Source: Stackebrandtia albiflava
GTDB lineage: Bacteria > Actinomycetota > Actinomycetes > Mycobacteriales > Micromonosporaceae
DNA length: 64,000 bases
Reading direction: 5' to 3'
Assembly: GCF_007994225.1 (NCBI RefSeq)
Contig: NZ_VLLL01000006.1
Span: 1,550,001 to 1,614,000, forward strand
Shown here piece by piece: positions 1 through 64,000 of this stretch (positions are counted from its first letter, which is position 1; the number at the start of each line of letters is the position of its first letter). A program made the translations under genes and the position numbers. The notes under the pieces were generated by a model. The model ran no database searches. It saw only the letters and a program-made list of their open reading frames with translations, and had not been told where the DNA came from.

Positions 1-2
1 CC

Positions 3-512
3 GACGGCCGGTACATGGCGCACGACTACCTCTACATCCTTCCGCAGTCCGGCCGCTACGTACCGAGCACGGTCGGCGGCGAGCCGCGAGTCCGGTACTC
101 GCAGTCCTCACTGGACCGCACCACCTCGCCCGACAGCATGGTGGTCAGCGAGTACGGCAACCCCGGGGACGGCACCCGGATCATCCGCTTCGACCTCGAC
201 GAGGCGAACCACGAGATCCGGGCCGACTCCGACGGATACGCCCGTGCCGACTGGTCCCGGGTGACCTCGTTCCGCAGCGTCCAGGGCGCCACCGCCGTCA
301 ACGGCACCTTCTACGTGCAACGCAGCAACGGCGACGGCAGCCGGGGCGACCTGTTCACCTGGCGGCCCGGGAACTACGCCGAACCACACGACGGGACGGT
401 CCCGATCGGTCCGGAGGACCTCAGTTACTGGAGCCAGAAGGGCCAACTGTGGTCCTTGAGCGAATACGCCGGCAAACGGTACGTGTACGCCTCACGGCTG
501 TCGAGCTGGTGA
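3..512 (+). CDS. C-terminal part of a probable secreted or propeller-like protein (cut by left edge)
   Basis: The frame is open to the left edge, so only the last 169 residues are visible; an internal ATG at 15 is probably not the true start. The segment is rich in aromatic and Gly/Asp residues with short strand-like repeats (FDLDEANHEIR, NGTFYVQRSNG, LWSLSEYAGKRYVYA). That looks like the last blades of a beta-propeller in an extracytoplasmic protein, but I see no catalytic motif and recognise no family. A 13-bp perfect hairpin follows the stop directly. Fold assignment is inference; the signal peptide, if any, lies outside the window. Confidence 0.6.
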   Translation, partial: DGRYMAHDYLYILPQSGRYVPSTVGGEPRVRYSQSSLDRTTSPDSMVVSEYGNPGDGTRIIRFDLDEANHEIRADSDGYARADWSRVTSFRSVQGATAVNGTFYVQRSNGDGSRGDLFTWRPGNYAEPHDGTVPIGPEDLSYWSQKGQLWSLSEYAGKRYVYASRLSSW

Positions 513-518
513 CGACCA

Positions 519-548
519 CCGGCCCGGCCGTCTCCACGGCCGGGCCGG
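519..548 (+). terminator. Hairpin terminator after the left-edge gene
   Basis: CCGGCCCGGCCGT (519-531) and its exact reverse complement (536-548) flank a 4-nt loop. The hairpin begins 7 nt after the stop codon. There is no T-tract, as is common in high-GC actinobacteria. Confidence 0.65.
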
Positions 549-648
549 CCGCCGTCCTCTCGGATACGAGCCGCCAGGTGCGATCGTGGTACCGAGTGAC
601 GGCGTAATTCGGTCGTCCGGATGCCGCACGGCTGTCTACAGTGCGGCC

Positions 649-1263
649 ATGTCTACGGAATCCCTTCTGCTCAACGTCATCGACGTCGAGGCCACCTGCT
701 GGCGCGGCTCGCCACCACCCGGTCAGACGAACGAGATCATCGAGATCGGCCTGTGCGTCGTGGACCTCACCGAGCCGCGTCGCGTCGGCCGGCACCGCAT
801 CATGGTGCGGCCCGCACGGTCCACGGTCAGCGCCTTCTGTACCGAACTGACCGGGCACACGCCCGCCGACGTCGCCGAGGGCGTCGACTTCGCCGAGGCG
901 TGCCGACTGCTCCGGGAGGAGTACGACGGCAACACCCGGCCGTGGGCGAGCTGGGGCGACTACGACCGGGAACAGTTCCGCCGGCAGTGCCGGGCGACCG
1001 GCGTCGGCTACCCCTTGTCGCCCGCGCACACCAACGCCAAGGCGGTGTTCACCGACGCGAACGGCCTGCGGAAGCGGCCGGGCATGGCCAAGGCGTTGAC
1101 GCTTGCCGGGCTGCCGCTGGAGGGCCGTCACCACAACGGCGCCGACGACGCGTGGAACATCGGCGCGCTGATCCTCACCTTCGCCGAACCCGGACGTCGT
1201 CTCCCCGTCACCACGGCCGCACCGCACGGCGGCCGAGGTTCAGGTCCGGGCCGGCGTCAGTAG
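649..1263 (+). CDS. DEDDh 3'-5' exonuclease (ERI1/KapD-like)
   Basis: A 204-residue protein of the DnaQ-like exonuclease superfamily, expected to remove nucleotides from 3' ends of RNA or DNA using two metal ions. Exo I is DVEATCW near residue 10, Exo II is WGDYDREQF in the middle, and Exo III is HHNGADDAWN near residue 165; together they supply the DEDDh residues. Spacing and length fit the ERI1/KapD group of stand-alone exonucleases rather than polymerase subunits. The ATG at 649 is chosen because a TACAGT -10 box ends 6 nt upstream, giving a leaderless mRNA; an in-frame start further upstream lies before that box. The 3' end overlaps the convergent membrane protein gene by 24 bp. The natural substrate cannot be told. 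Confidence 0.85.
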   Translation: MSTESLLLNVIDVEATCWRGSPPPGQTNEIIEIGLCVVDLTEPRRVGRHRIMVRPARSTVSAFCTELTGHTPADVAEGVDFAEACRLLREEYDGNTRPWASWGDYDREQFRRQCRATGVGYPLSPAHTNAKAVFTDANGLRKRPGMAKALTLAGLPLEGRHHNGADDAWNIGALILTFAEPGRRLPVTTAAPHGGRGSGPGRRQ

Positions 1264-2079
1264 CTCCGCCAGCCGCACCGGATCGGCCACGTGCAGGCTC
1301 ACCGTCCGGACCGTCCTGGTGCGTTTCGCCCGGGAACCCATGCCGGGCAACACCACGCGGCACGGAGCCGCGAGGACCACGTCGAGGTTCGTGCCGTCCG
1401 CGCCGGCGATGTACAACCGGTCGTCGTCACAGGCGGGGTAGGTGTGCGAGTAGCGGCGGTTCTCCGACACCGAGACGATCGCCGACAACGGGATCACCGC
1501 GACCGGTTCAGCGCCGTACCGCAACGTCAACCGCGTCTCCGACACCAGGTGCGGATGCACCGAACGCGACGCGAGCAGACCGAGTAGGAACACGACACCG
1601 TAGACGGTCAGCACCAGCAGCACCACCCGCAGCCACTGCCAGGGCACCAGCAGGTGCACCACGACCGCCTCCAACAGCGACACCGCGATGAACGCCACCG
1701 GGATCACCATGGTGCCCCCGGCGTAGTCGAAACCGGCCACCGACGCCGACACGCCGTCGCGACGCCCCCGGATCCACAGCCACAGTGACCGGAACAGCCG
1801 GAACTCGCTGCGCGCGGCGTGCAGGAACGGGTCGGTGGCGGCGTGCGCCCCGAGCGCCCGGCGCCACGTGGACCCGGTCTCCCGGCGCAGCCGCAGCACC
1901 GCCCGCCATGTCAACGCGACGGTGAGCAGCACCAACGGGATCTCCACCGCCAGGGTGGCGGTCAACGCCTGGCCGGGGGTCAGGACCCCCAGGAGGGTGA
2001 GCAGGCCGTTCCCTCCGACGACCACGACGGTCACCACGGTGAAGGCGACGTGACGAGTGCGACCGGGAGGGGAGGACAT
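1240..2079 (-). CDS. Four-helix membrane protein, unknown function
   Basis: A 279-residue membrane protein not assigned to a family. Two hydrophobic helices lie near residues 10-60 and two more near residues 130-185. A basic cytoplasmic segment (LRLRRETGSTWRRALG) lies between the pairs, and a soluble C-terminal domain of about 85 residues follows. The C-terminal domain resembles PH-like bacterial domains in its strand pattern (LTLRYGAEPVAVIPLSAIVSV), but this is only an impression. The ATG at 2079 is preferred over an upstream GTG because a GACAAT box ends 6 nt before it. It converges with the exonuclease gene with a 24-bp overlap of coding ends. Confidence 0.7.
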   Translation of the reverse strand: MSSPPGRTRHVAFTVVTVVVVGGNGLLTLLGVLTPGQALTATLAVEIPLVLLTVALTWRAVLRLRRETGSTWRRALGAHAATDPFLHAARSEFRLFRSLWLWIRGRRDGVSASVAGFDYAGGTMVIPVAFIAVSLLEAVVVHLLVPWQWLRVVLLVLTVYGVVFLLGLLASRSVHPHLVSETRLTLRYGAEPVAVIPLSAIVSVSENRRYSHTYPACDDDRLYIAGADGTNLDVVLAAPCRVVLPGMGSRAKRTRTVRTVSLHVADPVRLAELLTPART

Positions 2080-2151
2080 GGCACGATTGTCCGGCACCAC
2101 GGACGATCCGTCCAGTCGGGACGGTCGGGACGGTCGTTCGGCCTCGCGGCG

Positions 2152-2658
2152 CTACGGATGCATGACCAGTTCGGCGATCCGGCGAACCCGCTCCACGGTG
2201 ATGCCCGTGCGCTGCTCGACGGCCAACGGGTGGTCGGTGGGTTCCAGTTCGACGAACGGCCGTTCCCCGACCGGTCTGGTGTGGACGAGGGTCTTCAGGT
2301 CCAGCGTACTGTGCGGGTACACCGTGAGTTCGGTGCTGAGCCAACCGAAGTACGGTGGTTCGGACTCCCTGCCGGGATCCTCCCAGCGGTGAACGGCACG
2401 CGCGAAGTTGTCGCGGCTCAACGACACCCACACCACCCACGAGAAGACCTCGTCGGTGCCGACGACCGGGATCTCCACGAGACCCTTGACGAAGAACAGT
2501 TCCGCCATGACGACGCACTGATCCGGGCCCAGGACGCTGTCGGGGTCGTGCTCGAACTCGTCGCGCCACACGGCGGGGGCGGTCGCGGCGTAACTCATCG
2601 GTGTCGCGGAATGGCGCATTCCGCAACTCCCGCAGTCGAACCCGGTGTCCACGGTCAT
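2152..2658 (-). CDS. DUF2199 family protein
   Basis: A 168-residue protein with the layout of the DUF2199 family: an N-terminal CGSCG zinc-knuckle-like pair (residues 9-13), then an LGPDQCVVM segment, a GLVEIPVVGTDEVFSWVVWVSL strand pair split by the usual Trp residues, and a conserved YFGWLSTELTVYP stretch. The biochemical role of this family is not established. It is divergently arranged from the gene starting at 2748, with an 89-bp gap. No signal peptide or membrane helix is present, so it is expected to be cytosolic. Confidence 0.75.
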   Translation of the reverse strand: MTVDTGFDCGSCGMRHSATPMSYAATAPAVWRDEFEHDPDSVLGPDQCVVMAELFFVKGLVEIPVVGTDEVFSWVVWVSLSRDNFARAVHRWEDPGRESEPPYFGWLSTELTVYPHSTLDLKTLVHTRPVGERPFVELEPTDHPLAVEQRTGITVERVRRIAELVMHP

Positions 2659-2747
2659 GCCCTCAGCCTACGAGGCACCGGAACCGCGACCTCGGCGACG
2701 TCCACCGGCGACCGAGCGCGCCAGACCCGTGTGGGACGCTGCGGCAC

Positions 2748-3545
2748 ATGTCTCTCGCGGATCTCACCCTCGACGAATGGCGGTCGTTCGACCCGTCCAC
2801 CGCACGCCGGATCGCCGAGCAGGCCGCACAACGGGCGGGCGGCCGGGTGACCCTGATCGACACCACGGAACACCTGGACGGCCCGCTGCACCGTGTCCGC
2901 ATCGTGCGGGACGGCAGGGCGTTCGCCCTGATACCCGGCGGTCGGGTGTCCCTCGGATTGGACCTCGACCGCTGGCGGCCGACCCCGCGACAGGCCGCCG
3001 ACTACGCCGAGAGCCTGGAACAGGGCTTGTGCCGGGGGACCGACCTCCGCGCCCACCTCGCGGAGGTGCTCAGTCCCCGCCGCGACGTCGTCCTGGCGAC
3101 CGTGTTGATGGCGGTGGAGGACGAGAACCTGACCGCGCCGCCCACCGACACGCGCGCCGTCCTGGCCGCCGACGGCCTGCGGATGCCCACCGCCGACGAA
3201 TGGGAACACGCCTGCGGAGCCGGGGCCGACACCCTGTTCCGGTGGGGCGACGACTGCCCGCTCGACCGCGTCCCCCACGAGGGCGCGCCCGGGCCGGAGA
3301 CCGCGCCGAACGCGTTCGGCCTGCGCATCGCCTACGACACCTACCGTTCGGAACTCACCGCCGACACCACCTCGGTCCACGGCGGAGACGGCGGTGAATC
3401 GGTGTGCGGGGGTTACGGGCGCATGCTGGCATGGCTTCCCCTCGCCACGGCGAACCGGAATCCGGCGATGGCCGGGTTCGTGTACGGCCCCGAGGGCGAA
3501 GACCTCTACGAGGACTACTCCACCCGGCCGGTACTGACGCTCTGA
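2748..3545 (+). CDS. SUMF1/FGE-like fold protein, probably non-catalytic
   Basis: A 265-residue protein. Its C-terminal half carries the hallmark segment of formylglycine-generating-enzyme-like (SUMF1) domains, MPTADEWEHACGAG followed by LFRWGD. True FGEs oxidise a sulfatase cysteine and need two active-site Cys near the C-terminus; here only one candidate is present (GESVCGGYG) and the usual second Cys before Arg is missing, so formylglycine activity is unlikely. The N-terminal half (about residues 1-130) is unlike the classical family and contains a DGRAFALIPGGRVSLG strand pair. No sulfatase gene is in the window. The start at 2748 is the first ATG after the divergent DUF2199 gene. Confidence 0.65.
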   Translation: MSLADLTLDEWRSFDPSTARRIAEQAAQRAGGRVTLIDTTEHLDGPLHRVRIVRDGRAFALIPGGRVSLGLDLDRWRPTPRQAADYAESLEQGLCRGTDLRAHLAEVLSPRRDVVLATVLMAVEDENLTAPPTDTRAVLAADGLRMPTADEWEHACGAGADTLFRWGDDCPLDRVPHEGAPGPETAPNAFGLRIAYDTYRSELTADTTSVHGGDGGESVCGGYGRMLAWLPLATANRNPAMAGFVYGPEGEDLYEDYSTRPVLTL

Positions 3546-3597
3546 GGCCGGGTCGGCCGCGACGCAGCCGCCCGGCCGCCCGGATGGTCGTCTCGGG

Positions 3598-3834
3598 TCA
3601 GGCGGCGGCGAGTTTCTGCTTGACCTGGACGATCGTCGGGTTGGTCAACGCGGATCCGTCCTCGAACCTGACGGTCGGGACCGTCTGGTTGCCGCCGTTG
3701 ACGCTCATCACGAACTCGGCCGAGGCGGGGTCCTCCTCGATGTCGATGACCTGGTACTCGATGCCCTCCCGGTCCATCTGGCTCTTCAACCGGCGGCAGT
3801 AGCCGCACCAGGTGGTGGAGTACATGGTGATCAT
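3598..3834 (-). CDS. mrx1: Mycoredoxin-1 (glutaredoxin-like)
   Basis: A 78-residue one-domain thioredoxin-fold protein with the active site WCGYC at residues 9-13 and the cis-Pro loop TVPTVRF. Mycoredoxins reduce mycothiol mixed disulfides in Actinobacteria using the first Cys of the CxxC; length and motif fit Mrx1. The gene is divergent from the uvrD2 helicase, the same arrangement as I recall for Rv3198A/Rv3198c in Mycobacterium tuberculosis, which supports orthology. It is cytosolic. The start ATG is at 3834, preceded by a GGAAAG motif at about 3842-3847. Confidence 0.9.
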   Translation of the reverse strand: MITMYSTTWCGYCRRLKSQMDREGIEYQVIDIEEDPASAEFVMSVNGGNQTVPTVRFEDGSALTNPTIVQVKQKLAAA

Positions 3835-3955
3835 CGGGTTTCCTTTCCGAGGGGAGCCTGCAGACCGCTCAACATACCCCGCGCGGGCGGCATTCCCGGC
3901 CGCCCGCCGACGCCACGGGTCGGCATGTCACACCAGGGTGAGAGCATGGACGACT

Positions 3956-6037
3956 GTGACGTCCGAAGCCTTGCGAAACATCCTTGCCGGCCTGGACGAC
4001 GAGCAGGCCGCGGCCGTGTCGGCGGACGCGGGACCGGTGTGCATCCTCGCCGGAGCCGGCACCGGCAAGACCCGTGCGGTCACCCACCGGATCGCGTACC
4101 GGGTGCGGCGTGGTGACCTGCGCGGTCAACACGTCATGGCGGTGACCTTCACCGCCCGGGCCGCCGGCGAACTCCGCGACCGGTTGCGTGGCCTCGGTGT
4201 GACGGGTGTCAACGCGCGCACCTTCCACGCCGCCGCCCTGCGCCAGTTGCGGTTCTTCGCCCCCCGCCTGTACCGGGGCGAACTGCCCGAGCTGCTGGAC
4301 AACACGTGGAAGTTCGTGAGCATCGCCGCGGCCCGCGCGGGCCTGCGACGCATGGACAAGACGAAGAACCGCGACCTCGCCGCCGAACTCGACTGGGCGG
4401 CCGCGATGCTGGTCGGCCCCGACGACTACCCCGCGGCGGTCGCCAAGGCCGGGCGGATCGCCCCGATGGACCCGGCGGACGTCGCCAAGGCGTACGCCGC
4501 CTACACGGAGGCCAAGCAGCGCGCGGGGGTCATGGACTTCGCCGACCTGCTCGCCCGGACGGCGGGCGCGCTGGAGGACCACGACGACGTCGCGGCGCAG
4601 ATCCGCTCGCAGTACCGGCTCTTCGTCGTCGACGAGTACCAGGACGTCAACCCGTTGCAGCAACGGCTGCTGGACGCCTGGCTCGGCGACCGGGACGACC
4701 TGACCGTCGTCGGCGACGCCAGCCAGACGATCTACTCGTTCAACGGCGCCACCTCCCGCTATCTCGTGGACTTCACCCGCCGCCACCCCGACGCGACGGT
4801 CGTCCGCCTGGTCCGGGACTACCGGTCCACGCCACAGGTCGTGAAGCTCGCCAACCAGGTCATCAGCCGGGCCGAGAGCGCCGAGGCGAAGCTGCGACTG
4901 GAACTGGTCGGGCAGCGGCCGGACGGGGAACCCCCCAGGTTCGACGTGTACCCCGACGAGGTCGCCGAGGCGTCGGCCGTCGCCGACCGGTCCGCGAAAC
5001 TGATCGCCTCCGGTGTCCCGCCCCGCGAGATCGCGGTCCTGTACCGGACCAACGCGCAGTCCGAGGCGTACGAGACGGCGTTCGCGGAGGCCGGTATCGC
5101 CACCGTCGTGTCGGGGGCGGAACGGTTCTTCCAGCGTGCCGAGGTCCGCGCCGCGGTGGTCGCGCTGCGGCAGGCGGTGCACACCGACACCGGTGAGGGG
5201 TCGCTGACCGACACCGTGGTCACCGCGCTGGAGGCCGTCGGTTGGCGTCCGGGTGAGCTGCCCGAGGGCGGGGCGGCCCGGGAGCGTTACGAGGCGGTCG
5301 CCGCCCTGGTGCGCCTGGCCGAGGACCACGAGGAGTTGCGGCTGGCCGAGTTCGTGGCCGAACTGGGACGCCGGGCCGCGGCGCAACACGCGCCGACCCT
5401 GGAGGGCGTCACGCTCGCCTCGTTGCACGCCGCCAAGGGCCTGGAGTGGGACGCGGTGTTCCTGGTCGGCCTGGCGGAGGGCACCCTGCCGACCAGCCGG
5501 GCCCGGACCGCCGCGCAACTGGAGGAGGAGCGGCGACTGCTGTACGTGGGCATCACCCGGGCCAAGACCCGGTTGTTCCTGTCGTACGGGCTGACCCGGT
5601 CCTCGGGCGGCCGCAACCGGGAGGGCAGTTCCTTCCTGGCGGGCTACGGGTTCGCCTCCACCGCGGAACCGGCGCCGCCGTCGGCGAAGCCCAGGCGACG
5701 GAAACGCGATGCCGGTCCGGTCCTGTGCCGCGTGTGCGGCGCGACCCTCACCGACGGCCGGAGCCGGAAACTGGGCCGCTGCCCGGACTGTCCCTCGACG
5801 ATGGACGAAGACCTGTTCGACCGGCTCCGGCAGTGGCGCAAGGACACCGCGACCGCCGCGGGCGTTCCGGCGTACGTGGTGTTCACCGACGTCACGTTGA
5901 CCGCGATCGCGGAGCGCTCTCCCAGGTCGGAGGCCGAGCTGGTGTCGATCGCCGGAATCGGGGCACGTAAGCTGGAGGCGTACGGTGCGGCCGTGCTGGC
6001 CATCGTGGCCGGTGAGGTACCACCGGTCACGGAGTGA
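3956..6037 (+). CDS. uvrD2: UvrD2-type superfamily 1 DNA helicase with HRDC domain
   Basis: A 693-residue ATP-dependent 3'-5' helicase involved in DNA repair and, in mycobacteria, essential for growth. Walker A AGAGTGKT lies near residue 35, motif II DEYQD near residue 227 and motif III VVGDASQTIYSFNG near 260; LHAAKGLEWDAVF and LYVGITRAKTRL are motifs V and VI. A four-cysteine knuckle (CRVC...CPDC, about 590-612) precedes a C-terminal HRDC domain (about 615-690), the combination that defines UvrD2. I start at GTG 3956, which leaves a normal-length N-terminus before DDEQAAAV; GTG 3938 in the same frame is the alternative, and neither has a strong ribosome binding site. Mrx1 is divergent and whiB7 follows. 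Confidence 0.92.
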   Translation: MTSEALRNILAGLDDEQAAAVSADAGPVCILAGAGTGKTRAVTHRIAYRVRRGDLRGQHVMAVTFTARAAGELRDRLRGLGVTGVNARTFHAAALRQLRFFAPRLYRGELPELLDNTWKFVSIAAARAGLRRMDKTKNRDLAAELDWAAAMLVGPDDYPAAVAKAGRIAPMDPADVAKAYAAYTEAKQRAGVMDFADLLARTAGALEDHDDVAAQIRSQYRLFVVDEYQDVNPLQQRLLDAWLGDRDDLTVVGDASQTIYSFNGATSRYLVDFTRRHPDATVVRLVRDYRSTPQVVKLANQVISRAESAEAKLRLELVGQRPDGEPPRFDVYPDEVAEASAVADRSAKLIASGVPPREIAVLYRTNAQSEAYETAFAEAGIATVVSGAERFFQRAEVRAAVVALRQAVHTDTGEGSLTDTVVTALEAVGWRPGELPEGGAARERYEAVAALVRLAEDHEELRLAEFVAELGRRAAAQHAPTLEGVTLASLHAAKGLEWDAVFLVGLAEGTLPTSRARTAAQLEEERRLLYVGITRAKTRLFLSYGLTRSSGGRNREGSSFLAGYGFASTAEPAPPSAKPRRRKRDAGPVLCRVCGATLTDGRSRKLGRCPDCPSTMDEDLFDRLRQWRKDTATAAGVPAYVVFTDVTLTAIAERSPRSEAELVSIAGIGARKLEAYGAAVLAIVAGEVPPVTE

Positions 6038-6103
6038 CCGGCCGGTTCGGACGGGTCCGGATCGGCCGAACGGGTGAGTTTGAGTTTTTTCCTGAAACTC
6101 GCG

Positions 6104-6142
6104 TTAATTCGGTTGCGGCGGGTTCGACGCCCGACATAGCCT
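6104..6142 (+). promoter_or_regulatory. whiB7 promoter with upstream AT-rich element
   Basis: TTGCGG (6113-6118) and TAGCCT (6137-6142) lie 18 bp apart, with TTAATT (6104-6109) a few bases upstream of the -35. WhiB7-activated promoters are known to have a short AT-rich stretch just before the -35 element, so autoregulation is plausible. Transcription would begin near 6149, giving a leader of about 510 nt before whiB7. A perfect inverted repeat CCGTCAC/GTGACGG (6151-6165) lies at the predicted 5' end of the RNA. The assignment is by motif only. Confidence 0.6.
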
Positions 6143-6199
6143 GACTAGCGCCGTCACGGTGACGGGGATTCGATCGGTATGGACGAGGAGGTGACCACA

Positions 6200-6517
6200 A
6201 TGGAGATCATGATGAAATCGCGCGGGAACGCCGCGGTGTATCGCGCCGCGTCTGATCAGACCTCCATGGTCGGCCTCTGCGAACGTCCAGAGGTCCGTTT
6301 CCTCGCGCCAAACCAGCAGTCGGTCCAGGGGATCAGTGTGTCCTCCGCCGGTGCGCGGGACGAGTCCGTCCGCGCCCTGCGTGGCCTCGATATCCACGTG
6401 ACCGCCATCACCATCGCCAACAAGGGACGCAACGGTAAGCCGGCGGGCTTCGCCGCAGGCGTCCGCCGCGGGATTCCGCCTCGAAGTAGGCCAGTGATCG
6501 GGCATCGAGCCCGATAG
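6200..6517 (+). CDS. Upstream ORF (105 codons) in the whiB7 leader
   Basis: This reading frame starts at ATG 6200, with GAGGAGG at 6185-6191, an 8-nt spacing, and has strongly G/C-biased third codon positions for most of its length. It begins MEIMMKSRGNAAVYRAASDQ and ends in a basic tail (PPRSRPVIGHRAR). I recognise no protein family. Its stop codon (6515-6517) falls between the two arms of the antiterminator hairpin, so ribosome position in this frame would decide which RNA structure forms. That suggests a sensor ORF for antibiotic-stalled ribosomes rather than, or as well as, a protein of its own. It is much longer than typical leader peptides. Confidence 0.6.
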   Translation: MEIMMKSRGNAAVYRAASDQTSMVGLCERPEVRFLAPNQQSVQGISVSSAGARDESVRALRGLDIHVTAITIANKGRNGKPAGFAAGVRRGIPPRSRPVIGHRAR

Positions 6518-6576
6518 ACCGGCTCCACTTCGAGGCCGCGAAACCCGACTCCCGGGATTCGCGGCCTCTTTCATTT
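6478..6576 (+). promoter_or_regulatory. Transcription attenuator of whiB7 (antiterminator / terminator)
   Basis: Two mutually exclusive structures are visible. The antiterminator pairs GCCTCGAAGT (6478-6487) with ACTTCGAGGC (6527-6536), enclosing a small hairpin ATCGGGC/GCCCGAT. The terminator pairs GAGGCCGCGAA (6532-6542) with TTCGCGGCCTC (6558-6568), followed by the T-rich TTTCATTTG. Positions 6532-6536 are used by both stems. A ribosome reaching the uORF stop (6517) would cover the first antiterminator arm and favour termination; a ribosome stalled early would free it and let transcription enter whiB7. This matches the published idea that whiB7/wblC is induced by translation inhibitors through leader attenuation. 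Confidence 0.85.
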
Positions 6577-6657
6577 GTCCGGCACGAGACGGTCGCGCGG
6601 CTCCGCAGTCACGCGACACACCAACAAGACGAAGAACCCGAAAGAGAGGAGACCGAG

Positions 6658-7008
6658 GTGTTGACCCTCGGCCCCGGTCTGCGTGAGCAGGCCATCGAGC
6701 AGGGTAGGGACCTCCCCTGCCGCCAGTACGACGCGGACCTGTGGTTCGCCGACACCCCCACCGAGCTGGAGTACGCGAAGTCGCTGTGCGCGGACTGCCC
6801 CGTGAAGATCGAGTGCCTCGCGGGTGCGCTCGACCGGCAGGAGCCCTGGGGCGTGTGGGGTGGCGAGATCTTCGAGGCCGGCGTCGTCGTGGCGCGCAAG
6901 CGGCCCCGGGGACGCCCCCGTAAGGACGCGGCTCAGATCGAGGCCGCGGCGCAGGCCGCTCTGGCGCAGCGCACCGCCGGTGTGCTCGCGCAGCTGGAGG
7001 TGGCCTGA
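6658..7008 (+). CDS. whiB7: WhiB7 antibiotic-stress transcription factor
   Basis: A 116-residue iron-sulfur regulator that binds the housekeeping sigma factor and activates intrinsic drug-resistance genes. The four cluster ligands are C21, C44, C47 and C53 (LPC...CADCPVKIEC), the turn GVWGG is at 65-69, and the C-terminal AT-hook RGRPRK is at 84-89; the AT-hook separates WhiB7 from other Wbl proteins. The start is GTG 6658, with AGAGGAG about 6 nt upstream. It lies downstream of uvrD2 and of a terminator-type attenuator, and its stop overlaps the next small ORF by one base (TGATG), which implies translational coupling. It could control the window's resistance-like genes, but no direct evidence links them. 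Confidence 0.95.
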   Translation: MLTLGPGLREQAIEQGRDLPCRQYDADLWFADTPTELEYAKSLCADCPVKIECLAGALDRQEPWGVWGGEIFEAGVVVARKRPRGRPRKDAAQIEAAAQAALAQRTAGVLAQLEVA

Positions 7009-7256
7009 TGTACCGGCAGGACGCACCACACGGCACCGCCACCAGCGTCGTCCCGGCTCCCGCCACGACCCTGGCCCGACTCCTTTACACGACCACCCAA
7101 GCCACCATCAAGAACGGAACCGAAAAGATGAATCTTCTCCATGAAGCCCTCGCCCGCGCGCGAATGCGCGAGGTATGGCGCGGAGAGCACAGGCACAGGC
7201 GCCGCGGCGCCCGTGAGGTCATGCTCGACGTGCGCCGTCGCACCCGCGGTTTCTGA
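7008..7256 (+). CDS. Small basic protein coupled to whiB7
   Basis: Up to 82 residues, starting at an ATG that overlaps the whiB7 stop by one base. A second in-frame ATG at 7128 gives a 42-residue version (MNLLHEALARARMREVWRGE and a very Arg-rich tail). This short version resembles small Arg-rich hypothetical proteins I associate with Wbl neighbourhoods, and it has a weak GGAA motif upstream; I cannot decide between the two. No domain, signal peptide or membrane segment is visible. The basic composition could suit nucleic-acid binding, which is inference only. A strong terminator follows. Confidence 0.5.
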   Translation: MYRQDAPHGTATSVVPAPATTLARLLYTTTQATIKNGTEKMNLLHEALARARMREVWRGEHRHRRRGAREVMLDVRRRTRGF

Positions 7257-7292
7257 TCCCGGTAGGGGATCGACGCGGTCGACACGATGATC

Positions 7293-7338
7293 ACGGCCCC
7301 CGAAGGCCGCCGTTTCCGGCGGGTCCTTCGGGGGCCGT
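7293..7338. terminator. Bidirectional terminator between whiB7 operon and ABC1 kinase
   Basis: ACGGCCCCCGAAGG (7293-7306) pairs exactly with 7325-7338, and CCGCC/GGCGG extends the stem inward. It sits between two convergent units, so it can serve both strands. No T-tract. Confidence 0.8.
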
Positions 7339-7361
7339 CGTCGTGAGAGAGGGGAGGGGCG

Positions 7362-8675
7362 TCATTCCGCCTCGAAGCCCGGCAACCACCGGTCGAGGAC
7401 CTCACGCCAGGCGGCCTGGGCCTCCAACTGGCACAACACACCGATGGATCCCATGGTGACCCGGTGGATCAGCAGGTAGGACGGCGGCAGGTTGAGCTGC
7501 CTGCTCAGCGCGTAGCCCGGACCCTTGGGATTGGACAGCCTGGTCGCCTCGGCGCGCAACCACTCGCGGCTGAACCGGAACTCGTCCTCCGCGATCGGGG
7601 CGAGCATGGGGAGCAGGAAGTCCAGGACCACCTGCGGCTCCAACCGGGAATCGCGGGGGATGAACCCCTCGTCGCGCAGCCCGGCGAACACCGCCTCGGC
7701 GTCGCCCCGCAACGCCAGGGTGACGAGTGAACCGATCGGCGCGGGCAGACCCTTCGGCAGCCGGGCGACGGCGCCGAAGTCCAACACGATGAGCCGGCCG
7801 TCCTCGGCCATGCGGAAGTTGCCCGGATGCGGGTCGGCGTGCAGCAGGCCGGCGCGCGCCGGCCCGGAGAAGTGCAGCGTGGACATGAGCCGGCCCGCGT
7901 GGTCTCGTTCCGCCTGGTCGCCGGAGGCGATCACCTCGGCCAGTGGGACACCGTCGGCCCACTCGGTGACGAGCACCCGCGACGAACCCGCCACCACCTT
8001 GGGCACCAGGATCTCGGAGTCCCCGTCGTACGCCTTCGCGAAGGCCCGTTGCGACTTGGCCTCCAGGGTGTAGTCCAGTTCCTCCACGACCCGGGACTTC
8101 AGTTCCTCGATCAGCGGTTTGACGTCGATGCCCGGTTGCAGGACCCGGAACAGCGCGGACAGCCTGCCGAGTTGTTTGAGGTCGGACACCAGCGCGTCTC
8201 CGGCGCCGGGGTACTGCACCTTGACGGCGACCTCGCGGCCGTCCTTCCACACGCCGCGGTGTACCTGGCCGATGCTGGCGGCGGCGGCCGGTTTGTCGTC
8301 GAACTCGCTGAACCGGCCCCGCCATCGGGGACCCAGTTCCTCCGCGAGCACCCGGTGCACCGTGGCGGCCGGCAGTGGCGGCGCCGCGTCCTGGAGTTTG
8401 GTCAGCGCCGCCCGGTAGGGGGCGGCCAGGTGTTCGGGCAGTGCCGCCTCGAAGACCGAGAGCGCCTGGCCGAGCTTCATGGCACCGCCCTTGAGCTGTC
8501 CCAGCACACTGAACAGCTGCTCGGCGGTGCGTTGTTGGACCTTGTCGCTGATGACCTCTTCGGCGAAGCCGGTCACCTTCTTGCCCAGACCGAGGGCGGC
8601 GCGCCCGGCGAAGCCGAGAGGGAGGCGCGCGAGCCGGGCGGTGCGGGACACGGTACCTCGGGGAATGTCCGTCAC
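7362..8675 (-). CDS. ABC1/UbiB-family atypical kinase (AarF-like)
   Basis: A 437-residue ABC1-family protein. KxGQ-type motif is seen as GGAMKLGQALSVFE near residue 70, the A-rich loop as AAAASIGQVHRG near 135, the ion-pair Lys in VAVKVQYPG, and the catalytic and metal sites as HADPHPGNF and LDFGA. Family members are unusual ATPases/kinases linked to ubiquinone or lipid metabolism; the actinobacterial role is not settled. The GTG at 8675 is chosen: any longer reading would have to translate through the palindromic repeat at 8724-8888. The gene next to whiB7/uvrD2 is also ABC1-like in mycobacteria as I recall it (Rv3197), which supports conserved synteny. Confidence 0.88.
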   Translation of the reverse strand: MTDIPRGTVSRTARLARLPLGFAGRAALGLGKKVTGFAEEVISDKVQQRTAEQLFSVLGQLKGGAMKLGQALSVFEAALPEHLAAPYRAALTKLQDAAPPLPAATVHRVLAEELGPRWRGRFSEFDDKPAAAASIGQVHRGVWKDGREVAVKVQYPGAGDALVSDLKQLGRLSALFRVLQPGIDVKPLIEELKSRVVEELDYTLEAKSQRAFAKAYDGDSEILVPKVVAGSSRVLVTEWADGVPLAEVIASGDQAERDHAGRLMSTLHFSGPARAGLLHADPHPGNFRMAEDGRLIVLDFGAVARLPKGLPAPIGSLVTLALRGDAEAVFAGLRDEGFIPRDSRLEPQVVLDFLLPMLAPIAEDEFRFSREWLRAEATRLSNPKGPGYALSRQLNLPPSYLLIHRVTMGSIGVLCQLEAQAAWREVLDRWLPGFEAE

Positions 8676-8723
8676 GTTGACAATCGTGCCACGGCCGACT
8701 CGCCACGGCCTGAACCGAGGCTT

Positions 8724-8888
8724 AGAGGCTGTCTTTGACCCTGCTGTTCTGCTGCGCGTCGCCCGGTCGGCGCCTCGCGGCGTTGTCGGAGGTCCTGCGT
8801 ACAACACCGGTACGCAGGACCTCCTCCGCCTTGCGAATGCACTCGACCGGACACCGCTCGCGACGAACGAGGATCAAAGACAGCCTCT
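8724..8888. repeat. Palindromic repeat element, full-length copy (165 bp)
   Basis: The ends are a perfect 15-bp inverted repeat, AGAGGCTGTCTTTGA (8724-8738) and TCAAAGACAGCCTCT (8874-8888). Inside is a second perfect 15-bp inverted repeat, GGAGGTCCTGCGTAC (8788-8802) and 8810-8824, with a 7-nt loop. The outer ends (about 34 bp left, 28 bp right) recur at 55464-55524 without the centre. Terminal repeats and lack of coding potential suggest a MITE-like or REP-like element. The ends are not flanked by a convincing target duplication (TTA versus TGA). Confidence 0.75.
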
Positions 8889-9058
8889 GAGAGCCCGACC
8901 GCACCCGGACGCCCCGCGCGAGGGTGTGGCCAGGCGTGCGTCACGCCTGACAAGGCGGCTCGCACGCGGCGCGCCAGGCGTCCGATACGCGCCATTCATG
9001 GCATTCTGTGCCCAAGCGCGTGGTGGTTCCACGCCGGAACGATCGAGGGGGCCTTTTA
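8889..9058. other. Intergenic stretch with a small palindrome
   Basis: Together with the repeat this fills a 383-bp gap between the ABC1 kinase and the zinc-ribbon gene. The only structure I see is CAGGCGTG-cgt-CACGCCTG (8931-8949), a perfect 8-bp inverted repeat that could be an operator or a small hairpin. No gene is supported. Confidence 0.4.
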
Positions 9059-9211
9059 ATGGCGATGTACAACGGCTACTGCGTCAAGTGCCGACAGAAG
9101 CGGGACTTCGAGGGCACCGTGGAGGAGACCGCGTCGGGTCGGCGCATGGCCAAGGGGACTTGCCCGGTGTGCGGCACCAAGATGAATCGCATCCTCGGTA
9201 AGAACGACTGA
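9059..9211 (+). CDS. Small zinc-ribbon protein (DUF5679-like)
   Basis: A 50-residue protein made of a single zinc ribbon: YCVKCRQKRDFEG at the start and GTCPVCGTKMNRI near the end supply four Cys in two CxxC pairs. Length and spacing fit the DUF5679 family of Actinobacteria, whose role is unknown. The start ATG 9059 has GAGGGGG about 9 nt upstream; a longer in-frame extension lacks a binding site. A hairpin with a T-tract follows. It is cytosolic and would bind one zinc ion. Confidence 0.85.
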   Translation: MAMYNGYCVKCRQKRDFEGTVEETASGRRMAKGTCPVCGTKMNRILGKND

Positions 9212-9221
9212 TCTCGGGTTC

Positions 9222-9264
9222 CCCCGTCGTTGTCCCGGATGGTGGGATGCCGGCGGGGATTTTT
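9222..9264 (+). terminator. Rho-independent terminator
   Basis: CCCCGTCG (9222-9229) pairs with CGGCGGGG (9251-9258) with one U-G pair, followed by ATTTTTG. This is one of few terminators in the window with a true T-tract. Confidence 0.7.
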
Positions 9265-9345
9265 GCGGACCAATCACCGCGAATCAGGACACATCGAGCC
9301 GCCACGGACTGTACGCGGTGGCGTTGGCTGGATAGCGTACCCACT

Positions 9346-9882
9346 ATGGCCCGGAAAGCTTCTCCCCCGGTTGACGTGCGCCGCAGCACCCGCCGTCGCC
9401 GCACCGTCTCGGCCTATCGCGACGGTGAACGAGTCGTGGTCCTCATACCCGACGTCTTCACACGCGCCGAGGAGGCCGAGTGGGTCGACCGCATGCTCGG
9501 CCGGCTCACCGAACGCGACATGCGGGCGGGCCGCGGCGGTGACGCCGCGTTGCACGCCCGGGCGGTGAGGTTGGCGAACCGCTACTTCCCGGACCACCCG
9601 CAGGCGGCTGCCCCGGCGAGCGTCAAGTGGGTGGACAACCAGAACAGCCGGTGGGGGTCCTGCACCCCGGAGGACGGCACGATCCGGCTGTCGTCGAGGC
9701 TCGCCGCGATGCCGAGCTGGGTCATCGACTACGTCCTACTCCACGAGTTGGCGCACCTGGTGATACCGCGCCACGGCCGGGACTTCTGGCGCCTGTTGGA
9801 GCGCTACCCGAAGACCGAACGCGCCAGGGGTTACCTGGAGGGCATCGCCGACGCCGGGCTGGAACCCGCGCAGGCCGCCTGA
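9346..9882 (+). CDS. YgjP/M48-like metallopeptidase domain protein
   Basis: A 178-residue zinc metallopeptidase-like protein of the DUF45/YgjP group. The core is SRWGSC (about residue 105), then HELAH (about 137-141) with a third His in IPRHGRDFW, the layout of a gluzincin-like HExxH site. No signal peptide or membrane helix, so it acts in the cytoplasm; its substrate is unknown. The start at 9346 is leaderless: TAGCGT (9333-9338) lies 7 nt before the ATG. It belongs to the conserved block with the DUF2342 and PDZ/Lon-like proteases, so three predicted proteases sit side by side. Confidence 0.85.
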   Translation: MARKASPPVDVRRSTRRRRTVSAYRDGERVVVLIPDVFTRAEEAEWVDRMLGRLTERDMRAGRGGDAALHARAVRLANRYFPDHPQAAAPASVKWVDNQNSRWGSCTPEDGTIRLSSRLAAMPSWVIDYVLLHELAHLVIPRHGRDFWRLLERYPKTERARGYLEGIADAGLEPAQAA

Positions 9883-9904
9883 GGCGCCATCCCCGGCGAG
9901 CGGG

Positions 9905-11194
9905 TCACGCCCGCGTGCCGCCGGTCGGCTCGTCCCCGTCCTCACCCTCCTCGTCGCGCGGATCGTTGACGGAGAGCTGCTCGAAGATCGACATGTCGAG
10001 GTCGTCGAGCGCGTCGCCGCGTTGCGCGAACGCCTCCGGGTCCGCCAGGTCCTCCGGGCTCGGCATCAGATCGGGGTGCGACCACACCCGGTCACGTTCC
10101 TCACCGCCTCGCGCCGCGGTGACCGCCTCCCACAGCGCCGTCGCCTCACGCAGCCGCTTCGGATTCGACTTCAAACCCACCAGTGTCGCGAACGTCCGTT
10201 CGGACGGGCCGCCTGTGGCGCGCCGCCGCCTGGCCGTCTCGGTCAGTTTGCCGAGCGAGGCGAGCCGGTTGCCGGCCGCCTGCGCCGCGACGTGCGAGAC
10301 CCATCCGCCGATGAGCGCCAGCATGTGTTCCAGGCGGGCGAGTGCCGCCTGCTGGGCGGGGGTGTCCTCGGGACGGAACAGTTCACCGAGGTCGATCTGC
10401 CGCATCGCCTCGGAGTCGCTGAAGTCGAGGTCGGCGGCCAGCGACTCCACCGCCGACTCGTCGATGTGGATGCCGCTCGCGTACGCCTCGACCGCTCCGA
10501 CCACGTGGGCGCGCAGCCACGGGACGTGGCCGAACAGCCGGTGGTGGGCCGTCTCACGCAGCGCCACGTACAGCCGCACCTCGTCCTCGCCGATGTCGGT
10601 GAGTCCCTCGGCGTACCGCTTCAGGTTGCGGGGCAGCAACGCGGCCGTTCCGGCCGGGCCGAGCGGCAGCCCGACCTCGGTGCTGCTGAGCACCTCGCCC
10701 GACAGCTCCGCCATGGCCTGGCCGACCTGGGCGCCGAACAGCGACGAACCGATGCCCTTCATCAACCCGGCCATCGGCCCGAGCATGCTGCGCATGTCCT
10801 CCGGGACCAGGCCGTTGAGCGCCTCCGACATCTTGTCGGCGAGCGGTTCGGCGAGTTCACGCCACGTGTCGATCGACTTGGTGATCCAATCGGTGCGGCT
10901 CCAGGCCGCCGTCACCGTCATGCCCGACGGGAACGCGGTCGCGTCCTCCAGCCACAGGTCGGCCAACCGCAGCGCGTCGGTGACCGCCGTCGCCTCGGTC
11001 GACGAGGGCGAGGTGTCGCCCCCCTGGAGCTGCGAGCGCGCGATCTGCGTGGCGAGATCCCAGTTGATCGGCCCCTGGGACGCCGACTGCGACATCATCT
11101 GCTGCAACTGGGCCATCATCTGCTGAACACGGGGGTCGTTCGGATCCGGCATTCCCGGCAATCCGCCGAAACCAAAAGGCGTATCAGGACTCAC
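9905..11194 (-). CDS. DUF2342 zinc-dependent metalloprotease-like protein
   Basis: A 429-residue protein of the actinobacterial DUF2342/zincin_2 group. The N-terminus is Gly/Pro/Gln-Met rich (MMAQLQQMMSQSASQGPINW), the middle carries LPLGPAGTAALLPRN, and the zinc-site region is RETAHHRLFGHVPWL, which replaces a classical HExxH. The C-terminal tail is acidic. Members are predicted metallopeptidases, but activity has not been shown as far as I know. The GTG at 11194 is chosen because it directly precedes the conserved SPDTPFGFGGLPG start. It is divergent from the PDZ protease gene with an 81-bp gap. Confidence 0.85.
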   Translation of the reverse strand: MSPDTPFGFGGLPGMPDPNDPRVQQMMAQLQQMMSQSASQGPINWDLATQIARSQLQGGDTSPSSTEATAVTDALRLADLWLEDATAFPSGMTVTAAWSRTDWITKSIDTWRELAEPLADKMSEALNGLVPEDMRSMLGPMAGLMKGIGSSLFGAQVGQAMAELSGEVLSSTEVGLPLGPAGTAALLPRNLKRYAEGLTDIGEDEVRLYVALRETAHHRLFGHVPWLRAHVVGAVEAYASGIHIDESAVESLAADLDFSDSEAMRQIDLGELFRPEDTPAQQAALARLEHMLALIGGWVSHVAAQAAGNRLASLGKLTETARRRRATGGPSERTFATLVGLKSNPKRLREATALWEAVTAARGGEERDRVWSHPDLMPSPEDLADPEAFAQRGDALDDLDMSIFEQLSVNDPRDEEGEDGDEPTGGTRA

Positions 11195-11275
11195 CTGTGC
11201 AACGGTACGCCAACGACCTGAGCGTGGCCTGAATGCCGCGAGATCCGTCCGCGCGTCTGCACGTAAGCTCGGCGC

Positions 11276-12337
11276 ATGAATCGGCGTGGTGTGACGGTAC
11301 TCCTCGGTGCGGTGATGGTGTGCCTGTTGACCTTCACGGCATTGCAGATGCGGGTGGCGTACGTGGCCCTGGGCCCCGGCCGGACCGTCGACGCGCTGGG
11401 CGAGTACCAGTACGTCGGCGCCGACGAGCAGGTCCACACCGCGACGCTGATCACCGCCGACCCGGAGTACAGCAGCGATTCGGAGGGCCAACTGCGGTTG
11501 GTGACCGTCGAGATCCACGACCGGATCGACCTGGTGCGCGCGCTGTACTACTGGATCCACGGTGACTACGCGGTCATCCCACGGGAGTTCCAGTACCCGG
11601 ACGACCGGGACCGGGAGGAGATCCAGCAGGAACAGCGGCAGATGTGGGTGAACTCTCAATCGTCCGCCGAGACCGCGGCGCTGCGTGCCCTCGGGTACCC
11701 CGTGTCGCTGCTGGTGACGTCGGTCGACGCGGAGTCGCCCAGCCACGGTGAACTCGTCAACGGAGACGTCATCACGGAGGTCGCCGGTGAGGAGGTGACC
11801 TCGCAGCAGCGGCTCGTGGAACTGCTGACCGCGGAGGTCTCCGAGGCGCCGGGAGAGACGATCCCCCTGACCGTCGACCGCGACGGCGAGGCCGAGGCCG
11901 CGGAGGTCGTCCCCGAGGAGATGTCGGACGGCACGGTCGTGTTGCCCGGTGTGACGGTCGAACCGGTGCAGGAGGACCCGTTCGGCCTGGAGGTCAACGA
12001 CGACGAGATCGGCATAGGCGGGCCGTCGGCCGGTCTGGTGTTCGCCCTCGCCATGATCGACCGGGTGACTCCGGAGGACCTGACCGGTGGCCTGGTCGTC
12101 GCCGGTACCGGCGAGATCGACGAGGACGGGAACGTCGGCGCGATCGGCGGCGTGGCGCAGAAGGTCGTCGGCGCCAAGGAGGACGGCGCCACCGTGTTCC
12201 TCACCCCCGCCGACAACTGCGCGACCGCGAAGGCCAACGCCCCCGACGGTCTGCTGCTGGTCAAGGTGGACACATTGGACGGCGCACTGGACGCCCTGAC
12301 TGCTCTCCGTGACGGCGGCACTCCGCCGACCTGCTAG
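11276..12337 (+). CDS. Membrane-anchored PDZ/Lon-like serine protease (YlbL type)
   Basis: A 353-residue protein with an N-terminal membrane anchor (residues 7-28), a PDZ domain (about 140-215) and a C-terminal Lon-type (S16) protease domain. The catalytic Ser is S251 in GIGGPSAG and the catalytic Lys is K296 in GGVAQKVVGAK, 45 residues apart as expected for a Ser-Lys dyad. It faces the extracytoplasmic side and probably handles envelope proteins. The start is leaderless: TAAGCT (11264-11269) lies 6 nt upstream. It precedes the UPF0182 gene as I recall for Rv3194c and Rv3193c, so the two may act in one envelope process; that is inference. Confidence 0.9.
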   Translation: MNRRGVTVLLGAVMVCLLTFTALQMRVAYVALGPGRTVDALGEYQYVGADEQVHTATLITADPEYSSDSEGQLRLVTVEIHDRIDLVRALYYWIHGDYAVIPREFQYPDDRDREEIQQEQRQMWVNSQSSAETAALRALGYPVSLLVTSVDAESPSHGELVNGDVITEVAGEEVTSQQRLVELLTAEVSEAPGETIPLTVDRDGEAEAAEVVPEEMSDGTVVLPGVTVEPVQEDPFGLEVNDDEIGIGGPSAGLVFALAMIDRVTPEDLTGGLVVAGTGEIDEDGNVGAIGGVAQKVVGAKEDGATVFLTPADNCATAKANAPDGLLLVKVDTLDGALDALTALRDGGTPPTC

Positions 12338-12441
12338 ACATGACAGTGAACCGTGAGCAACCCGAACGACGGTAGTGAGGAAGTCGCCGAGAGTATGGCC
12401 AGGCGGTGTGGACGCGCAGTCCCTCCGTCGTGTCCGGCGGC

Positions 12442-12484
12442 GGTGGGGAGACCGGTCACCGGTCGCCGGCGGCGTGTCCCCACC
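12442..12484 (+). terminator. Hairpin between the PDZ protease and UPF0182 genes
   Basis: GGTGGGGA (12442-12449) pairs with TCCCCACC (12477-12484), with further GC-rich pairing inside. It lies in the 238-bp gap and probably separates the two genes. I could not place a convincing promoter for the next gene. Confidence 0.45.
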
Positions 12485-12575
12485 ACCCCCGTCACACGTC
12501 CTCTCGTGACCTCCGGCGTACCGACGCCGGGATCACGCGCACCACGAAACCGCACACACCAGCGAGGGAGTCGCA

Positions 12576-15569
12576 GTGGCGACACGAACACCAATGCCCC
12601 GTATCAACCGCCGAGGTCGTTACGTCCTCGGCCTGCTGGTCGGGGTCATCGCGCTGCTGACGGTCGCCGGTTGGTTCGTCAGCCTGTACACCGACTATCT
12701 GTGGTACGACTCGACCGGGTACACCGGCGTGTTCAGCACCACCATCTGGACCCGGGTCATCATGTTCGCCGTGTTCGGCGTCGTGATGGCACTGTGGACC
12801 GCGGCGAACCTGTGGGTGGCGTGGCGGTTCCGGCCCGACTCCGTGCCCCACACCCCCGAACAGCAGAGCATGGAACGGTACCGTGCCGCGCTCGACCCGA
12901 AGATCGGCTGGTGGTTCGCGGGTGCGGGCATCCTGGTCGGCCTGTTCGCGGGCGTGTCGGCGCAGGACCGCTGGCAGCAGTGGCTGCTGTTCGCCAACTC
13001 CCGGGAGTTCGGGCGCACCGACCCGCAGTTCGACGTGGACGCCGGCTTCTACGTCTTCGAGCTGCCGTTCTGGGAGTACCTGGTCGGTGTGGGCTTCACC
13101 ATGATCGTGGTGGGCATCATCGCGGCGCTCACCATGCACTACCTCTACGGCGCGGTGCGGCTGTCGGGCCGGGGTGAACGCATCACCCCGGCGGCCCGCT
13201 GGCACCTGTCGGTCCTGATCGGCCTGTTCGTGCTGTTGAAGGCCGTCGCCTACTACCTCGACCGGTTCGCGCTGACCCTCCAGTACAACGACATCACCGA
13301 CCTGACCGGCGGTGGTTACACCGAGATGACGGCCCTGCTGCCCGCCAAGGAGATCCTGATCTTCGTGTCGGTGCTCGCCGCGGTGGTCGTGGTGGTGTTC
13401 TCCAACTTCTGGGTGCGCAGCCTGCTGGTGCCCGGTATGGCGCTGGGCCTGGTGCTGCTGTCGGCCATCGTGGCGGGCGGCATCTTCCCGTTCGCGATCC
13501 AGCAGTTCGAGGTGCGTCCCAACGCGCCCGAGAAGGAGAGCGACTACGTCCAGTACACCATCGACGGCACCATGTTCGCCTACGGCATGGAGGGCATGGT
13601 CCGGGAGGACCTGACACTGGACGGCGCACCGGACGCGTCGGCGTTGCTGACCGACACCGGAACCGTGCCGTACACGCGGTTGCTCGACCCGTCGATCGTG
13701 TCCGACGCCTTCACGCAGAAGCAGCAGGCGCGCGGCTTCCACGACTTCAACGACAAACTCGACGTCGACCACTACGTCAACGCCGACGGCGAGGTCCAGG
13801 ACTACGTCGTGGGCGTCCGGGAACTGAACCCCGACCAGCTCAACAGCCAGGACTGGACGGTCCGGCACACCATCTACACGCACGGATACGGACTGGTCGC
13901 GGCGCCCGCCAACCGGGTGTGCGACTCCGGGCCGTACTTCGAGTCCGGTTCGCTGCTCGAACTGGAGGACTCCGACGAGTCGGCGGTGGAGGAGGGCGAG
14001 GAACCGGCGGAGGATCCCGACTCCGGGTCCACCTGCCGTTCCTCGACGGACTTCGTGGAGATCACGCACCCGCAGATCTACTTCGGTGAGCTCAACAACG
14101 ACTACGCCATCGTCGGCGTACCCGACGGCGCGTCGCCGCGCGAGTACGACCGCCCGTCGGGCGGCACCACCACGGAGGACAACGCCCAGACCGGTGAGGA
14201 GGAGGTCGACGACGAGGGCAACGCCTACGTGACCTACGAGGGCACCGGCGGCGTCGACGTCGGTTCCTTCTGGCACCGGCTGTGGTACGCGTGGGAGTTC
14301 GGTGAGACGAAGTTCCTGCTGTCGGAGCAGTTCAACGACAACTCCAAGCTGCTCTACCACCGCACGCCCCGCGAACGCGTGGAACGGGTCGCGCCGTTCC
14401 TGACCGTGGACGGCGACCCGTACCCGACCGTCGTCGACGGCCGGATCGTGTGGGTGCTGGACGGCTACACCACGTCGAGCTCGTACCCGTACTCCGACAT
14501 GGTCGACCTGCAGGACGCCACCAACGACTCCTACACCGGTCAGGGCGCCACGCAACAGGACGCCAGGTCCATCAACTACATGCGCAACTCGGTGAAGGCG
14601 ACCGTCGACGCCTACGACGGCACCGTCACGTTGTACGAGTTCGGTGAACCGGACCCGGTCCTGCAGGTGTGGGACGCCGCCTTCGGCGACATCGTGAAAC
14701 CGCAGTCGGAGATACCCGCCGAACTGATGGAGCACCTGCGTTACCCGGTGGACCAGTTCAAGGTGCAGCGGGAGATGCTGGAGCGGTTCCACGTCGACAA
14801 CGCGCGCGTCTTCATCGACGGCAGCGAGGTGTGGGAGACGCCCCCGGACCCGCGCGTCGACAACGCCAAGCTGCCGCCGTACTACGTCCTGGCGACCTAC
14901 CCGGGGCAGAACGAGGCGCAGTACCAGCTGACGTCGAACTTCTCGCCCAAGGACCGGGGCAACGTCTTGTCGGCGATCATGACCGGCCGGTACGACCAGG
15001 ACAACAGACCGGTCCTGACGTTGTACGAGCTACCGAGCGGCCAGGTCGAGTCCACCGGGCAGAAACACCAGGACATGACGTCCACACCGGACGTCGCCGC
15101 CGACCTGAAACTGTTCGAGCAACAGGGGACCACGGTGCAGTGGGGCAACCTGCTGAGCCTGCCGGTCGGCAACGGCATCATGTACGTCGAACCGATGTAC
15201 CTGCAACGGCAGGGATCCAACGAGGGGACGGCGCTTCCGCTGCTCCGCCGGGTCCTGGTGTCCTACGGCGACTACATCGGTTACGAGGAGACCTTCGACC
15301 AGGCGATCGAGTCGGTGGTCTCCCAGTACACCGGGGACGACAACGCACCCGAGGACCCGGGCGACGAGGAGACGCCGCCCGACGACGAGACCCCGCCCGA
15401 CGACGGGGAGGTCTCGCCCGAGGTCCAGGAGGCGTTGGACGCCATCGACCAGGCCATCGCCGACCTCAAGGAGGCCATGGAGAACGGCGACCTCGCCGCC
15501 CAGGGTCAGGCGTTGGCCGACCTCGACGAGGCCCTGAAGGCATATGATGAGGCCACCGGGCGGGGCTGA
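12576..15569 (+). CDS. UPF0182 (COG1615) large membrane protein
   Basis: A 997-residue protein with about seven membrane helices in the first 310 residues, then a large extracytoplasmic domain of about 600 residues. The N-terminal part has the usual family features (SLYTDYLWYDSTGYT near 34, then a FAGVSAQDRWQQWLLF loop). The C-terminal 110 residues are acidic and end in a Glu/Asp/Ala-rich helical tail (YTGDDNAPEDPGDEETPPDD and on). The family is conserved in Actinobacteria and has no established function; the PDZ/Lon-like protease next door is a constant partner. The GTG at 12576 has GAGGGAG 5 nt upstream. A very strong terminator follows. Confidence 0.9.
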   Translation: MATRTPMPRINRRGRYVLGLLVGVIALLTVAGWFVSLYTDYLWYDSTGYTGVFSTTIWTRVIMFAVFGVVMALWTAANLWVAWRFRPDSVPHTPEQQSMERYRAALDPKIGWWFAGAGILVGLFAGVSAQDRWQQWLLFANSREFGRTDPQFDVDAGFYVFELPFWEYLVGVGFTMIVVGIIAALTMHYLYGAVRLSGRGERITPAARWHLSVLIGLFVLLKAVAYYLDRFALTLQYNDITDLTGGGYTEMTALLPAKEILIFVSVLAAVVVVVFSNFWVRSLLVPGMALGLVLLSAIVAGGIFPFAIQQFEVRPNAPEKESDYVQYTIDGTMFAYGMEGMVREDLTLDGAPDASALLTDTGTVPYTRLLDPSIVSDAFTQKQQARGFHDFNDKLDVDHYVNADGEVQDYVVGVRELNPDQLNSQDWTVRHTIYTHGYGLVAAPANRVCDSGPYFESGSLLELEDSDESAVEEGEEPAEDPDSGSTCRSSTDFVEITHPQIYFGELNNDYAIVGVPDGASPREYDRPSGGTTTEDNAQTGEEEVDDEGNAYVTYEGTGGVDVGSFWHRLWYAWEFGETKFLLSEQFNDNSKLLYHRTPRERVERVAPFLTVDGDPYPTVVDGRIVWVLDGYTTSSSYPYSDMVDLQDATNDSYTGQGATQQDARSINYMRNSVKATVDAYDGTVTLYEFGEPDPVLQVWDAAFGDIVKPQSEIPAELMEHLRYPVDQFKVQREMLERFHVDNARVFIDGSEVWETPPDPRVDNAKLPPYYVLATYPGQNEAQYQLTSNFSPKDRGNVLSAIMTGRYDQDNRPVLTLYELPSGQVESTGQKHQDMTSTPDVAADLKLFEQQGTTVQWGNLLSLPVGNGIMYVEPMYLQRQGSNEGTALPLLRRVLVSYGDYIGYEETFDQAIESVVSQYTGDDNAPEDPGDEETPPDDETPPDDGEVSPEVQEALDAIDQAIADLKEAMENGDLAAQGQALADLDEALKAYDEATGRG

Positions 15570-15592
15570 CCGCCTCGTCCCACCTGGACTCA

Positions 15593-15633
15593 CGGCGCCG
15601 CCCGGTCCGCTCGCCGCGGACCGGGCGGCGCCG
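15593..15633 (+). terminator. Strong hairpin terminator after UPF0182
   Basis: An 18-bp perfect stem, CGGCGCCGCCCGGTCCGC (15593-15610) and 15616-15633, with a 5-nt loop, followed by TCTCATT. Confidence 0.85.
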
Positions 15634-15654
15634 TCTCATTCGGAGGTCGACGCA

Positions 15655-15948
15655 ATGGGTGCACTCAAGCCATGGCACATCCTGGTGCTGTTCTGCCTGC
15701 TACTGGTGGCCGGGGCCGTCGTCCTGACCGTCGTGCTGGTGACCCGCTCCGGGAGATCGGCGGCCCCGCCGTCGGCGCCCCCGCCGGGTCACCGGTACCC
15801 GCCACCGATGGAGTACCCGCCGAGCCAGTACGGCCACGGGATGCCCACACAACCGCCCGGCGAACAACTACAGCCCGGTGCGCCACTGCCCCCGGAGCCC
15901 GGCGAGGAACCGCCGCGCGGACCGTCCGAGCCGCCGCCTCCCCGGTGA
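15655..15948 (+). CDS. Small single-span membrane protein with Pro-rich tail
   Basis: A 97-residue protein: one membrane helix at about residues 7-30 (ILVLFCLLLVAGAVVLTVVL), then a Pro/Gly-rich tail to the end with repeated PPG and PPP motifs. CGGAGG lies 8 nt before the ATG. The topology predicts a cytoplasmic tail if the short N-terminus is outside, but orientation is uncertain. Such Pro-rich tails often mediate protein-protein contacts. I recognise no family. Confidence 0.65.
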   Translation: MGALKPWHILVLFCLLLVAGAVVLTVVLVTRSGRSAAPPSAPPPGHRYPPPMEYPPSQYGHGMPTQPPGEQLQPGAPLPPEPGEEPPRGPSEPPPPR

Positions 15949-15966
15949 GCCCGCCCGGGCACGGTG

Positions 15967-15995
15967 TTGCGGTGCGCCGCCGGGACCGATAGGTT
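15967..15995 (+). promoter_or_regulatory. Promoter of the sugar-dehydrogenase-like gene
   Basis: TTGCGG (15967-15972) and TAGGTT (15990-15995) are separated by 17 bp, 16 nt before the ATG. CGGAGG sits in the short leader. Confidence 0.55.
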
Positions 15996-16011
15996 CGGCG
16001 CGGAGGCGACT

Positions 16012-17040
16012 ATGAGACTTCGATGGGCTGTGGCGGCGGTGGCCGCGATCGCGGTGGGCGCCGGTGTGGCGGTGCTGGCGCAGGCGGAGGAGGCCGCCCC
16101 GGCGGGCGGATTCGACTTCGGGGCGCCGGAGGTCGTCGCGGACGGGCTCGAACTGCCGTGGGGCATGGACTTCCTACCGGACGGGTCGGCGCTGGTGACG
16201 CAACGCGACACCGCGCAGATCCTGCGGATGGCCCCAGGTGAGCCCGCCGAACCCGTAATGGTGGTGTCCGGGGTCGTGCCGGGCGGCGAGGGCGGCCTGC
16301 TCGGTCTCGCCGTGTCGCCCGCCTACGACACCGACGGACTGATCTACGTGTACTACACCGCCGAGTCCGACAACCGGGTCGGCACCGTCACCCTGGACGA
16401 CCACACGCCGACACCGGTGTTGACCGGGATCCCCAAGGCGAACATCCACAACGGAGGCCGGATCGAGTTCGGGCCGGACGGCATGCTGTACGTGACCACC
16501 GGCGACGCGGCCGACCGTGACGCCTCCCAGGATCCCGAGAACCTGGGAGGCAAGATCCTGCGGGTGGAGCCGGACGGCGCGGTGCCGTCCGACAACCCGT
16601 TCCCGGGTTCACCCGTCTACAGTCTCGGCCACCGCAACGTGCAGGGAATCGCGTGGACCGGGGACGGCCGGGCGTACGCCAGCGAACTCGGCCAGAACAC
16701 CTGGGACGAGGTCAACCACGTCGTGCCTGGCGCGAATTACGGGTGGCCCGTCGTGGAGGGACCCGGCGGTGAACCCGACTTCACGCCGCCCCTCCACACC
16801 TGGACCACGGCCGAGGCGTCACCCAGCGGCGCGGCGATCCACGGCGAGACCCTGTTCGTCGCGGCACTGCGAGGCAGTCGGCTGTGGCTCGTCCCGCTGG
16901 ACGGCGGTGAACCGTACAGCGTCCTCGACGGATCGTACGGCCGGCTCCGCACCGTCGAGATCGGACCGGACGGCTGGCTGTGGATCGCCACGTCCAACGG
17001 CGGCGACGACCTGGTGTTGCGGTTCCCGCCGACCACGTGA
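16012..17040 (+). CDS. PQQ-dependent aldose dehydrogenase-like secreted protein
   Basis: A 342-residue six-bladed propeller protein of the soluble glucose/aldose sugar dehydrogenase family. A signal peptide spans residues 1-24 with an AQAEEA cleavage region. LPWGMDFLPDG, GGEGGLLGLAV, HNGGRIEFGPDGMLYV, DPENLGGKILRV, YSLGHRNVQGIAW and GANYGWPVVEG follow the family order; the H in IHNGGR matches the usual catalytic-base position. Members oxidise sugars at the cell exterior with pyrroloquinoline quinone. No PQQ synthesis gene is in the window. GGAGG is 5 nt before the ATG. Confidence 0.88.
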   Translation: MRLRWAVAAVAAIAVGAGVAVLAQAEEAAPAGGFDFGAPEVVADGLELPWGMDFLPDGSALVTQRDTAQILRMAPGEPAEPVMVVSGVVPGGEGGLLGLAVSPAYDTDGLIYVYYTAESDNRVGTVTLDDHTPTPVLTGIPKANIHNGGRIEFGPDGMLYVTTGDAADRDASQDPENLGGKILRVEPDGAVPSDNPFPGSPVYSLGHRNVQGIAWTGDGRAYASELGQNTWDEVNHVVPGANYGWPVVEGPGGEPDFTPPLHTWTTAEASPSGAAIHGETLFVAALRGSRLWLVPLDGGEPYSVLDGSYGRLRTVEIGPDGWLWIATSNGGDDLVLRFPPTT

Positions 17041-17046
17041 CCCGCG

Positions 17047-17424
17047 TCAGCCACGGGGCCGGAACAGTCTGGCGTACCGTCCGGTGTCGGCGGTGAAGTC
17101 GACGATCCTCACCGGATTGCCCGCCGGGTCCCGGAACAGCGCGTAGCCGCCGGTCGGCAACGTCACCGGCCCGAACATCCAGTCCAGGTCGGAGTACGAG
17201 GCGTGGAACCGCGCGACGTCGTCGATGCGGAACACCGGACCGGCCCCGGCCGCCGACTCCACGGGATGTCGTTCCAGCATCACCTCGACATGGCTGGAGT
17301 CGGGTCCCGCCAACAGGACGGTGTCGTGGTCGGGCCTGGCGACGTCCCGGAATCCGACCTTCAGGTACAGGTCCGCGGCGGCGTCGATGTCCTCCACGGG
17401 ATACATGGTGCACAGAAGTTCCAT
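17047..17424 (-). CDS. VOC (glyoxalase/bleomycin resistance) superfamily protein
   Basis: A 125-residue single-domain VOC protein with paired beta-alpha-beta-beta-beta units: MELLCTMYPVEDIDAAADLY at the start, HVEVML as the mid-domain strand, and FRDPAGNPVRIVDF near the end. Substrate cannot be predicted. The ATG at 17424 is preferred over a GTG nine bases upstream because CACAGT ends 7 nt before it (leaderless). It converges with the sugar dehydrogenase gene, only 6 bp apart. Confidence 0.75.
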   Translation of the reverse strand: MELLCTMYPVEDIDAAADLYLKVGFRDVARPDHDTVLLAGPDSSHVEVMLERHPVESAAGAGPVFRIDDVARFHASYSDLDWMFGPVTLPTGGYALFRDPAGNPVRIVDFTADTGRYARLFRPRG

Positions 17425-17604
17425 ACCCCGCACTGTGCCGCAGCCGACCGGTGTTCCGCAATCGTCGATCCGGGTGTGACGGAGGTCCCGCCGGGAGGCC
17501 CCGGCCGCGCCGGTTCACCGGTGGTGACGCGTCACATTCGGACGGTCCGGGCGGCTCGCCGGTCGTCGGCGGGCTAGCCTGCGACCGGCGTTGGTTCACC
17601 CGGC

Positions 17605-17830
17605 CGATCCGGGTGTCGAGCCGGTTCCCCTCGTGGCGGGCCGGTGGAGAGGGAACCCGGTGCGATTCCGGGACTGCCCCGCAGCGGTGAACGAGAACGA
17701 CCGCCGTCAGGCGACCGGCACGGCCGGGTCGCCGAGCACTGGGCTCCAGCCCGGGAAGCGACGGCCGGTAGGCCCACCGGTGGTGACCCCACCGGATCGC
17801 TCACAGTCCGAAGACCTGCCGCGCCCGGCA
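17605..17830 (+). ncRNA. Cobalamin (B12) riboswitch
   Basis: The core elements of the cobalamin riboswitch appear in order: GAGAGGGAACCCGGTG (from 17647) with GATTCCGGGACTGCCCCGC, the B12-box region AGCGGTGA, then CACTGGGCTCCAGCCCGGGAAG (17737 on), and AGTCCGAAGACCTGCC (17805-17820). A TAGCCT box at 17575-17580 is a likely -10. There is no T-tract terminator before the gene; a hairpin CGGCAC/GTGCCG (17826-17841) and a pyrimidine run lie just before the ribosome binding site, so control is probably translational. Exact boundaries are approximate. Confidence 0.93.
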
Positions 17831-17872
17831 CCACCGTGCCGTCTCCGCACTCTCCTCGAGGGAAGGAACGCA

Positions 17873-18397
17873 GTGACCACACGCGAACCCGTGCCCGCGC
17901 GCACACCCGCCGACTCGGCGATCACCGTGTCCAGCATCATGAGCCCCCACGACACCAACCTCATGGGCACCGTCCATGGTGGAGTCGTGTTGAAGCTCAT
18001 CGACTCGGCGGCCGGGGTGGTCGCCGCCCGGCACTCCGGTGGCCCCGCCGTCACCGCCTCCATGGACGAGACGGTGTTCCTGGTGGCCGTCCGCGTCGGC
18101 GACGTCGTACACGTCGACGCCCGGATCACCTGGGCCGGCAGGACCTCCATGGAGGTCGCCGTCAAGGCGACCGCCGACCGCTGGAACGAGTCCGTACCGC
18201 CCACCACGGTCGCCACCGCCCACCTCGTGATGGTGGCCGTGGACGCCGACGGCGTCCCCCGCCCCGTCCCGGAACTCGTCACCGAGACACCCGAGGACGT
18301 CCGGCGATACCGGCAGGCGGAGATCCGCCGCAGCCACCGGCTCGCCCTGCGCGCCGCCCTGAAGGCCGCCGGTGAGGCGGGCGACGATGTTGCCTGA
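17873..18397 (+). CDS. Acyl-CoA thioesterase (hot-dog fold) under riboswitch control
   Basis: A 174-residue hot-dog acyl-CoA hydrolase of the YciA/BACH type, cleaving acyl-CoA to free acid and CoA in the cytoplasm. Motifs: MSPHDTNLMGTVHGGVVLKLID, with the catalytic Asp and HGG region at 24-40, then VHVDARITWAGRTSMEV. Here the strings are split over neighbouring strands. The GTG at 17873 has AAGGA 5 nt upstream, 43 nt after the riboswitch. Its stop region overlaps the next gene by 11 nt. B12 control suggests a link to propionyl/methylmalonyl-CoA metabolism, where B12 shortage would trap CoA; that is inference. Confidence 0.88.
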   Translation: MTTREPVPARTPADSAITVSSIMSPHDTNLMGTVHGGVVLKLIDSAAGVVAARHSGGPAVTASMDETVFLVAVRVGDVVHVDARITWAGRTSMEVAVKATADRWNESVPPTTVATAHLVMVAVDADGVPRPVPELVTETPEDVRRYRQAEIRRSHRLALRAALKAAGEAGDDVA

Positions 18398-19010
18398 GGC
18401 CGCGACCTACCTGGCGTACCTGGGCGCCATCGCGCTGCTGATGATCACACCGGGACCGGACATGATGTTCGTACTGGCCAACGCGGGACGGTGGGGTGTG
18501 CGCGCCGGCGTCGCCGCCGCGGTCGGGGTCGCCGCCGGTGAGGCCGTCCACGTCGCGGCGGCGGCGGTCGGCCTGGCGTCGCTGTTCGCCGCGAACCCGG
18601 TGCTGTACCAGGTGGTCCGGTACGCCGGTGCCGGATATCTCGTGTGGCTGGGGATCAGGGCGCTACGGCACCGGGCCGACACCGCCCGGCCGCAGTCCGG
18701 CGAGTCGGGATGGTGGCGGTCGTTCCGGCGCGGCCTGGTCACCAACGTCCTCAACCCGAAGATGGCGTTGTTCACGGTGGCCTTCCTGCCGCAGTTCATC
18801 GATCCCGCGCGCGGTTTCGTCACCGGGCAACTGCTCGTGCTGGGCGCCACCTTCATCGCCGTCCAGTTGACGGTGGACCTCGGGCTCGCCCTCCTGGCCG
18901 GGCGGTTCGGCGACAGGTGGCTGCGGCGGCCGTCGGTGGCCCGCCGCATCAACACCGTCACCGGCACCGTCTTCATCGGACTCGGCGCCCGGCTGGCGAC
19001 ACTGGGCTGA
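18387..19010 (+). CDS. LysE/RhtB-family exporter
   Basis: A 207-residue membrane protein with about six helices. The family signature is clear: MITPGPDMMFVLANAGRWG near residues 14-32, a G-rich helix, and GLVTNVLNPKMALFTVAFLPQF in the middle. LysE/RhtB proteins export amino acids or related small molecules. The ATG at 18387 lies inside the thioesterase gene (11-nt overlap), so the two are translated together and share the upstream cobalamin riboswitch. Substrate is not predictable. Confidence 0.88.
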   Translation: MLPEAATYLAYLGAIALLMITPGPDMMFVLANAGRWGVRAGVAAAVGVAAGEAVHVAAAAVGLASLFAANPVLYQVVRYAGAGYLVWLGIRALRHRADTARPQSGESGWWRSFRRGLVTNVLNPKMALFTVAFLPQFIDPARGFVTGQLLVLGATFIAVQLTVDLGLALLAGRFGDRWLRRPSVARRINTVTGTVFIGLGARLATLG

Positions 19011-19013
19011 CGC

Positions 19014-19044
19014 GGTACCGGTGCGGTCCGGCCGCACCGGTACC
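19014..19044. terminator. Bidirectional terminator between LysE and response regulator
   Basis: GGTACCGGTGCGG (19014-19026) and its exact complement (19032-19044) form a 13-bp stem with a 5-nt loop between convergent genes. Confidence 0.8.
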
Positions 19045-19052
19045 CGCACGGT

Positions 19053-19718
19053 TCACCCTCGGGGCACGATCAGTCCGCTCTCGTAGGCGATGATCACCAG
19101 TTGCGTCCGGTCCCGGACGGCGAGCTTGGTCAACAGGTGACTCACGTGCGTCTTGACCGTCGCCAGGCTCACCGTCAGGTGCGCGGCGATCTCGGCGTTC
19201 GACAGGCCCCTGCCCACCAGCACCAGGATCTCCCGCTCCCGCGCCGTCACCTCGTCGAGCCGGCGCGCGAGCGGCCCCGGAGCGGCGGGCCGCCTGGTGA
19301 ACTCGGCGATGAGCCGACGGGTGACGGTGGGCGCCAACAGGCTCTCACCGGCGGCCACCACCCGGATCGCGTGCAGCAACTGCGCCGGTGGCGCGTCCTT
19401 CAGCAGGAAGCCGCTCGCCCCGGCCCGCATACTCGCCCACACGTACTCGTCGAGGTCGAACGTCGTCAGCATCAGGACCCGTGTCGCGGCGTGGCGGCGG
19501 CATATCAGCCGGGTCGCCTCGATCCCGTCGGTGCCGGGCATCCGCACGTCCATGAGCACGACGTCGGGGGACAACCGGTCGGTGGCCCGGACCGCGGCCG
19601 CGCCGTCACCCGCCTGGCCCACCACGCGGAGGTCGTCCTCGCAGTCGATGAGGACCGCGAAACTGCCGCGCAGCAGTTCCTGGTCGTCGGCGATCAGGAC
19701 GGTCGTCGGCGCGGTCAT
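19053..19718 (-). CDS. NarL/FixJ-family response regulator
   Basis: A 221-residue two-domain regulator. The receiver has acidic pocket D11-D12, phosphorylation site D57 ([10 protein letters not shown]) and the Lys of LLKDAPP; the C-terminal LuxR-type helix-turn-helix is [22 protein letters not shown]-like, with VTAREREIL and [21 protein letters not shown] split over two helices. Its start overlaps the kinase stop by four bases (ATGA), so it is translated with the kinase. The likely target is the palindrome at 20925-20940 in front of the divergent ABC transporter. Confidence 0.92.
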
Positions 19719-20875
19719 GACACTCCGGAGGGCAACGGCAGGGACGCGGTGACCCGGAATCCGCCGTCGGCGGTGTGGTCGGCGTGGAACTCCCCATGGT
19801 AGGCCGCGACCCGTTCGGCCATGCCGCGCAGGCCGTGCCCGGGCACCGAGGTCGCGGACGCGGCCCGGCCCGCGGTGTTCTCCACCAGGATCCGCAGCTC
19901 CCGCGACTCCACCGTCACCGAGACGTCGCACCGCGCCGGAGCCGCGTGCTTCACCACGTTGGTCACGGCCTCCTGAACGATCCGGTACGCCGCCAACTCG
20001 ACACCGGCGGGCAGCGGGCCGGGAGACGGCGCGTGGACGTGCAACTCGACCCCGGCCGCCGCCGCCCGCGCGCCCAGCCCCGGCAGGTCCGCCAGCCGGG
20101 GAACCGCCTCGTCGATCGTGTCCCCGGTGCGCAGGATCCCCAGGATGTGCCGGATCTCGGTGAGCGACCCCTTCGCCGCCGACTCGATGTCGCGCAGCGA
20201 CTCCCACGCCGTCTCGGGACGTTTGGCGCCGACGTGGTTGGCGACCTGCGCCTTCACCGCTATCAGGCTCATGGTGTGCGCCACGACGTCGTGCAGTTCG
20301 CGCGCGATGCGCAGCCGCTCCTCGGCCACCCGTTGGTCGGCCAGTTGCCTCGCCGCCGCCGCGGCCGCGTCCCGGCGGCCCTGCACCGCCTGCCCCAGAC
20401 TCCAGGCACCGCCGAGCACCACGCAGCCGATCAGCAGCGACGTCAACATCTCGGGCGCCGGCGACGGCGCCCCCATCACCGTCAGGCACGGGAACACCGA
20501 CAACACGATTCCGGTGATCACGGTGGTGAGGACCCGGCTGCGCGCCCGGTGCCCGACCGCCACCGTGTACAGGGTGAAACCCGCCGCCGCGAACCAGTCG
20601 TAATGCCAGTCCCACAGCAGTGACGACAGGGTCGCCACCAACACGATCCCGAACGCGGTACGCGGCAGGTACCGCCGGAACCCGACCGGCAGCGTCATCG
20701 CCGCCGTCAGGACCACCACCGCCCACACCGGCACGGCGGTGTCACCGGGGAGGTCGGCGAGCACCAGCAACCCGAATCCGGCGACGGCGAGCCAGTCGAG
20801 CGCCACGAGCCGGCCGGGAGGCCGCGGTCCGGCCGGGGCGGGCGGCCACGCCGGAGAGGTCGATGGGGCGTTCAC
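19715..20875 (-). CDS. Sensor histidine kinase, DesK/LiaS-like (HisKA_3)
   Basis: A 386-residue kinase with five or six membrane helices in the first 160 residues and almost no extracellular loop, a design common in intramembrane sensors of envelope or antibiotic stress. The phosphoacceptor is H195 in [28 protein letters not shown] is the N box and [11 protein letters not shown] the G box. The GTG at 20875 is leaderless, with TAGGGT 6 nt upstream. It forms an operon with the response regulator and is divergent from an ABC transporter, the typical arrangement for a self-contained sensing and export unit. Confidence 0.9.
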
Positions 20876-20924
20876 CCTGCGACCCTAGCCGCGAAACCGC
20901 CCCCCGGCCTCCGGCCGGAGGATG

Positions 20925-20940
20925 TCATCCCCGGGGATGA
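20925..20940. promoter_or_regulatory. Perfect palindrome, candidate response-regulator site
   Basis: TCATCCCCGGGGATGA is a perfect 16-bp palindrome in the 164-bp gap between the two-component operon and the divergent ABC transporter genes. NarL-family regulators bind such inverted repeats; it is well placed to control both directions. Confidence 0.6.
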
Positions 20941-21039
20941 GGGCGCCGGTCGGTGGGCCACCCGGTCACTCCGGCGGCCGATGTCGATGTCGGTCGGCGC
21001 CCCGATGCGTACCGGTCCGGATCCGGCGAGGCTTCCGGT

Positions 21040-21942
21040 GTGATCGAGATACGAGATCTGACCAAGCGATACCGGGGCCGGGCGGCCGTCGACGGACTCT
21101 CCTTCGACGTCTCGCCCGGCACGGTGACCGGCTTCCTGGGCCCCAACGGGGCCGGCAAGACCACGACCCTGCGGGTGCTGTTGGGCCTCGCCGACGCCGA
21201 CGGCGGTTCCGCCAGGCTCGGCGGCCACCGATACCGGGACCTGCACCGACCACTGTGTCACGTCGGTGCGCTTCTCGACGGCGGTGGGCATCCCGGGCGG
21301 ACCGCCCGTGGACATCTCAGGGGGATGGCCGCCGCCAACGGCATCGGTCGTCAACGGGTGGAGGCCGTCCTGGACGAGGTGGGCCTGGCGTCGGTGGCGC
21401 GCAGGCGGATCGGCGGCTTCTCCCTGGGTATGCGGCAGCGGTTGGGGATAGCGGCGGCCCTGCTGGGCGATCCGGCGACGCTCGTCTTCGACGAACCGGT
21501 CAACGGCCTGGACCCCGACGGCGTCCGCTGGCTCCGCGAACTGCTGCGGCGGCTGGCGGGGGAGGGGCGCACGGTGTTGCTGTCCAGCCACCTCATGAGT
21601 GAGATGGAGTTGACCGCCGACCGCCTCGTCGTCATCGGGCGGGGGCGGCTCGTGGCCGACACCTCCGTCGCCGAACTGGCCGCCCGGTTCTCGCAGGGCG
21701 TCTCGGTGCGCACCCCGGACCCGGACGGACTGTCGGCCGTGGTCGCCGGAGCCGGAGGAGAGGTGGCCACCGGGCCGGACGGCGCGATCTTCGTGTCCGG
21801 AATGGACGCGGCCTCGGTCGCGGAGGCCGCGGCCGCCCGCGGCGTCATCCTGCACGAGGTCGCCACCCACCGGTCGACGCTGGAGGACGCCTACCTGCGG
21901 TTGACCGCCGACAGTCTCGAATACAGCGGAGGTGCGTCGTGA
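21040..21942 (+). CDS. ABC transporter ATP-binding protein
   Basis: A 300-residue ATPase of the DrrA/bacitracin-exporter type. Walker A is GPNGAGKTT (about 37-45), the signature is FSLGMRQRLG, Walker B is LVFDEP, and the H-loop is SSHLMSEME. The C-terminal 80 residues form the accessory domain common in drug and lantibiotic exporters. The GTG at 21040 directly precedes IEIRDLTKRY. The stop shares a base with the next start (TGATG). With the divergent kinase/regulator pair it forms a likely stress-response export unit. Confidence 0.9.
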   Translation: MIEIRDLTKRYRGRAAVDGLSFDVSPGTVTGFLGPNGAGKTTTLRVLLGLADADGGSARLGGHRYRDLHRPLCHVGALLDGGGHPGRTARGHLRGMAAANGIGRQRVEAVLDEVGLASVARRRIGGFSLGMRQRLGIAAALLGDPATLVFDEPVNGLDPDGVRWLRELLRRLAGEGRTVLLSSHLMSEMELTADRLVVIGRGRLVADTSVAELAARFSQGVSVRTPDPDGLSAVVAGAGGEVATGPDGAIFVSGMDAASVAEAAAARGVILHEVATHRSTLEDAYLRLTADSLEYSGGAS

Positions 21943-22715
21943 TGCGGCAGTACACGTCGGCGGTGGCCGGCGAATGGCACAAGCTGGCGGGTCTGCGCTC
22001 CACCTGGTGGGCGTTGACCGCGATCGTGGTGGTGGCCTGCGGGCTCGCCGGGCTGTTCGGCGCGTTGTTCGAGGGCTATCCCCAGACCGCGGAGGACGCC
22101 AGGGCGTTCGATCCGATGTTCCCCACCGGTCTGGCACTCAGTAACGCCCTGCTGGCGGTGGTCGCCTTCGCGGTGCTGGCGATGGGCGGCGAGCGGTCCG
22201 GCCGGTCGTTGCAGACGTCGTTGCTGGCCGTACCACGTCGGGGCGTCCTGTACCTCGCGAAGTTGACCGTCACGATGCTGCTGGTCCTGGCGGTGTGCGC
22301 GGTGACGGTGCCGGTGTCGTTCCTGTTGTCGCAGCGGACGTTGGGCGACCTGGGAGTGGGATTCGACGCGCCCGGGGCGGTGGAGATGGTCGCCGGTTCG
22401 ACGTTGTACCTGCTGTTGATGGCGGTGTTCGCCTTCGGTCTCACCGGGATGTTGCGCCGGTCGGCGTTGGTGCTGGCGTTGTTGATGCCGCTGCTGTTCC
22501 TCAGTTCGCAGGGTTTGGGGAACATTCCGGCGATCAAGGACGTGGTCCAGTGGTTCCCGGACCAGGGCGGTCAGATCATCCTGCACGTGGTGCCCGAGGA
22601 CGATTCCCGGTTCGCGAAGGACTACGGCGCCTGGACGGGGTTGGCGGTGGTCGCGGGCTGGGCGGCGCTGACCTGTGTCGGAGGGTGGCTGGTCACCCGG
22701 CGGTCCGAGGGCTGA
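21942..22715 (+). CDS. ABC-2 type transporter permease
   Basis: A 257-residue membrane protein with six predicted helices, starting with the typical cytoplasmic EWHKLAGLRSTWWAL segment and ending in a GWLVTRRSEG tail. It is translated together with the ATPase (TGATG overlap) and forms the membrane part of the exporter. Between helices is a periplasmic-side loop with VPEDDSRFAKDYG. A GTG three bases upstream is an alternative start. Substrate unknown. Confidence 0.88.
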   Translation: MRQYTSAVAGEWHKLAGLRSTWWALTAIVVVACGLAGLFGALFEGYPQTAEDARAFDPMFPTGLALSNALLAVVAFAVLAMGGERSGRSLQTSLLAVPRRGVLYLAKLTVTMLLVLAVCAVTVPVSFLLSQRTLGDLGVGFDAPGAVEMVAGSTLYLLLMAVFAFGLTGMLRRSALVLALLMPLLFLSSQGLGNIPAIKDVVQWFPDQGGQIILHVVPEDDSRFAKDYGAWTGLAVVAGWAALTCVGGWLVTRRSEG

Positions 22716-22734
22716 GGACCCCGGGTTGCACTCC

Positions 22735-22776
22735 TTGGCTAAGCATGTTAGCTTTTTGGCTAACCTACTTAGCCAA
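22735..22776. promoter_or_regulatory. Two abutting 21-bp operators for the hydrolase/TetR operon
   Basis: Two direct copies of a 21-bp unit touch each other: TTGGCTAA-gcatg-TTAGC-ttt (22735-22755) and TTGGCTAA-cctac-TTAGCCAA (22756-22776). The second is a perfect 8-5-8 palindrome, the first a partial one. The 14-bp outer arms of the whole block are also complementary. The sites lie over the probable promoter, 13 nt before the hydrolase start codon, and are the obvious targets for the TetR-family protein encoded second in the operon. Confidence 0.8.
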
Positions 22777-22788
22777 GGAGTGAGATCA

Positions 22789-23580
22789 GTGAAGACCATC
22801 GCCCTCGAAGACGGAACCATCGCCTACCGGGAGTCCGGCCCCGCCGACGGCCCGCTCGTCGTCCTCGCGCACGGCATGGGCGACACCCACGCCACCTACC
22901 GGTTCCTCGCGCCGGAACTGGCCGCCGCCGGATACCGGGTGATCACCCCCGACCTGCGCGGCGCCGGAGAGTCCTCCCTCGAATGGCCCCGCTACGGCAC
23001 CCTCGCCGTCGCCGAGGACCTCACGGCGCTGATCGCAGGCCTCGGCGGACCCGCGGTACTCATCGGACACTCGTTCACCGCCGGTTCCGTCGCCCACATC
23101 GCGGCGGACCGGCCGGACCTGGTGTCCGCGCTGGTCCTCCTGGGCCCGGCGGTCCGCCACGAGAAGCCCAACCCCGTCATGAACCTGGTGGCGAGACTCG
23201 TCACCGGTAACGCCGCATTGTGGACGATGTACTACCGGTCGCTGTACCCCGGTGCCAAACCCGCCGACTTCTCCGAGTACCTGGCCGGCCTGAAGAGGTC
23301 GCTGCGCCGCCCGGGCGGGATGCGCGCCGTGCGGGGAACCCTGGACTCCTTCACCGTCGACCGCCCACCCGAGCTGTCGAAGGTCACCGCCCCCGCGCTG
23401 GTCGTCATGGGAGGCAAGGACGGCGACTTCTCCGACCCGGCGGGCGAGGCACGCCGCATCGCCACCACCCTGGCCGGGCCGTCCGACGCGCTGGTGCTGC
23501 CGGAGTCGGGCCACTATCCGCACGTCGACGCCGCCGCCGAGGTGACCGCGGCCGTGCGCGAGTTCCTGGCGGCCCACTGA
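22789..23580 (+). CDS. Alpha/beta hydrolase
   Basis: A 263-residue hydrolase. The oxyanion loop is LAHGMGDTHATY, the nucleophile elbow is LIGHSFTAGS (Ser near residue 98), the acid is in GGKDGDFSDP and the catalytic His in ESGHYPHV. The elbow is GHSFTAG rather than the canonical GxSxG with a second Gly, so it reads G-H-S-F-T; activity may be atypical. The GTG at 22789 has AAGGAG 8 nt upstream. It is the first gene of an operon with a TetR regulator (TGATG overlap) behind two operators. Substrate unknown. Confidence 0.85.
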   Translation: MKTIALEDGTIAYRESGPADGPLVVLAHGMGDTHATYRFLAPELAAAGYRVITPDLRGAGESSLEWPRYGTLAVAEDLTALIAGLGGPAVLIGHSFTAGSVAHIAADRPDLVSALVLLGPAVRHEKPNPVMNLVARLVTGNAALWTMYYRSLYPGAKPADFSEYLAGLKRSLRRPGGMRAVRGTLDSFTVDRPPELSKVTAPALVVMGGKDGDFSDPAGEARRIATTLAGPSDALVLPESGHYPHVDAAAEVTAAVREFLAAH

Positions 23581-24131
23581 TGGCGCGCGCGGGACTCACC
23601 GGCGAGGTCGTCGTCGACCTGGCACTGGAGGTCGTCGACCGCGACGGACCCGACGGGTTGACCCTCGCGGCCGTGGCCAAACTCGCCACCGTCGCGACAC
23701 CGTCGCTGTACAAGCACGTCGCGGGCCTGCCCGAGCTCCGGACCCTCGTCGGCGTCCGGGTGATGGACGAACTCACCGAACGGGTCACCGCGGCCGTCCT
23801 CGGCCACGGCGGCGTGGCCGGGCTGGAACGCTTCATGCGGGCGTACCGCTCCTACGTCGCCGACCATCCGCGACGCTACGCCGCCATGCCGCAGCGGCCG
23901 TCGGACGACCCCCGGTGGGCGGCCGCCTCAGACCGGTTGGTGGGAGTGCTGTTCGCGCAGCTCGACGGGTGCGGCCTGACGGGGTCCGCCGCCGTGGACA
24001 GGGCGCGGGCGATCCGCGCCGCCGTCCACGGGTTCGCGACCCTGGAGGCCGCGGGCGGCTTCCAACTGGCCGAGGACGTCGACGCGAGCTACCGGCACCT
24101 GACCGAGCTGCTGACGGCCGGTCTCCGCTAG
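23580..24131 (+). CDS. TetR-family repressor with WHG-type C-terminal domain
   Basis: A 183-residue regulator. The N-terminal helix-turn-helix is LTLAAVAKLATVATPSLYKHV-like (residues about 24-44, given here in two parts: LTLAAVAKLA and TPSLYKHVAG). The C-terminal half fits the TetR_C_33/WHG group (AIRAAVHGFATLEAAGGFQL). Its ATG overlaps the hydrolase stop by one base. It probably represses its own operon by binding the two 21-bp sites at 22735-22776. The inducer is unknown. Confidence 0.88.
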   Translation: MARAGLTGEVVVDLALEVVDRDGPDGLTLAAVAKLATVATPSLYKHVAGLPELRTLVGVRVMDELTERVTAAVLGHGGVAGLERFMRAYRSYVADHPRRYAAMPQRPSDDPRWAAASDRLVGVLFAQLDGCGLTGSAAVDRARAIRAAVHGFATLEAAGGFQLAEDVDASYRHLTELLTAGLR

Positions 24132-24226
24132 CCGCCACCGACCGCGGGACCGTTGCGGACCAGTGGTGCCTTCCAGGGCGGGGCGCACCCGGATCCGGCT
24201 CGGGGGCCGCCACTCCTCCTCCCCAT
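24128..24226 (-). pseudogene. Very short ORF or gene remnant with leaderless promoter
   Basis: On the minus strand an AGCCTA/TAGGCT box (24234-24239) lies 7 nt before an ATG at 24226, a typical leaderless start in this genome. The frame runs only 32 codons (MGRRSGGPRAGSGC...) and stops within the TetR 3' end. Upstream (24280-24288) is TGTGGATAA, a DnaA-box-like word. It could be the decayed head of a lost gene. Support is weak. Confidence 0.2.
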
Positions 24227-24328
24227 GGCGTCGAGCCTATGCCGCATCGGGGCGGGCGTCGAGGCCCGCCGCCGGGGGCTGTGGATAACCCACCGGTTGT
24301 GGACGACGGGCGGGGAACGGTCACGGGT

Positions 24329-25585
24329 TCAGGCGACGGGGGCCACCTCGGGTCGCTCGACCGGTTTCGACGACGGGTGCCGGAACGCCGCCTTCAACAG
24401 CAGGAGCGCCCCGATGCCGCTGAGGATCGCCGTGGCGCCCTGGATGTTGAGGACGGTGACGACGTCGAGTCTCCCGGCGGTGAATCCGGCGATGGCGGTG
24501 CCCGCCAGCAGCGACACCGACATGACCGTCGTGATCAGTGACAGGACGCGGCCCCGCAACCGGTCCGGTACGGCCTGCTGGACCATCGTCAACCACGCGG
24601 CCATCGACACCGAGGCCGGAACCCCGACCAGCACCATCAGCGCGATCGCGGGCGGAACGTGCGGGTACCACTGGGGGTAGTTGAAGATCGCCAGATCGAT
24701 CAGCCCGAAGCAGATGATGCCGCCGCCGAGCACCACACGCGGCGACAGACGGGCCGCGATGACACCTCCGGCGAGGCCGCCGAGCACACCGCCGACGGCC
24801 TGCGCGGCGTTGAGCCAGCCGTACACCTGGCTCCCGCCGCCCAGTTCCTCGGCCACGAACACGACGTACAGGGTGCTGAACACGCCCTCTCCGAGTTGGC
24901 TGACCGCGATGAAACCGGTCAGCACCCACAGCAGTCTGTTGTGGACGACGATGTCGAAGCCCTGCCGCAGTTGCCGCCACAGCCCACGGGTCGCCGGCTC
25001 CCCGGGGTCCGGTTCGGCGGTGTGGCGTCCGGTGACCATCACGACGAGGGCGGCGGCGAGGAGGTACGTGGCCATGTCGAACCAGACCACGCCACCCAGG
25101 CCCGCCCACACGGCGACGGAACCGCCGGCGAGGGGACCGAGGAACCGGGCGAGGTTGTTGTTCACGGCGTTGAGTGAGTTCGCCGCGGCGAGGTGACCGG
25201 CGGTGACGACCCTGGGCAGGAGCGCGTTCTCGGCCAGTTGGCTGAACTGCCCGACGCTCTGGGACGCCAACGAGACGGCCACCACGATCCACACCCGGCT
25301 CGCGTCGTCGACCAGCAGCAGCGGCAGGAGGATGACCGCCTGCGCCAGGTTCGCCCAGATCATGACGTGTCGCCGGTCCCAACGGTCGACCAGGACACCC
25401 GCGAACGGCCCGATCAGTAGCGCGGGAACGAAGCCGGCGGCGGTGGTGGCGGCCAGAGCGGCGGCCGAGCCGGTCAGTTCGTACACCGTGATGGGCAGGG
25501 CGATGCGGAGCATCCAGTTGCCGAGCATCGAGATGAGCCCGGCCCACCACAACAGTCCGAAGTTCCGTTGCCACAATACGGTCAT
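24329..25585 (-). CDS. MFS exporter (MFS_3/EntS-like), paralogue 1
   Basis: A 418-residue major facilitator protein with twelve predicted helices. Features of the MFS_3 group include LLWWAGLISMLGNWMLRIALP at the N-terminus (split by the first helix), GPFAGVLVDRWDRRHVM as the loop 2-3 motif, and PDRLRGRVLSL in the second half. Such proteins export drugs or siderophores. It is a close tandem copy of the next gene upstream. GAGG precedes the ATG by 5 nt; a 15-bp perfect inverted repeat with TATGAT boxes forms its promoter region. Confidence 0.88.
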   Translation of the reverse strand: MTVLWQRNFGLLWWAGLISMLGNWMLRIALPITVYELTGSAAALAATTAAGFVPALLIGPFAGVLVDRWDRRHVMIWANLAQAVILLPLLLVDDASRVWIVVAVSLASQSVGQFSQLAENALLPRVVTAGHLAAANSLNAVNNNLARFLGPLAGGSVAVWAGLGGVVWFDMATYLLAAALVVMVTGRHTAEPDPGEPATRGLWRQLRQGFDIVVHNRLLWVLTGFIAVSQLGEGVFSTLYVVFVAEELGGGSQVYGWLNAAQAVGGVLGGLAGGVIAARLSPRVVLGGGIICFGLIDLAIFNYPQWYPHVPPAIALMVLVGVPASVSMAAWLTMVQQAVPDRLRGRVLSLITTVMSVSLLAGTAIAGFTAGRLDVVTVLNIQGATAILSGIGALLLLKAAFRHPSSKPVERPEVAPVA

Positions 25586-25593
25586 GATCGCCT

Positions 25594-25632
25594 CGTTATG
25601 ATGTCGCTATGAATGCCAGCGACATCATAACG
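25594..25632. promoter_or_regulatory. Promoter/operator inverted repeat between the MFS genes
   Basis: CGTTATGATGTCGCT (25594-25608) and AGCGACATCATAACG (25618-25632) are perfect complements around a 9-nt centre. Each arm contains TATGAT, a near-consensus -10, in opposite orientations. It fills most of the 50-bp gap between the two MFS genes, so it is likely an operator for an unidentified regulator and not only a terminator. Confidence 0.65.
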
Positions 25633-25635
25633 ACA

Positions 25636-26916
25636 TCAGTCACGCCGCGCCACCCGCTCCGGAGAGGCGATCGGTGACGGCTGTTCAGGGTGCCCCGTCG
25701 TGCGCAGCAGGACCAGTGCCGCCGACCCGGCCGCGATGGGGGTGAGCGCCTGAAGGCTCAGCACGGTCACCACGTCGAGGTGGGACTGGCTCGCCGCCGC
25801 GAGCCCGGTGCCCACGATCATGAATCCGGCCATGACGGCGCCGCGCACCGCGAACACCCTGCCGCGCAATCGATCCGGTGTCCGGGTCTGCACGACGGTG
25901 GTGAGCGCCGCCTGGCTCAGTGCCGAGGGGAGGCCGACGACGATCATGGCGGCAAGCCCCGGCCACACGTGCGAATACCACTGTGGATAGTTGAAGGTGA
26001 AGAGGTCGCAGCAGCCCAGCGCGACGAGCCCGAAACCCAGGATGTGACGTTCGGAGAACCGCGCGGCGAACCGGCCGCCCGCCAGGCCGCCGCACACCCC
26101 GCCGACCGCCTGGGCCGCGACCAGCCAGCCGTACGCCGCGGCCCCGCCTGCGATCTCCTGCTCCACGAACACGACGAACACGGTCGCCATGACGCCCTCG
26201 CCGAGTCCGATGAGGACGACCATGCCGAAGACGACCCGTAGCGGACCGTCGGACACGATGGTGGAGAACCCCTCGCGCATCTCCCGTGCCACCCGCCGCA
26301 CCGGCCCGGCCGCCGCCGACGCCACCCCCGCGGGACGATGCCCGCCCGAGACCAGGGCCGCGAAGCCGGCCGCCACCAGGTAGGTGGCCGCGTCGAGCAC
26401 CACGACACCCGGCAGCCCGACGGTCACCGCCAAGGTGCCGCCCAGGACCGGACCGACGAAACGGGCGAGGTTGTTGTTGACGGCGTTCAACGAGTTCGCG
26501 GTGAGTAGGTGCCGCCGGGGGACCAGCCGGGGGAGCAGCGCGTTCTCGGCGATCTGGCAGAACGGGCTCACGCCCGCCGACACCAGGGCCACCACGACGA
26601 CGATCCACACCTCCGAGGCGGAGTCGACCAGCAGCAGCGGCGCCAGCACCGCCGCCTGGACGAGGTTTCCCACCACCATGACCCGCTTGCGGTCCCACCG
26701 GTCGACGTAGACGCCGACCAGCGGGCCGATCAACAGGGCGGGCAGGAGCCCGGCGGCGGTGGTGGCGGCCAGCGCCGCCGTGGAGCCGGTCAGTTCGAGG
26801 ACGGTGACGGGCAGCGCGACGCGCAGCGTCCAGTTGCCCAGGAACGAGACCAGGCCGCCCCACCAGAGCAGGGCGAAGTCACGTTGCCGCAGGACGTGCA
26901 GGGTGTCCGAACGCAT
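25636..26916 (-). CDS. MFS exporter (MFS_3/EntS-like), paralogue 2
   Basis: A 426-residue transporter with twelve predicted helices, clearly paralogous to the downstream gene: shared stretches include ALAATTAAG, PALLIGP, VDRWDR, AENALLPR and ANSLNAVNNNLARF. The ATG at 26916 has GAGGA 8 nt upstream and is preferred over the GTG at 26946. The two genes are in the same orientation, 50 bp apart. Function is inferred as small-molecule efflux; the substrate is unknown. Neither is next to a siderophore synthesis gene. Confidence 0.87.
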   Translation of the reverse strand: MRSDTLHVLRQRDFALLWWGGLVSFLGNWTLRVALPVTVLELTGSTAALAATTAAGLLPALLIGPLVGVYVDRWDRKRVMVVGNLVQAAVLAPLLLVDSASEVWIVVVVALVSAGVSPFCQIAENALLPRLVPRRHLLTANSLNAVNNNLARFVGPVLGGTLAVTVGLPGVVVLDAATYLVAAGFAALVSGGHRPAGVASAAAGPVRRVAREMREGFSTIVSDGPLRVVFGMVVLIGLGEGVMATVFVVFVEQEIAGGAAAYGWLVAAQAVGGVCGGLAGGRFAARFSERHILGFGLVALGCCDLFTFNYPQWYSHVWPGLAAMIVVGLPSALSQAALTTVVQTRTPDRLRGRVFAVRGAVMAGFMIVGTGLAAASQSHLDVVTVLSLQALTPIAAGSAALVLLRTTGHPEQPSPIASPERVARRD

Positions 26917-27002
26917 GGGGATCCTCGTCGGGATGTCGATCGACACCGCAACGGAGGTGGATTCGCCGGAAACGGTTGCGGGCGGCCCGGGACGGTCCAG
27001 TG

Positions 27003-27037
27003 CCGGCGGAGACCGCGACGCTATCGGACTCCGCCGG
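27003..27037 (-). terminator. Hairpin after the alpha/beta hydrolase
   Basis: CCGGCGGAG (27003-27011) pairs exactly with CTCCGCCGG (27029-27037), just past the stop of the hydrolase gene at 27043. Confidence 0.55.
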
Positions 27038-27042
27038 GGTTG

Positions 27043-27975
27043 TCAGCCGGATTTCCGCGCGGCGAGGAACCCCCGCAACAGCGTGAGGAATCCGGGGGCC
27101 AGTTGCGCCGTCCGGTCGGTGCCGGGCGTGGGAGGTGCGATGAACAGCCCGTGGTCGGCGTCGGGGAACACGGCCAGTCCGTTGGCGGGGTTCTCCGGCA
27201 GCCCGGTGGCGAAGGCCGCCACGCCCTCGGCGACGGGTACCAGCGGGTCGGCGGCACCGAACAGCGCCAACACCGGGCAGCGCACGTGCGGCAGGATCGC
27301 CTCGGCGTCGAAGTCGATGATGCGCGCCAGGAACCCCAGGCCCGCCTCGGTGTCGAAGTAGCGGGTCGTTGTGGCGTACCAGGGCCGGTCGGAGAGGGAG
27401 TTCTGCAGTTCGAGGACCTCGGCGACCGGTCGTCCGTCCGTGAGCAGCCGGGCGCGTTCGTCCAGCCAGGCGAGTGCCTCGGCGGTCTCGGCCTCGGCAC
27501 GGCCCTCGGCCCGCAGGTCGCGTGCGATGCGCACCCGGTCCTGGCGGGCGGGTGAGACGCCGGGACCCGACAGCGACACGATGAACCCGACCTGGTCCGG
27601 AGCCAGTTTCGCCGCCGACAGTGAGACCCAGCCGCCCTGGCTGACCCCCAGCAGGCCGACCGGGCCGGCCACCTCGGCGCGACGGCGCAGGACGGCGGCG
27701 GCGGACAACGCCTCGTGAGCGCGGTCTTCGAGGGTCTGCGTGGTCCAGTCGCCGGGCGAGCCACCGCAGCCGGGTTTGTCGTGGGTGAGTACGACCGCGC
27801 CGAGGGCGGCGACGCGTTCCGGCCAGCCTCCCCAGTCGTCGGCCGTGCCGTCACCCGAGCCGTCGACCATCACGACGCCCGGCAACGGTCCGGGCAGGTC
27901 GGGTACGTGGACCAGGGCGTTCAGCGGCCCGGTCGGAGTGTCTACAGTAGTGGAAGCGGTGTGGACCGTGGTCAT
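27043..27975 (-). CDS. Alpha/beta hydrolase (acyl-peptidase-like), ArsR-linked
   Basis: A 310-residue hydrolase. The oxyanion region is VMVDGSGDGTADDWG, the nucleophile elbow is LLGVSQGGWVS (GVSQGG), the acid is GAADPLVP and the catalytic His is in PDADHGLF. The DHGLF end and the SQGG elbow are typical of the dienelactone-hydrolase/prolyl-oligopeptidase-like branch. It is the second gene after the ArsR-type regulator, with ATGA overlap. SD GGAGGAG lies 8 nt upstream. Substrate unknown. Confidence 0.85.
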   Translation of the reverse strand: MTTVHTASTTVDTPTGPLNALVHVPDLPGPLPGVVMVDGSGDGTADDWGGWPERVAALGAVVLTHDKPGCGGSPGDWTTQTLEDRAHEALSAAAVLRRRAEVAGPVGLLGVSQGGWVSLSAAKLAPDQVGFIVSLSGPGVSPARQDRVRIARDLRAEGRAEAETAEALAWLDERARLLTDGRPVAEVLELQNSLSDRPWYATTTRYFDTEAGLGFLARIIDFDAEAILPHVRCPVLALFGAADPLVPVAEGVAAFATGLPENPANGLAVFPDADHGLFIAPPTPGTDRTAQLAPGFLTLLRGFLAARKSG

Positions 27976-28565
27976 GACGGGGTCTCCTCCGGAGGTGGGG
28001 CGGTGTCGGTGGCGGAATCGGGGTCGAGCCTGATCGAGAGTGGGGTGGCGGCCAGCAGCATCCGGACCAGTCGGCTCCCGGGTGGTCGGGTCGCCGGGTC
28101 GGTGAGGCGTTCCACATAGGGCTCCAGCACCTCCCGCAGTCGCCGGTTGACGTCCGCGAGTTCGGCGGCGGTGAGCGGGAGGCTCATGCCGCCCAGTGAC
28201 GCCGCGTCCCGCCATTCGGCCGGTTCGGTCCCGTGGTGGTCCACCCAGTCCAGGAGCCGGCCCGCCTCCCGTTCGATGAAGACCTTCTCCAACTCGGCGG
28301 CGGCCGGATCGTCGGAGGACCACCGCTGCCGCAGGTCGGTCAACCGCCAGTGCCGTTCCCGGCGGTCGGGGCCCGGGGGAGCCTCCTCGACGAACCCGTA
28401 CTTGGCGAGCTGGCGCAGGTGGAAGGAACAGGACGCCTGGCTGTGGCCGAGCTCTCTGGCGCAGGCCGCGGCGGTGGCGCGTCCGCGCACCGCCAGCAGC
28501 TCGATGAGGTCCAGGCGCAACGGGTGCGCCAGGGCGCGTAGCGCGCGGGGATCGGTGGACGCCAT
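27972..28565 (-). CDS. ArsR-type winged-helix regulator
   Basis: A 197-residue regulator. The N-terminal winged helix is ALAHPLRLDLIELLAVRGRA followed by ACARELGHSQASCSFHLRQLAKYG. The C-terminal 100 residues form a helical domain of the kind seen in ArsR/HTH_20 proteins controlling hydrolases. The start ATG 28565 lies inside a 34-bp perfect palindrome, and TATCTT is 7 nt upstream, so the mRNA is leaderless and repression by its own product would block initiation directly. The stop overlaps the hydrolase ATG. Confidence 0.88.
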   Translation of the reverse strand: MASTDPRALRALAHPLRLDLIELLAVRGRATAAACARELGHSQASCSFHLRQLAKYGFVEEAPPGPDRRERHWRLTDLRQRWSSDDPAAAELEKVFIEREAGRLLDWVDHHGTEPAEWRDAASLGGMSLPLTAAELADVNRRLREVLEPYVERLTDPATRPPGSRLVRMLLAATPLSIRLDPDSATDTAPPPEETPS

Positions 28566-28594
28566 AAAGCCAAAGATATCTTTGGCTTTATGGC
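28561..28594. promoter_or_regulatory. 34-bp perfect palindrome over promoter and start of the ArsR gene
   Basis: GCCATAAAGCCAAAGAT (28561-28577) is followed directly by its exact reverse complement (28578-28594). It contains the -10 box and the start codon of the regulator gene. All 17 positions match in each half. It is the evident autoregulatory operator. Confidence 0.85.
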
Positions 28595-28665
28595 GGTGCT
28601 CCGGCGGGGTGGCGTGTGCCGCGTGGAGAACATCCGAGCGGTGCCCCTCGCCGGGGATTCGGCGT

Positions 28666-28698
28666 GGTCGGCGCCTCCGGTGGACGGAGGCGCCGACC
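28666..28698 (-). terminator. Hairpin terminator after the glyoxalase-like gene
   Basis: GGTCGGCGCCTCCG (28666-28679) pairs exactly with 28685-28698 around a 5-nt loop, 3 bp past the stop of the minus-strand VOC gene. Confidence 0.8.
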
Positions 28699-28701
28699 GG
28701 G

Positions 28702-29175
28702 TCACAGCCGCAGTGGTGCCGGAGGCGTGCCGATGAGTGTGGGGTCGGCGCGCCAGTCGATCCCGGGCACGTCGATGTACAGCTCGATCTCATTGCCGTC
28801 CGGGTCGGCGATGTAGAGACTGTGCGTGACGTGATGGTCGGTCGCGCCGAGGATCGGCACGCCGGCCTCGTCGAGGCGCCGGACCGCCTCGCGCAGTTCG
28901 TCGTCGCTGTCGCCGATCTTCAGTCCGAAGTGGTACATGCCGACCCGGCGGCCCCTGGGCAGCGGAGCGGCGTCCGGGCCGACCTCGATCAGCAGCAGCT
29001 CGTGGTGGGTGCGGCCGGAGGGTGCGGCGAACGCGGCGAAGCCGGCTCCGGCGAGTTCCGCGACGTCGCCACCGGGGAGGATCTGCCGCCAGCCGAGGAC
29101 GTCGCGGTAGAACCGCACCGACACGTCGAGGTCCCTGACGTAGAGCACCACGTGCCCGAGTTCCATCACACGCAT
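28702..29175 (-). CDS. VOC-family ring-cleavage-dioxygenase-like protein
   Basis: A 157-residue VOC protein resembling catechol-2,3-dioxygenase/glyoxalase proteins. LGHVVLYVRDLDVSVRFYRD is the first unit (first metal His in GHVV), HFGLKIGDSDDEL the third strand (second His), and YIADPDGNEIELYID carries the Glu ligand. Together these give the usual 2-His-1-Glu site, so it may be a metal enzyme acting on aromatics or quinones. GGGAG lies 6 nt upstream. It follows the DoxX gene by 9 bp in one operon. Confidence 0.85.
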   Translation of the reverse strand: MRVMELGHVVLYVRDLDVSVRFYRDVLGWRQILPGGDVAELAGAGFAAFAAPSGRTHHELLLIEVGPDAAPLPRGRRVGMYHFGLKIGDSDDELREAVRRLDEAGVPILGATDHHVTHSLYIADPDGNEIELYIDVPGIDWRADPTLIGTPPAPLRL

Positions 29176-29184
29176 GTCGTCTCC

Positions 29185-29595
29185 CTAACCCGCCGTCGCG
29201 GGGGCCGACGCGGTGACCGGGCGTCCGCCGCGCAGCCGGGCGAAGTCGCGCCAGGCGACGAAGCCCGCCACGATCGCGAGCACCGCGTTCATCGGCAGCG
29301 CCGCCCACTCGCCGCGCGCGGCGTGCAGGATGATCGCCCCGGCCATGATCAGGACCAGGCCGGCCGCCGCCATCGGTGTCAGCACCTCCGCGATGCGGAA
29401 CGCCGCGGGCAGTATCAGCCCGGCCGCGGCGGCGAGCTCAAGGGCGCCGATGACCGGCACCGACCATTCCGGGAAGTCGGACACCCACGGCATTCCGGTG
29501 GCCAGGCTCTCGACGGGCGTCGAGACCTTGGTGAAGCCGGCCATGCCGAAGAAGCCGGCCAGGCCGATTCGCAGGATCCACAGCAGTATCGTCAT
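29185..29595 (-). CDS. DoxX-family membrane protein
   Basis: A 136-residue protein with four membrane helices and the DoxX signature (ILRIGLAGFFGMAGFTKV, then IGALELAAAAGLILP). DoxX-like proteins occur in thiol, quinone and redox stress operons; the Bacillus MhqP protein is one example. The ATG at 29595 has GGAG 5-6 nt upstream. It is the first gene of a DoxX-glyoxalase operon and is divergent from a MarR regulator across two identical operator-like sites. Confidence 0.85.
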   Translation of the reverse strand: MTILLWILRIGLAGFFGMAGFTKVSTPVESLATGMPWVSDFPEWSVPVIGALELAAAAGLILPAAFRIAEVLTPMAAAGLVLIMAGAIILHAARGEWAALPMNAVLAIVAGFVAWRDFARLRGGRPVTASAPATAG

Positions 29596-29609
29596 CGTCA
29601 CTCCAATGA

Positions 29610-29658
29610 TTGAACCTTCAAGTGTTCGACACCATAGCACAGTTGAAGGTTCAAGTGT
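29610..29658. promoter_or_regulatory. Paired MarR operators
   Basis: TTGAACCTTCAAGTGT (29610-29625) and TTGAAGGTTCAAGTGT (29643-29658) are near-identical direct copies, each a TTGAA-2-TTCAA palindrome, spaced 33 bp (about three helix turns). They lie between the divergent DoxX and MarR genes, and the second overlaps the probable -35 of the MarR gene. Confidence 0.8.
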
Positions 29659-29675
29659 CGCCGTATGATCGTCCC

Positions 29676-30152
29676 ATGACCGAGCCGGTACGGTGGCTGG
29701 ACGCCGAACAGCAGCGCACCTGGCGGGCCTTCCTGTGGGCGACCCGTCGCGTCAACGAGGACCTGGACCGCCAGCTCCAACAGGACGCCGGAATGCCGCA
29801 CGCCTACTACATGATCCTCGTCCGGCTCTGCGAGGCACCCGAACGACGGTGCACGATGACCGAACTCGCGCGGCAGACCGGCTTCTCGGCCAGCCGGTTG
29901 TCCCACGCGGTGAACAGGCTGGAGGCACTGGGCTGGGTGCGGAGACGGAAGGACCCGCACTGCGGCCGGACCACCCTCGCGGCGATGACCGAGGCGGGCT
30001 ACGACGCCCTCGTGTCGGCGGCGCCCGGTCACGTGGCCCAGGTCAGGCGATCGGTGTTCGACAGGCTCAGCGCGGAGGAACAGCGTCAACTACTCGGGAT
30101 CTGCCGGCGACTACTGGAGGACGGGCCGGAGGAGACGGGCTGCCCAGGCTGA
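29676..30152 (+). CDS. MarR-family regulator
   Basis: A 158-residue MarR protein: N- and C-terminal dimer helices and a winged helix with MTELARQTGFSASRLSHAV and the wing RRRKDPHCGRTTLAAMTEAG (two parts). The ATG at 29676 is leaderless with TATGAT 6 nt upstream. It faces the DoxX/glyoxalase operon across two matching sites, so it probably represses both sides. A single Cys in DPHCGR could act as a thiol/quinone sensor, as in related MarR proteins; that is inference. Confidence 0.88.
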   Translation: MTEPVRWLDAEQQRTWRAFLWATRRVNEDLDRQLQQDAGMPHAYYMILVRLCEAPERRCTMTELARQTGFSASRLSHAVNRLEALGWVRRRKDPHCGRTTLAAMTEAGYDALVSAAPGHVAQVRRSVFDRLSAEEQRQLLGICRRLLEDGPEETGCPG

Positions 30153-30155
30153 CGG

Positions 30156-30992
30156 TCAGTTCATCGCGAGGGCGTTCTCCCGCGACTTCCACGCCCGGAA
30201 CGCCTCGTCGGTGTCCCCGTGGCGCCAGTAGCCGGAGATCGACAGCCGGTCCCGGGGCACCCCGCACTCGTTCAGCAGGTACGGCCGGATCCGCTTCATG
30301 ACCGTCTCGGCCTCGCCGTGTACGAAGAACTGGCCGTTCCCGTCGGGGAAGCTCATCGCCCGTACCGCCCGCATCCACTCGTCCCGCGGGTCGGCGGTGG
30401 CGGCCCGGTCCCGGAACAGCCAGGTGACGGACACGTCGCCGGGGCTCTCCAGCTTCTGCTCCTCGTCGGGATCGGACACCTGCAGCAACACCTGCACGGG
30501 TACGTCCATCGGCACCCGCTCCAGCGACGCCGCGATCGCGGGCAGGGCGCTCTCGTCGCCGATCATCACGTGCCAGTCGGCCTCCGGCCGGGGCGCGTAG
30601 GCGCCGCCGGGGCCAAGCAGCCGGACGACGTCACCGGGCACGGCGCGCGCCGCCCAAGGGCCGGCCACCCCCCGGTCGCCGTGGCAGACGACGTCGATCG
30701 TCAGTTCGCCCAGGTGAGGCTGGAACTGCCGCACCGTGTAGGTCCGCTTGACCGGCCATTCGGTGCGCGGCCGGTCGGCTTGAATCGCCTCCAGGTCGAA
30801 CGGCTCGGGGTAGGTGACGCCCTCGGGCGCGAACAGCAGCTTCACGTACTGGTCGGTGAAGTCGTTGGCCTGGAAGGCGGCGACGCCCACTCCACCCAGC
30901 ACCAGACGCACCATGTGGGGGGTGCGCCATTCGGTGCGCAGCACCCTCAGCTCCACCACTCCACGTGCCTTGCGAGCCGGTTTCTCAGACAT
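30156..30992 (-). CDS. Siderophore-interacting protein (ferric reductase-like, SIP family)
   Basis: A 278-residue SIP-family flavoprotein that would reduce ferric siderophores in the cytosol. The FAD domain has KRTYTVRQFQPHLGELTIDVV with the RTYTVR flavin motif; GPGGAYAP follows, GDESALPAIAASLE is the NAD(P)-type motif, and the C-terminal SGYWRHGDTDEAF is diagnostic of the family. The ATG at 30992 has GAGG 8 nt upstream. An IdeR/DtxR box lies 20 bp upstream, so the gene should be induced by low iron. No siderophore synthesis gene is in the window. Confidence 0.92.
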   Translation of the reverse strand: MSEKPARKARGVVELRVLRTEWRTPHMVRLVLGGVGVAAFQANDFTDQYVKLLFAPEGVTYPEPFDLEAIQADRPRTEWPVKRTYTVRQFQPHLGELTIDVVCHGDRGVAGPWAARAVPGDVVRLLGPGGAYAPRPEADWHVMIGDESALPAIAASLERVPMDVPVQVLLQVSDPDEEQKLESPGDVSVTWLFRDRAATADPRDEWMRAVRAMSFPDGNGQFFVHGEAETVMKRIRPYLLNECGVPRDRLSISGYWRHGDTDEAFRAWKSRENALAMN

Positions 30993-31012
30993 CCTGGACC
31001 TCACGACGAGAC

Positions 31013-31031
31013 TATGGTTAGGCAACCCTAA
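31013..31031. promoter_or_regulatory. IdeR/DtxR iron box
   Basis: TATGGTTAGGCAACCCTAA matches 15 of 19 positions of the actinobacterial iron box (TTAGGTTAGGCTAACCTAA). It is 20 bp upstream of the siderophore-interacting protein start. Confidence 0.8.
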
Positions 31032-31103
31032 CACTGTAACCCCGGGGTGCCTCCGGCGGTGTCGAACCTGGAAGACGCGCGTTTCGTGTCCGTGTGGACA
31101 CGC

Positions 31104-31898
31104 TCACGGCCGGTCGGCGTCGGTGATGACCATGTCCATATAGGCCACCACATCCGCGTGCCGGACGTCGAGATCGGGATAGCCCGGCGCGGTGTCCTCC
31201 CCACGCCGCAGCCGCAGCGACTCCGTGATGATCGGAGCCCACCGGTCGTCGAACACCCGCATTCCGTACTCGCCCGCGCCCGACTTGGACGTGATCGCCC
31301 CGGTCGCCAGTGTGTAGTGCAGTCGCGTGACTCCCAGGACGCACCACGGCGGCGTGAAGTCGTGTCGTCCCTCCCGCCGGGCCGCCTCCGTGCCGGCGCT
31401 CAACGTCCGCCACAGGTGACGCCAGTAGCCCCGGAGGTTGTCACGCAGCCAGGCGTTCAGCGCGGCCCGGTCGGTGTGGATGCGCAACGACTCCACCGCC
31501 GGGCCCCGCACCGTCACCCCCGTGTCGGCCAACGTGTGCCAGGTGACCAGCAGCCGCTCGAAGGTGCCGTCGTCGCCGAACCGGCCGTCACTGCTGTGCG
31601 GGCCGGTCGTCCCGGTCGGATCCGAGGCCAGTGCGTCGGCCGTGATGTAGACGCCGTCGAGATGGGGGCGCGGCAGTCGCTCGGCCAGTTCCGCGTGCAC
31701 TTCCCGAAGCCCGCCCCGGTCCCCGGCGTCCAGAGGGCGGGCCGTCACGAAGACGGCGTCCACGTCGCTGTGAGCGGGGCGGAAGTCGCCCAACGCCACC
31801 GAGCCGTACAGGTACATGCCGGTGACCAGGCCCGGGAGCCGGGCGTCGGCCAGGGCCAGATACGCGTCGCAGACGTCGTCGACGAGGGGATGCCGCAT
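31104..31898 (-). CDS. Aminoglycoside nucleotidyltransferase-like protein (AadA/DUF4111)
   Basis: A 264-residue protein with an N-terminal nucleotidyltransferase fold: YLYGSVALGDFRPAHSDVD carries the GSx(n)SDxD metal-binding motif near residue 30-50. The C-terminal helical DUF4111 domain (about 150-264) includes LRGYWRHLWRTL and APIITESLRLRRGED. AadA-type enzymes adenylate streptomycin and spectinomycin; chromosomal members often have unknown substrates. The start is leaderless (TAAGCT 6 nt upstream). Resistance cannot be claimed from sequence alone; WhiB7 control would be plausible but no site is evident. Confidence 0.85.
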   Translation of the reverse strand: MRHPLVDDVCDAYLALADARLPGLVTGMYLYGSVALGDFRPAHSDVDAVFVTARPLDAGDRGGLREVHAELAERLPRPHLDGVYITADALASDPTGTTGPHSSDGRFGDDGTFERLLVTWHTLADTGVTVRGPAVESLRIHTDRAALNAWLRDNLRGYWRHLWRTLSAGTEAARREGRHDFTPPWCVLGVTRLHYTLATGAITSKSGAGEYGMRVFDDRWAPIITESLRLRRGEDTAPGYPDLDVRHADVVAYMDMVITDADRP

Positions 31899-32104
31899 GA
31901 CGCCAGCTTAGAGCTCGTCTCTGTCGGCGCGCGGGCATGCGGTCGGTGCGGCACGAACTCGCCATAGTCGGCGCGCAACGACGGTTCGGTATCGATGATC
32001 AGGAATACGACCGTATCGCGCTCGTCCGGTTCCCGTGGTGGCACAGGTCGTAAAACGGTCGCGGCCCGATGTCGGTCGGGGCCGTGCGGTTGTTCGAGGT
32101 GTTG

Positions 32105-32446
32105 TCAGACGTCGATGAGCTGTCGCAGTACGAACCGGATGCGGTCGATCTCGGCGTCGGTGAGCCGGGCCGGGTGCGGTTTGTCGAACCGGTCGACGCT
32201 GAGGGCCTTGATCTGGTCGCACAGCACCACCCCGGGCCGGCCATCCAGGTCGACCTCGGGGTGGATCGCCAGACGCCGGTTGGTGGTCGTGCACGGCACC
32301 ACCGGCACCAGGCCGTTGGGCAGGTCGCACATCAACTTCGTACCCACCACGACCGCCGGGCGGTGCCCGGCCTGTTCCCGGCCGACTTGTGGGGTGAACT
32401 GCACCCACCACACCTGCCACGGCGCGAACGGCGAACGCCGGCTCAC
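32105..32446 (-). CDS. mazF: MazF/PemK-type toxin endoribonuclease
   Basis: A 113-residue toxin of the MazF/PemK fold, an mRNA interferase. GREQAGHRPAVVVG and PCTTTNR are the family strands, and LCDQIKALSVDRF carries the conserved DQI...R. The GTG start overlaps the antitoxin stop by four bases, so toxin and antitoxin are coupled. The C-terminal helix (LTDAEIDRIRFVLRQLIDV) is typical. Cleavage sequence cannot be predicted. Confidence 0.9.
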   Translation of the reverse strand: MSRRSPFAPWQVWWVQFTPQVGREQAGHRPAVVVGTKLMCDLPNGLVPVVPCTTTNRRLAIHPEVDLDGRPGVVLCDQIKALSVDRFDKPHPARLTDAEIDRIRFVLRQLIDV

Positions 32447-32691
32447 TCCACCACCTCGACGTCGACCTCGGCCCACGTCCGCGCCTCAGCCAGGTACTCC
32501 GCCATCGACTCGGGGTCCTCGTTCGCCAGCCGGTCGAAGTCGGCGCGCGCCTGGTACTCGAACAACACCTTCTGCAGCGCCTCGTCCAGGCTCACGCCGC
32601 GGGCGTCGGCGATGGCGGCCAGGGTGTCTCGGCTGGCCCGGCTGATTCGCATCGTCGTACCCGATTCCTGTTTACGTGTTCTCGCCTGCAT
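32443..32691 (-). CDS. Antitoxin of the MazF pair (ribbon-helix-helix type)
   Basis: An 82-residue antitoxin. Residues 14-45 look like a ribbon-helix-helix DNA-binding domain (MRISRASRDTLAAIADARG, VSLDEALQKVLF); the acidic C-terminal half (EDPESMAEYLAEARTWAEVD) would bind the toxin. The ATG at 32691 is chosen because a promoter with TTTACA and CATACT, 17 bp apart, ends 6 nt upstream (leaderless); a shorter form from 32652 is possible. Antitoxins of this type repress their own promoter. Confidence 0.88.
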   Translation of the reverse strand: MQARTRKQESGTTMRISRASRDTLAAIADARGVSLDEALQKVLFEYQARADFDRLANEDPESMAEYLAEARTWAEVDVEVVE

Positions 32692-32697
32692 CCCACA

Positions 32698-32726
32698 AGT
32701 ATGCACTCGCGTATACGATATGTAAA
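32698..32726 (-). promoter_or_regulatory. Promoter of the toxin-antitoxin operon
   Basis: On the minus strand TTTACA (complement of 32721-32726) and CATACT (complement of 32698-32703) lie 17 bp apart. The palindrome CGTATACG (32709-32716) lies inside the spacer and is a likely antitoxin operator. Confidence 0.7.
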
Positions 32727-32833
32727 CCACTATTCCAAGCACCGAGTGGCCTCGATACGCGGGCCATTCGTCGGTGACGTTCCGGCCCGATCTTGCAGGC
32801 CGGATTCACGCACGATCGCACGGCAGGAGCGGC

Positions 32834-32989
32834 ATGTCGGCGATCGGATCGCCCGCCGTGGGCATCGAGCCCCCGGCCCTGTTCGACGATCCTCACGCCG
32901 AACGCGTGCGGGACATGCAACGACTTCTGCAAATGGTTGGAGACGGAACTCCCGCCCTCATGGAGCGCTGGGACCGCGAACGGCCTTGA
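32834..32989 (+). CDS. Hypothetical 51-residue protein
   Basis: A short ORF with AGGAG close upstream of ATG 32834. The sequence (MSAIGSPAVGIEPP, then a helical DPHAERVRDMQRLLQMVGDG segment) has no recognisable domain. It lies between the divergent toxin-antitoxin promoter and a MarR gene. It could be real or a remnant of a lost gene. Confidence 0.35.
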   Translation: MSAIGSPAVGIEPPALFDDPHAERVRDMQRLLQMVGDGTPALMERWDRERP

Positions 32990-33063
32990 TCGACATCAAC
33001 GCCGAACCGAGACGCGCTTGCAAAGGCGGGCCGCGAACCGCCGTCGGTACACCGGACGGCGGG

Positions 33064-33504
33064 TCAGTCGCCGGTGCCGGTCATCGCCTCGACCAGCGGG
33101 GCCAGTTCCGGCTGTTCGGCCGCCTCGGCGAGCGCCTGGCGGAGCTGTTCCTCGTGAGTGGGGCGGGCCGCCGCCAGCGCCGCCTCCCCGGAGCCGGTGA
33201 TGCGGGTGTAGATGCCGCGCCGGTCCTCCTGGCACAGGTAACGCGCCAACAGTCCGCGCTGTTCGAGCCGGCTCACCAGTCGCGTCGTCGCGCTCTGGCT
33301 CAACGCGACGGCGTGTGACAGCGCCTGCATCCTCATGTGCCGCGCGGGTTGCGCGGACAGCACCGCCAGCACCGAGTACTCGCTGACGCTCAGCCGGTGC
33401 CGCCGTTGCAGGGAGCGTTCCAGCCGATCGGCGATCCGGGTGTGGAGCAACGAGAGCGCGTGCCAGCCGCGATCACGGACGGCGGTCGGGAGAGGGGGTG
33501 TCAT
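33064..33504 (-). CDS. MarR-family regulator
   Basis: A 146-residue MarR protein. MQALSHAVALSQSATTRLV is the recognition region and LCQEDRRGIYTRIT the wing; the last 45 residues form the dimer helices. The ATG at 33504 is leaderless with CATAAT 7 nt upstream. It lies downstream of, and in the same direction as, an alpha/beta hydrolase gene, but a 19-bp terminator hairpin separates them, so it has its own promoter. Target unknown; the hydrolase is the natural candidate. Confidence 0.85.
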   Translation of the reverse strand: MTPPLPTAVRDRGWHALSLLHTRIADRLERSLQRRHRLSVSEYSVLAVLSAQPARHMRMQALSHAVALSQSATTRLVSRLEQRGLLARYLCQEDRRGIYTRITGSGEAALAAARPTHEEQLRQALAEAAEQPELAPLVEAMTGTGD

Positions 33505-33518
33505 GAGTCACATTATGG

Positions 33519-33567
33519 CCGGTGGAGGTGGTGTGCCGCAGCGGGTTCGGCACACCACCTCCACCGG
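33519..33567 (-). terminator. 19-bp hairpin terminator after the esterase-like gene
   Basis: CCGGTGGAGGTGGTGTGCC (33519-33537) pairs perfectly with 33549-33567 around an 11-nt loop, just past the hydrolase stop at 33576 on the minus strand. Confidence 0.85.
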
Positions 33568-33575
33568 ACCGGCCG

Positions 33576-34316
33576 TCACCGTCGCGGCAGTTCCGCCAGG
33601 ATCCGGCTCAGTCCCTCGGGATCGGAGAACATCGGCCAGTGGCCCGTCTCCAAATCGAACCGGGTCCAGTTCTCGTCGATGAGTGAACGCAGCCAGGGGT
33701 TGTCCGAGTCCAGCAGCGCTCGGAAGTCCTCGCACGCGACCAGAACGTTGCGTGGACCGCCCTGCGCGGGACCGTGGAGCCGCAACGGTTCCAGAAAGCT
33801 CCCGAGCGGGTGGCCGGTGGCGCGGGCGTCGATCGCCGCCATCGTCGGCGGGGTCAGTCCGGTGACGCTGCTCTGGTCGCCGAGGTTCGCCGCGCCGGGG
33901 AACGGGATGCTCACCCCCTCGCCGTGCTCCCGCGCCAGGGCGGCCAGGTGCGCGGCCCCCTCCGGGCCGGTGATCTCCGTCATCGCCCGACCGTCGCCCA
34001 GCGGCGCGGAGTCCACGTAGACCACATGGGACAGTCGGTCGCCGATCCGGTGCACCGCACCCGGAACCGGTATCGCGCCCGCGTAGCTGTGTCCGACCAG
34101 TATCGCCTCCCGTAGATCGTTCCCCTCCACCACGTCCACGACGTCCTGGACGTGGGTGGCGGCGGTGACGTGGTCGCCGCGCTCGGAGAACCGGTCACCC
34201 ACGCCGGTCAGGGTCACCTGGTGGACGTCATGTCCCTGTGCCCGCAGTCGTTCGCCGACGTCGTCCCATGCCCATCCGCCGAGCCATGCGCCGGGAACCA
34301 GTACGTAGGTCGTCAT
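33576..34316 (-). CDS. Alpha/beta hydrolase (hydroxynitrile lyase/esterase-like)
   Basis: A 246-residue hydrolase of the plant-type esterase group. It begins TTYVLVPGAWLGGWAWDDV; the nucleophile elbow is LVGHSYAGA (Ser near residue 77), DSAPLGDG follows, and the catalytic His is in LETGHWPMFS. The compact size and opening motif fit salicylate/methyl-ester-type hydrolases. The ATG at 34316 has AAGGAG 6 nt upstream. It is divergent from a WYL regulator and upstream of a MarR gene; either could control it. Confidence 0.87.
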   Translation of the reverse strand: MTTYVLVPGAWLGGWAWDDVGERLRAQGHDVHQVTLTGVGDRFSERGDHVTAATHVQDVVDVVEGNDLREAILVGHSYAGAIPVPGAVHRIGDRLSHVVYVDSAPLGDGRAMTEITGPEGAAHLAALAREHGEGVSIPFPGAANLGDQSSVTGLTPPTMAAIDARATGHPLGSFLEPLRLHGPAQGGPRNVLVACEDFRALLDSDNPWLRSLIDENWTRFDLETGHWPMFSDPEGLSRILAELPRR

Positions 34317-34398
34317 CTTCCACTCCTTCATCCGTCCGTCTTCGGCTTCACCATATGCGGGTAACCGGGCGGATTCCGCCCTGATTAGGATGTGGTCC

Positions 34399-35358
34399 GT
34401 GTCATCGTCCACCCCTCGGATCCTGGCGTTGTTGGAGCTGCTGCAATCCCGGCCGGGCGCGACCGGGCCGCAACTCGCGGAGAGCCTCGGCGTGGACCAG
34501 CGCACGCTCCGCCGCTACATGCGGCAGCTCGACGACCTCGGCATCACGGTGCAGGCCACCCGGGGCCGGCGCGGGGGATACCGGCTGCGGCCCGGATTCA
34601 AACTCCCGCCGCTGCTGTTCACCGGCCCGGAGGCGGTCGCGTTGAGCGTCGCCCTGCTCGCCGCACGGCGTATCGGTGTCTCCGCCGGTGACGGCGCCTC
34701 GGCCACGGCGGAGGCGAAACTGCGGCGAGTCGTGCCCGCCGACGTCGCGGAACTGACCGCCCAGCTGGGTGACGCCCTCGACTTCACGCTCCCGGAGACG
34801 GCCGCGACCGCGCCGCCGGTGGAGGTGTTGACGGTCTTCGGTGAGGCCGTCGCGCGTCACCGTCGTGTCCACTTCGGATACCGGACGCACGACGGCGCCA
34901 CCGGTGAACGCGAGTTCGAGCCCTACCGCCTGGTGTTCCACTCCGGACGGTGGTATGTCGTGGGACGCGACGTCACCCGCGCCGCCCTGCGGAACCTCCG
35001 CGTCGACCGCGTCGCCGGTCCACGGCTCACCGACGTCTCCTTCACCCCGCCGGAGGGCTTCGATCCCGCCGCTCACCTGTTGGGCTCGCTGGCGGCGGTC
35101 CCGTACCGCCACGACGTCGAGGTGCTGCTCGACCTCGACGCGGCGGCGGCGCGCGACCGGATCCCCCGCTGGGCCGGCACCGTGGTCTCGACCGGCGCGG
35201 GTACGGTGCTGCGAGCCCGGGCGGAGGACCTGTCGGGCATGGCACGGATTCTCGCCGGCCTGGGATGCCGGTTCACGGTGCGCCGTCCCGCCGGACTGCG
35301 CGACGAGGTACGGGCGCTCGCCGGGCGGCTGATGGAATCGGCGGACGGCGTGACGTGA
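34399..35358 (+). CDS. WYL-domain transcriptional regulator
   Basis: A 319-residue regulator. The N-terminal winged helix-turn-helix (about 1-60) contains GPQLAESLGVDQRTLRRYM; a WYL domain follows (about 140-220, with YRLVFHSGRWYVVGRD), and the C-terminal WCX-type domain has VEVLLDLD. WYL domains sense nucleic acids or small ligands. The GTG at 34399 is chosen: TAGGAT ends 7 nt upstream, and the in-frame ATG at 34390 overlaps that -10 box. The peptide deformylase gene follows 101 bp downstream. Confidence 0.88.
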   Translation: MSSSTPRILALLELLQSRPGATGPQLAESLGVDQRTLRRYMRQLDDLGITVQATRGRRGGYRLRPGFKLPPLLFTGPEAVALSVALLAARRIGVSAGDGASATAEAKLRRVVPADVAELTAQLGDALDFTLPETAATAPPVEVLTVFGEAVARHRRVHFGYRTHDGATGEREFEPYRLVFHSGRWYVVGRDVTRAALRNLRVDRVAGPRLTDVSFTPPEGFDPAAHLLGSLAAVPYRHDVEVLLDLDAAAARDRIPRWAGTVVSTGAGTVLRARAEDLSGMARILAGLGCRFTVRRPAGLRDEVRALAGRLMESADGVT

Positions 35359-35459
35359 CACCTGTGGCGCATCGGTGCCGCCGCTGCGGCGTCGGCGTTA
35401 TGGCAGACTGTCGCGACGAACCCCACGCCCGGTCACCCCGGGTTCGACGAGGAGAGACG

Positions 35460-35987
35460 TTGACGGCTCCACCCACCGGTACCGCCCGCCCCATCGTGCA
35501 CTACGGCGACCCGGTGCTGCACCGGCGTTGCCAGCCGGTGAGCGGTTTCGACGACGCCCTCGCCGAACTGGTCGCCGACATGTTCGCCAGCATGTACGCC
35601 GCACGGGGCGTGGGCCTGGCGGCCAACCAGATCGGCGTGGACGCCCAGGTCTTCGTGATGGACTGCCCCGAGACCGGCGGGGCGAACCGGGTGGCCCACA
35701 TCGTCAACCCGACCCTGCTGGATCCGCCGCCGCCCCGGGAACTGGTCACCGGCTCGGAGGGCTGCCTGTCGGTTCCCGGCCGGTACCACGATCTGGCCCG
35801 GGTGTCGACCGCGACGGTGACGGGCTTCGACATGACCGGCGCACCGGTGACCGTCTCCGGTGACGGCCTGGTGGCCAGGTGCCTGCAACACGAGTACGAC
35901 CACCTGCAGGGCATGGTGTACGTGGACCGGCTGCCCCGAAGGACGCGACTGGAGATCCTGGCCTCGGCGGGCCTCTCGGAGCGCTGA
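35460..35987 (+). CDS. def: Peptide deformylase
   Basis: A 175-residue metalloenzyme that removes the N-formyl group from new proteins. All three motifs are present: GVGLAANQIG, EGCLSVPG (metal-binding Cys) and QHEYDHLQG (two His and catalytic Glu). The start is TTG 35460 with GAGGAG 6-7 nt upstream; there is no in-frame ATG or GTG before the conserved ARPIVHYGDPVL start. It converges with the MmcQ/YjbR gene, one base apart. It could be the only deformylase or a second copy. Confidence 0.92.
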   Translation: MTAPPTGTARPIVHYGDPVLHRRCQPVSGFDDALAELVADMFASMYAARGVGLAANQIGVDAQVFVMDCPETGGANRVAHIVNPTLLDPPPPRELVTGSEGCLSVPGRYHDLARVSTATVTGFDMTGAPVTVSGDGLVARCLQHEYDHLQGMVYVDRLPRRTRLEILASAGLSER

Positions 35988-35988
35988 C

Positions 35989-36357
35989 TCAGCCGGAGGC
36001 GTCACGCAGTCGCGCGGGCGCGACGTGCCGGTAGGCGTCGGAGACCAGCTCGGCGACCTCGTCCCAGTCCACCTCCGGCAGGTCGAGCCGGTAGCCCAGC
36101 CAACCGCGATGACCTACATAAGGCGGTATGAAGAACCGGTCGGGGCGCTCGGCGACCAACGCCTCGGCCGCGCCGGGTGGAGCGGCGCACCAGAACGCCA
36201 GGCGGTCGTCGTGGTGGTGTCGCGCCGCCATGACGAACATCGGCGCCCTGCCGGTGAACCAGGCCGGTTCGCCGTGGCTGAGCCGTTCGGTCGCCTCCGG
36301 TAGCGCCAGGCACAGCCGGCGCAGTCGTTCCACGGGATCCGAGGTCTGTTCCGTCAT
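35989..36357 (-). CDS. MmcQ/YjbR family protein (DUF419)
   Basis: A 122-residue protein of the MmcQ/YjbR family (CyaY-like fold). The layout is typical: LRRLCLALPEATERLSHGEP, PMFVMAARHHHDD, and RFFIPPYVGHRGWLGYRLD near the end. Family members are suspected DNA-binding proteins, with no proven role. The ATG at 36357 has CAGGAT 6 nt upstream (leaderless or AGGA site). Longer upstream reading is not supported. Confidence 0.85.
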   Translation of the reverse strand: MTEQTSDPVERLRRLCLALPEATERLSHGEPAWFTGRAPMFVMAARHHHDDRLAFWCAAPPGAAEALVAERPDRFFIPPYVGHRGWLGYRLDLPEVDWDEVAELVSDAYRHVAPARLRDASG

Positions 36358-36482
36358 GTCCCCATCCTGTCGGGCACCGGTGACATGTTCCGGGAATCGC
36401 GCGGACGGCGGTGACCGGATCGACCCGGTTCCGTACCCGATGGTGCCTGGCCGCCGCGACGTCCTCCGGCGAGGATTCCGGC

Positions 36483-37067
36483 ATGAACTCCGCACTACTC
36501 GTCATAGACGTACAGGAATCCTTCCGGCAGCGGGAGAGCTGGCGCGCCGCCTCCGACCCCGACGTCGCCCACGTCGTGGCCCGCCTGGTGGACCACCACC
36601 GGTCGCGCGGCGACCTGGTCGTGTGGGTGACGCACTCCGAACCCGGCACCGGGAACGTGTTCGACCCGGTACGCGGCCACAACACTTACCAGCCGCCGTT
36701 GCGACCGGTCGCGGGCGAGCCCGAACTGGTCAAGACCTCCCACAACGCGTTCACGACCACCGATCTGCAGCGGATACTCACCGTCCACGGGATCACCGAC
36801 GTCACCGTGTGCGGCATCCGCACCGAACAGTGCGTCGAGACGACCGCGCGGTTGGCGTCCGACCTGGGATACCGGGTGACGGTCGCGGTGGACGCCACCG
36901 CGACCGAACCGCTGGGGCACCCCGACGGCCGGGACCGGCCGTTCGCGGAGATCCTCGCCGACCCGTCGACGCTGACCACGGCCGATATCATCGAGCGGAC
37001 CAGGTACGTACTCGCTCACCGGTTCGCACGCGTGGCCACGGTGGCCGAGCTGATCGCGGAGGGCTGA
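36483..37067 (+). CDS. Isochorismatase-like cysteine hydrolase
   Basis: A 194-residue hydrolase of the isochorismatase superfamily. The catalytic Asp is in ALLVIDVQESF, Lys in LVKTSHNAF, and Cys in IRTEQCVETTARLASDLGY, giving the Asp-Lys-Cys triad. GAGGA lies 7 nt upstream of the ATG. The next gene, a GlxA-type regulator, starts 8 nt later; this pairing is common in Actinobacteria and suggests that the regulator controls the hydrolase. Substrate unknown. Confidence 0.88.
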   Translation: MNSALLVIDVQESFRQRESWRAASDPDVAHVVARLVDHHRSRGDLVVWVTHSEPGTGNVFDPVRGHNTYQPPLRPVAGEPELVKTSHNAFTTTDLQRILTVHGITDVTVCGIRTEQCVETTARLASDLGYRVTVAVDATATEPLGHPDGRDRPFAEILADPSTLTTADIIERTRYVLAHRFARVATVAELIAEG

Positions 37068-37074
37068 CCGGATC

Positions 37075-38115
37075 GTGCGCCGTGTGGTCTTCGCGTTGAC
37101 GTCGTGGTTCCACCTGCTGGACATGGCCGGGCCCGCGCAGGTCTTCAGTACCGCGGACCGTCTCGGTGTGCCCTACCGGTTGGAGTACCTGGCCGACACC
37201 CCGACCGTGGAGTCCGCGCAGGGCGTCACCGTGACCGCCGAGACCGGTTGGCGGCGGCGCGATCCGGCGGCGCTGTTGGTGGTTCCGGGATGGCGCACCC
37301 CGATGCGGCCGGGTTCTCGGGTCAGCCCGGCGATGGCGGATTTCGTCGCCGGGCACCACGCGGCCGGCGGTACGGTCGTGAGCGTGTGTTCGGGTGCGTT
37401 CGCGCTCGGACAGGCGGGGTTGCTGGCCGGGCGGCGTTGCACCACGCACCACGAACTGCAGGCGGAACTGGCGCGCCGCCATCCGGCCGCCGTCGTGGTG
37501 CCCGACGTCCTGTTCACCACCGACGGCCGGGTCGTCACCTCCGCCGGGATCGCCAGCGGCATCGACCTGGCCCTTCACCTGGTGGCGGTGTGGCACGGCC
37601 CGCCGTTGGCGGCGCGCATCGCGCGCGACATGGTGGTGTACGCCCGCCGCAACGGCGACGCCGGCCAGGACAGCGCGATGCTGCGGCACCGCTCACATCT
37701 GTCCGATGTGGTGCATCGTGTGCAGGACCGCATCGACGGCCGGTTCGCCGAACGGCTGCGACTCGACGAGTTGGCCGGTGAGGCCCGGGTGAGTCCACGG
37801 ACCCTGACCCGGATGTTCGTTCGGGCCACCGGCCTCACGCCGCTGCGGTACCAGCAGTCGCTGCGACTGGAACGCGCCCGGGACCTCATCGGCCGCGGCG
37901 TCACCGTGGACGCCGCGGCCCGGTCCGTCGGCTTCGCCGACGCGCGGATGCTCCGCCGGTTGCGCGCCCGCGCCGGTGAACCGGAGGGGGCGCACACCGC
38001 CGGCGTGCCGGCGACGTCTCCCGAGGCGGACCCCCTCGGGCCGACCACCACGCAGGTACACAGTGGATCGAATCCGCTGGCCGTGCGGGTCGGCCGCCGG
38101 GCGACCGTCCGGTAG
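37075..38115 (+). CDS. GlxA-family regulator (DJ-1/PfpI plus AraC-type HTH)
   Basis: A 346-residue regulator with an N-terminal DJ-1/PfpI-like domain (residues 1-185; nucleophile-elbow Cys in VVSVCSGAFALG) and an AraC-type domain (about 215-300; LAGEARVSPRTLTRMFVRATG). The second helix-turn-helix has diverged: SVGFADARMLRRLRAR lacks the usual Phe-containing stretch, and a 45-residue tail without resemblance to the family follows (EPEGAHTAG and on). DNA binding by the second motif may be weakened. It starts at GTG 37075, 8 nt after the hydrolase gene. Confidence 0.85.
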   Translation: MRRVVFALTSWFHLLDMAGPAQVFSTADRLGVPYRLEYLADTPTVESAQGVTVTAETGWRRRDPAALLVVPGWRTPMRPGSRVSPAMADFVAGHHAAGGTVVSVCSGAFALGQAGLLAGRRCTTHHELQAELARRHPAAVVVPDVLFTTDGRVVTSAGIASGIDLALHLVAVWHGPPLAARIARDMVVYARRNGDAGQDSAMLRHRSHLSDVVHRVQDRIDGRFAERLRLDELAGEARVSPRTLTRMFVRATGLTPLRYQQSLRLERARDLIGRGVTVDAAARSVGFADARMLRRLRARAGEPEGAHTAGVPATSPEADPLGPTTTQVHSGSNPLAVRVGRRATVR

Positions 38116-38229
38116 AGTCGGCGGCCCGGCGGGGCCGCGTTCCCGAGTCGCTCGGATCGCGCGAGAGTCCCGCCGCAGGAGGGCCGCCAGGCCCGGCGGC
38201 AGCCCCGTCTCACGTGAAAGCGAGTCGAC
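38116..38229 (+). promoter_or_regulatory. Structured 110-nt leader of the VOC/PRTase operon
   Basis: TAGAGT (38113-38118) is a possible -10 at the end of the regulator gene. The leader contains two GC-rich hairpins (GCGGCCC/GGGGCCGC and GCCGCC/GGCGGC) and a final CACGT/ACGTG pair around the start codon. No known riboswitch is recognised. Confidence 0.35.
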
Positions 38230-38604
38230 GTGTCCAACACGATGTTCAACGTGGCCATTGACTGCAACGACCTGTCCGCCCAGATCGAGTTCTGGAGCCG
38301 GGTCATGGAAACACCGGTGGCCTTCAGCGACGACCACGAGGCGGTCATCGAGTTCCCGGACGGTCCCAACCTCTTCTTCCAGCGGGTCCCGGAACCGAAG
38401 ACGGTGAAGAACCGGGTCCACGTGTGTCTCCGACCCAGCCGATTGCGGGAACTGGAGGTCGCCCGGCTCGTCGATGTCGGCGCGACCGTCGTCTCCGACC
38501 ACCGCACACCGGACGGCGCGGGCTGGGTCGTCCTGGCCGACCCGGAGGGCAACGAGTTCTGCGTCCTGCGCAGCGACGCCGAGCGCGAGGCACAGCAGTC
38601 GTGA
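38230..38604 (+). CDS. VOC-family protein
   Basis: A 124-residue VOC protein. It has NTMFNVAIDCNDLSAQIEFW at the start, NLFFQRVPEPKTVKNRVHV in the middle and LADPEGNEFCVL at the end, which fit the glyoxalase-like domain of the Glyoxalase_6 group common in Actinobacteria. The GTG at 38230 lies in a short stem; GAAAG upstream is a weak ribosome site. Its stop overlaps the next gene by four bases (GTGA). Substrate unknown. Confidence 0.8.
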   Translation: MSNTMFNVAIDCNDLSAQIEFWSRVMETPVAFSDDHEAVIEFPDGPNLFFQRVPEPKTVKNRVHVCLRPSRLRELEVARLVDVGATVVSDHRTPDGAGWVVLADPEGNEFCVLRSDAEREAQQS

Positions 38605-39221
38605 CCCGGCTCGTGGCGGCGTCGGCGTCGCCCGGCGCGGGGGCAGTGGAGTCGCGGCTGCAGTGGCGGGGCGGGGCGACCGATCTGTGGCCGCTGTTGC
38701 GCGTACCGGCCGACATGTCGGCGGTGGCGGACGCCCTCGCCACCGGACTACCCGACGCCGACGTGGTGCTCGGCCCGGACCCCGGCGGCGTCCTGCTGGG
38801 TCCGCCCGTGGCCGAGCGGTTGCGGGTGCCCTTCGCGCCGGTGTGCCGTGACCGGCGTTTCTTCTTCCAGGGGCCGCACGCCACGGTGACCGCGCCGACG
38901 GGCGACGGTGAACTGTGGGCGCACGCGGCGGCCCTGCCGCCGGGAACCCGGGCCGTACTGGTCGACGACTGGACCGAGAGCGGCGGCACGCTGCGGGCGG
39001 CGCGTGCCCTGGTGGACTCCGCCGGTGCGCGTCTCGTGGGCGTCGCACTACTGGTGGACTGCCTGCCGGAGGACGTGCGGAGGCTGTTGACGGACGGTGG
39101 CACGGTCGTACGGGCGCTCGCCCGGCCGGAGGCCCGGCGCGGCGACGGGATCAGCGCGGCGGGAGCGCGTGACGCCGATAGCGGCGGTCGGGATCGTAGT
39201 CCCAACCGGTCAGCTTCCTGA
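38601..39221 (+). CDS. Phosphoribosyltransferase-like protein
   Basis: A 206-residue type I phosphoribosyltransferase. The PRPP loop is AVLVDDWTESGGTLRAA (about residues 117-133); GPDPGGVLLGPPVAERL and the flanking RFFFQGPHATVTAP are as in adenine/orotate PRTases. GTGA overlap couples it to the VOC gene. The last 23 codons overlap the convergent gene at 39151, and this tail (DSGGRDRSPNRSAS) looks unstructured. Substrate base unknown. Confidence 0.8.
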   Translation: MTRLVAASASPGAGAVESRLQWRGGATDLWPLLRVPADMSAVADALATGLPDADVVLGPDPGGVLLGPPVAERLRVPFAPVCRDRRFFFQGPHATVTAPTGDGELWAHAAALPPGTRAVLVDDWTESGGTLRAARALVDSAGARLVGVALLVDCLPEDVRRLLTDGGTVVRALARPEARRGDGISAAGARDADSGGRDRSPNRSAS

Positions 39222-39648
39222 CGACCGCGAACACGTAGTCCTCGTCCGGTCCCCAACTCGGAATCGGGATCTCCGCCTCGACCGGCAGCGCGGCACCGGC
39301 CGAGACGACCGGTTCACCGTCCTGGAACACCGCGCGCCGCACCGCCTCGCCGTTCTGGAACCAGGCGAATCCGTAGGTGCTCGACACACTGCTCAGCACC
39401 ACCGCCAGCAGGCCACCGGAATGGACCGGTGTGGACTTCTCCAACATTCGCGCCGTCACCCGAAGCTCCGGGTCCCAGATCTCGGTCCAGTCGCCGCAGC
39501 GGGAGGTGAAGACCACGTCGGTGGCGAAGGCGCCGGTCGCCTCGTCGGCCGAGACCCACTCCGCCGGATCCGACGTCAGGCCTACGGCGGTGAGCGCGAC
39601 CTCCTCGGTGACGCTGGAGACGAAGGCGGCGCCGGTGTTCCAACCCAT
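39151..39648 (-). CDS. Hypothetical protein, immunity/SUKH-like size
   Basis: A 165-residue soluble protein of no recognised family. It starts MGWNTGAAFVSSVTEEVALT at ATG 39648 (AAGAGT 6 nt upstream), and has WVSADEATGAFATDVVF and GGLLAVVLSSVSSTYGFAWF strands typical of small alpha/beta proteins; the SUKH/DUF6461-type comparison is only an impression. It converges with the PRTase gene with 71 bp of overlap. No signal peptide. Confidence 0.55.
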   Translation of the reverse strand: MGWNTGAAFVSSVTEEVALTAVGLTSDPAEWVSADEATGAFATDVVFTSRCGDWTEIWDPELRVTARMLEKSTPVHSGGLLAVVLSSVSSTYGFAWFQNGEAVRRAVFQDGEPVVSAGAALPVEAEIPIPSWGPDEDYVFAVVRKLTGWDYDPDRRYRRHALPPR

Positions 39649-39731
39649 GTGGTGACTCTTGCACCGGGGTGTGACGTCTTCACCGGCGCACCCGGTCGCG
39701 CGCCGCCGCACCGATGCCGGAGAATCCGGTC

Positions 39732-40721
39732 ATGTACGACGTACTGGTGATCGGCGGGTCCGGAGTGGACACGACTGTCCGGGTTCCGGAGCTGCCGTTC
39801 GAGACGAGGGATTCACTACACGTACCGCCGGTGCGGGACCACGTGGGCAACACCGGAAGCGGTTACGCGCGGGCGTGTCACCGGCTCGGCCTGCGCACCG
39901 GTCTCGTCGACCTCATCGGGGACGATCCGCAGGGTGAGATGATCCGGGAGACCTTCGCCCGGGAGGGCCTGGACTTCCACCACCTGATCAGCCCCGCCGG
40001 CACGCCGCGCTCGGTGAACCTGGTCGACGGCACCGGTCGCCGCATGTCGCTGCACGACGGCAGGCATCCGGTGGACCTGCGGATCCCGGTGGAGTTCGCG
40101 AGGCCCCTCATCGCCGAGGCACGGCACGTCCACCAGTCGATCACCGGTGTGAACCGGGACCTGTTCGGCGAGATCCGTGCCGCGGGCGCGACGGTGTCCA
40201 CGGACCTGCACGACTGGGACGGCGAACAGGCCCACCATCTCGACTACGCGCTGGGTTCCGACCTGGTGTTCCTGTCGGCGGTGGCGTTGCGGGACCGTCG
40301 GGACGAGGTGATGGAACGGATCCGGGCGGACGGCCGCGCACGGGTGGTGGTGGCCACCGACGGCGACCGGGGCTGTCACGTCCTCACCGGCGACGGTCTC
40401 CTGCGCGTACCGGCCATCCGGCCGGACGAGGTGTTCGCGTCACTCCCGGAGTGGCGAGGATGGTCCTGTGTGGATTCCAACGGTGCCGGGGACGCCTTCG
40501 CCTCCGGATTCCTGTGGGCCTGGACGCGGGGCGAGTCGATCGCCGAATGCGCGACGGCCGGGTCCATCGCCGGGGCCTACACGTGCCGGTCGGCCGGAAC
40601 CCACACCGACCTCATCGACGCGGCCGGACTGGCGGCGGCACGTCAGGCGGTGCCCGGCGCGGTGACGAAGTCGATCAACTCCTCCACGCGCCCGAGCAGC
40701 GCCGGCTCCAGGTCGGTGTGA
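39732..40721 (+). CDS. PfkB-family carbohydrate kinase
   Basis: A 329-residue ribokinase-type kinase. N-terminal VIGGSGVDTTVRVPELPF, GNTGSGYARACHRLG and the C-terminal signature DSNGAGDAFASGFLWAW (catalytic Asp in GAGD) give the family. The kinase would phosphorylate a sugar or nucleoside. GGAG precedes ATG 39732 by 9 nt; the ATG at 39714 is an alternative. The last 26 codons overlap the convergent DUF3097 gene by 79 bp. No sugar transporter is nearby. Confidence 0.87.
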   Translation: MYDVLVIGGSGVDTTVRVPELPFETRDSLHVPPVRDHVGNTGSGYARACHRLGLRTGLVDLIGDDPQGEMIRETFAREGLDFHHLISPAGTPRSVNLVDGTGRRMSLHDGRHPVDLRIPVEFARPLIAEARHVHQSITGVNRDLFGEIRAAGATVSTDLHDWDGEQAHHLDYALGSDLVFLSAVALRDRRDEVMERIRADGRARVVVATDGDRGCHVLTGDGLLRVPAIRPDEVFASLPEWRGWSCVDSNGAGDAFASGFLWAWTRGESIAECATAGSIAGAYTCRSAGTHTDLIDAAGLAAARQAVPGAVTKSINSSTRPSSAGSRSV

Positions 40722-41464
40722 CGGTTCACCCTGGACAGGATGTGTCGCCACGCCTCGCCGGTGGTCATCCGCCACCCGAGCCGTGCCACGACGCCCTCCT
40801 TCCACGGCTCGCCCGGCGGCACCTCCGGCCACTCCGGGATCCCCACGGCGGCCGGTGTCACGGCCTGCCACACGTCCACGAAGGGGTGCCCGCACACCAG
40901 TACGTGCGGTCCCGAGGCGCGGGCCGCGATCCGGCTCTCCTTGGAACCCGGCACGAGATGGTCGACCAGGACGCCCAGTCGCCGTTCGGCCGTCGGCGCG
41001 AACTCGGCCACCACGGCGGGCAGGTCGTCGATCCCCGCCAGGAACTCGACGGCGATCCCCTCCACGCGGAGGTCGTGCCCCCAGATCCGCTCCACGAGCT
41101 CGGCGTCGTGGACGCCCTCCACATAGATCCGGCTCCGGCGCGCGACCCGTGCCGTCGCATCGGTCACCGCCGTGGAACCGGAGGCCGACCGCAACCGGTG
41201 GGGCGGTGTCGTGGTGGCCTTCGGCCGTACCAGGGTCACCGGTTCACCGTCGATGAGGAAACCGGCGGGACGCCACGGGAACACCCGCCGCGCGCCGTGG
41301 CGGTCCTCAAGGGTGACACCGTCCTTGTCGCATGCGACGACCGCACCGCAGAAGCCGCCGACCGGGTCCTCCGCGACCACGTCCGGGGTCGCGACGACCT
41401 CCGGCACCGGTCTGCGGCGCGGCCCGCGCCGGTCTCCGGACAGGACGTCGTTGCCGTAACGCAT
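40643..41464 (-). CDS. DUF3097 family protein
   Basis: A 273-residue protein of the actinobacterial DUF3097 family, whose role is unknown. RIYVEGVHDAELVERIWGHDL in the middle (residues about 120-140) resembles Toprim-like acidic motifs, then HLVPGSKESRI and GHPFVDVWQAVTP follow. The Toprim comparison is inference. The ATG at 41464 is leaderless (CAGACT 6 nt upstream). It converges with the PfkB gene and overlaps its 3' end by 79 bp. Confidence 0.85.
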   Translation of the reverse strand: MRYGNDVLSGDRRGPRRRPVPEVVATPDVVAEDPVGGFCGAVVACDKDGVTLEDRHGARRVFPWRPAGFLIDGEPVTLVRPKATTTPPHRLRSASGSTAVTDATARVARRSRIYVEGVHDAELVERIWGHDLRVEGIAVEFLAGIDDLPAVVAEFAPTAERRLGVLVDHLVPGSKESRIAARASGPHVLVCGHPFVDVWQAVTPAAVGIPEWPEVPPGEPWKEGVVARLGWRMTTGEAWRHILSRVNRHTDLEPALLGRVEELIDFVTAPGTA

Positions 41465-41481
41465 CGCCCCAGTCTGACAGA

Positions 41482-41515
41482 GCGGTGCCCCGGCGAGGAT
41501 CCGCCGGGGCACCGC
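41482..41515 (-). terminator. Hairpin terminator after the subtilase
   Basis: GCGGTGCCCCGGC (41482-41494) pairs perfectly with 41503-41515 around an 8-nt loop, 7 bp past the stop of the minus-strand subtilase gene. Confidence 0.8.
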
Positions 41516-41521
41516 CGGACG

Positions 41522-44098
41522 TCAGCGGTCGATAGTCACGACCGGCGACTCCCAGATCTCGGGCGGGCCGTCGTCCAGTGACTTGAAGAACGACAGCCGC
41601 AGTGTGTACTCACCGTCGGGTGCGGGGGTGCCGTCGGCCAGCCGGGTGTCCCAGCCGTAGAAGTCCATGCCGGTTCCGGCGCCGCTGTTGCGGACCACCA
41701 TGAACTCCCTGACCGGTGTCGCCACCACCCGGCCGTCGCCGTCGACGACCTCCATGCGCAGCTCGGTCAGCATGGGGAAGCCGTGCGACAGCATCACCCA
41801 CGCCTCGCCGTCCGCCTCGGTGACCGTGATCGGCGCGTTCTCGCCGAAGTCGAAGTGGCCGGGACGCAGCGCCGGGTTGTCCAGTCCGGTGTTGACGTCG
41901 GTGAACGTCGGGTTGATCGCCGACACCGCGTGCCAGTCACCCGACACGCCCATGTAGGACACCCTGGACGACTCGCCGAAGAACAGCGGATCGAACTCCA
42001 CCCAGCCGCCGAACACGGTGCCGTCCGGGACGTTCTCGGGCTGGCCGATCCTGATGCGGACCGTGGTGCTGCCGTGCGGCGGCACGACGACCGTCCGTCG
42101 CACCTGGACCTCGGCGTCGGCGGTGACGAGGGTGTACTCGGAGGTGTAGGGCGGCGCGGCGCCGTGCCCGGCCTCGGTGTCGACCCGGTAGATCGCCGGC
42201 AGGAGACCGGTGTTGGTGAGGGTCACCTCGCGGGTCACCGTGGCACCCTCCAGCTCTCCCAGCGGGAGCTTCGCCGGTGACACGGTCGTCCTGGTCGCCA
42301 GCGCGGCGGGCAGGTCGATCAGCCCGGCACCCTGCTGCGCCACCGGGTGTAGGCCGTCGGCGGGCGCGCCGGAGAGTCCGGTCGGCCGGGCGGTCGACTG
42401 CAACAGGTCCCGGACCTGGCGTGGCGTCATGTCACCGCGTTCGGAGAGCAGCACCGCGACGGCACCGGCGACGTGCGGTGCGGCCATCGAGGTTCCGGAG
42501 TTCACGCCGTAATGTCCCATGTGGCTCGGCAGCGTAGAGAAGACGTAGCCGCCGGGCGCCACCAGGTCGGGCTTGTAGTCCAGTTCGTGGCTCGGTCCCC
42601 ACGAGCTGGACGCGTCGGGGGTGCCGACGTACTCGTCCTGGACGCCGATCCGCCAGTACGAGCCCCACTCCGCGGTGACGGTGCCGTCCTCGGCCAGCCG
42701 CTGCTGGATCAGCCGGGCGTCGTTCTGCCGGATCGCCACCGCCGGAACGGTGCCCGCGACACCCCAGAAGTGGCCCTCGGGGATCTCGTCCGGATCGGTC
42801 CACTCACTGTCGTCGTAGTACAGGACTCCGGCCGCGCCGCCCGCCGTCGCGTTGGCGACCATCGTCGTCGGTGTGCACGGGTACGCGCCGCCGGTGGACA
42901 GGACGAGCACGCCCGCGAGGCTTCCGGGTGCGGCGGGTTCGCAGACCGCGCCGCCGTCGACGATCTCCAGTGTCCCGGACGCGGGTGCCGCCGGACCGGT
43001 GTGGAAGACGTTGAACGGCACGGTCTCGCCGCTTCCGAGCGTCAACGCCAGGTGCGTGTACCCGGAGGAGTAGACGCTGCCGACCGTGATGGCCTCCGAG
43101 GCGATACCGGGGCTACCCGGCTTGAACGGCCCGGCGAAGCCGTTGCCGATGGCCACGACCGGTACGACCCCCTGAGCCGCCACCGCGTCGAGAGCCCTGG
43201 GCAGCAGGGCGTTCTGGTGGACCTGTGACTGCGCCTGGCCCAGACTGAGGTTCACCACGTCGACGCCGTCGGCCACCGCGCGCTCCAGCGCCTCCAGGAC
43301 GACCACGTCGGTGGTGGGGCGTTCCTCACCGAACACCCGGTAGGCCATGATCCGGGCGTCCTTGGCGACTCCCACCAGGGTGTCGTCCTCGCCCGCGGCG
43401 ATCCCGGCGACATGGGTGCCGTGGCCGCCCGACAGGGTCGCCTCGTCGTAGGGGTCGGGGTCGCGGTCGACGACGTCGTAGCCGCCGATCACCTTCTCGT
43501 TGGGGAACTCGCCGCCGCCGAGTGCGGGGTGGTGGTAGTCGATCCCGCTGTCGACGACTCCGATGACGACGCCTTCGCCGGTGGCGCCGTCGCGGTGCGC
43601 CTCGGGTACGCCGGTCAGGTCGGTGACCGTCACGTTCTCGCGCGTGACCTCTCCGTCTCCGGGCGACCGGTACGCCTCCACCGGTGGGGCGCTGTAGGTG
43701 TTGACCGGGTGCACGGCGATGACGCCGGGCAGGTCGGCGAGGGCGGCGGCGTGGGCACTGTCGACCTCGACCGCCACCGCGTTCATCACCGTGTCGTACC
43801 TGGCCAGCTCGGTGACCTCGACGTCGAGGCGGGCCGCCGAACGGGCCAGGCCGTCCTTTCCGGAGTCGCGGGCGGCGGCGTCACCGAACTCGACGATGAC
43901 CACCGTGTCCTCGCCGGACTCGGTGGGGACGCCGGGATCGGCGTTGCTGATGCCGGGTATCGCGGTCACGGCGAGGACGCCGAGCGCGATCCCGATCCTG
44001 GGGAAGATCGTAATCGTGGGCTCCTGGGGTAGGGGATCACTCGGGTGTGGGCCTTCGGCGCGTCGGCCCGTGCCGTGCGGGCCCGGTCGCCGGGTCAT
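41522..44098 (-). CDS. Secreted S8 subtilisin-like protease with PA insert
   Basis: A large secreted serine protease (858 residues from ATG 44098). A hydrophobic signal segment (IGIALGVLAVTAIPGISNA) is followed by an I9-type propeptide, the S8 catalytic domain and C-terminal beta domains. The catalytic triad is D183 (VVDSGID), H226 (GGHGTHVAG) and S at about 537 (NSGTSMAAP); a PA domain is inserted at about 350-460. ATG 44098 overlaps the regulator stop (ATGA) but puts 34 residues before the signal helix. An ATT codon at 44014 with CAGGAG 6 nt upstream would give a normal signal peptide. Confidence 0.88.
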   Translation of the reverse strand: MTRRPGPHGTGRRAEGPHPSDPLPQEPTITIFPRIGIALGVLAVTAIPGISNADPGVPTESGEDTVVIVEFGDAAARDSGKDGLARSAARLDVEVTELARYDTVMNAVAVEVDSAHAAALADLPGVIAVHPVNTYSAPPVEAYRSPGDGEVTRENVTVTDLTGVPEAHRDGATGEGVVIGVVDSGIDYHHPALGGGEFPNEKVIGGYDVVDRDPDPYDEATLSGGHGTHVAGIAAGEDDTLVGVAKDARIMAYRVFGEERPTTDVVVLEALERAVADGVDVVNLSLGQAQSQVHQNALLPRALDAVAAQGVVPVVAIGNGFAGPFKPGSPGIASEAITVGSVYSSGYTHLALTLGSGETVPFNVFHTGPAAPASGTLEIVDGGAVCEPAAPGSLAGVLVLSTGGAYPCTPTTMVANATAGGAAGVLYYDDSEWTDPDEIPEGHFWGVAGTVPAVAIRQNDARLIQQRLAEDGTVTAEWGSYWRIGVQDEYVGTPDASSSWGPSHELDYKPDLVAPGGYVFSTLPSHMGHYGVNSGTSMAAPHVAGAVAVLLSERGDMTPRQVRDLLQSTARPTGLSGAPADGLHPVAQQGAGLIDLPAALATRTTVSPAKLPLGELEGATVTREVTLTNTGLLPAIYRVDTEAGHGAAPPYTSEYTLVTADAEVQVRRTVVVPPHGSTTVRIRIGQPENVPDGTVFGGWVEFDPLFFGESSRVSYMGVSGDWHAVSAINPTFTDVNTGLDNPALRPGHFDFGENAPITVTEADGEAWVMLSHGFPMLTELRMEVVDGDGRVVATPVREFMVVRNSGAGTGMDFYGWDTRLADGTPAPDGEYTLRLSFFKSLDDGPPEIWESPVVTIDR

Positions 44099-44625
44099 TC
44101 GGGGATCTCGGTCTCCGGGGAGGGGTAGACCGTCAGGGCGATGCCGTACCGGTCGTGCCCGGGGCCGGCGTCGGGGAGGTCGTCCGGTCCGGCGAGGTGC
44201 AGCAGGACCTCCCGCAGCCGGTCCAGTTGTTCACGGGTCAGCCGGACGTGCCGGATGCCGAGGAACTCCGGTGCGGCGGGCGTGGCGGCCATCTCGTCGG
44301 CGACGCCGCGCATGAGGCTCGCGACACCGGCGGGGTCGGCCTCGGCGGTCGCCCTGGGGATGTGGTGATTGCGCTGCGGCCGGTGGTAGTACCGGGTGGT
44401 TCCGCCCCGCACCGACGCGGTACGGGCGACGGCGACGAGCCCGGCGCGTTCCAGTATTCCGAGGTGGTGGGCGATGTTGCCCTTGAGCGTGTCCAGCATC
44501 CGCGCCAGTTGGCCGGCGGTCGCCTCCCTGTCGTCCAGGACGGACAGAATGCGCTGGCGCAGTGGGTGCGCCAGCGCCTTGTACTGGGCGGCGTCGGCGG
44601 TCGGGACCGTTTCGTCGTCGGACAC
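44095..44625 (-). CDS. Helix-turn-helix regulator (HTH_20/ArsR-like) of the subtilase
   Basis: A 176-residue regulator. ALAHPLRQRILSVLDDREAT and AGQLARMLDTLKGNIAHHLGIL-type winged helix, here as ARMLDTLKGNIAHHL; a C-terminal domain with RHVRLTREQLDRLREVLLHL follows. The GTG at 44625 is leaderless. The stop overlaps the subtilase ATG (ATGA), so both are expressed together. Autorepression through the promoter repeat is likely. Signal unknown. Confidence 0.87.
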   Translation of the reverse strand: MSDDETVPTADAAQYKALAHPLRQRILSVLDDREATAGQLARMLDTLKGNIAHHLGILERAGLVAVARTASVRGGTTRYYHRPQRNHHIPRATAEADPAGVASLMRGVADEMAATPAAPEFLGIRHVRLTREQLDRLREVLLHLAGPDDLPDAGPGHDRYGIALTVYPSPETEIPE

Positions 44626-44631
44626 CGGCTA

Positions 44632-44660
44632 AGTGTCAATTTCTCTTGATACTTTGTCAA
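44632..44660 (-). promoter_or_regulatory. Promoter and candidate operator of the regulator-subtilase operon
   Basis: TTGACA (complement of 44655-44660) and GACACT (complement of 44632-44637) are 17 bp apart. The region reads TTGACAAAGTATCAA on the minus strand, an imperfect palindrome over the -35, and a second TTGACA word follows. Confidence 0.7.
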
Positions 44661-44685
44661 TACCGCCGGCCGTGTGACTGCGGTC

Positions 44686-45906
44686 TCAGCCGGGTGAGCC
44701 GGTGGCCACCAGATCGGGACTCGCCGGACGCGAACGCCGGTACACCGCCAGCGTCTCCCGCGCCACCCGGTCCCACGTGTACCGGCTCAACACCCGCTGC
44801 CGCCCCGACCGGCCCATCCGGTTGCGGGTGGCCGGGTCACGTGACAACCGGGTCACCGCCAACGCCAGGTCCTCGACCCGGCCGCCGGGCACCAGCAGGC
44901 CCGTCACCTGGTCCTCGACGCTGTCGGTCAGGCCCCCGACCGCCTCCGCCACCACCGGGACACCGCAGGCCATCGCCTCCAGCGGGACGATCCCGAACGA
45001 CTCGTACCACGGCGTGCACAGCAGCAGGTCGGCGTCGCACAGCAACCCGGGAAGCCGGTCGCGATCGGTCTGGCCGACGAACCTCACCCGGTCGGCGACA
45101 CCGTGCCGCAGTGCCACCGCGCGAAGCCTGCGGGCCTCGGGATCGGCGGCCAGTTCCGCCTCGGGGGGTCCGCCCGCGATCACCAGTTCGGTGTCGGGCA
45201 ACTGGGCGAGCACCCGGATCGACTTCTCGAAACCCTTGTGCGGCACCAGCCTGCCCACCGCCACCAGGCGATGCCGGAACCGGCGCGGTTCGCCGTGCCC
45301 CCGCCCCGGACGGAACAGGTCGGTGTCGACACCGCACGGCACCACCGACAACCTCTCCGGCGACACCCCCATCGCGGTGAGTTCGGCGGCCTCACTGGAG
45401 CAGCTCGCCACCACGCCGGTGGCGTGGTGACCGATGTGGCGTTCGCCGGGGATGCGCTGCGGTGGGCTGGCGTCGGCCCGCCCGAAGTGACGTCGCTTGA
45501 CCACGCCGAGCGCGTGGAACGACTGCAGGACCGGCACGCCCAGTCCCCGGGTGGCGCTCAGCGCCGCGAGTCCCGACATCCAGAAGTGCGCGTGGACGAG
45601 ATCGGGCCGCCGCCGTCTCCAGTCGTTGCGCAGCCACCTGGTGAACCGCGGCATGTACGGCGGCAGTTCCTCCTTCGGCAGTCGCGTCGCGGGACCGGCC
45701 GGCACGTGCACCACGCGGTACCCGGCGTCGGCGACCACCCGCACCGGTTGCGCCGGGTCGTCGCGCCGTGTGTAGACGGTCACCTCGCAACCCGACCTGG
45801 TCAGCGCCGCCGACAGTTCCGCGACGAAGAGGTTCTGCCCGCCGGCGCCGGACTCCCCGAGCGACGCCAGCGGATTCGAGTGTTCCGACACCATGGATAT
45901 CCTCAT
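44686..45906 (-). CDS. GT4-family glycosyltransferase
   Basis: A 406-residue GT-B glycosyltransferase. N-terminal ESGAGGQNLFVAELSAALTR is the glycine-rich acceptor-side loop of GT4 enzymes, HAHFWMSGL lies in the first domain, VAVGRLVPHKGFEKSIRVL begins the second, and ESFGIVPLEAMACGVPVVA carries the EX7E catalytic motif. Features resemble MshA (mycothiol synthesis) and sucrose-synthase-like enzymes, but the acceptor cannot be assigned. The ATG at 45906 has GGAGG 7 nt upstream; a shorter start is at 45894. It is upstream of the regulator gene, in the same direction. Confidence 0.85.
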   Translation of the reverse strand: MRISMVSEHSNPLASLGESGAGGQNLFVAELSAALTRSGCEVTVYTRRDDPAQPVRVVADAGYRVVHVPAGPATRLPKEELPPYMPRFTRWLRNDWRRRRPDLVHAHFWMSGLAALSATRGLGVPVLQSFHALGVVKRRHFGRADASPPQRIPGERHIGHHATGVVASCSSEAAELTAMGVSPERLSVVPCGVDTDLFRPGRGHGEPRRFRHRLVAVGRLVPHKGFEKSIRVLAQLPDTELVIAGGPPEAELAADPEARRLRAVALRHGVADRVRFVGQTDRDRLPGLLCDADLLLCTPWYESFGIVPLEAMACGVPVVAEAVGGLTDSVEDQVTGLLVPGGRVEDLALAVTRLSRDPATRNRMGRSGRQRVLSRYTWDRVARETLAVYRRSRPASPDLVATGSPG

Positions 45907-46325
45907 AGGACGGCCTCCGTGTGCTTGTGGGCGACCGGTCCGATGCCTGGCACATCGGGTCGCCGGGCGCGCGGCCGGGCTACCGAGCACGTCGTTGGGC
46001 CGGATCTTCCGTTTCACCGCGCATGGGATCGGGCGGTTCACGCCGGACGGCCAGGTGGAACCGGCCCCATCAGTCCACCGAAGCCGGAGGGACGAGGAAA
46101 GGGGCGTTCGACGGCCCGGAACGGGACCGGTGGCCGGTGCGGAGGTGACCTTCGGCCGTTGCGGGCCGCGTGGAACGCGATTCCTCCGATCCGGAGGCCG
46201 CCCGAGGTGCCTTGTCATAGGCTCGACGCGAATGTCACGGGTGTGCCCGGAACCGGTCCGCGTGACCCGGCCCGGCCCTCCGCCGAACGCGCACGTGACC
46301 GGTGACCGTGCCGAGGGGAGAACTC
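45907..46325. other. 419-bp intergenic region
   Basis: No gene is supported. It separates the divergent glycosyltransferase and glucose-dehydrogenase-like genes. A TAGGCT box at 46218-46223 may drive the right-hand gene with a leader of about 95 nt; no good -35 or repeat is seen. Confidence 0.35.
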
Positions 46326-47378
46326 ATGCGAGCACTGACCGTGGTGGCCGGACGCGCCGACTCCATGGCGGTGTCGGACGTGCCCGAACCGGAGCCCGCC
46401 GCCGACGAGATCCTGGTCCGCGGCCTGGCCGTGGGCGTGTGCGGAACCGACCGGGAGATCGCCGCCGCCGAGTACGGTGAGGCGCCACCCGGACGTGAGC
46501 ACCTGGTCATCGGGCACGAATCGCTCGGTCGCGTCGTCAGTGCCCCGGAGAACAGCGGGTTCGACACCGACGACTACATCGTCGGCATCGTCCGGCGCCC
46601 CGACCCCGAGCCCTGCGGCGCCTGCGCCCGCGGCGAGTTCGACATGTGCCGCAACGGCCGCTACACCGAGCGCGGCATCAAGGGCCTCGACGGCTACGCG
46701 AGTCAACAGTGGGTCGTACCCACCGAGTACGCCGTCAAGGTCCCGGCCACCCTCGGTGACCTGGGCATCCTCGTCGAGCCCGCGTCGGTGTTGGCCAAGG
46801 CGTGGGACCAGATCGACGCGGTCGGGAACCGGTCGTGGTTCGCCCCCGAGTCGGTACTGGTCACCGGGGCCGGGCCGATCGGGCTGCTCGCGGCGATGTT
46901 CGGGGTGCAGCGGGGGCTCGACGTCCACGTCCTCGACCGGGTCGAGGACGGCCCGAAACCGCGACTCGTCGAGGCGCTGGGCGCCACCTACCACCACGAG
47001 GACATGCGGGACCTCGCCGGACGGCTCGAACCGGACATCGTCATCGAGGCCACCGGTGCCCCGGCGGTCATCACGCCCGCGCTGACCGTCACCGGGCCGT
47101 ACGGGATCGTGTGCGTCACGGGCGTGTCCACCCCCGGCCGCACCACCCGCGTGGACATGGGCGAGGTCAACCGGGAGATCGTGCTGGACAACGACGTCGT
47201 CATCGGCTCCGTCAACGCCAACCGCAGGCACTACGCGGGCGCCGTCGACGCCCTGGCGGCCGCCGACCGGGACTGGGTGGCCCGGCTGATCTCACGCCGG
47301 GTGCCGCTGTCCGACTTCGCCGAGGCGTTCGCGCCCCTCGAGGACGACGTCAAGGTCGTCATCACCATCGACGGGTGA
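46326..47378 (+). CDS. Glucose 1-dehydrogenase-like zinc alcohol dehydrogenase
   Basis: A 350-residue MDR-family enzyme like archaeal/actinobacterial glucose dehydrogenases. Catalytic zinc ligands are in VGVCGTDREI and GHESLGRV; the structural zinc site is PCGACARGEFDMC; the Rossmann motif is VTGAGPIGLLAAMF. The C-terminal domain (VDMGEVNREIVLDNDVVIGS) is typical of Glu_dehyd_C. GAGGGGAG precedes the ATG. It would oxidise glucose or a related sugar with NAD(P). A second sugar oxidase-like protein is at 16012, unrelated in sequence. Confidence 0.88.
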   Translation: MRALTVVAGRADSMAVSDVPEPEPAADEILVRGLAVGVCGTDREIAAAEYGEAPPGREHLVIGHESLGRVVSAPENSGFDTDDYIVGIVRRPDPEPCGACARGEFDMCRNGRYTERGIKGLDGYASQQWVVPTEYAVKVPATLGDLGILVEPASVLAKAWDQIDAVGNRSWFAPESVLVTGAGPIGLLAAMFGVQRGLDVHVLDRVEDGPKPRLVEALGATYHHEDMRDLAGRLEPDIVIEATGAPAVITPALTVTGPYGIVCVTGVSTPGRTTRVDMGEVNREIVLDNDVVIGSVNANRRHYAGAVDALAAADRDWVARLISRRVPLSDFAEAFAPLEDDVKVVITIDG

Positions 47379-47669
47379 CCCCTCCGGGCCGACCTCACCC
47401 CGCCGCCCTCCTCGCGGCCTGGTTGGCCGTACGACCATCGACATGCCTCGAATAAGCCCTGATGTCCGATTTCCGGCCGTCGTATGACCCACCAAGCCGG
47501 GGAATCGGGGCGGGCGGGTGGTGTGGGTCGCTGCCGGGCCGCCCGCGCGGTGCCGCCGCGCCCGGCGGCGGACAATGGCCCCGAATCGGGACGAGTCCCG
47601 TGATCCCCAACTGACGCACATCGGATCCCACGCCCCGCGCGACGGATCCCGCGAAGAGGACGGTGCCGG
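47379..47669. other. 291-bp intergenic region with imperfect inverted repeat
   Basis: GGCCGTACGAC (47425-47435) and GTCGTATGACC (47479-47489) are imperfect complements (9 of 11) and might bind a regulator of the FAD-dependent gene. Nothing else is supported. Confidence 0.3.
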
Positions 47670-48992
47670 ATGTCCACGACCACACTCGTCATCGGTGGCG
47701 GTGCCGCCGGGGTCATGCTCGCCAGGCGGTTGAGCCGGTCCGGTGGGGACGTGATCCTGGTGGACCCGTCGGCCGACCCCGGTGCGGGCGTCGCCTACGG
47801 CACCGCCGCGCCGTGGCACCTGCTGAACTCGCCGGCCGCCACCATGAGCGTCGACTCCGAGGAAGCGGGCCACTTCATGACCTGGGCCGACCGGGCGGGC
47901 AGCCCGATCGGCGCCGGCGACTTCGCACCCCGCCCGCTGTACGGCCGCTACCTGCGCGCGGTGCTGGCGGAGGCCCTGTCCGACCACGGTGACCGGGTCC
48001 GCCTGGTGACCGGCACGGTCGCGGAACTGCGTCCCGGCCGGGACGGGGTGACGGCCCGGCTGACCGACGGCGGCGTCCTCACGGCCGACCACGCGATCAT
48101 CGCCACCGGGAACCCGGCGTCGCAGCACCCGCTTCCCGGCCTCGCCGACCACCCCCGCTACGTGCCGACACCGTGGCACCACTCGGAACCCCTGCGTGAC
48201 CTGCCCGGCCCCGTCCTGCTCATCGGCACCGGGCTCACCGCCGTGGACGTGGCGCTCAGTGTCGCGGTGGGGGAGCGGGCGGACCCGATCACCGCGATCT
48301 CCCGCCACGGCCTGGTGCCCGCCGGTCACCGGCGGCCCGACGAGGTCGCCGCCGTGCAGACCCGCACCCCCGAACCCGACCGGTCGCTCGCCCGGCTGAC
48401 GGCCGAGGTCCGCAGGTCGGTCGGCGACACCGGCGACTGGCGCGCGGTGGTGGACGGCCTCCGCCCCCGGGTGGACCAGCTGTGGGAGGGGCTGTCCGAC
48501 GAGGGCCGGGAACGTTTCCTCGCCCATCTCGCCCGCGTCTGGGAGGTACACCGGCACCGGATGGCGCCGCACGTGGCCGCCCGGTTCCACCGGTTGCGCG
48601 ACACCGGCCGCCTCGACCTGCGCGCCGACCGCATCACCGCGGTGCACGCCGGGGACCCGGGGCACATCGGCGTCGAGTTCGCCTCGGGTGTGAGCGGCCG
48701 GTACGGGACGATCGTCAACTGCACCGGTCCGGGCAGACTGCCGGGATCGGCGAACCCGCTGGTGGCGCGCCTGCTGGCCGACGGAGTCGCCGCGATCGGG
48801 CCGTTCCGGCTGGGGTTGGACGTCGACGGCAACGGCCGGCTCGTCGGGGCCGACGGCTGGGTACACGAAAGACTGTGGACGATCGGCGCGTTGCGGCGGG
48901 GAAGGCTGTGGGAGACCACGGCCGTGCCCGAGATCCGGGCGCAGGCCGACCGGATCGCCGGAGCGCTGACCGGTTCGGTCGCCCGCGCCTGA
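47670..48992 (+). CDS. FAD/NAD(P)-binding oxidoreductase
   Basis: A 440-residue flavoprotein. The FAD-binding motif is LVIGGGAAGVMLARRL at residues 5-20; LLNSPAATMSV and YLRAVLAEAL fit the FAD/NAD(P)-binding protein group with the NAD_binding_9 domain. LIGTGLTAVDVAL is the second nucleotide-binding motif and NCTGPG lies in the C-terminal third. Substrate is unknown; such proteins are sometimes lysine/ornithine monooxygenase-like. GAGGA precedes the ATG by 8-10 nt. It stands alone, convergent with proC. Confidence 0.8.
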   Translation: MSTTTLVIGGGAAGVMLARRLSRSGGDVILVDPSADPGAGVAYGTAAPWHLLNSPAATMSVDSEEAGHFMTWADRAGSPIGAGDFAPRPLYGRYLRAVLAEALSDHGDRVRLVTGTVAELRPGRDGVTARLTDGGVLTADHAIIATGNPASQHPLPGLADHPRYVPTPWHHSEPLRDLPGPVLLIGTGLTAVDVALSVAVGERADPITAISRHGLVPAGHRRPDEVAAVQTRTPEPDRSLARLTAEVRRSVGDTGDWRAVVDGLRPRVDQLWEGLSDEGRERFLAHLARVWEVHRHRMAPHVAARFHRLRDTGRLDLRADRITAVHAGDPGHIGVEFASGVSGRYGTIVNCTGPGRLPGSANPLVARLLADGVAAIGPFRLGLDVDGNGRLVGADGWVHERLWTIGALRRGRLWETTAVPEIRAQADRIAGALTGSVARA

Positions 48993-49103
48993 CCGCCGAC
49001 CGTTTCGACGGGTGGACGTTCCCTGGGGTCGAGTCGGATGGGCACGACGAGTCGGTGCCGGGAATCGCCCGGTGACGGGCCGGTGTCCCCGTCCGATCAC
49101 CTG

Positions 49104-49907
49104 TCAGGTGATCGACTCCGCGATCGCCTGCGCCCGGTCGCGGGCGGCCTCCACGGCGTCGGCCACGGCGGCGCGCACCCGGTGCCGTTCGAGTTCCCGG
49201 ACCGCGTTGATGGTGGTGCCGGCCGGTGAGGTGACGGCCTCCCGCAGCCGCACCGGGTGTTCTCCCGTCTCCCGCAACATCGCCGCGGCGCCCACTGCGG
49301 TCTGCACGATGAGTTCGTGGGCGACGGTGCGCGGCAGACCCAGTAGGATCGCCGCGTCAGTCATCGCCTCCACCAGGTAGTAGAAGTAGGCCGGACCGGA
49401 TCCCGACAGCGCCGTCACGGCGTCCTGCTGCTTCTCCGGCAGGATCAGGGTGCGGCCCAACGGTTTGAACAGGTTCTCGGCGTGCTCCAGGTCGCTCGCC
49501 GAGGCGAACCGGCCCGCGGAGAGCACCGTCATCGCCTGGTCCACCAGCGCCGGTGTGTTCGGCATCGCCCGCACCACCGCCGTGCCGTCGGGCAGCCGCT
49601 TCTCGAAGAAGCCCGTCGGAAGGCCCGCGCACAGCGACACCACCAGTCGTCCCGCCGGAAGGCCGGACAGCTCCGTCAACAGGTCGGCGGCGTCCTGCGG
49701 TTTCACCGCCACGACGGCGATCTCGGCGGCCTCCACCGCCTCGGCGGTCGGCAACACCCTGACGCCCAGGGACTCCCGCACCACCTCGGCCTGCTCAGGG
49801 CGCCGCACGGTCGCGATCAGTTCGTCGGCGCCACGCCCCGACCTACGCAGTCCACTCAGTACGGTCTGGCCGATGCGGCCCGCGCCGAGTACCGCCACAG
49901 TGGTCAT
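49104..49907 (-). CDS. proC: Pyrroline-5-carboxylate reductase
   Basis: A 267-residue enzyme reducing pyrroline-5-carboxylate to proline with NAD(P)H. N-terminal VAVLGAGRIGQTVLSGL, VVAVKPQD, VRAMPNTPALV and SGSGPAYFYYLVEAM are family motifs; the C-terminal signature is VTSPAGTTINAVRELE. AGGAGG precedes the ATG by 5-6 nt. It follows rocD by 99 bp on the same strand; together they turn ornithine into proline by way of pyrroline-5-carboxylate. Confidence 0.95.
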   Translation of the reverse strand: MTTVAVLGAGRIGQTVLSGLRRSGRGADELIATVRRPEQAEVVRESLGVRVLPTAEAVEAAEIAVVAVKPQDAADLLTELSGLPAGRLVVSLCAGLPTGFFEKRLPDGTAVVRAMPNTPALVDQAMTVLSAGRFASASDLEHAENLFKPLGRTLILPEKQQDAVTALSGSGPAYFYYLVEAMTDAAILLGLPRTVAHELIVQTAVGAAAMLRETGEHPVRLREAVTSPAGTTINAVRELERHRVRAAVADAVEAARDRAQAIAESIT

Positions 49908-50006
49908 CCGATCCTCCTGGTTCCTTGCGTACGGATGTCGCGGCCCCCACGGGACCGACGGCGCGAGACCGAACCGGAGGACGCCACACCGCCGCGGAGG
50001 TGTCCC

Positions 50007-51209
50007 TCACCGCAGTGCGTCGGAGAGCACGTCCACGGCGTGATCGATCTCCTCCGGCGTGATGACCAGTGGAGGTGCGATCCTGACGGTGGTGTGGTGG
50101 GTCTCCTTGCACAGCACCCCCGCCCGCGCCATGGTCTCGCACACCTCGCGCGCGCTCGGCGCGGCGTCCGACAGCTCGACCCCGGCCCACAGGCCCCTGG
50201 TCCGCAGTCCCGTCACCTTCGACGGGTCGAGCCTAGACAACCGGTCGGCGAGCCGGTCGCCGAGTTCCCGGGCGCGCCGCTGCCACTCCCCGGTGGACAG
50301 CATCGCGACGACCTCGCGGCCCACGGCGCAGGCGAGCGGATTCCCGCCGAAGGTGCTGCCGTGCTGCCCGGGCCGGAACACGTCCATGACCGCGCGGTCG
50401 GCCACCACCGCCGACAACGGCAGGATGCCGCCGCCGAGTGCCTTACCGAGCAGGTAGACGTCGGGCCGCACCCCGTCGTGCTCGCACGCGAAGGTGTACC
50501 CGGTGCGCCCGAGCCCGGACTGGATCTCGTCGGCGATCAACAGCATCCCGTGCCGGTCACACAGGTCCCGGAGTCCACTGAGGAAAGCCGCCGGGGGGAT
50601 CACGACCCCCGCCTCGCCCTGTATCGGTTCCACCAGGACGGCCACGGTCCCCGGCGTCACCGCCGCCGCGACGGCGTCCACGTCACCGTAGGGGACCACG
50701 TCGAATCCCGGCGTGTACGGACCGTAGTCGCCACGCGCGTCGGGATCGGTGGAGAAGCTGACGATCGTCGTGGTCCGGCCGTGGAAGTTGTTGTCGAAGA
50801 CGATGATCCGGGCCTCGTCACGGGGGACGCCCCGGCTCCGGTAACCCCACTTGCGGGCCAGTTTGACGCCGGTCTCGACCGCCTCGGCCCCGGTGTTCAT
50901 CGGCAGGACCGAGTCCATCCCGGCCAGTGCGGCGAGTTCGGCGCAGAACGGGCCGAGCTGGTCGTTGTGGAATGCCCGGCTGGTGAGGGTGAGCCGGTCG
51001 AGCTGCCGCCTGGCCGCGTCCACCAGCCGGGGATGCCGGTGTCCGAAGTTGACCGCCGAGTACGACGCCAACAGGTCCAGGTACTCGCGTCCGTCGACGT
51101 CACGGACCCGGACGCCCTCGCCGTGGCTGAGCACCACCGGAAGCGGATGGTAGTTGTGTGCGCCGTGCGCGTCCTCCACGGCGATCAACTGCGCGGCGGT
51201 GTCGGGCAC
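50007..51209 (-). CDS. rocD: Ornithine aminotransferase
   Basis: A 400-residue class III PLP aminotransferase that converts ornithine and 2-oxoglutarate to glutamate semialdehyde. NYHPLPVVLSHGEGVRVRD at the N-terminus is typical of RocD. PLP contacts are in NTGAEAVETGVKLAR and ADEIQSGLGRTG; the Schiff-base Lys is in LLGKALGGGILP. The GTG at 51209 has AGGAGG 4 nt upstream. It is the first gene before proC, so arginine/ornithine can be directed to proline, possibly as an osmoprotectant (inference). Confidence 0.93.
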   Translation of the reverse strand: MPDTAAQLIAVEDAHGAHNYHPLPVVLSHGEGVRVRDVDGREYLDLLASYSAVNFGHRHPRLVDAARRQLDRLTLTSRAFHNDQLGPFCAELAALAGMDSVLPMNTGAEAVETGVKLARKWGYRSRGVPRDEARIIVFDNNFHGRTTTIVSFSTDPDARGDYGPYTPGFDVVPYGDVDAVAAAVTPGTVAVLVEPIQGEAGVVIPPAAFLSGLRDLCDRHGMLLIADEIQSGLGRTGYTFACEHDGVRPDVYLLGKALGGGILPLSAVVADRAVMDVFRPGQHGSTFGGNPLACAVGREVVAMLSTGEWQRRARELGDRLADRLSRLDPSKVTGLRTRGLWAGVELSDAAPSAREVCETMARAGVLCKETHHTTVRIAPPLVITPEEIDHAVDVLSDALR

Positions 51210-51323
51210 GGTGCCTCCTGAAGCTCGGTGGTCGCGCCGTCCCCGGTCGTGTGACGGACGGCGACGCCAGCATCGGTGCTCCACGGCCCGATCCGCGTCA
51301 TTCCGGTGCCCCGGCGTGTTGCG

Positions 51324-52346
51324 TCAACGCGTGACGCTCAACAACGCCCCGGTGAGCGGTGCCGACGGGTCGGTCGACATGTCGAGGCGGGACCACGGCG
51401 CGCCCGCGTCGGTGAGCATGCTCCCGACCGCCGCGATCATCGCGCCGTTGTCGGTGCACAACCGGGGCGACGGCACCCGGAGCGTGACTCCGGCCGCGGC
51501 GCAACGTTCCTCGGCGACCTCCCGCAGCCGCGAGTTTGCGGCGACCCCACCGGCGATCACCAGGGTGTCGACACCGTGCGAGGTGCACGCGTCCACCGCC
51601 TTGGCCGTCAACACGTCCACGACGGCCTCCTGGAACGAGGCGGCGAGGTCGGCCACCGGCAACGGCCCGTCGTGGCGTTGCACCCAACGCGCGACCGCGG
51701 TCTTGAGACCGGAGAAGGAGAACCCGAACCGGCCGGTGGTGGGACGGGGGAACCGGATCGCCTCGGGGTCGCCGGCTTCGGCCGCGCGCTGGATCGCCGG
51801 ACCGCCCGGGTATCCGAGGTCGAGCAGCCGGGCCACCTTGTCGAAGGCCTCACCGGCGGCGTCGTCGGCGGTGTCACCCAGGTGGACGATGGGGTCGCGG
51901 GCGAGGTCGCCCAGCAGCAGCAGGGACGTGTGCCCACCCGACACCACCAGGGCGACGCTCCGCTCCGGCAACGCGCCGTGCTCCAGGGTGTCGGCGGCGA
52001 CGTGACCGGCCAGATGGTGAACACCCAACAACGGGACCCCCAGGGCCACCGCGTAACCCTTGGCGGCGGCCAATCCCACCTGCAGCGCGGTCGCCAGGCC
52101 GGGACCGGAGGTGACCGCGACGGCGTCGACGTCGCTCAGCGACACCCCCGCCCGGTCGACGGCCTCCCGGACCGTCGGGACCATCGCCTCCAGGTGTGCG
52201 CGGGCGGCGACCTCGGGGACCACCCCGCCGAACCGGATGTGCTGTTCCATGCTGGAGGACAGGCAGTCGCCGAGCAGCCTGCCGTCGCGGACGATCCCCA
52301 CACCCGTCTCGTCACAGGACGATTCGATGCCCAGGACGAGGCTCAT
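51324..52346 (-). CDS. tsaD: tRNA N6-threonylcarbamoyladenosine synthase subunit
   Basis: A 340-residue Kae1/TsaD protein for the t6A37 modification of ANN-decoding tRNAs. [14 protein letters not shown] is the ATP-binding opening, [10 protein letters not shown] gives the metal His pair, and [11 protein letters not shown] and [11 protein letters not shown] are further family motifs. tsaB, tsaE and rimI, usual neighbours in Actinobacteria, are not in the window. The ATG overlaps the stop of a 17-codon upstream ORF (ATGA). Confidence 0.95.
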
Positions 52347-52396
52347 GCGTCCACCCCCGGGTGGACCGGGCGGGTGACCGGCGCGCGGCACGACAT
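52343..52396 (-). CDS. 17-codon upstream ORF coupled to tsaD
   Basis: A short [20 protein letters not shown], starts at 52396 with GTGGAG 6 nt upstream; its stop overlaps the tsaD ATG by four bases. In other Actinobacteria rimI commonly occupies this coupled position, so the ORF may keep translational coupling after gene loss. Coding evidence is limited to start context and overlap. Confidence 0.4.
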
Positions 52397-52506
52397 TGGC
52401 TACTCCACGGAGGTTCTGGTCGGGTGCGCCGACCGGCGGAACTGCTATTGCAACATACCCGCCACCACGGGTGAGACACGACCGGCGGCCGTCCCGGGGG
52501 GAGGGG

Positions 52507-53274
52507 TCACACCGGCAGTCTCTCGCCCGCCTCCACCAGCACCGACAACCGGTTCTCCGGCAGCGGCACCGGACAGGTGGAGAAGTCGTTGAACGCGCAC
52601 GGGAGGTTGGCCGCCCGGTTGAAGTCGACGATCACGGTCCCGTCACCCTCGACCGGCGGCAACACCAGCGACCTGGCGGAGGCGGCGGTCGTGACACCGC
52701 TGGTGCCGTCACGGAACAGCAGCCAGAGCCGTTCGGGTCCACCGAACGCCAGCAGGCCGTGTTCCCGCCCGGAGACGTCGAACCGGACCTCGCCGGACAC
52801 CACGTCGCGATGGCTCACGCCCTCCACGACCGAACCGACCGTGACCTCCCGGGACTCCGCGAACGGGACGTACCGTCCGGTCAACCGCCACGCCGCGTCG
52901 AACCCGTACCGCGGCAGCCCCCGGAACGCCGCCCGGGCGGGCGCCTCCGGGTCACGGACCCGGATCGCGGCGGCGCCGTCCCGCAGGATCGCCTCCACGA
53001 CGCGCGGCCCCCACGACACCCGGACGTCCCCGGCGGCGGTGTCGAGCCGGACGGTGCCGTCGATCGGCACACCGTCCACCGACAGCCCCTCGGAGCCGGA
53101 AGCGGTGACGACGACCGCGCCGCCGTCGGACCGCCAGCGGCCCGGGATCGGTGGATGTGCGGTGTCCTCGTCCGCCAGCCATTCCAGCGCGGTGAGACTC
53201 AGCGGGCCGTCGGGCGCGCCGATGGCGGCGTCCCGTCCGGCCGCCCATTCACGCCACTGCGCGATCAGGTCCAC
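52507..53274 (-). CDS. DUF1684 family protein
   Basis: A 255-residue protein of the DUF1684 family. Features: [20 protein letters not shown] at the start, [29 protein letters not shown] in the middle and the conserved [20 protein letters not shown] near the end (two Cys seven residues apart). The role is unknown. The GTG at 53274 has AAAAGGAG 6 nt upstream; an ATG at 53301 is possible. It lies upstream of the tsaD gene on the same strand with a 110-bp gap. Confidence 0.85.
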
Positions 53275-53362
53275 GTCTGGCTCCTTTTCCGTCGGTCGCA
53301 CAGGAGGCTACTTCGGTGGGACACGCCGTGGCTCCGGCGGTGACGGTGACGTCGGTCATGCC

Positions 53363-54040
53363 TCACGGGGCGAGCAGGCCCGCCGACTCCGCGACCGCCG
53401 CCAGGGTCGCCGCGTCGCCCGTCATCACCGCCCGCACGTTGGCCGTCACCAGCGACACCGGCCAGTTCCACCACGCGGCACGCCGCAACAGGTCCACGTC
53501 CGCGTCGGAGAAGCGGCGGCGGATCTCGCGGGCGGGGTTGCCACCGACGATCGTGTACGGGGCGACGTCGGAGGTCACCACCGCGCCGGTGGCGATGATC
53601 GCGCCGTCCCCGATCGTCACCCCCGGCATGACCGTCGCGCCGTAACCGATCCACACGTCGTTGCCGACGACGGTGTCGCCACGGCTGCCGGCCGACATCA
53701 CGATGTCGAGGGTGCGTTCGGTCCACTCGCCGCCGAACATCGTGAACGGGTACGTCGACGGTCCACGATCGACGTGCGCGGCGCCCGCCATGAGGAAGCG
53801 GGTGTCGCAGCCGATGGCGCAGTACCGGCCGATGACCAGCCGTTCGGGACCGTACGCGTAGAGGACGTTGCGGGTGGCGAACTCGGTGGCGGCGTCCGGG
53901 TCGTCGTAATAGGTGTACTCGCCGACCTCGATCTTCGCCTCGGCCGTTCCCTCCGCCGCCGACCGGTCGATCAACGGTTTCAGGAAGACGACGCGCGGGT
54001 GTCCGGGCAACGGGTGTACGGCGGTCGGATCGGCACTCAT
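53363..54040 (-). CDS. Vat/CatB-like hexapeptide-repeat acetyltransferase
   Basis: A 225-residue left-handed beta-helix acetyltransferase. The active-site segment LMAGAAHVDRGPSTYPF carries the catalytic His and matches the NGANH...GSTYPF region of streptogramin (Vat) and chloramphenicol (CatB) O-acetyltransferases. Hexapeptide repeats follow (VVGNDVWIGYGATVMPGVTI). It uses acetyl-CoA in the cytoplasm. Many chromosomal members acetylate unknown substrates, so resistance is possible but unproven. GAGGAG is upstream of the ATG. Confidence 0.85.
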   Translation of the reverse strand: MSADPTAVHPLPGHPRVVFLKPLIDRSAAEGTAEAKIEVGEYTYYDDPDAATEFATRNVLYAYGPERLVIGRYCAIGCDTRFLMAGAAHVDRGPSTYPFTMFGGEWTERTLDIVMSAGSRGDTVVGNDVWIGYGATVMPGVTIGDGAIIATGAVVTSDVAPYTIVGGNPAREIRRRFSDADVDLLRRAAWWNWPVSLVTANVRAVMTGDAATLAAVAESAGLLAP

Positions 54041-54106
54041 CGGGTCTCCTCGGTCGGAACGGTCGCGGTCGTCGCGGCGGCGGACATGGTAGGCACGGCA
54101 CGGGGA

Positions 54107-54136
54107 TTGGACGTCACGGTGTGCCTTCAGTAGCGT
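54107..54136 (+). promoter_or_regulatory. Promoter of the SecD-head lipoprotein gene
   Basis: TTGGAC (54107-54112) and TAGCGT (54131-54136) are separated by 18 bp, with the start codon about 44 nt downstream. Confidence 0.55.
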
Positions 54137-54179
54137 GGAATCTCACGACCAACACGACCACTCACGTGGTCCGGCCGGA

Positions 54180-54938
54180 ATGCGGGTGACCATGCGACGA
54201 GGTCTTGTGGCGATCGGACTGGTTCTGACGGCGGCCGGTTGCGGCTCCCCGGCGGAGGTCACCCCGCCGACGTTGGAGCCGGAGTGGTTGCAGTTCCGGG
54301 CGGTGACGGCGACGGCGCCGGTCGCGCCGGTGGACGAACCGGTGGAGTTGACCGGAGATCCGGCCACCGACGTCGAAGGCGTGTGGCGGCGGGTCGGTGA
54401 GGAGGCGGCCGCCCTCGCCCGGGGCCTCGACGCCCCGGTACACGACGCCGCCGACACCGAGGTGTTGGCGCCGTTCGGCGCGCTGACCGCCGAGGAGGTG
54501 GCGTTGCTGCCGGCCGAGGTCCGGTTGTACACGCCTTCCATCCACTGTGAACAGCTCGTCCCGGGCGGCGACTTCCTCGATCCGGCGACCGATTCCGTCC
54601 TGTGTGACACCGGGGCCACCGCCGAGGCCGCCACGAAGCTGTGGCTGGCACCGGCGGCGTTGGACGGTGGGGACGTCGCGGAGGCCGAGGCGGTGTCCGG
54701 CCCGTCCGATCCCGGGTCGGGTGTGGTCAGGATCCGGTTCTCCGAGGCCGGTACGGACGCGTGGGCCGAGCTGACCGGCGCGCAGATGGGTGAGCGGGTG
54801 GCGATCGTGCTGGGTACCGAGGTGCTGTCCGCGCCGACCGTGCAGCAGGCGATCACGGAGGGGACGACCGACATCACCGGAGGCTTCACGCCCGCCGAGG
54901 CCGAGGAACTGGTCCGCGCGTTGACGGTCACGGAGTGA
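54180..54938 (+). CDS. Lipoprotein with SecD P1-head-like domain
   Basis: A 252-residue lipoprotein. The signal peptide ends in the lipobox LTAAGC (Cys near 21). The C-terminal domain (about 190-252) has FSEAGTDAWAELTGAQMGER and VLSAPTVQQAITEGTTDITG, which match the SecDF P1 head subdomain seen in some solo actinobacterial proteins. The middle contains two Cys (IHCEQL, VLCDTG) that may pair. Solo SecD-head proteins have unknown roles. ATG 54180 or 54192 may start it. It converges with the DUF4190-like gene, 7 bp apart. Confidence 0.75.
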   Translation: MRVTMRRGLVAIGLVLTAAGCGSPAEVTPPTLEPEWLQFRAVTATAPVAPVDEPVELTGDPATDVEGVWRRVGEEAAALARGLDAPVHDAADTEVLAPFGALTAEEVALLPAEVRLYTPSIHCEQLVPGGDFLDPATDSVLCDTGATAEAATKLWLAPAALDGGDVAEAEAVSGPSDPGSGVVRIRFSEAGTDAWAELTGAQMGERVAIVLGTEVLSAPTVQQAITEGTTDITGGFTPAEAEELVRALTVTE

Positions 54939-54945
54939 CCCGGCC

Positions 54946-55296
54946 TCACCACCAGGAGACCAGCCACTCCACCGCGTCCCCGTAACCCTCCGGGAAGAAG
55001 CCGAGCAGGGCGGCGTTGAGACCGGTGACCGGGAGGGTGAAGAAGCCCAACACCATCCCGGTCACACTGCGACCCGGGTTGGTCGCCACACCGCGCCGGT
55101 GCAGGCGGTATCCCCTGATGCCGAAGACGATCGCGAGAACCGACAACAGCAGTCCGCCGATCGGCAGACAACACGCCACCACCGCCATGACCCCGATGAC
55201 GACGGCGCTGTTACCCATGGCGTTGCGGGGTACGGGCGGGTCGCCGCCCGTGACCGACGGCGACCATGACGCCGGGGAGTCGCCGGACCGGTTCAT
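54946..55296 (-). CDS. DUF4190-type small membrane protein
   Basis: A 116-residue protein with a hydrophilic N-terminus and two or three membrane helices (GNSAVVIGVMAVVACCLPIG, LLLSVLAIVFGIRGY and VLGFFTLPVTGLNAALLG). NPGRSVTGMVLG is characteristic of DUF4190. The ATG at 55296 has GAGGGG upstream and is preferred over 55311. Role unknown. Confidence 0.7.
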   Translation of the reverse strand: MNRSGDSPASWSPSVTGGDPPVPRNAMGNSAVVIGVMAVVACCLPIGGLLLSVLAIVFGIRGYRLHRRGVATNPGRSVTGMVLGFFTLPVTGLNAALLGFFPEGYGDAVEWLVSWW

Positions 55297-55463
55297 GTCG
55301 CCCCTCTCCACGTCACGGTCCGGTGCCGCCGCGCCCTTCGCGCATGTCGGACACCGGAACGGCGTTCCAGCCTACGCGGTCGCGGTCCACGGCGCGGTAC
55401 CTCGCCGTTTCGCCGCCGGACAAGGTGGACTCTCCGCTCGGTGACTCGTGGCGGCCGCCTTCA

Positions 55464-55524
55464 AGAGGCCGTCTTCGATCCTGCTGTCCTGCTGCGCGAC
55501 GAACGAGGACCGAAGACGACCTCT
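55464..55524. repeat. Palindromic repeat element, short copy (61 bp)
   Basis: AGAGGCCGTCTTCG (55464-55477) and CGAAGACGACCTCT (55511-55524) are inverted repeats with one mismatch. The left and right thirds match the ends of the 165-bp element at 8724-8888 (including CCTGCTG...CTGCTGCGC and GACGAACGAGGA), but the central inverted repeat is missing. It lies just upstream of the -10 box of the DUF3500 gene. Confidence 0.75.
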
Positions 55525-55544
55525 GAGCGGCTAGCCTGACCGGC

Positions 55545-56486
55545 ATGACCGCAGAGCGCATGCGCGCCGCCGGAAGGCGCTGGGTGGCCGCACTGACCGA
55601 CGGGCAACGCGACCGGGGGTGCCTGCCGTTCGACTCCGAGCGGCGCCGACACTGGGAGTACCGGCCGAGGCCCAGGCCCGGCCTCGCCCTGTCCGAGATG
55701 GACGCCCCGGCCCGCAAACGCGCCCACGCCCTCCTCGCCACGGCGATGAGTCCGCACGCGTTCGCGCAGGTCACCACGATCATGGGGCTGGAGGAGGTGT
55801 TGGACCACCTGGAGGGCGGCCGCCGCGACCGGCGTTCCGACGACTTCCGGCTGGTCTCGTTCGGCTCGCCCGACGCCGAACTGTGGACGTGGCGGTTCGA
55901 GGGCCACCACGTCTCGGTGACGATGAGCCTCGTCGGGGACGCCGTCAGCCCGACGCCGGTGTTCCTCGGCGCGAACCCGGCGAACCTGGGATTCCGTGGC
56001 AGGCCGGTGATCCGGCCGTTGACCTGGGAGGAGGATCTGGCCCGGGAACTGCTCGCGTCGCTGCCGGCCTCCCGGCGCGGCGAGGCGGTCGTGTCGCCCA
56101 CCGCACCCGACGACATCCGGTCCCGCAACGCGCCCGACGTCTCGGACTTCGACGAGTTGCCCGGCCTTCGGGTGGCGGAGATGCCCCGCACCGCGCGGGC
56201 GCTGCTCGACGAACTCGTGGACCTCTACCTGCACCGGCTACCGCCGGAGACGGCCCGCCGGGAACGGGCGGCGTTGACGCCCGACCGGCTGCGATTCGCC
56301 TGGGAGGGGACCACGGAGCCCGGAGGCGGCCACTACTACCGGATCCAGTCGCCGGAACTGCTCCTCGAATACGACAACACCCAGAACGACGCCAACCACG
56401 TCCACACGGTGTTGCGTCGTCCCGGTGACGACTTCGGCGCGCGGCTCATCCCCGAGCACGTGGCGACGGACCACCGGAAGCCGTGA
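55545..56486 (+). CDS. DUF3500 family protein
   Basis: A 313-residue protein with clear DUF3500 features: MSPHAFAQVTTIMGLEEVL, VSFGSPDAELWTWRFEGHHV, PVFLGANPA and the C-terminal HYYRIQSPELLLEYDNTQND. The family's activity is unknown to me. The ATG at 55545 is leaderless with TAGCCT 7 nt upstream, and the short palindromic repeat sits at the -35 position. No signal peptide is visible. Confidence 0.87.
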   Translation: MTAERMRAAGRRWVAALTDGQRDRGCLPFDSERRRHWEYRPRPRPGLALSEMDAPARKRAHALLATAMSPHAFAQVTTIMGLEEVLDHLEGGRRDRRSDDFRLVSFGSPDAELWTWRFEGHHVSVTMSLVGDAVSPTPVFLGANPANLGFRGRPVIRPLTWEEDLARELLASLPASRRGEAVVSPTAPDDIRSRNAPDVSDFDELPGLRVAEMPRTARALLDELVDLYLHRLPPETARRERAALTPDRLRFAWEGTTEPGGGHYYRIQSPELLLEYDNTQNDANHVHTVLRRPGDDFGARLIPEHVATDHRKP

Positions 56487-56594
56487 CCGCACCGGCCCGG
56501 GTGCCGCAGTGCGGATACCACCTCGGGTCCACCGCGACGCCGATCGCGAGCCGGATCCCGCACCGTACGCGGCGAACCGGCCGAGCACCGACGG

Positions 56595-57302
56595 TCACTC
56601 CTCGATGGCGCCGTCCCGGGCACGGAGGTGCTGTCGGAACGTGAGGTCCGGTTCCGCCGCCCGGCGGGCGAGGAACTCGGAGAACGCGAGCTGTTCGCGT
56701 AGTGACCTCCCCGCGCGCAACGCCGCCACCTGCGACCGTTCGGCGGCGGCGATGCGCGCCGCCGCTTCCGACACCGCCTCGGCGGCGGAGGCGGAGACGA
56801 ACACGACGCCGTCGTCGTCACCGAACACCAGGTCCGCCTCGGTGACGGTCAGATCGCCCGACCGGGCGGCGACGAGTGCGTCGGTGGGGCGGTCGTCGAG
56901 CCGCAACGGTCCGGTGGGCAGCGCGCCGAGGCTGAACACCGGCAGGCCGATCTCCCTGATGTCGGCCGTGTCCCGGTGCAGGCCCCATATGACCACTCCG
57001 GACAGTCCGGCGGCCGCGGCCTCCCACACGACGAGGTCTCCCACGCACGCCTCGTCGAGACGCCCGGCGTTGTCGACCACGAGGACGTCGCCCGGATCGG
57101 ACCGCTCCAACGCCTCCAGGAACACGTCGACGCTGCCGCAGTGCCGCACCGGTCTTACCCGTCCGGCGAGTCTCACGCCGGGGGAGACCGGAGTGGTATC
57201 CGGCGGAGCGCAACGCACCGGTTCGCCGACGCGGAGGCAGCCGTCGGCGATGTGGGCGGTGCTCAGGCCCTCGAACCGTCGTCGCAGTTCCTCGGCTCGC
57301 AT
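56595..57302 (-). CDS. RraA-like protein (DlpA / HMG-aldolase family)
   Basis: A 235-residue RraA-family protein. ADGCLRVGEP, GDVLVVDNAGRLDEACVGDLV, then GVVIWGLHRDTADIREIGLP, which has the R-x20-D type pocket of 4-hydroxy-4-methyl-2-oxoglutarate aldolases, and VVFVSASAAEAV. It could be an aldolase or an RNase E-binding-like protein; the first fits actinobacterial members better. GGAGGGAG is upstream of ATG 57302. It is divergent from the Cys-rich peptide gene. Confidence 0.85.
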   Translation of the reverse strand: MRAEELRRRFEGLSTAHIADGCLRVGEPVRCAPPDTTPVSPGVRLAGRVRPVRHCGSVDVFLEALERSDPGDVLVVDNAGRLDEACVGDLVVWEAAAAGLSGVVIWGLHRDTADIREIGLPVFSLGALPTGPLRLDDRPTDALVAARSGDLTVTEADLVFGDDDGVVFVSASAAEAVSEAAARIAAAERSQVAALRAGRSLREQLAFSEFLARRAAEPDLTFRQHLRARDGAIEE

Positions 57303-57396
57303 TCGGGACTCCCTCCGTCGCGTCGTGGTCTTCGCCGTGACGGCTCCACGGACTCGGTGACGTGTGCAGGCCGGTGACCGAGTCGCGTTGTGTGGC

Positions 57397-57425
57397 TTGA
57401 CGATCGGGCGCCGGGGTGACATCGT
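57397..57425 (+). promoter_or_regulatory. Promoter of Cys-rich peptide 1
   Basis: TTGACG (57397-57402) and CATCGT (57420-57425) are 17 bp apart; the ATG is 33 nt downstream behind GGAGG. Confidence 0.6.
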
Positions 57426-57458
57426 ACCCACGACCGTCTCTACCTTTTGGAGGCTCAT

Positions 57459-57638
57459 ATGAAGGTCGTCACCCGAAGCATGGACCGTGTCCTGGACGTG
57501 CTGCTGCGGAAGGACACCGCGGACGCGTCGTGCACTCTGGAGTGCAAACGCGTCAACCACAACGGACAGGACTGCGAGAAGTGCAGGCGGCCCGACTGCA
57601 CCATCACGGTCATCTGCTACCCGCCGCCGATCGACTGA
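57459..57638 (+). CDS. Orphan Cys-rich small peptide 1 (59 residues)
   Basis: A 59-residue peptide with no signal peptide. Residues 1-24 form a helical, charged leader-like part with D9-R10-x-L12-D13 and A21-x-A23; residues 25-53 contain six Cys (25, 29, 39, 42, 47, 53) and the tail is PPPID. GGAGG stands 5 nt before the ATG, the gene has its own promoter and a 15-bp terminator, and no enzyme gene is co-transcribed. The leader motif D-R-x-L-D-x7-A-x-A-x-C recurs in the peptide at 61153. It could be a ribosomal peptide precursor, a metal-binding peptide or a disulfide-rich peptide. Confidence 0.75.
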   Translation: MKVVTRSMDRVLDVLLRKDTADASCTLECKRVNHNGQDCEKCRRPDCTITVICYPPPID

Positions 57639-57658
57639 ACGCCCGCACGAGTAGACCA

Positions 57659-57692
57659 GGAGCCCCGGTGCGCTCACGCGCACCGGGGCTCC
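57659..57692 (+). terminator. Hairpin terminator after Cys-rich peptide 1
   Basis: GGAGCCCCGGTGCGC (57659-57673) and its exact complement (57678-57692) make a 15-bp stem with a 4-nt loop. Confidence 0.85.
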
Positions 57693-57824
57693 ACCGTGAT
57701 GCCCGCCGCGAACTCCGTGACGTCGGCCGTCGATCGGGACTCCGGACACGGACCTCCGATGTGATGGACGATCGGTCCGAGGAATCGCCTGGCGCATCGT
57801 GGCGCCGGCGGTTAGCGTCCTCTC

Positions 57825-58508
57825 GTGGCCCACATCGATGTAGAGACGCCGGCGATCCTCATCGTCACGGGGATGCCCGGCGCGGGGAAGTCGACGGTGA
57901 CCCGCAGGATCGCCGCGGAACTGCCGCGTGCCGCCCGACTCGACGGTGACCAGGTGAACCGGTTGGTCGTCAGTGGCAGGGTGGGGCCGTTGGGTGAGCC
58001 TGTGGACGAGGCCGAACGTCAGGTGGAACTGTGTAACCGGAATCTGTGCGCGCTCGCCGCCAACTTCGCCGACGCCGGTTTCACCGCGTTGATCGACTGG
58101 GTGATTCCGACACGGGAACAACTCGACCTCTTCGTCCGCCTACTCGCGCCCCGAACCGTCCACTTCGTGATGCTGGCCCCGGGGATCGCGGCGTGCCGCG
58201 ACCGTGACATGCGGCGCGATCCTCGGGAGCGGTTCCGCTTCGACGGCTACGAGGCGTTGGAGGCCGCGATGAGCCGCGAACTCGGTGACGTCGGCTGGTG
58301 GTTCGACACCTCCGCACTCGAACCGGGCGAGACCGCCCGGCGCGTCATCGAGGAGGCCGGTGAGCGCGCGAGGGTCGGTGGTCGAGAGGCCGGGCCCCGC
58401 CCGGCGGCGGTGTCCGACGGGGCTCAGGGGCGCCAGGTCACCCAGTCGGCGGTGTCGTTGGTCACCACCGACTCCTCCATCCACATTCCGGGATCCAAGA
58501 TCACGTAA
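57825..58508 (+). CDS. P-loop kinase (Cpt/zeta-like AAA protein)
   Basis: A 227-residue P-loop protein. Walker A is GMPGAGKSTVTRR (residues 16-28); ARLDGDQVNRLVVSG and LIDWVIPTREQLDLFV fit small kinases such as chloramphenicol phosphotransferase-like or zeta-like proteins. Role unknown. The GTG at 57825 is leaderless (TAGCGT 6 nt upstream). The last 28 codons overlap the convergent I36 gene by 85 bp, and the tail (QVTQSAVSLVTTDSS) has a composition unlike the rest. Confidence 0.75.
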   Translation: MAHIDVETPAILIVTGMPGAGKSTVTRRIAAELPRAARLDGDQVNRLVVSGRVGPLGEPVDEAERQVELCNRNLCALAANFADAGFTALIDWVIPTREQLDLFVRLLAPRTVHFVMLAPGIAACRDRDMRRDPRERFRFDGYEALEAAMSRELGDVGWWFDTSALEPGETARRVIEEAGERARVGGREAGPRPAAVSDGAQGRQVTQSAVSLVTTDSSIHIPGSKIT

Positions 58509-58822
58509 TTCATGGTTTCGACGTCGGTGATCACTGCCGTCATCTCGGTCCGGTTGTACCAGGAGGAGACGGTGTCCCCCATGTCGAAGTGGTTGAGGTT
58601 CACGTCGTACCCCTCCGCGATACCGAACGCCGGCCCCTGCCAGGAGTAGTCGCGGTACAGGCAGAAGGTCCTGTCGGGGCAGGGCTCACCGTCGTTCAGG
58701 GCGATGACCCCGGGCGGAAGTTGCTCCGTCGGGGCCGCCTGCGCCGTGGCGGGGGAGGACAGTGTCACCGCGGCGACGGCGGCGGCCACCGCGGCTGCTC
58801 GGGTGATGCGGATGGTGTTCAT
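58424..58822 (-). CDS. Secreted I36-type peptidase inhibitor-like protein, copy 1
   Basis: A 132-residue secreted protein: signal peptide to about residue 30 (ATAQAAPTEQ), then a small beta/gamma-crystallin-like domain with GVIALNDGEPCPDRTFCLYR and the two Cys spaced seven apart, NLNHFDMGDTVSSWYN and DTADWVTW at the end. This layout fits Streptomyces metalloproteinase-inhibitor (I36) relatives. A second copy is at 59222. TAGGAG precedes the ATG. Target protease not known; the window's subtilase is not the expected target class. Confidence 0.82.
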   Translation of the reverse strand: MNTIRITRAAAVAAAVAAVTLSSPATAQAAPTEQLPPGVIALNDGEPCPDRTFCLYRDYSWQGPAFGIAEGYDVNLNHFDMGDTVSSWYNRTEMTAVITDVETMNYVILDPGMWMEESVVTNDTADWVTWRP

Positions 58823-59221
58823 GTCGGCTCCTATGTGTCTGAAAATCGTGTGTGACGTCGTGTCACGGTGTCATCGCGCTTCGCATATCACTCTTGTCGT
58901 TCCGCTGGTGGGCAGTGGGTCCGCAGCTCCACGTGGCGCCCGGTACGGACCCCGCAAACCGCCGACCGGCGCATCACGATGGTCGAGAAATGCACCCGAC
59001 GGTTCGGCGCCGAGCGAATCCATGTGCGCCTTGAGGGTCTGGGCCCGGCCGATCACCGGATCCAGACCCTCACCGCCCGACCTTCATGAACCGGTCCCAC
59101 TTCGGGGGACCGGTTCATCGCCGTCTCCGCGTGTGGAGCACAGGAGACCGCCCCGCGCGTCATCGATCAGCCGGTGAGCCCGCGAGACCGTGGCCTCGTC
59201 AGGCGGCCGAGTGGGACGGGA
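58823..59221. other. 399-bp gap between the two I36 genes, with two hairpins
   Basis: No gene is supported. Two stem structures lie in it: GAGGGTCTGG/CCAGACCCTC (59033-59071) and ATGAACCGGTCCC/GGGACCGGTTCAT (59086-59118). The second has a 13-bp perfect stem and a 7-nt loop and may end transcription of copy 2 (minus strand). Confidence 0.55.
58879..58904 (-). promoter_or_regulatory. 26-bp motif upstream of I36 copy 1
   Basis: On the minus strand: CGGAACGACAAGAGTGATAT followed by GCGAAG. The same motif, with 3-4 changes, lies 58 nt before I36 copy 2. GATATRCG could be a -10 region and CGGAACGA an upstream element or operator. Confidence 0.6.
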
Positions 59222-59620
59222 TCAGTGGGTCCAGACCACCCAGTCGGCGGTGTCGTTGGTCTCCTGGGACTCCTCCATCCACTGTCCGGCCTCCACCACC
59301 TGGTGGTGCATGGTGTCGGCGTCGACGACCAACGCCGTCATCGTGGTGTTGTTGATCCAGGTGGAGACGGTGTTCCCCATGCCGAACTCGTGGAGGTTCA
59401 CGTTGTAGCCCTCGGCGATGCCGTACGCGGGTCCCTCTCCCCGGTAGTCGCGGTACAGGCAGAACGTCATCGGAGGACAGCCCTCACCGTCGTTCAGCGC
59501 GATGACCCCGGGCGGAAGTTGCTCCGCCGGGGCCGCCTGCGCCGTGGCGGCGGAGGACAGGGCCACCGCGGCGACGCCGGCGGCCACCGCGGCTGCTCGG
59601 GCGAAACGGATCGTGTTCAT
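59222..59620 (-). CDS. Secreted I36-type peptidase inhibitor-like protein, copy 2
   Basis: A 132-residue paralogue of the protein at 58424, of equal length. Shared segments include AAAVAA, GVIALNDGE, FCLYRDY, GIAEGY and NDTADWV. Cys are at the same two places (EGCPPMTFCLYR). TAGGAG precedes the ATG. Copy 2 differs in the charged loops (GRYDEFG region), so the target may differ. It lies in the same orientation, 400 bp from copy 1. Confidence 0.82.
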   Translation of the reverse strand: MNTIRFARAAAVAAGVAAVALSSAATAQAAPAEQLPPGVIALNDGEGCPPMTFCLYRDYRGEGPAYGIAEGYNVNLHEFGMGNTVSTWINNTTMTALVVDADTMHHQVVEAGQWMEESQETNDTADWVVWTH

Positions 59621-59677
59621 GACGACTCCTAGGTGTATGAATACCGTGCGAAACGCGCGTGTCGCGGTTTCGTTACT

Positions 59678-59703
59678 CTCCGTATATCACTCCTGTCGTT
59701 CCG
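59678..59703 (-). promoter_or_regulatory. 26-bp motif upstream of I36 copy 2
   Basis: On the minus strand: CGGAACGACAGGAGTGATAT followed by ACGGAG. It matches the motif at 58879-58904 at nearly all positions, at the same distance from the start codon. Confidence 0.6.
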
Positions 59704-59809
59704 TGAGTGGGAACCGGAGTCGCCCGCTTCCGCGTGGCGCTCAACGACTGCGCGGCCGTTGCCGTGCACTGTGCTCTGTGTCACAGTTGACGCGAAGGAG
59801 GTGGTGTCG

Positions 59810-60454
59810 ATGCGCACGTGGACGACGCATCCGTCGGCGCCCGTCGTCCTCGTGTTGGCGATCGTGGTGGCCTCGTGCCTGGTCCTCGGCACCGCCGGTC
59901 GAGGGGTGCGGTCGGAGTCGGCCTCCACTCCGGATCCGGACGTTACGCCGTCGATCCCGGTCGAGGGCGGCGACCGCGCGTGCGGCGGTGAGCGCTTCGA
60001 CGCCTCGGCGGTGTCGCCGTACGCGCCGGAGACCGCCGCGTACTCCGGGACCGGGCCGCACCCGGTGGTCCTGTTCAAGATGGACGGTGGGGCGGTGGAC
60101 GCCGAGCCCCGGCTCCCGGCCGACTGGCTCAGTTGGCGGTACTGGTCTCACACCCAGCTCGTGGTGTGCCAACACCTGGACGACGACCCCGTACCCAGGG
60201 TCGCCGGGACCTGCTTCACCACCGACGGCAGCCGGGAGACCGCGTCGGTGGCGTTGTACTCGGCGAGCTACGTGTACCGGGTGTTCGAGGCGAGGACCGG
60301 TGAACCGGTGACCACCTTCCGGCTCGCGGGCTCCATAAACCCCTGTGGCGCGCTGCAGGCCGGGGGCGACACCGGGACGCTCCGGGCGTTGGTGTCCAGT
60401 GCGGACCTCGCCGACCGGTTGCGGCCGTGGGTGGAGGGCGACGCCCCGGGCTGA
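59810..60454 (+). CDS. Hypothetical exported protein
   Basis: A 214-residue protein with an N-terminal hydrophobic segment (PVVLVLAIVVASCLVLGTA), a Ser/Pro/Thr linker and a globular part with four Cys (DRACGGE, LVVCQH, GTCFTT, NPCGAL) likely paired outside the cell. No family is recognised; SWRYWSHTQLVVC and YSASYVYRVFEARTGE are beta-rich segments. The hydrophobic segment may be an anchor, since its cleavage site is unclear and the VASC stretch could be a lipobox. AAGGAGG lies 8 nt upstream of ATG 59810. Confidence 0.65.
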   Translation: MRTWTTHPSAPVVLVLAIVVASCLVLGTAGRGVRSESASTPDPDVTPSIPVEGGDRACGGERFDASAVSPYAPETAAYSGTGPHPVVLFKMDGGAVDAEPRLPADWLSWRYWSHTQLVVCQHLDDDPVPRVAGTCFTTDGSRETASVALYSASYVYRVFEARTGEPVTTFRLAGSINPCGALQAGGDTGTLRALVSSADLADRLRPWVEGDAPG

Positions 60455-60461
60455 GAGGCCG

Positions 60462-60851
60462 TCAACACACCCGGAACCACAGGCATACCACGGTGGTGTC
60501 GTCGTCGACCGGGGTCCCGATGTCACGCCAGAACCGCGCGTGGGACTCCCGCCAGTGCGCCACCGACTCGTACCCCTCACCCTCGGCGGCGGCGAACTCC
60601 CAGGTGACCTCGTCGAACCGCACCTGCTCCACCCTGGTGATCTCCACGGTGGCGACGTGCCTCTCCCCGGTGGCGAGCAGGGCGAGGTGTTCCCCGACCG
60701 TCTCCAGCGCCTCGGACTCCGTCTCGTACTCCGCCAGGAGGCCGGCGGTGGCGGTCTTCTCCCCGGCCAGCACCAGGGCGGTCAGTTCCTCCCGGAGCTC
60801 TCCGGGAGTTCCCAGTTCCAATGCCCGTAGGCCGTTCACCCGTGGCCACAT
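60462..60851 (-). CDS. ASCH-domain protein
   Basis: A 129-residue single-domain ASCH protein (PUA-like fold). LALVLAGEKTATAGL-type opening (LTALVLAGEKTATAGLL), then VATVEITRVEQVRFDEVTWEFAAAEGEG, here as separate strands, and a FWRDIGTPV tail. ASCH domains bind RNA or modified nucleosides; some are amidohydrolases. GGGGAGG precedes the ATG. It converges with the exported protein gene, 7 bp apart. Confidence 0.87.
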   Translation of the reverse strand: MWPRVNGLRALELGTPGELREELTALVLAGEKTATAGLLAEYETESEALETVGEHLALLATGERHVATVEITRVEQVRFDEVTWEFAAAEGEGYESVAHWRESHARFWRDIGTPVDDDTTVVCLWFRVC

Positions 60852-61152
60852 GTCGCCTCCCCGTCATGACCGGTGTCTCGGGCGCGGGACCGGTCGGTGC
60901 CGCGCCGGAACGACCCTATCCCCACCGATCGGGAACGTGACCGTGCTCCGCTCCCATCGGGCCGGTGTGATCCGTCCATAACACGCATACAAGGCGGATA
61001 CGCCCGAATCGATCTCCGCGGCCGTGACCGGCGGGAACCCCCGGGGGGTGGCGGCGTGTGCGGGTCATTGCCACGCTTGTAAATCTGTGGAATTCTGATT
61101 CCGCCCTCCTGCAAGCGGTTGCCCGCTTGTTCCTACCGAGGAAGGAATTCTC
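60852..61152. other. 301-bp gap upstream of Cys-rich peptide 2
   Basis: No gene is supported. TTGCCA (about 61069-61074) and AATTCT, 17 bp apart, are a weak candidate promoter of the peptide gene. CAAGCGG/CCGCTTG forms a small hairpin in the leader about 20 nt before the ribosome site. Confidence 0.4.
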
Positions 61153-61356
61153 ATGCGACTCTTCTCCAAGGCACACACCCTCGCCGACCGCGCGCTGGAC
61201 CGCATGGTTCACGGCACCCGCGCCGCCGCCGGCTGCGCGCCGGACACCTGGACCCGCTGCGTCCGCAACGGCGTCTGCTCCAGCGGTCACTCCAAGGAGC
61301 GCTGCTCCGTCAGCGGTGGCTGCACCGTGAGCTGCAGCCACATCGGCTGCTGCTGA
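61153..61356 (+). CDS. Orphan Cys-rich small peptide 2 (67 residues)
   Basis: A 67-residue peptide. Its leader-like part has D12-R13-x-L15-D16 and A24-x-A26, then C28, the same spacing as in peptide 1. Residues 28-67 hold eight Cys (28, 36, 42, 51, 57, 61, 66, 67), ending in a GCC pair. AGGAAGGA precedes the ATG, and a 12-bp terminator follows. There is no signal peptide and no co-transcribed maturation enzyme. An even number of Cys in both peptides suggests disulfides or metal binding. Confidence 0.75.
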   Translation: MRLFSKAHTLADRALDRMVHGTRAAAGCAPDTWTRCVRNGVCSSGHSKERCSVSGGCTVSCSHIGCC

Positions 61357-61365
61357 TCACGACCC

Positions 61366-61394
61366 GACGCCGCCCGGTGCTCCCGGGCGGCGTC
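61366..61394 (+). terminator. Hairpin terminator after Cys-rich peptide 2
   Basis: GACGCCGCCCGG (61366-61377) and its exact complement (61383-61394) with a 5-nt loop. Confidence 0.8.
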
Positions 61395-61416
61395 TCGCCG
61401 TATGCCGCCGGCCGCC

Positions 61417-62172
61417 TCAGCCGTTCATCTCGGCGATGACGGCCCAGGCCATGTCCTCCCACTGCGCGTAACGATCGGGATAGGCCGACCGCTGGACCGC
61501 CTGCGCCGCCACGGTCAGCTCCATGTCCTCCCAGCCCGCCACCTCGTCCAGCGCGCGGTAGAACACCGTGGTGGAGTACTCCACGTCCATGCACTCGGCG
61601 ACCGTCCCCCAGCCCATGCTCGGACGCTGCTGGAACAGCCCCACGGAGTCGTAGTCGATCATGATCCCCTCGTGCGGGTAGTCGAGGGATTCGGGCACCG
61701 CCGTGCTGGCGACGTTGCGCAGCAGGCTCTCCTGCATGGCCGTCACCAACGCGACCGCCTGACCGCGTTCGGAGAAGCCCAGTTCCCGGCCGATCTCCAC
61801 CACGGTGACCGCGTTGGCCATCTGCGTCTCGTCGAGCCCCGCCACCGGCTGCGGAGGCGTCTCGGGTTGCGGGGCCTCCGCCTCGGACGACTCCGTGTCC
61901 TCTGAGGACGGCTCGGGTTCCGGGGCGGCCTCCCGTTCGTGAGACCGGTCGCCGTGGTCCTCGGTGAGTCGTTCGGTGGCGGCGGTCGCCGTGCCGGGAG
62001 GCGAGTCGCCGTCGGGTTGCGCGGCCACGCCTACGCCGACCGCGGTCAGTGTCGCCAGCGCGGCGACGGACAGGATCGCCCACGGCCGGATCGGCGGCAG
62101 GCGGAACGGTCGGCGGTGTGCGGTCGCCGGGGAGCCCGGATCGGGCGTCCCCTCTGATCGGGGTGTCGGCAT
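61417..62172 (-). CDS. Membrane-anchored lytic-transglycosylase-like protein
   Basis: A 251-residue exported protein: a basic N-terminus, one hydrophobic helix (PWAILSVAALATLTAVGVGV), an acidic Glu/Pro/Ser linker (about 60-110) and a C-terminal domain with ALVTAMQESLLRNVAST, YDSVGLFQQRPSMGWGT and AAQAVQRSAYPDRYAQWE. The MQES and GLFQQRPS segments match actinobacterial cell-wall-hydrolase-associated proteins with a lysozyme-like fold; the Glu of MQES is the candidate catalytic acid. The ATG at 62172 is leaderless (TAGGGT 6 nt upstream). Confidence 0.82.
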   Translation of the reverse strand: MPTPRSEGTPDPGSPATAHRRPFRLPPIRPWAILSVAALATLTAVGVGVAAQPDGDSPPGTATAATERLTEDHGDRSHEREAAPEPEPSSEDTESSEAEAPQPETPPQPVAGLDETQMANAVTVVEIGRELGFSERGQAVALVTAMQESLLRNVASTAVPESLDYPHEGIMIDYDSVGLFQQRPSMGWGTVAECMDVEYSTTVFYRALDEVAGWEDMELTVAAQAVQRSAYPDRYAQWEDMAWAVIAEMNG

Positions 62173-62396
62173 TCGGCCACCCTAGGCGGCGAAATCGCAG
62201 GTGGGAAGCCTGTCGTCGTTGACTCCACAAGGGATGATGTGGCGAGAGCGACCCGCGGTGACTGCGCCCGGAATCTCCGGAAGGCCCCGTTGGTGTGGAT
62301 TCGTCGCCGACTCGGCGCCGCCGGCCCGCTTTGGGCTCACTCGCTTCGCCGCTCGCGCCGGCCCGATCGGGTGAGTTACCCCGATGTGATTCGAGT

Positions 62397-62412
62397 TGTG
62401 ATGTGTATCACT
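62397..62412. promoter_or_regulatory. CRP/FNR-like binding site
   Basis: TGTGATGTGTATCACT contains the half-sites TGTGA and TCAC(T), spaced 6 bp, matching the actinobacterial CRP consensus (TGTGA-N6-TCACA) at 9 of 10 positions. No start codon lies close by: the nearest is the lytic-transglycosylase-like gene 225 bp away. Confidence 0.5.
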
Positions 62413-62439
62413 TAGATGGCTCCATTGTGGCCTCAATGG

Positions 62440-63354
62440 TCACGTTCCGTCGCGGTCCCCGTGCGGAGCGGCGTCGCGACCGGTCCGGGAGGTGGTCGGA
62501 TACATGCCGCCGAAGTGGCCGCGCCGTTCCTCCTCCGGCGGCGGCAACGCGATCAACCGGAACCGCGCCGTCAGTTCCGGCAGGATCGATTCGAGCGCCA
62601 GATGGGTCGCGCCCCTGTCGCCACCGCCGTCGTGCAACAGGACGATGCCGCCCGGCCCGGTATGCGCCACGACGTCGCGCGCGATCCGCGCGGCACCGTG
62701 GCCGGCGTTCCAGTCGCCCGGGTCGACCGACCAGTGGATCGGCACCATGCCCAGCTCCCGCGCCACCCGCACCACACGATCGGTCCACGCGCCGCCCGGT
62801 TGCCGGAAGTACCCGATCCGGGCGTGCGGCACCGCGGCGCGGATCGCCTCGTTCGTGCGTTCCAGGTCGGCGCGGATGGCGGACTCGCTCCGGGAACCGA
62901 GGTCGTAGGAGTGCCGCCAACTGTGGTTGCACAGGGTGTGGCCGTCGGCGACGATGCTCCGCAGCAGTTCCGGATACGCCCGCGCCTGCACGCCGACGAC
63001 GCAGAACGTCGCCCGGACACCGTGGCGACGCAACGACGCCAGCACCTTGGGCGTCCAGTCGGGATGCGGACCGTCGTCGAAGGTCAACGCCACCTCCGCG
63101 ACACCGGTCTCCCGGACCGTTCCCGCCGGACCGTCCCACTCGCGCGCGGCCGGGATCACCTCGCCGATCCGGTACGGCGGTACGTCCACCACCCCGTCGC
63201 CGTGTTCCCGCCGATGCACCGGGGCCGGCGCGGCAGTCGTCGGCGCCGTGTATCCGGCCGCCCGGTCGCCGTGGGAGGAGCCGGGAGTCGTCACGACCAC
63301 CGCGGGGAACACCACGGCCACGGCGACGACCGCGGCGAACACCATCCGTCTCAT
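62440..63354 (-). CDS. Secreted polysaccharide deacetylase (NodB domain)
   Basis: A 304-residue exported carbohydrate esterase family 4 enzyme. The signal segment (MRRMVFAAVVAVAVVFPAVVV, first 20 residues) is followed by the NodB domain: ALTFDDGPHPDW (motif 1, DD pair), CNHSWRHSYD (motif 2, H-x3-H), YFRQPGG (motif 3), WSVDPGDW (motif 4) and IVLLHDGGG (motif 5). All metal ligands are present. It would deacetylate peptidoglycan or chitin-like glycans. The ATG at 63354 is leaderless with TACGTT 6 nt upstream. Confidence 0.92.
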   Translation of the reverse strand: MRRMVFAAVVAVAVVFPAVVVTTPGSSHGDRAAGYTAPTTAAPAPVHRREHGDGVVDVPPYRIGEVIPAAREWDGPAGTVRETGVAEVALTFDDGPHPDWTPKVLASLRRHGVRATFCVVGVQARAYPELLRSIVADGHTLCNHSWRHSYDLGSRSESAIRADLERTNEAIRAAVPHARIGYFRQPGGAWTDRVVRVARELGMVPIHWSVDPGDWNAGHGAARIARDVVAHTGPGGIVLLHDGGGDRGATHLALESILPELTARFRLIALPPPEEERRGHFGGMYPTTSRTGRDAAPHGDRDGT

Positions 63355-63412
63355 GTGCGCAACGTAACGGATCGACCCCCCGCGGCGACGGTTATCGCGG
63401 GGCGACACGGGC

Positions 63413-63955
63413 TCACGCGTCGGAGGGGAACCGCAACTCGGCGACCGTGGTCAGGTCGATCCCGTACCGCGCGTACACCTTCACGGTGTTCTCCGAGGTC
63501 AACACCTCGGACGTGAACCCCAGACGCGCCGCCGTCTCCACGACCTCCCGAGTGGAGGAACCCTCGATCTCCAGGTACGGCGGAATGCCCGGCCACCTGT
63601 CGAGGTCGAGCCGTACACCGTCCAACACGAACGACGTGCGGTCGTTCTCCTGATAGGACTTCGGTGAGTGGCCCGCCCTGCGCAGCAACGCCGCCGCGGT
63701 GTCGAAGTCGTCTACGACGATCTCGGTCTCGGTCGTACCGTCGATCCCGTCGTGGGCGATCTCCTTGACCGCCAACGTGACCCTGGTCCCGTCGTCCCGC
63801 AACCTGATCCAACGCGACTCGTCGCCGGGCACGATGTCGTAGACGAACCGGCGTTGCCGCGCCTCCCCGACGAGCCGGCCACCGAGCGCGCGGACGGCGT
63901 CGGTGATCGCCTCCGGATCGACCTCCAGGACCTTGGCCTCGTACTCCACCGGCAT
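63413..63955 (-). CDS. CYTH-domain (class IV adenylyl cyclase-like) protein
   Basis: A 180-residue CYTH protein. The family start EYEAKVLEVD carries the ExExK signature; RWIRLRDDGTRVTLAVKE, TETEIVVDDFDTAAALL and the C-terminal LEIEGSS acidic strand complete the tunnel fold. Members include adenylyl cyclases, thiamine triphosphatases and inorganic triphosphatases, and activity cannot be assigned here. AGGAGG is 6 nt before the ATG at 63955. It is the last gene in the window. Confidence 0.88.
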   Translation of the reverse strand: MPVEYEAKVLEVDPEAITDAVRALGGRLVGEARQRRFVYDIVPGDESRWIRLRDDGTRVTLAVKEIAHDGIDGTTETEIVVDDFDTAAALLRRAGHSPKSYQENDRTSFVLDGVRLDLDRWPGIPPYLEIEGSSTREVVETAARLGFTSEVLTSENTVKVYARYGIDLTTVAELRFPSDA

Positions 63956-64000
63956 GGGCGACCTCCTCACGGAACGGGACCGGGCGGGGCGGTTCACGCT

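Follow-up and report, generated by a model that had tools for sequence, protein, structure and literature searches.

An acyl-CoA thioesterase gene (TE) preceded by a cobalamin riboswitch is present in the window, the whole 64,000-nucleotide stretch of host DNA analysed here, and the same pairing recurs in one clade of the enzyme, designated TE-A, across the host's family. This arrangement is rated as a known riboswitch with a new class of target. The explanation proposed for it is that the riboswitch-controlled TE relieves the acyl-CoA backing up at stalled B12-dependent mutases, a reading whose chances we consider evenly balanced and which draws its support from gene distribution.

Riboswitch, thioesterase and exporter genes of the window

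Four features, all on the forward strand, make up the locus:

17605..17838, + strand: cobalamin riboswitch aptamer (RF00174; cmscan 51.2 bits, gathering score 31.5)
17860-17867, + strand: Shine-Dalgarno-like GGGAAGGA, read from the sequence and probably the point of control
17873..18397, + strand: acyl-CoA thioesterase TE (hotdog, 4HBT; ACOT-like), 174 aa, GTG start, PF03061
18387..19010, + strand: LysE/RhtB-family exporter, 207 aa, ATG start, PF01810, overlapping the end of TE

The RNA matched RF00174 above the gathering score over model positions 1-189, the full length of the model (E 7.7e-10), and RF00174 was the sole Rfam family to score above gathering in the whole 64 kb window, which bears out the original prediction of a B12 riboswitch. 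A regular-expression scan for the B12 box missed riboswitches, and covariance models were used instead. With R1, a custom model of 17 riboswitches taken from TE loci and other loci (window copy included), the window riboswitch scored 98.9 bits. Two-sided changes with pairing kept were seen in 18 of the 52 predicted pairs of this 17-sequence alignment, so that the conserved RF00174 structure shows compensatory changes across relatives.

The window riboswitch is the most divergent of the 17 aligned copies, differing at 8 of the 96 columns that are invariant among the other 16, while the next most divergent copy is changed at 6 of 94. Within a single helix, one pair has changed from G-C to A-U with pairing kept (alignment columns 89-196) and two are broken (86-199 and 90-195). 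The GTG start codon of TE is separated from the riboswitch by 34 nt, where 43 nt had originally been claimed, and lies five bases past GGGAAGGA. Folding gave no better result than shuffled sequences for either the short window leader (z -0.35) or the whole leader (z -1.11). The L5-L13 kissing loop is a feature of the cobalamin riboswitch expression platform, and the TE leaders of Micromonospora, read by eye, share a possible hairpin whose GCGGG loop could pair with CCCGC of L5; many of them also carry a candidate anti-SD/SD pair (TCCTCG/CGAGGA), likewise read by eye. In the window, the leader is far shorter, with no visible P13/L13-like hairpin of the Micromonospora kind; as a speculation, its own Shine-Dalgarno sequence GAGGG could pair with L5.

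Taken with the eight changed columns, the two broken pairs, the 34-nt leader without such a hairpin, and two genomes of the same genus in which no riboswitch was found at TE, the window riboswitch could be decaying and no longer regulating, the family-wide linkage being real. We regard this as unlikely: the core blocks are intact, the Rfam score stands well clear of gathering (51.2 against 31.5 bits), one pair change is compensatory, and the Shine-Dalgarno block is shared with genome G046, where the riboswitch scores 98.5 bits. The block before TE, GAGGGAAGGAACG, is present both in G046 and in locus L086, with GTGGGAAGGAACG in L084. The window riboswitch may nevertheless be weakened, though its core blocks are intact.

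Both protein assignments of the original prediction were upheld. TE scored 64.3 bits with PF03061 (4HBT), for which the curated Pfam cut-off is 20.6, and its nearest solved structures by sequence are ACOT7/ACOT12-type enzymes, whose entries we take to be vertebrate-type, and bacterial acyl-CoA hydrolases. Residues N29 and D44, which are invariant in 20 aligned sequences and align with N and D of 1vpm, are presumably the catalytic Asn/Asp positions of the 4HBT/ACOT-type family around the HGG motif. TE matched five NCBIfam models, each below cut-off, and reached 47.2 with the YciA equivalog NF007970, against a cut-off of 162. LysE scored 141.3 bits with PF01810 (Pfam cut-off 25.6); its seven NCBIfam matches all fell short of the curated thresholds, the best scores being those for leucine (LeuE; 142.4 against 165) and homoserine/threonine efflux (142.1 against 183.95). 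Its ATG lies inside the final 11 nt of TE, an overlap that makes translational coupling of the two genes plausible. Elsewhere in the window, a 997-aa frame with membrane-like stretches (12576-15569) is conserved near TE in genome G066 (cluster c13).

Linkage of the riboswitch to the TE-A clade

A search of 300 family genomes returned TE matches in 249, and those with a best E below 1e-60 were defined as TE-A, a clade of 67 genomes that includes the host. Identity to the window TE is 64-100% within TE-A and about 57% in a sister clade, and there are some weaker matches besides. In 50 of the 67 TE-A genomes a riboswitch, as scored with model R1, lies directly upstream of TE on the same strand, with 47-182 nt between the riboswitch end and the start of the TE match. 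TE is the last gene of a riboswitch-headed metE or nrdAB operon in six further TE-A genomes, the order being riboswitch-metE-TE in G018 and G052, riboswitch-nrdA-nrdB-TE in G084, G158 and G281, and nrdA-nrdB-TE in G263. The last of these was scored 'none' by script, its sequence stretch ending before the riboswitch; the riboswitch is visible in the identical copy L119, which contains the first 2000 bases of the G263 stretch, and G263 was recounted as operon-linked, giving a tally of 56 linked and 11 unlinked genomes. A Pfam check that covered four operon loci or parts of them confirmed MetE in L072 (G052) and L074 (G018), and NrdA and NrdB in L073 (G084) and L228 (G158). Genome G161 holds two TE-A copies, each with a riboswitch, and was counted once. 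With the Rfam model, a cobalamin match was found upstream in 23 of 29 TE-A loci. A further 46 loci, some of them ending near TE, gave 31 direct upstream matches and are mostly repeats of genomes already counted.

Outside TE-A, the linkage was not seen. None of 20 sampled sister-clade loci had a riboswitch within the 1 kb flanks searched, a range that leaves distant operon heads outside, and the best chance hit was 9.9 bits; nor did any of 34 loci from outside the family (Kribbella, Amycolatopsis, one Streptomyces-labelled record and more distant ones). The neighbours of TE in Kribbella offered no functional hint. The eleven unlinked TE-A genomes have no upstream riboswitch at the gathering score, although L104 has one downstream of TE. 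In one genome (G290, locus L220), a TE frame without a visible start codon and with no riboswitch found is followed by an intact-looking LysE frame, an apparent loss of the leader. Shorter cobalamin riboswitches, of about 95-145 nt as against the usual 180-220 nt or so, stand upstream of TE in L008, L009, L094, L105 and L140, and two structural types of switch may serve TE.

The three gene arrangements under the same control indicate that it is the regulation of TE that has been kept. Alternatively, the riboswitch could be the leftover of a lost btu/cbi gene, with TE downstream by accident, a possibility that the original prediction had raised in the form of a target lost only here. It has nothing more in its favour than btu/cbi genes being the usual targets, and with the riboswitch-TE order in 50 genomes and six operon cases besides, a stranded btu/cbi switch is ruled out by recurrence; linkage in 56 of 67 TE-A genomes contradicts it, and we consider it scarcely credible.

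The exporter recurs less regularly. LysE directly follows TE in 29 of the 67 TE-A genomes, one of these being a 64-residue match only, and was not found in that position in the other 38; in L102 and L109 (4520-4711 in both), a 63-aa C-terminal LysE remnant follows TE while the riboswitch-TE pair is intact. The exporter is thus an optional component and TE the constant target of the switch. We read LysE as probably an old partner of TE that has often been lost. This pattern bears on another explanation, in which the exporter is the main cargo: in a cell whose MetH has stalled and that has no MetE, amino acids of the homocysteine/homoserine type would accumulate and be exported by LysE, and TE would be secondary. 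The presence of MetH in the host, where MetE was not found, and the top NCBIfam scores of LysE (leucine and homoserine/threonine efflux, 142 bits each, below cut-off) are in keeping with it. The 38 genomes without a LysE directly after TE, the reduction of LysE to a remnant while the TE-switch link persists, and the presence of both MetE and LysE in G046 make it quite improbable.

The surroundings of TE-A genes often include genes for MetE, NrdA and CbiQ and a secreted repeat protein, several of them with a riboswitch of their own. The secreted repeat proteins near TE-A loci, for which no Pfam match was found beside TE-A, are presumably transcobalamin-like. Three further riboswitches were found in the host, one before a periplasmic-binding-type protein (PF01497), taken as BtuF-like, and two before secreted repeat proteins. 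The host repeat proteins behind cobalamin riboswitches at L002:1599-2912 and L004:15-1457 end in LPVTG and a membrane tail, as sortase-anchored proteins do; they gave no Pfam match above cut-off and may be cell-wall B12 binders. In a Pilimelia region, a SAM riboswitch (RF00162, 71.5 bits) was observed at L071:470-591.

Host B12 metabolism and the distribution of PrpB

The host assembly (5.55 Mb, 13 contigs) is 98% complete, and its gaps could hide genes. It encodes three acyl-CoA mutase catalytic genes and a separate B12-binding subunit, a methylmalonyl-CoA epimerase above cut-off, and MetH. None of the three mutase genes exceeds the methylmalonyl-CoA mutase equivalog cut-off; they are without a fused B12 domain, so the cut-off may be unreachable for them. 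Searches of this assembly failed to turn up MetE, CobN, a PrpD-family gene or above-cut-off PrpB. The host would accordingly seem to be a B12 importer, CobN having been the sole synthesis marker searched. Since markers of the mutase pathway are present and methylcitrate markers were not found, the sole standard propionyl-CoA outlet in evidence is the B12-dependent one. In Mycobacterium tuberculosis growing on propionate, one of the two propionyl-CoA outlets is essential, according to the excerpted text of PMC4428469.

Two candidate discriminators were set aside. Methylmalonyl-CoA mutase was present throughout (PF01642 in 300 of 300 genomes), and PF03972, the PrpD family, was unsuitable as a methylcitrate marker, occurring in 44 of 101 genomes with up to 14 matches per genome. 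After this messy outcome, PrpB was adopted as the marker, defined by TIGR02317 at the equivalog cut-off. Above-cut-off PrpB occurs in 23 of the 300 family genomes and in no case together with a switched TE; the TE-A genomes that have it are G004, G030 and G066 only, all three without the switch. Fisher's test, which here ignores relatedness, gave 0.0046 within TE-A (55 linked against 12 unlinked), 0.0034 with G263 counted as linked (56 against 11), and 0.011 against all 300 genomes. Roughly two lineages carry the anticorrelation, Pilimelia and the genus of the window.

Five genomes represent the window's genus. In two (G000 and G046), switch, TE and LysE are all present, while above-cut-off PrpB and PrpD are both absent; two (G004 and G066) have TE, PrpB and PrpD, and lack switch and LysE; G083 has PrpB and PrpD and no TE match. 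The glyoxalase-like and sugar-dehydrogenase genes that adjoin the window TE (clusters c10 and c11) also adjoin that of G004, and these shared neighbours suggest that switch and LysE were probably lost in G004.

The pattern has its exceptions. Eight TE-A genomes have neither the switch nor above-cut-off PrpB. PrpD-family members are encoded by six or more of the switch-linked genomes (G007, G015, G020, G036, G052 and G087), which counts against a simple rule linking switch and methylcitrate cycle. PrpB is also an imperfect marker of that cycle, since isocitrate lyase takes over the PrpB step in M. tuberculosis (PMC4428469, as excerpted), and the switch-linked genomes with PrpD-family genes may have a PrpB-free form of the cycle. 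Moreover, TE-A is absent from 233 of the 300 genomes, and most of these are also without PrpB, so that the valve is not required.

These exceptions also bear on an explanation in which control by the switch is real but TE serves another B12-dependent step, at a mutase of the isobutyryl-/ethylmalonyl-CoA type, or general CoA recycling. It would be compatible with the below-cut-off scores of all three host mutase genes, with the ACOT7/ACOT12-type and bacterial acyl-CoA hydrolases that are the closest solved relatives of TE, and with the PrpD family in those six or more switch-linked genomes. The epimerase and B12-binding subunit of the host, and the absence of above-cut-off PrpB wherever TE is switch-linked, speak against it, and we judge it rather unlikely while giving it some weight.

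A possible safety valve and its relation to known systems

Cobalamin riboswitches are OFF switches in known cases, and hotdog-fold thioesterases act on many acyl-CoAs. In the proposed safety valve, plentiful B12 would let the riboswitch keep TE, and here also LysE, off, with occlusion of the ribosome-binding site as the likeliest means. When B12 is short, TE would be made and would hydrolyse the acyl-CoA esters behind stalled B12-dependent mutases, most likely propionyl-CoA or methylmalonyl-CoA; hydrolysis would free CoA, the acids would exit the cell, and LysE would export a related amino acid or a similar compound. We infer the OFF direction from the known behaviour of the riboswitch family, and likewise the translational mode, the co-transcription of the two genes, the substrate of TE and the cargo of LysE.

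The original prediction had offered the same valve. It gains indirect support from the placement of TE in riboswitch-headed metE and nrdAB operons, from the mutase markers of the host and its lack of detected methylcitrate markers, and from the PrpB-positive TE-A genomes being without the switch; it loses from the PrpD family in at least six switch-linked genomes. The exporter is an optional part of it. In its broadest form, the reading is of an overflow system for B12 shortage: a thioesterase devoted to this task, in many cases accompanied by an exporter, would discard the acyl groups behind stalled mutases. Such a system would be a bacterial equivalent, under regulation, of methylmalonic/propionic aciduria and would be kept where the methylcitrate cycle is incomplete. 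We advance this wider version tentatively, putting its chances at somewhat less than even.

Cobalamin riboswitches are usually read as controlling either the acquisition of B12 or ways of doing without it, and a recurrent target that manages the damage from B12 shortage would represent a third strategy. If true, the reading would give an uncharacterised thioesterase clade a testable function, with the prediction that B12-starved Micromonospora excretes propionate or methylmalonate in a TE-dependent manner. It would also be relevant to polyketide production in the host's family, a process fed by the same pool of CoA precursors.

Among known RF00174 regulons, the RNA family is the same, and the neighbours or operon partners of TE, metE and nrdAB, are classical targets. 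Sun et al. (2013) distinguished four classes of cobalamin riboswitch targets, namely B12 synthesis, transport of B12 or its precursors, cobalt transport, and isozymes of B12-dependent enzymes, with the actinobacteria represented by Corynebacteriaceae and Mycobacteriaceae only (PMC3766115, as excerpted). The thioesterase differs in falling into none of these four classes as given in the excerpts. The terms LysE and acyl-CoA are absent from the main text of that paper, and the count for thioesterase was zero. In Streptomyces lividans, two cobalamin riboswitches precede genes for cobalt transport and cobalamin synthesis (PMC8079986, in part). No report of the combination of cobalamin riboswitch and thioesterase, or of B12 control of an ACOT- or YciA-like thioesterase, was found in the open literature among the matches listed, subscription papers lying outside the search; one match, PMC8620254, names an acyl-ACP thioesterase in its excerpted text only in a figure legend, separate from its riboswitches.

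The mycobacterial metE riboswitch is likewise an actinobacterial switch that is OFF with B12 present, and in M. smegmatis its effect is suggested to be chiefly translational (PMC8088520, excerpted text). That switch brings in a B12-free substitute enzyme, whereas the window switch commands a hydrolase and no substitute. The methylcitrate cycle meets the same problem, the toxicity of propionyl-CoA derivatives, by a B12-free route (PMC4428469, in part), but it assimilates the carbon that the thioesterase would discard. Hotdog thioesterases of the ACOT type and of YciA-like kind share with TE the family, the Asn/Asp positions and the solved relatives, with TE well below the YciA equivalog cut-off. 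In animals, methylmalonyl-CoA hydrolase and methylmalonic aciduria offer a further parallel, in which acid is shed when the B12-dependent mutase fails; the likeness to TE is one of working only, homology not being claimed.
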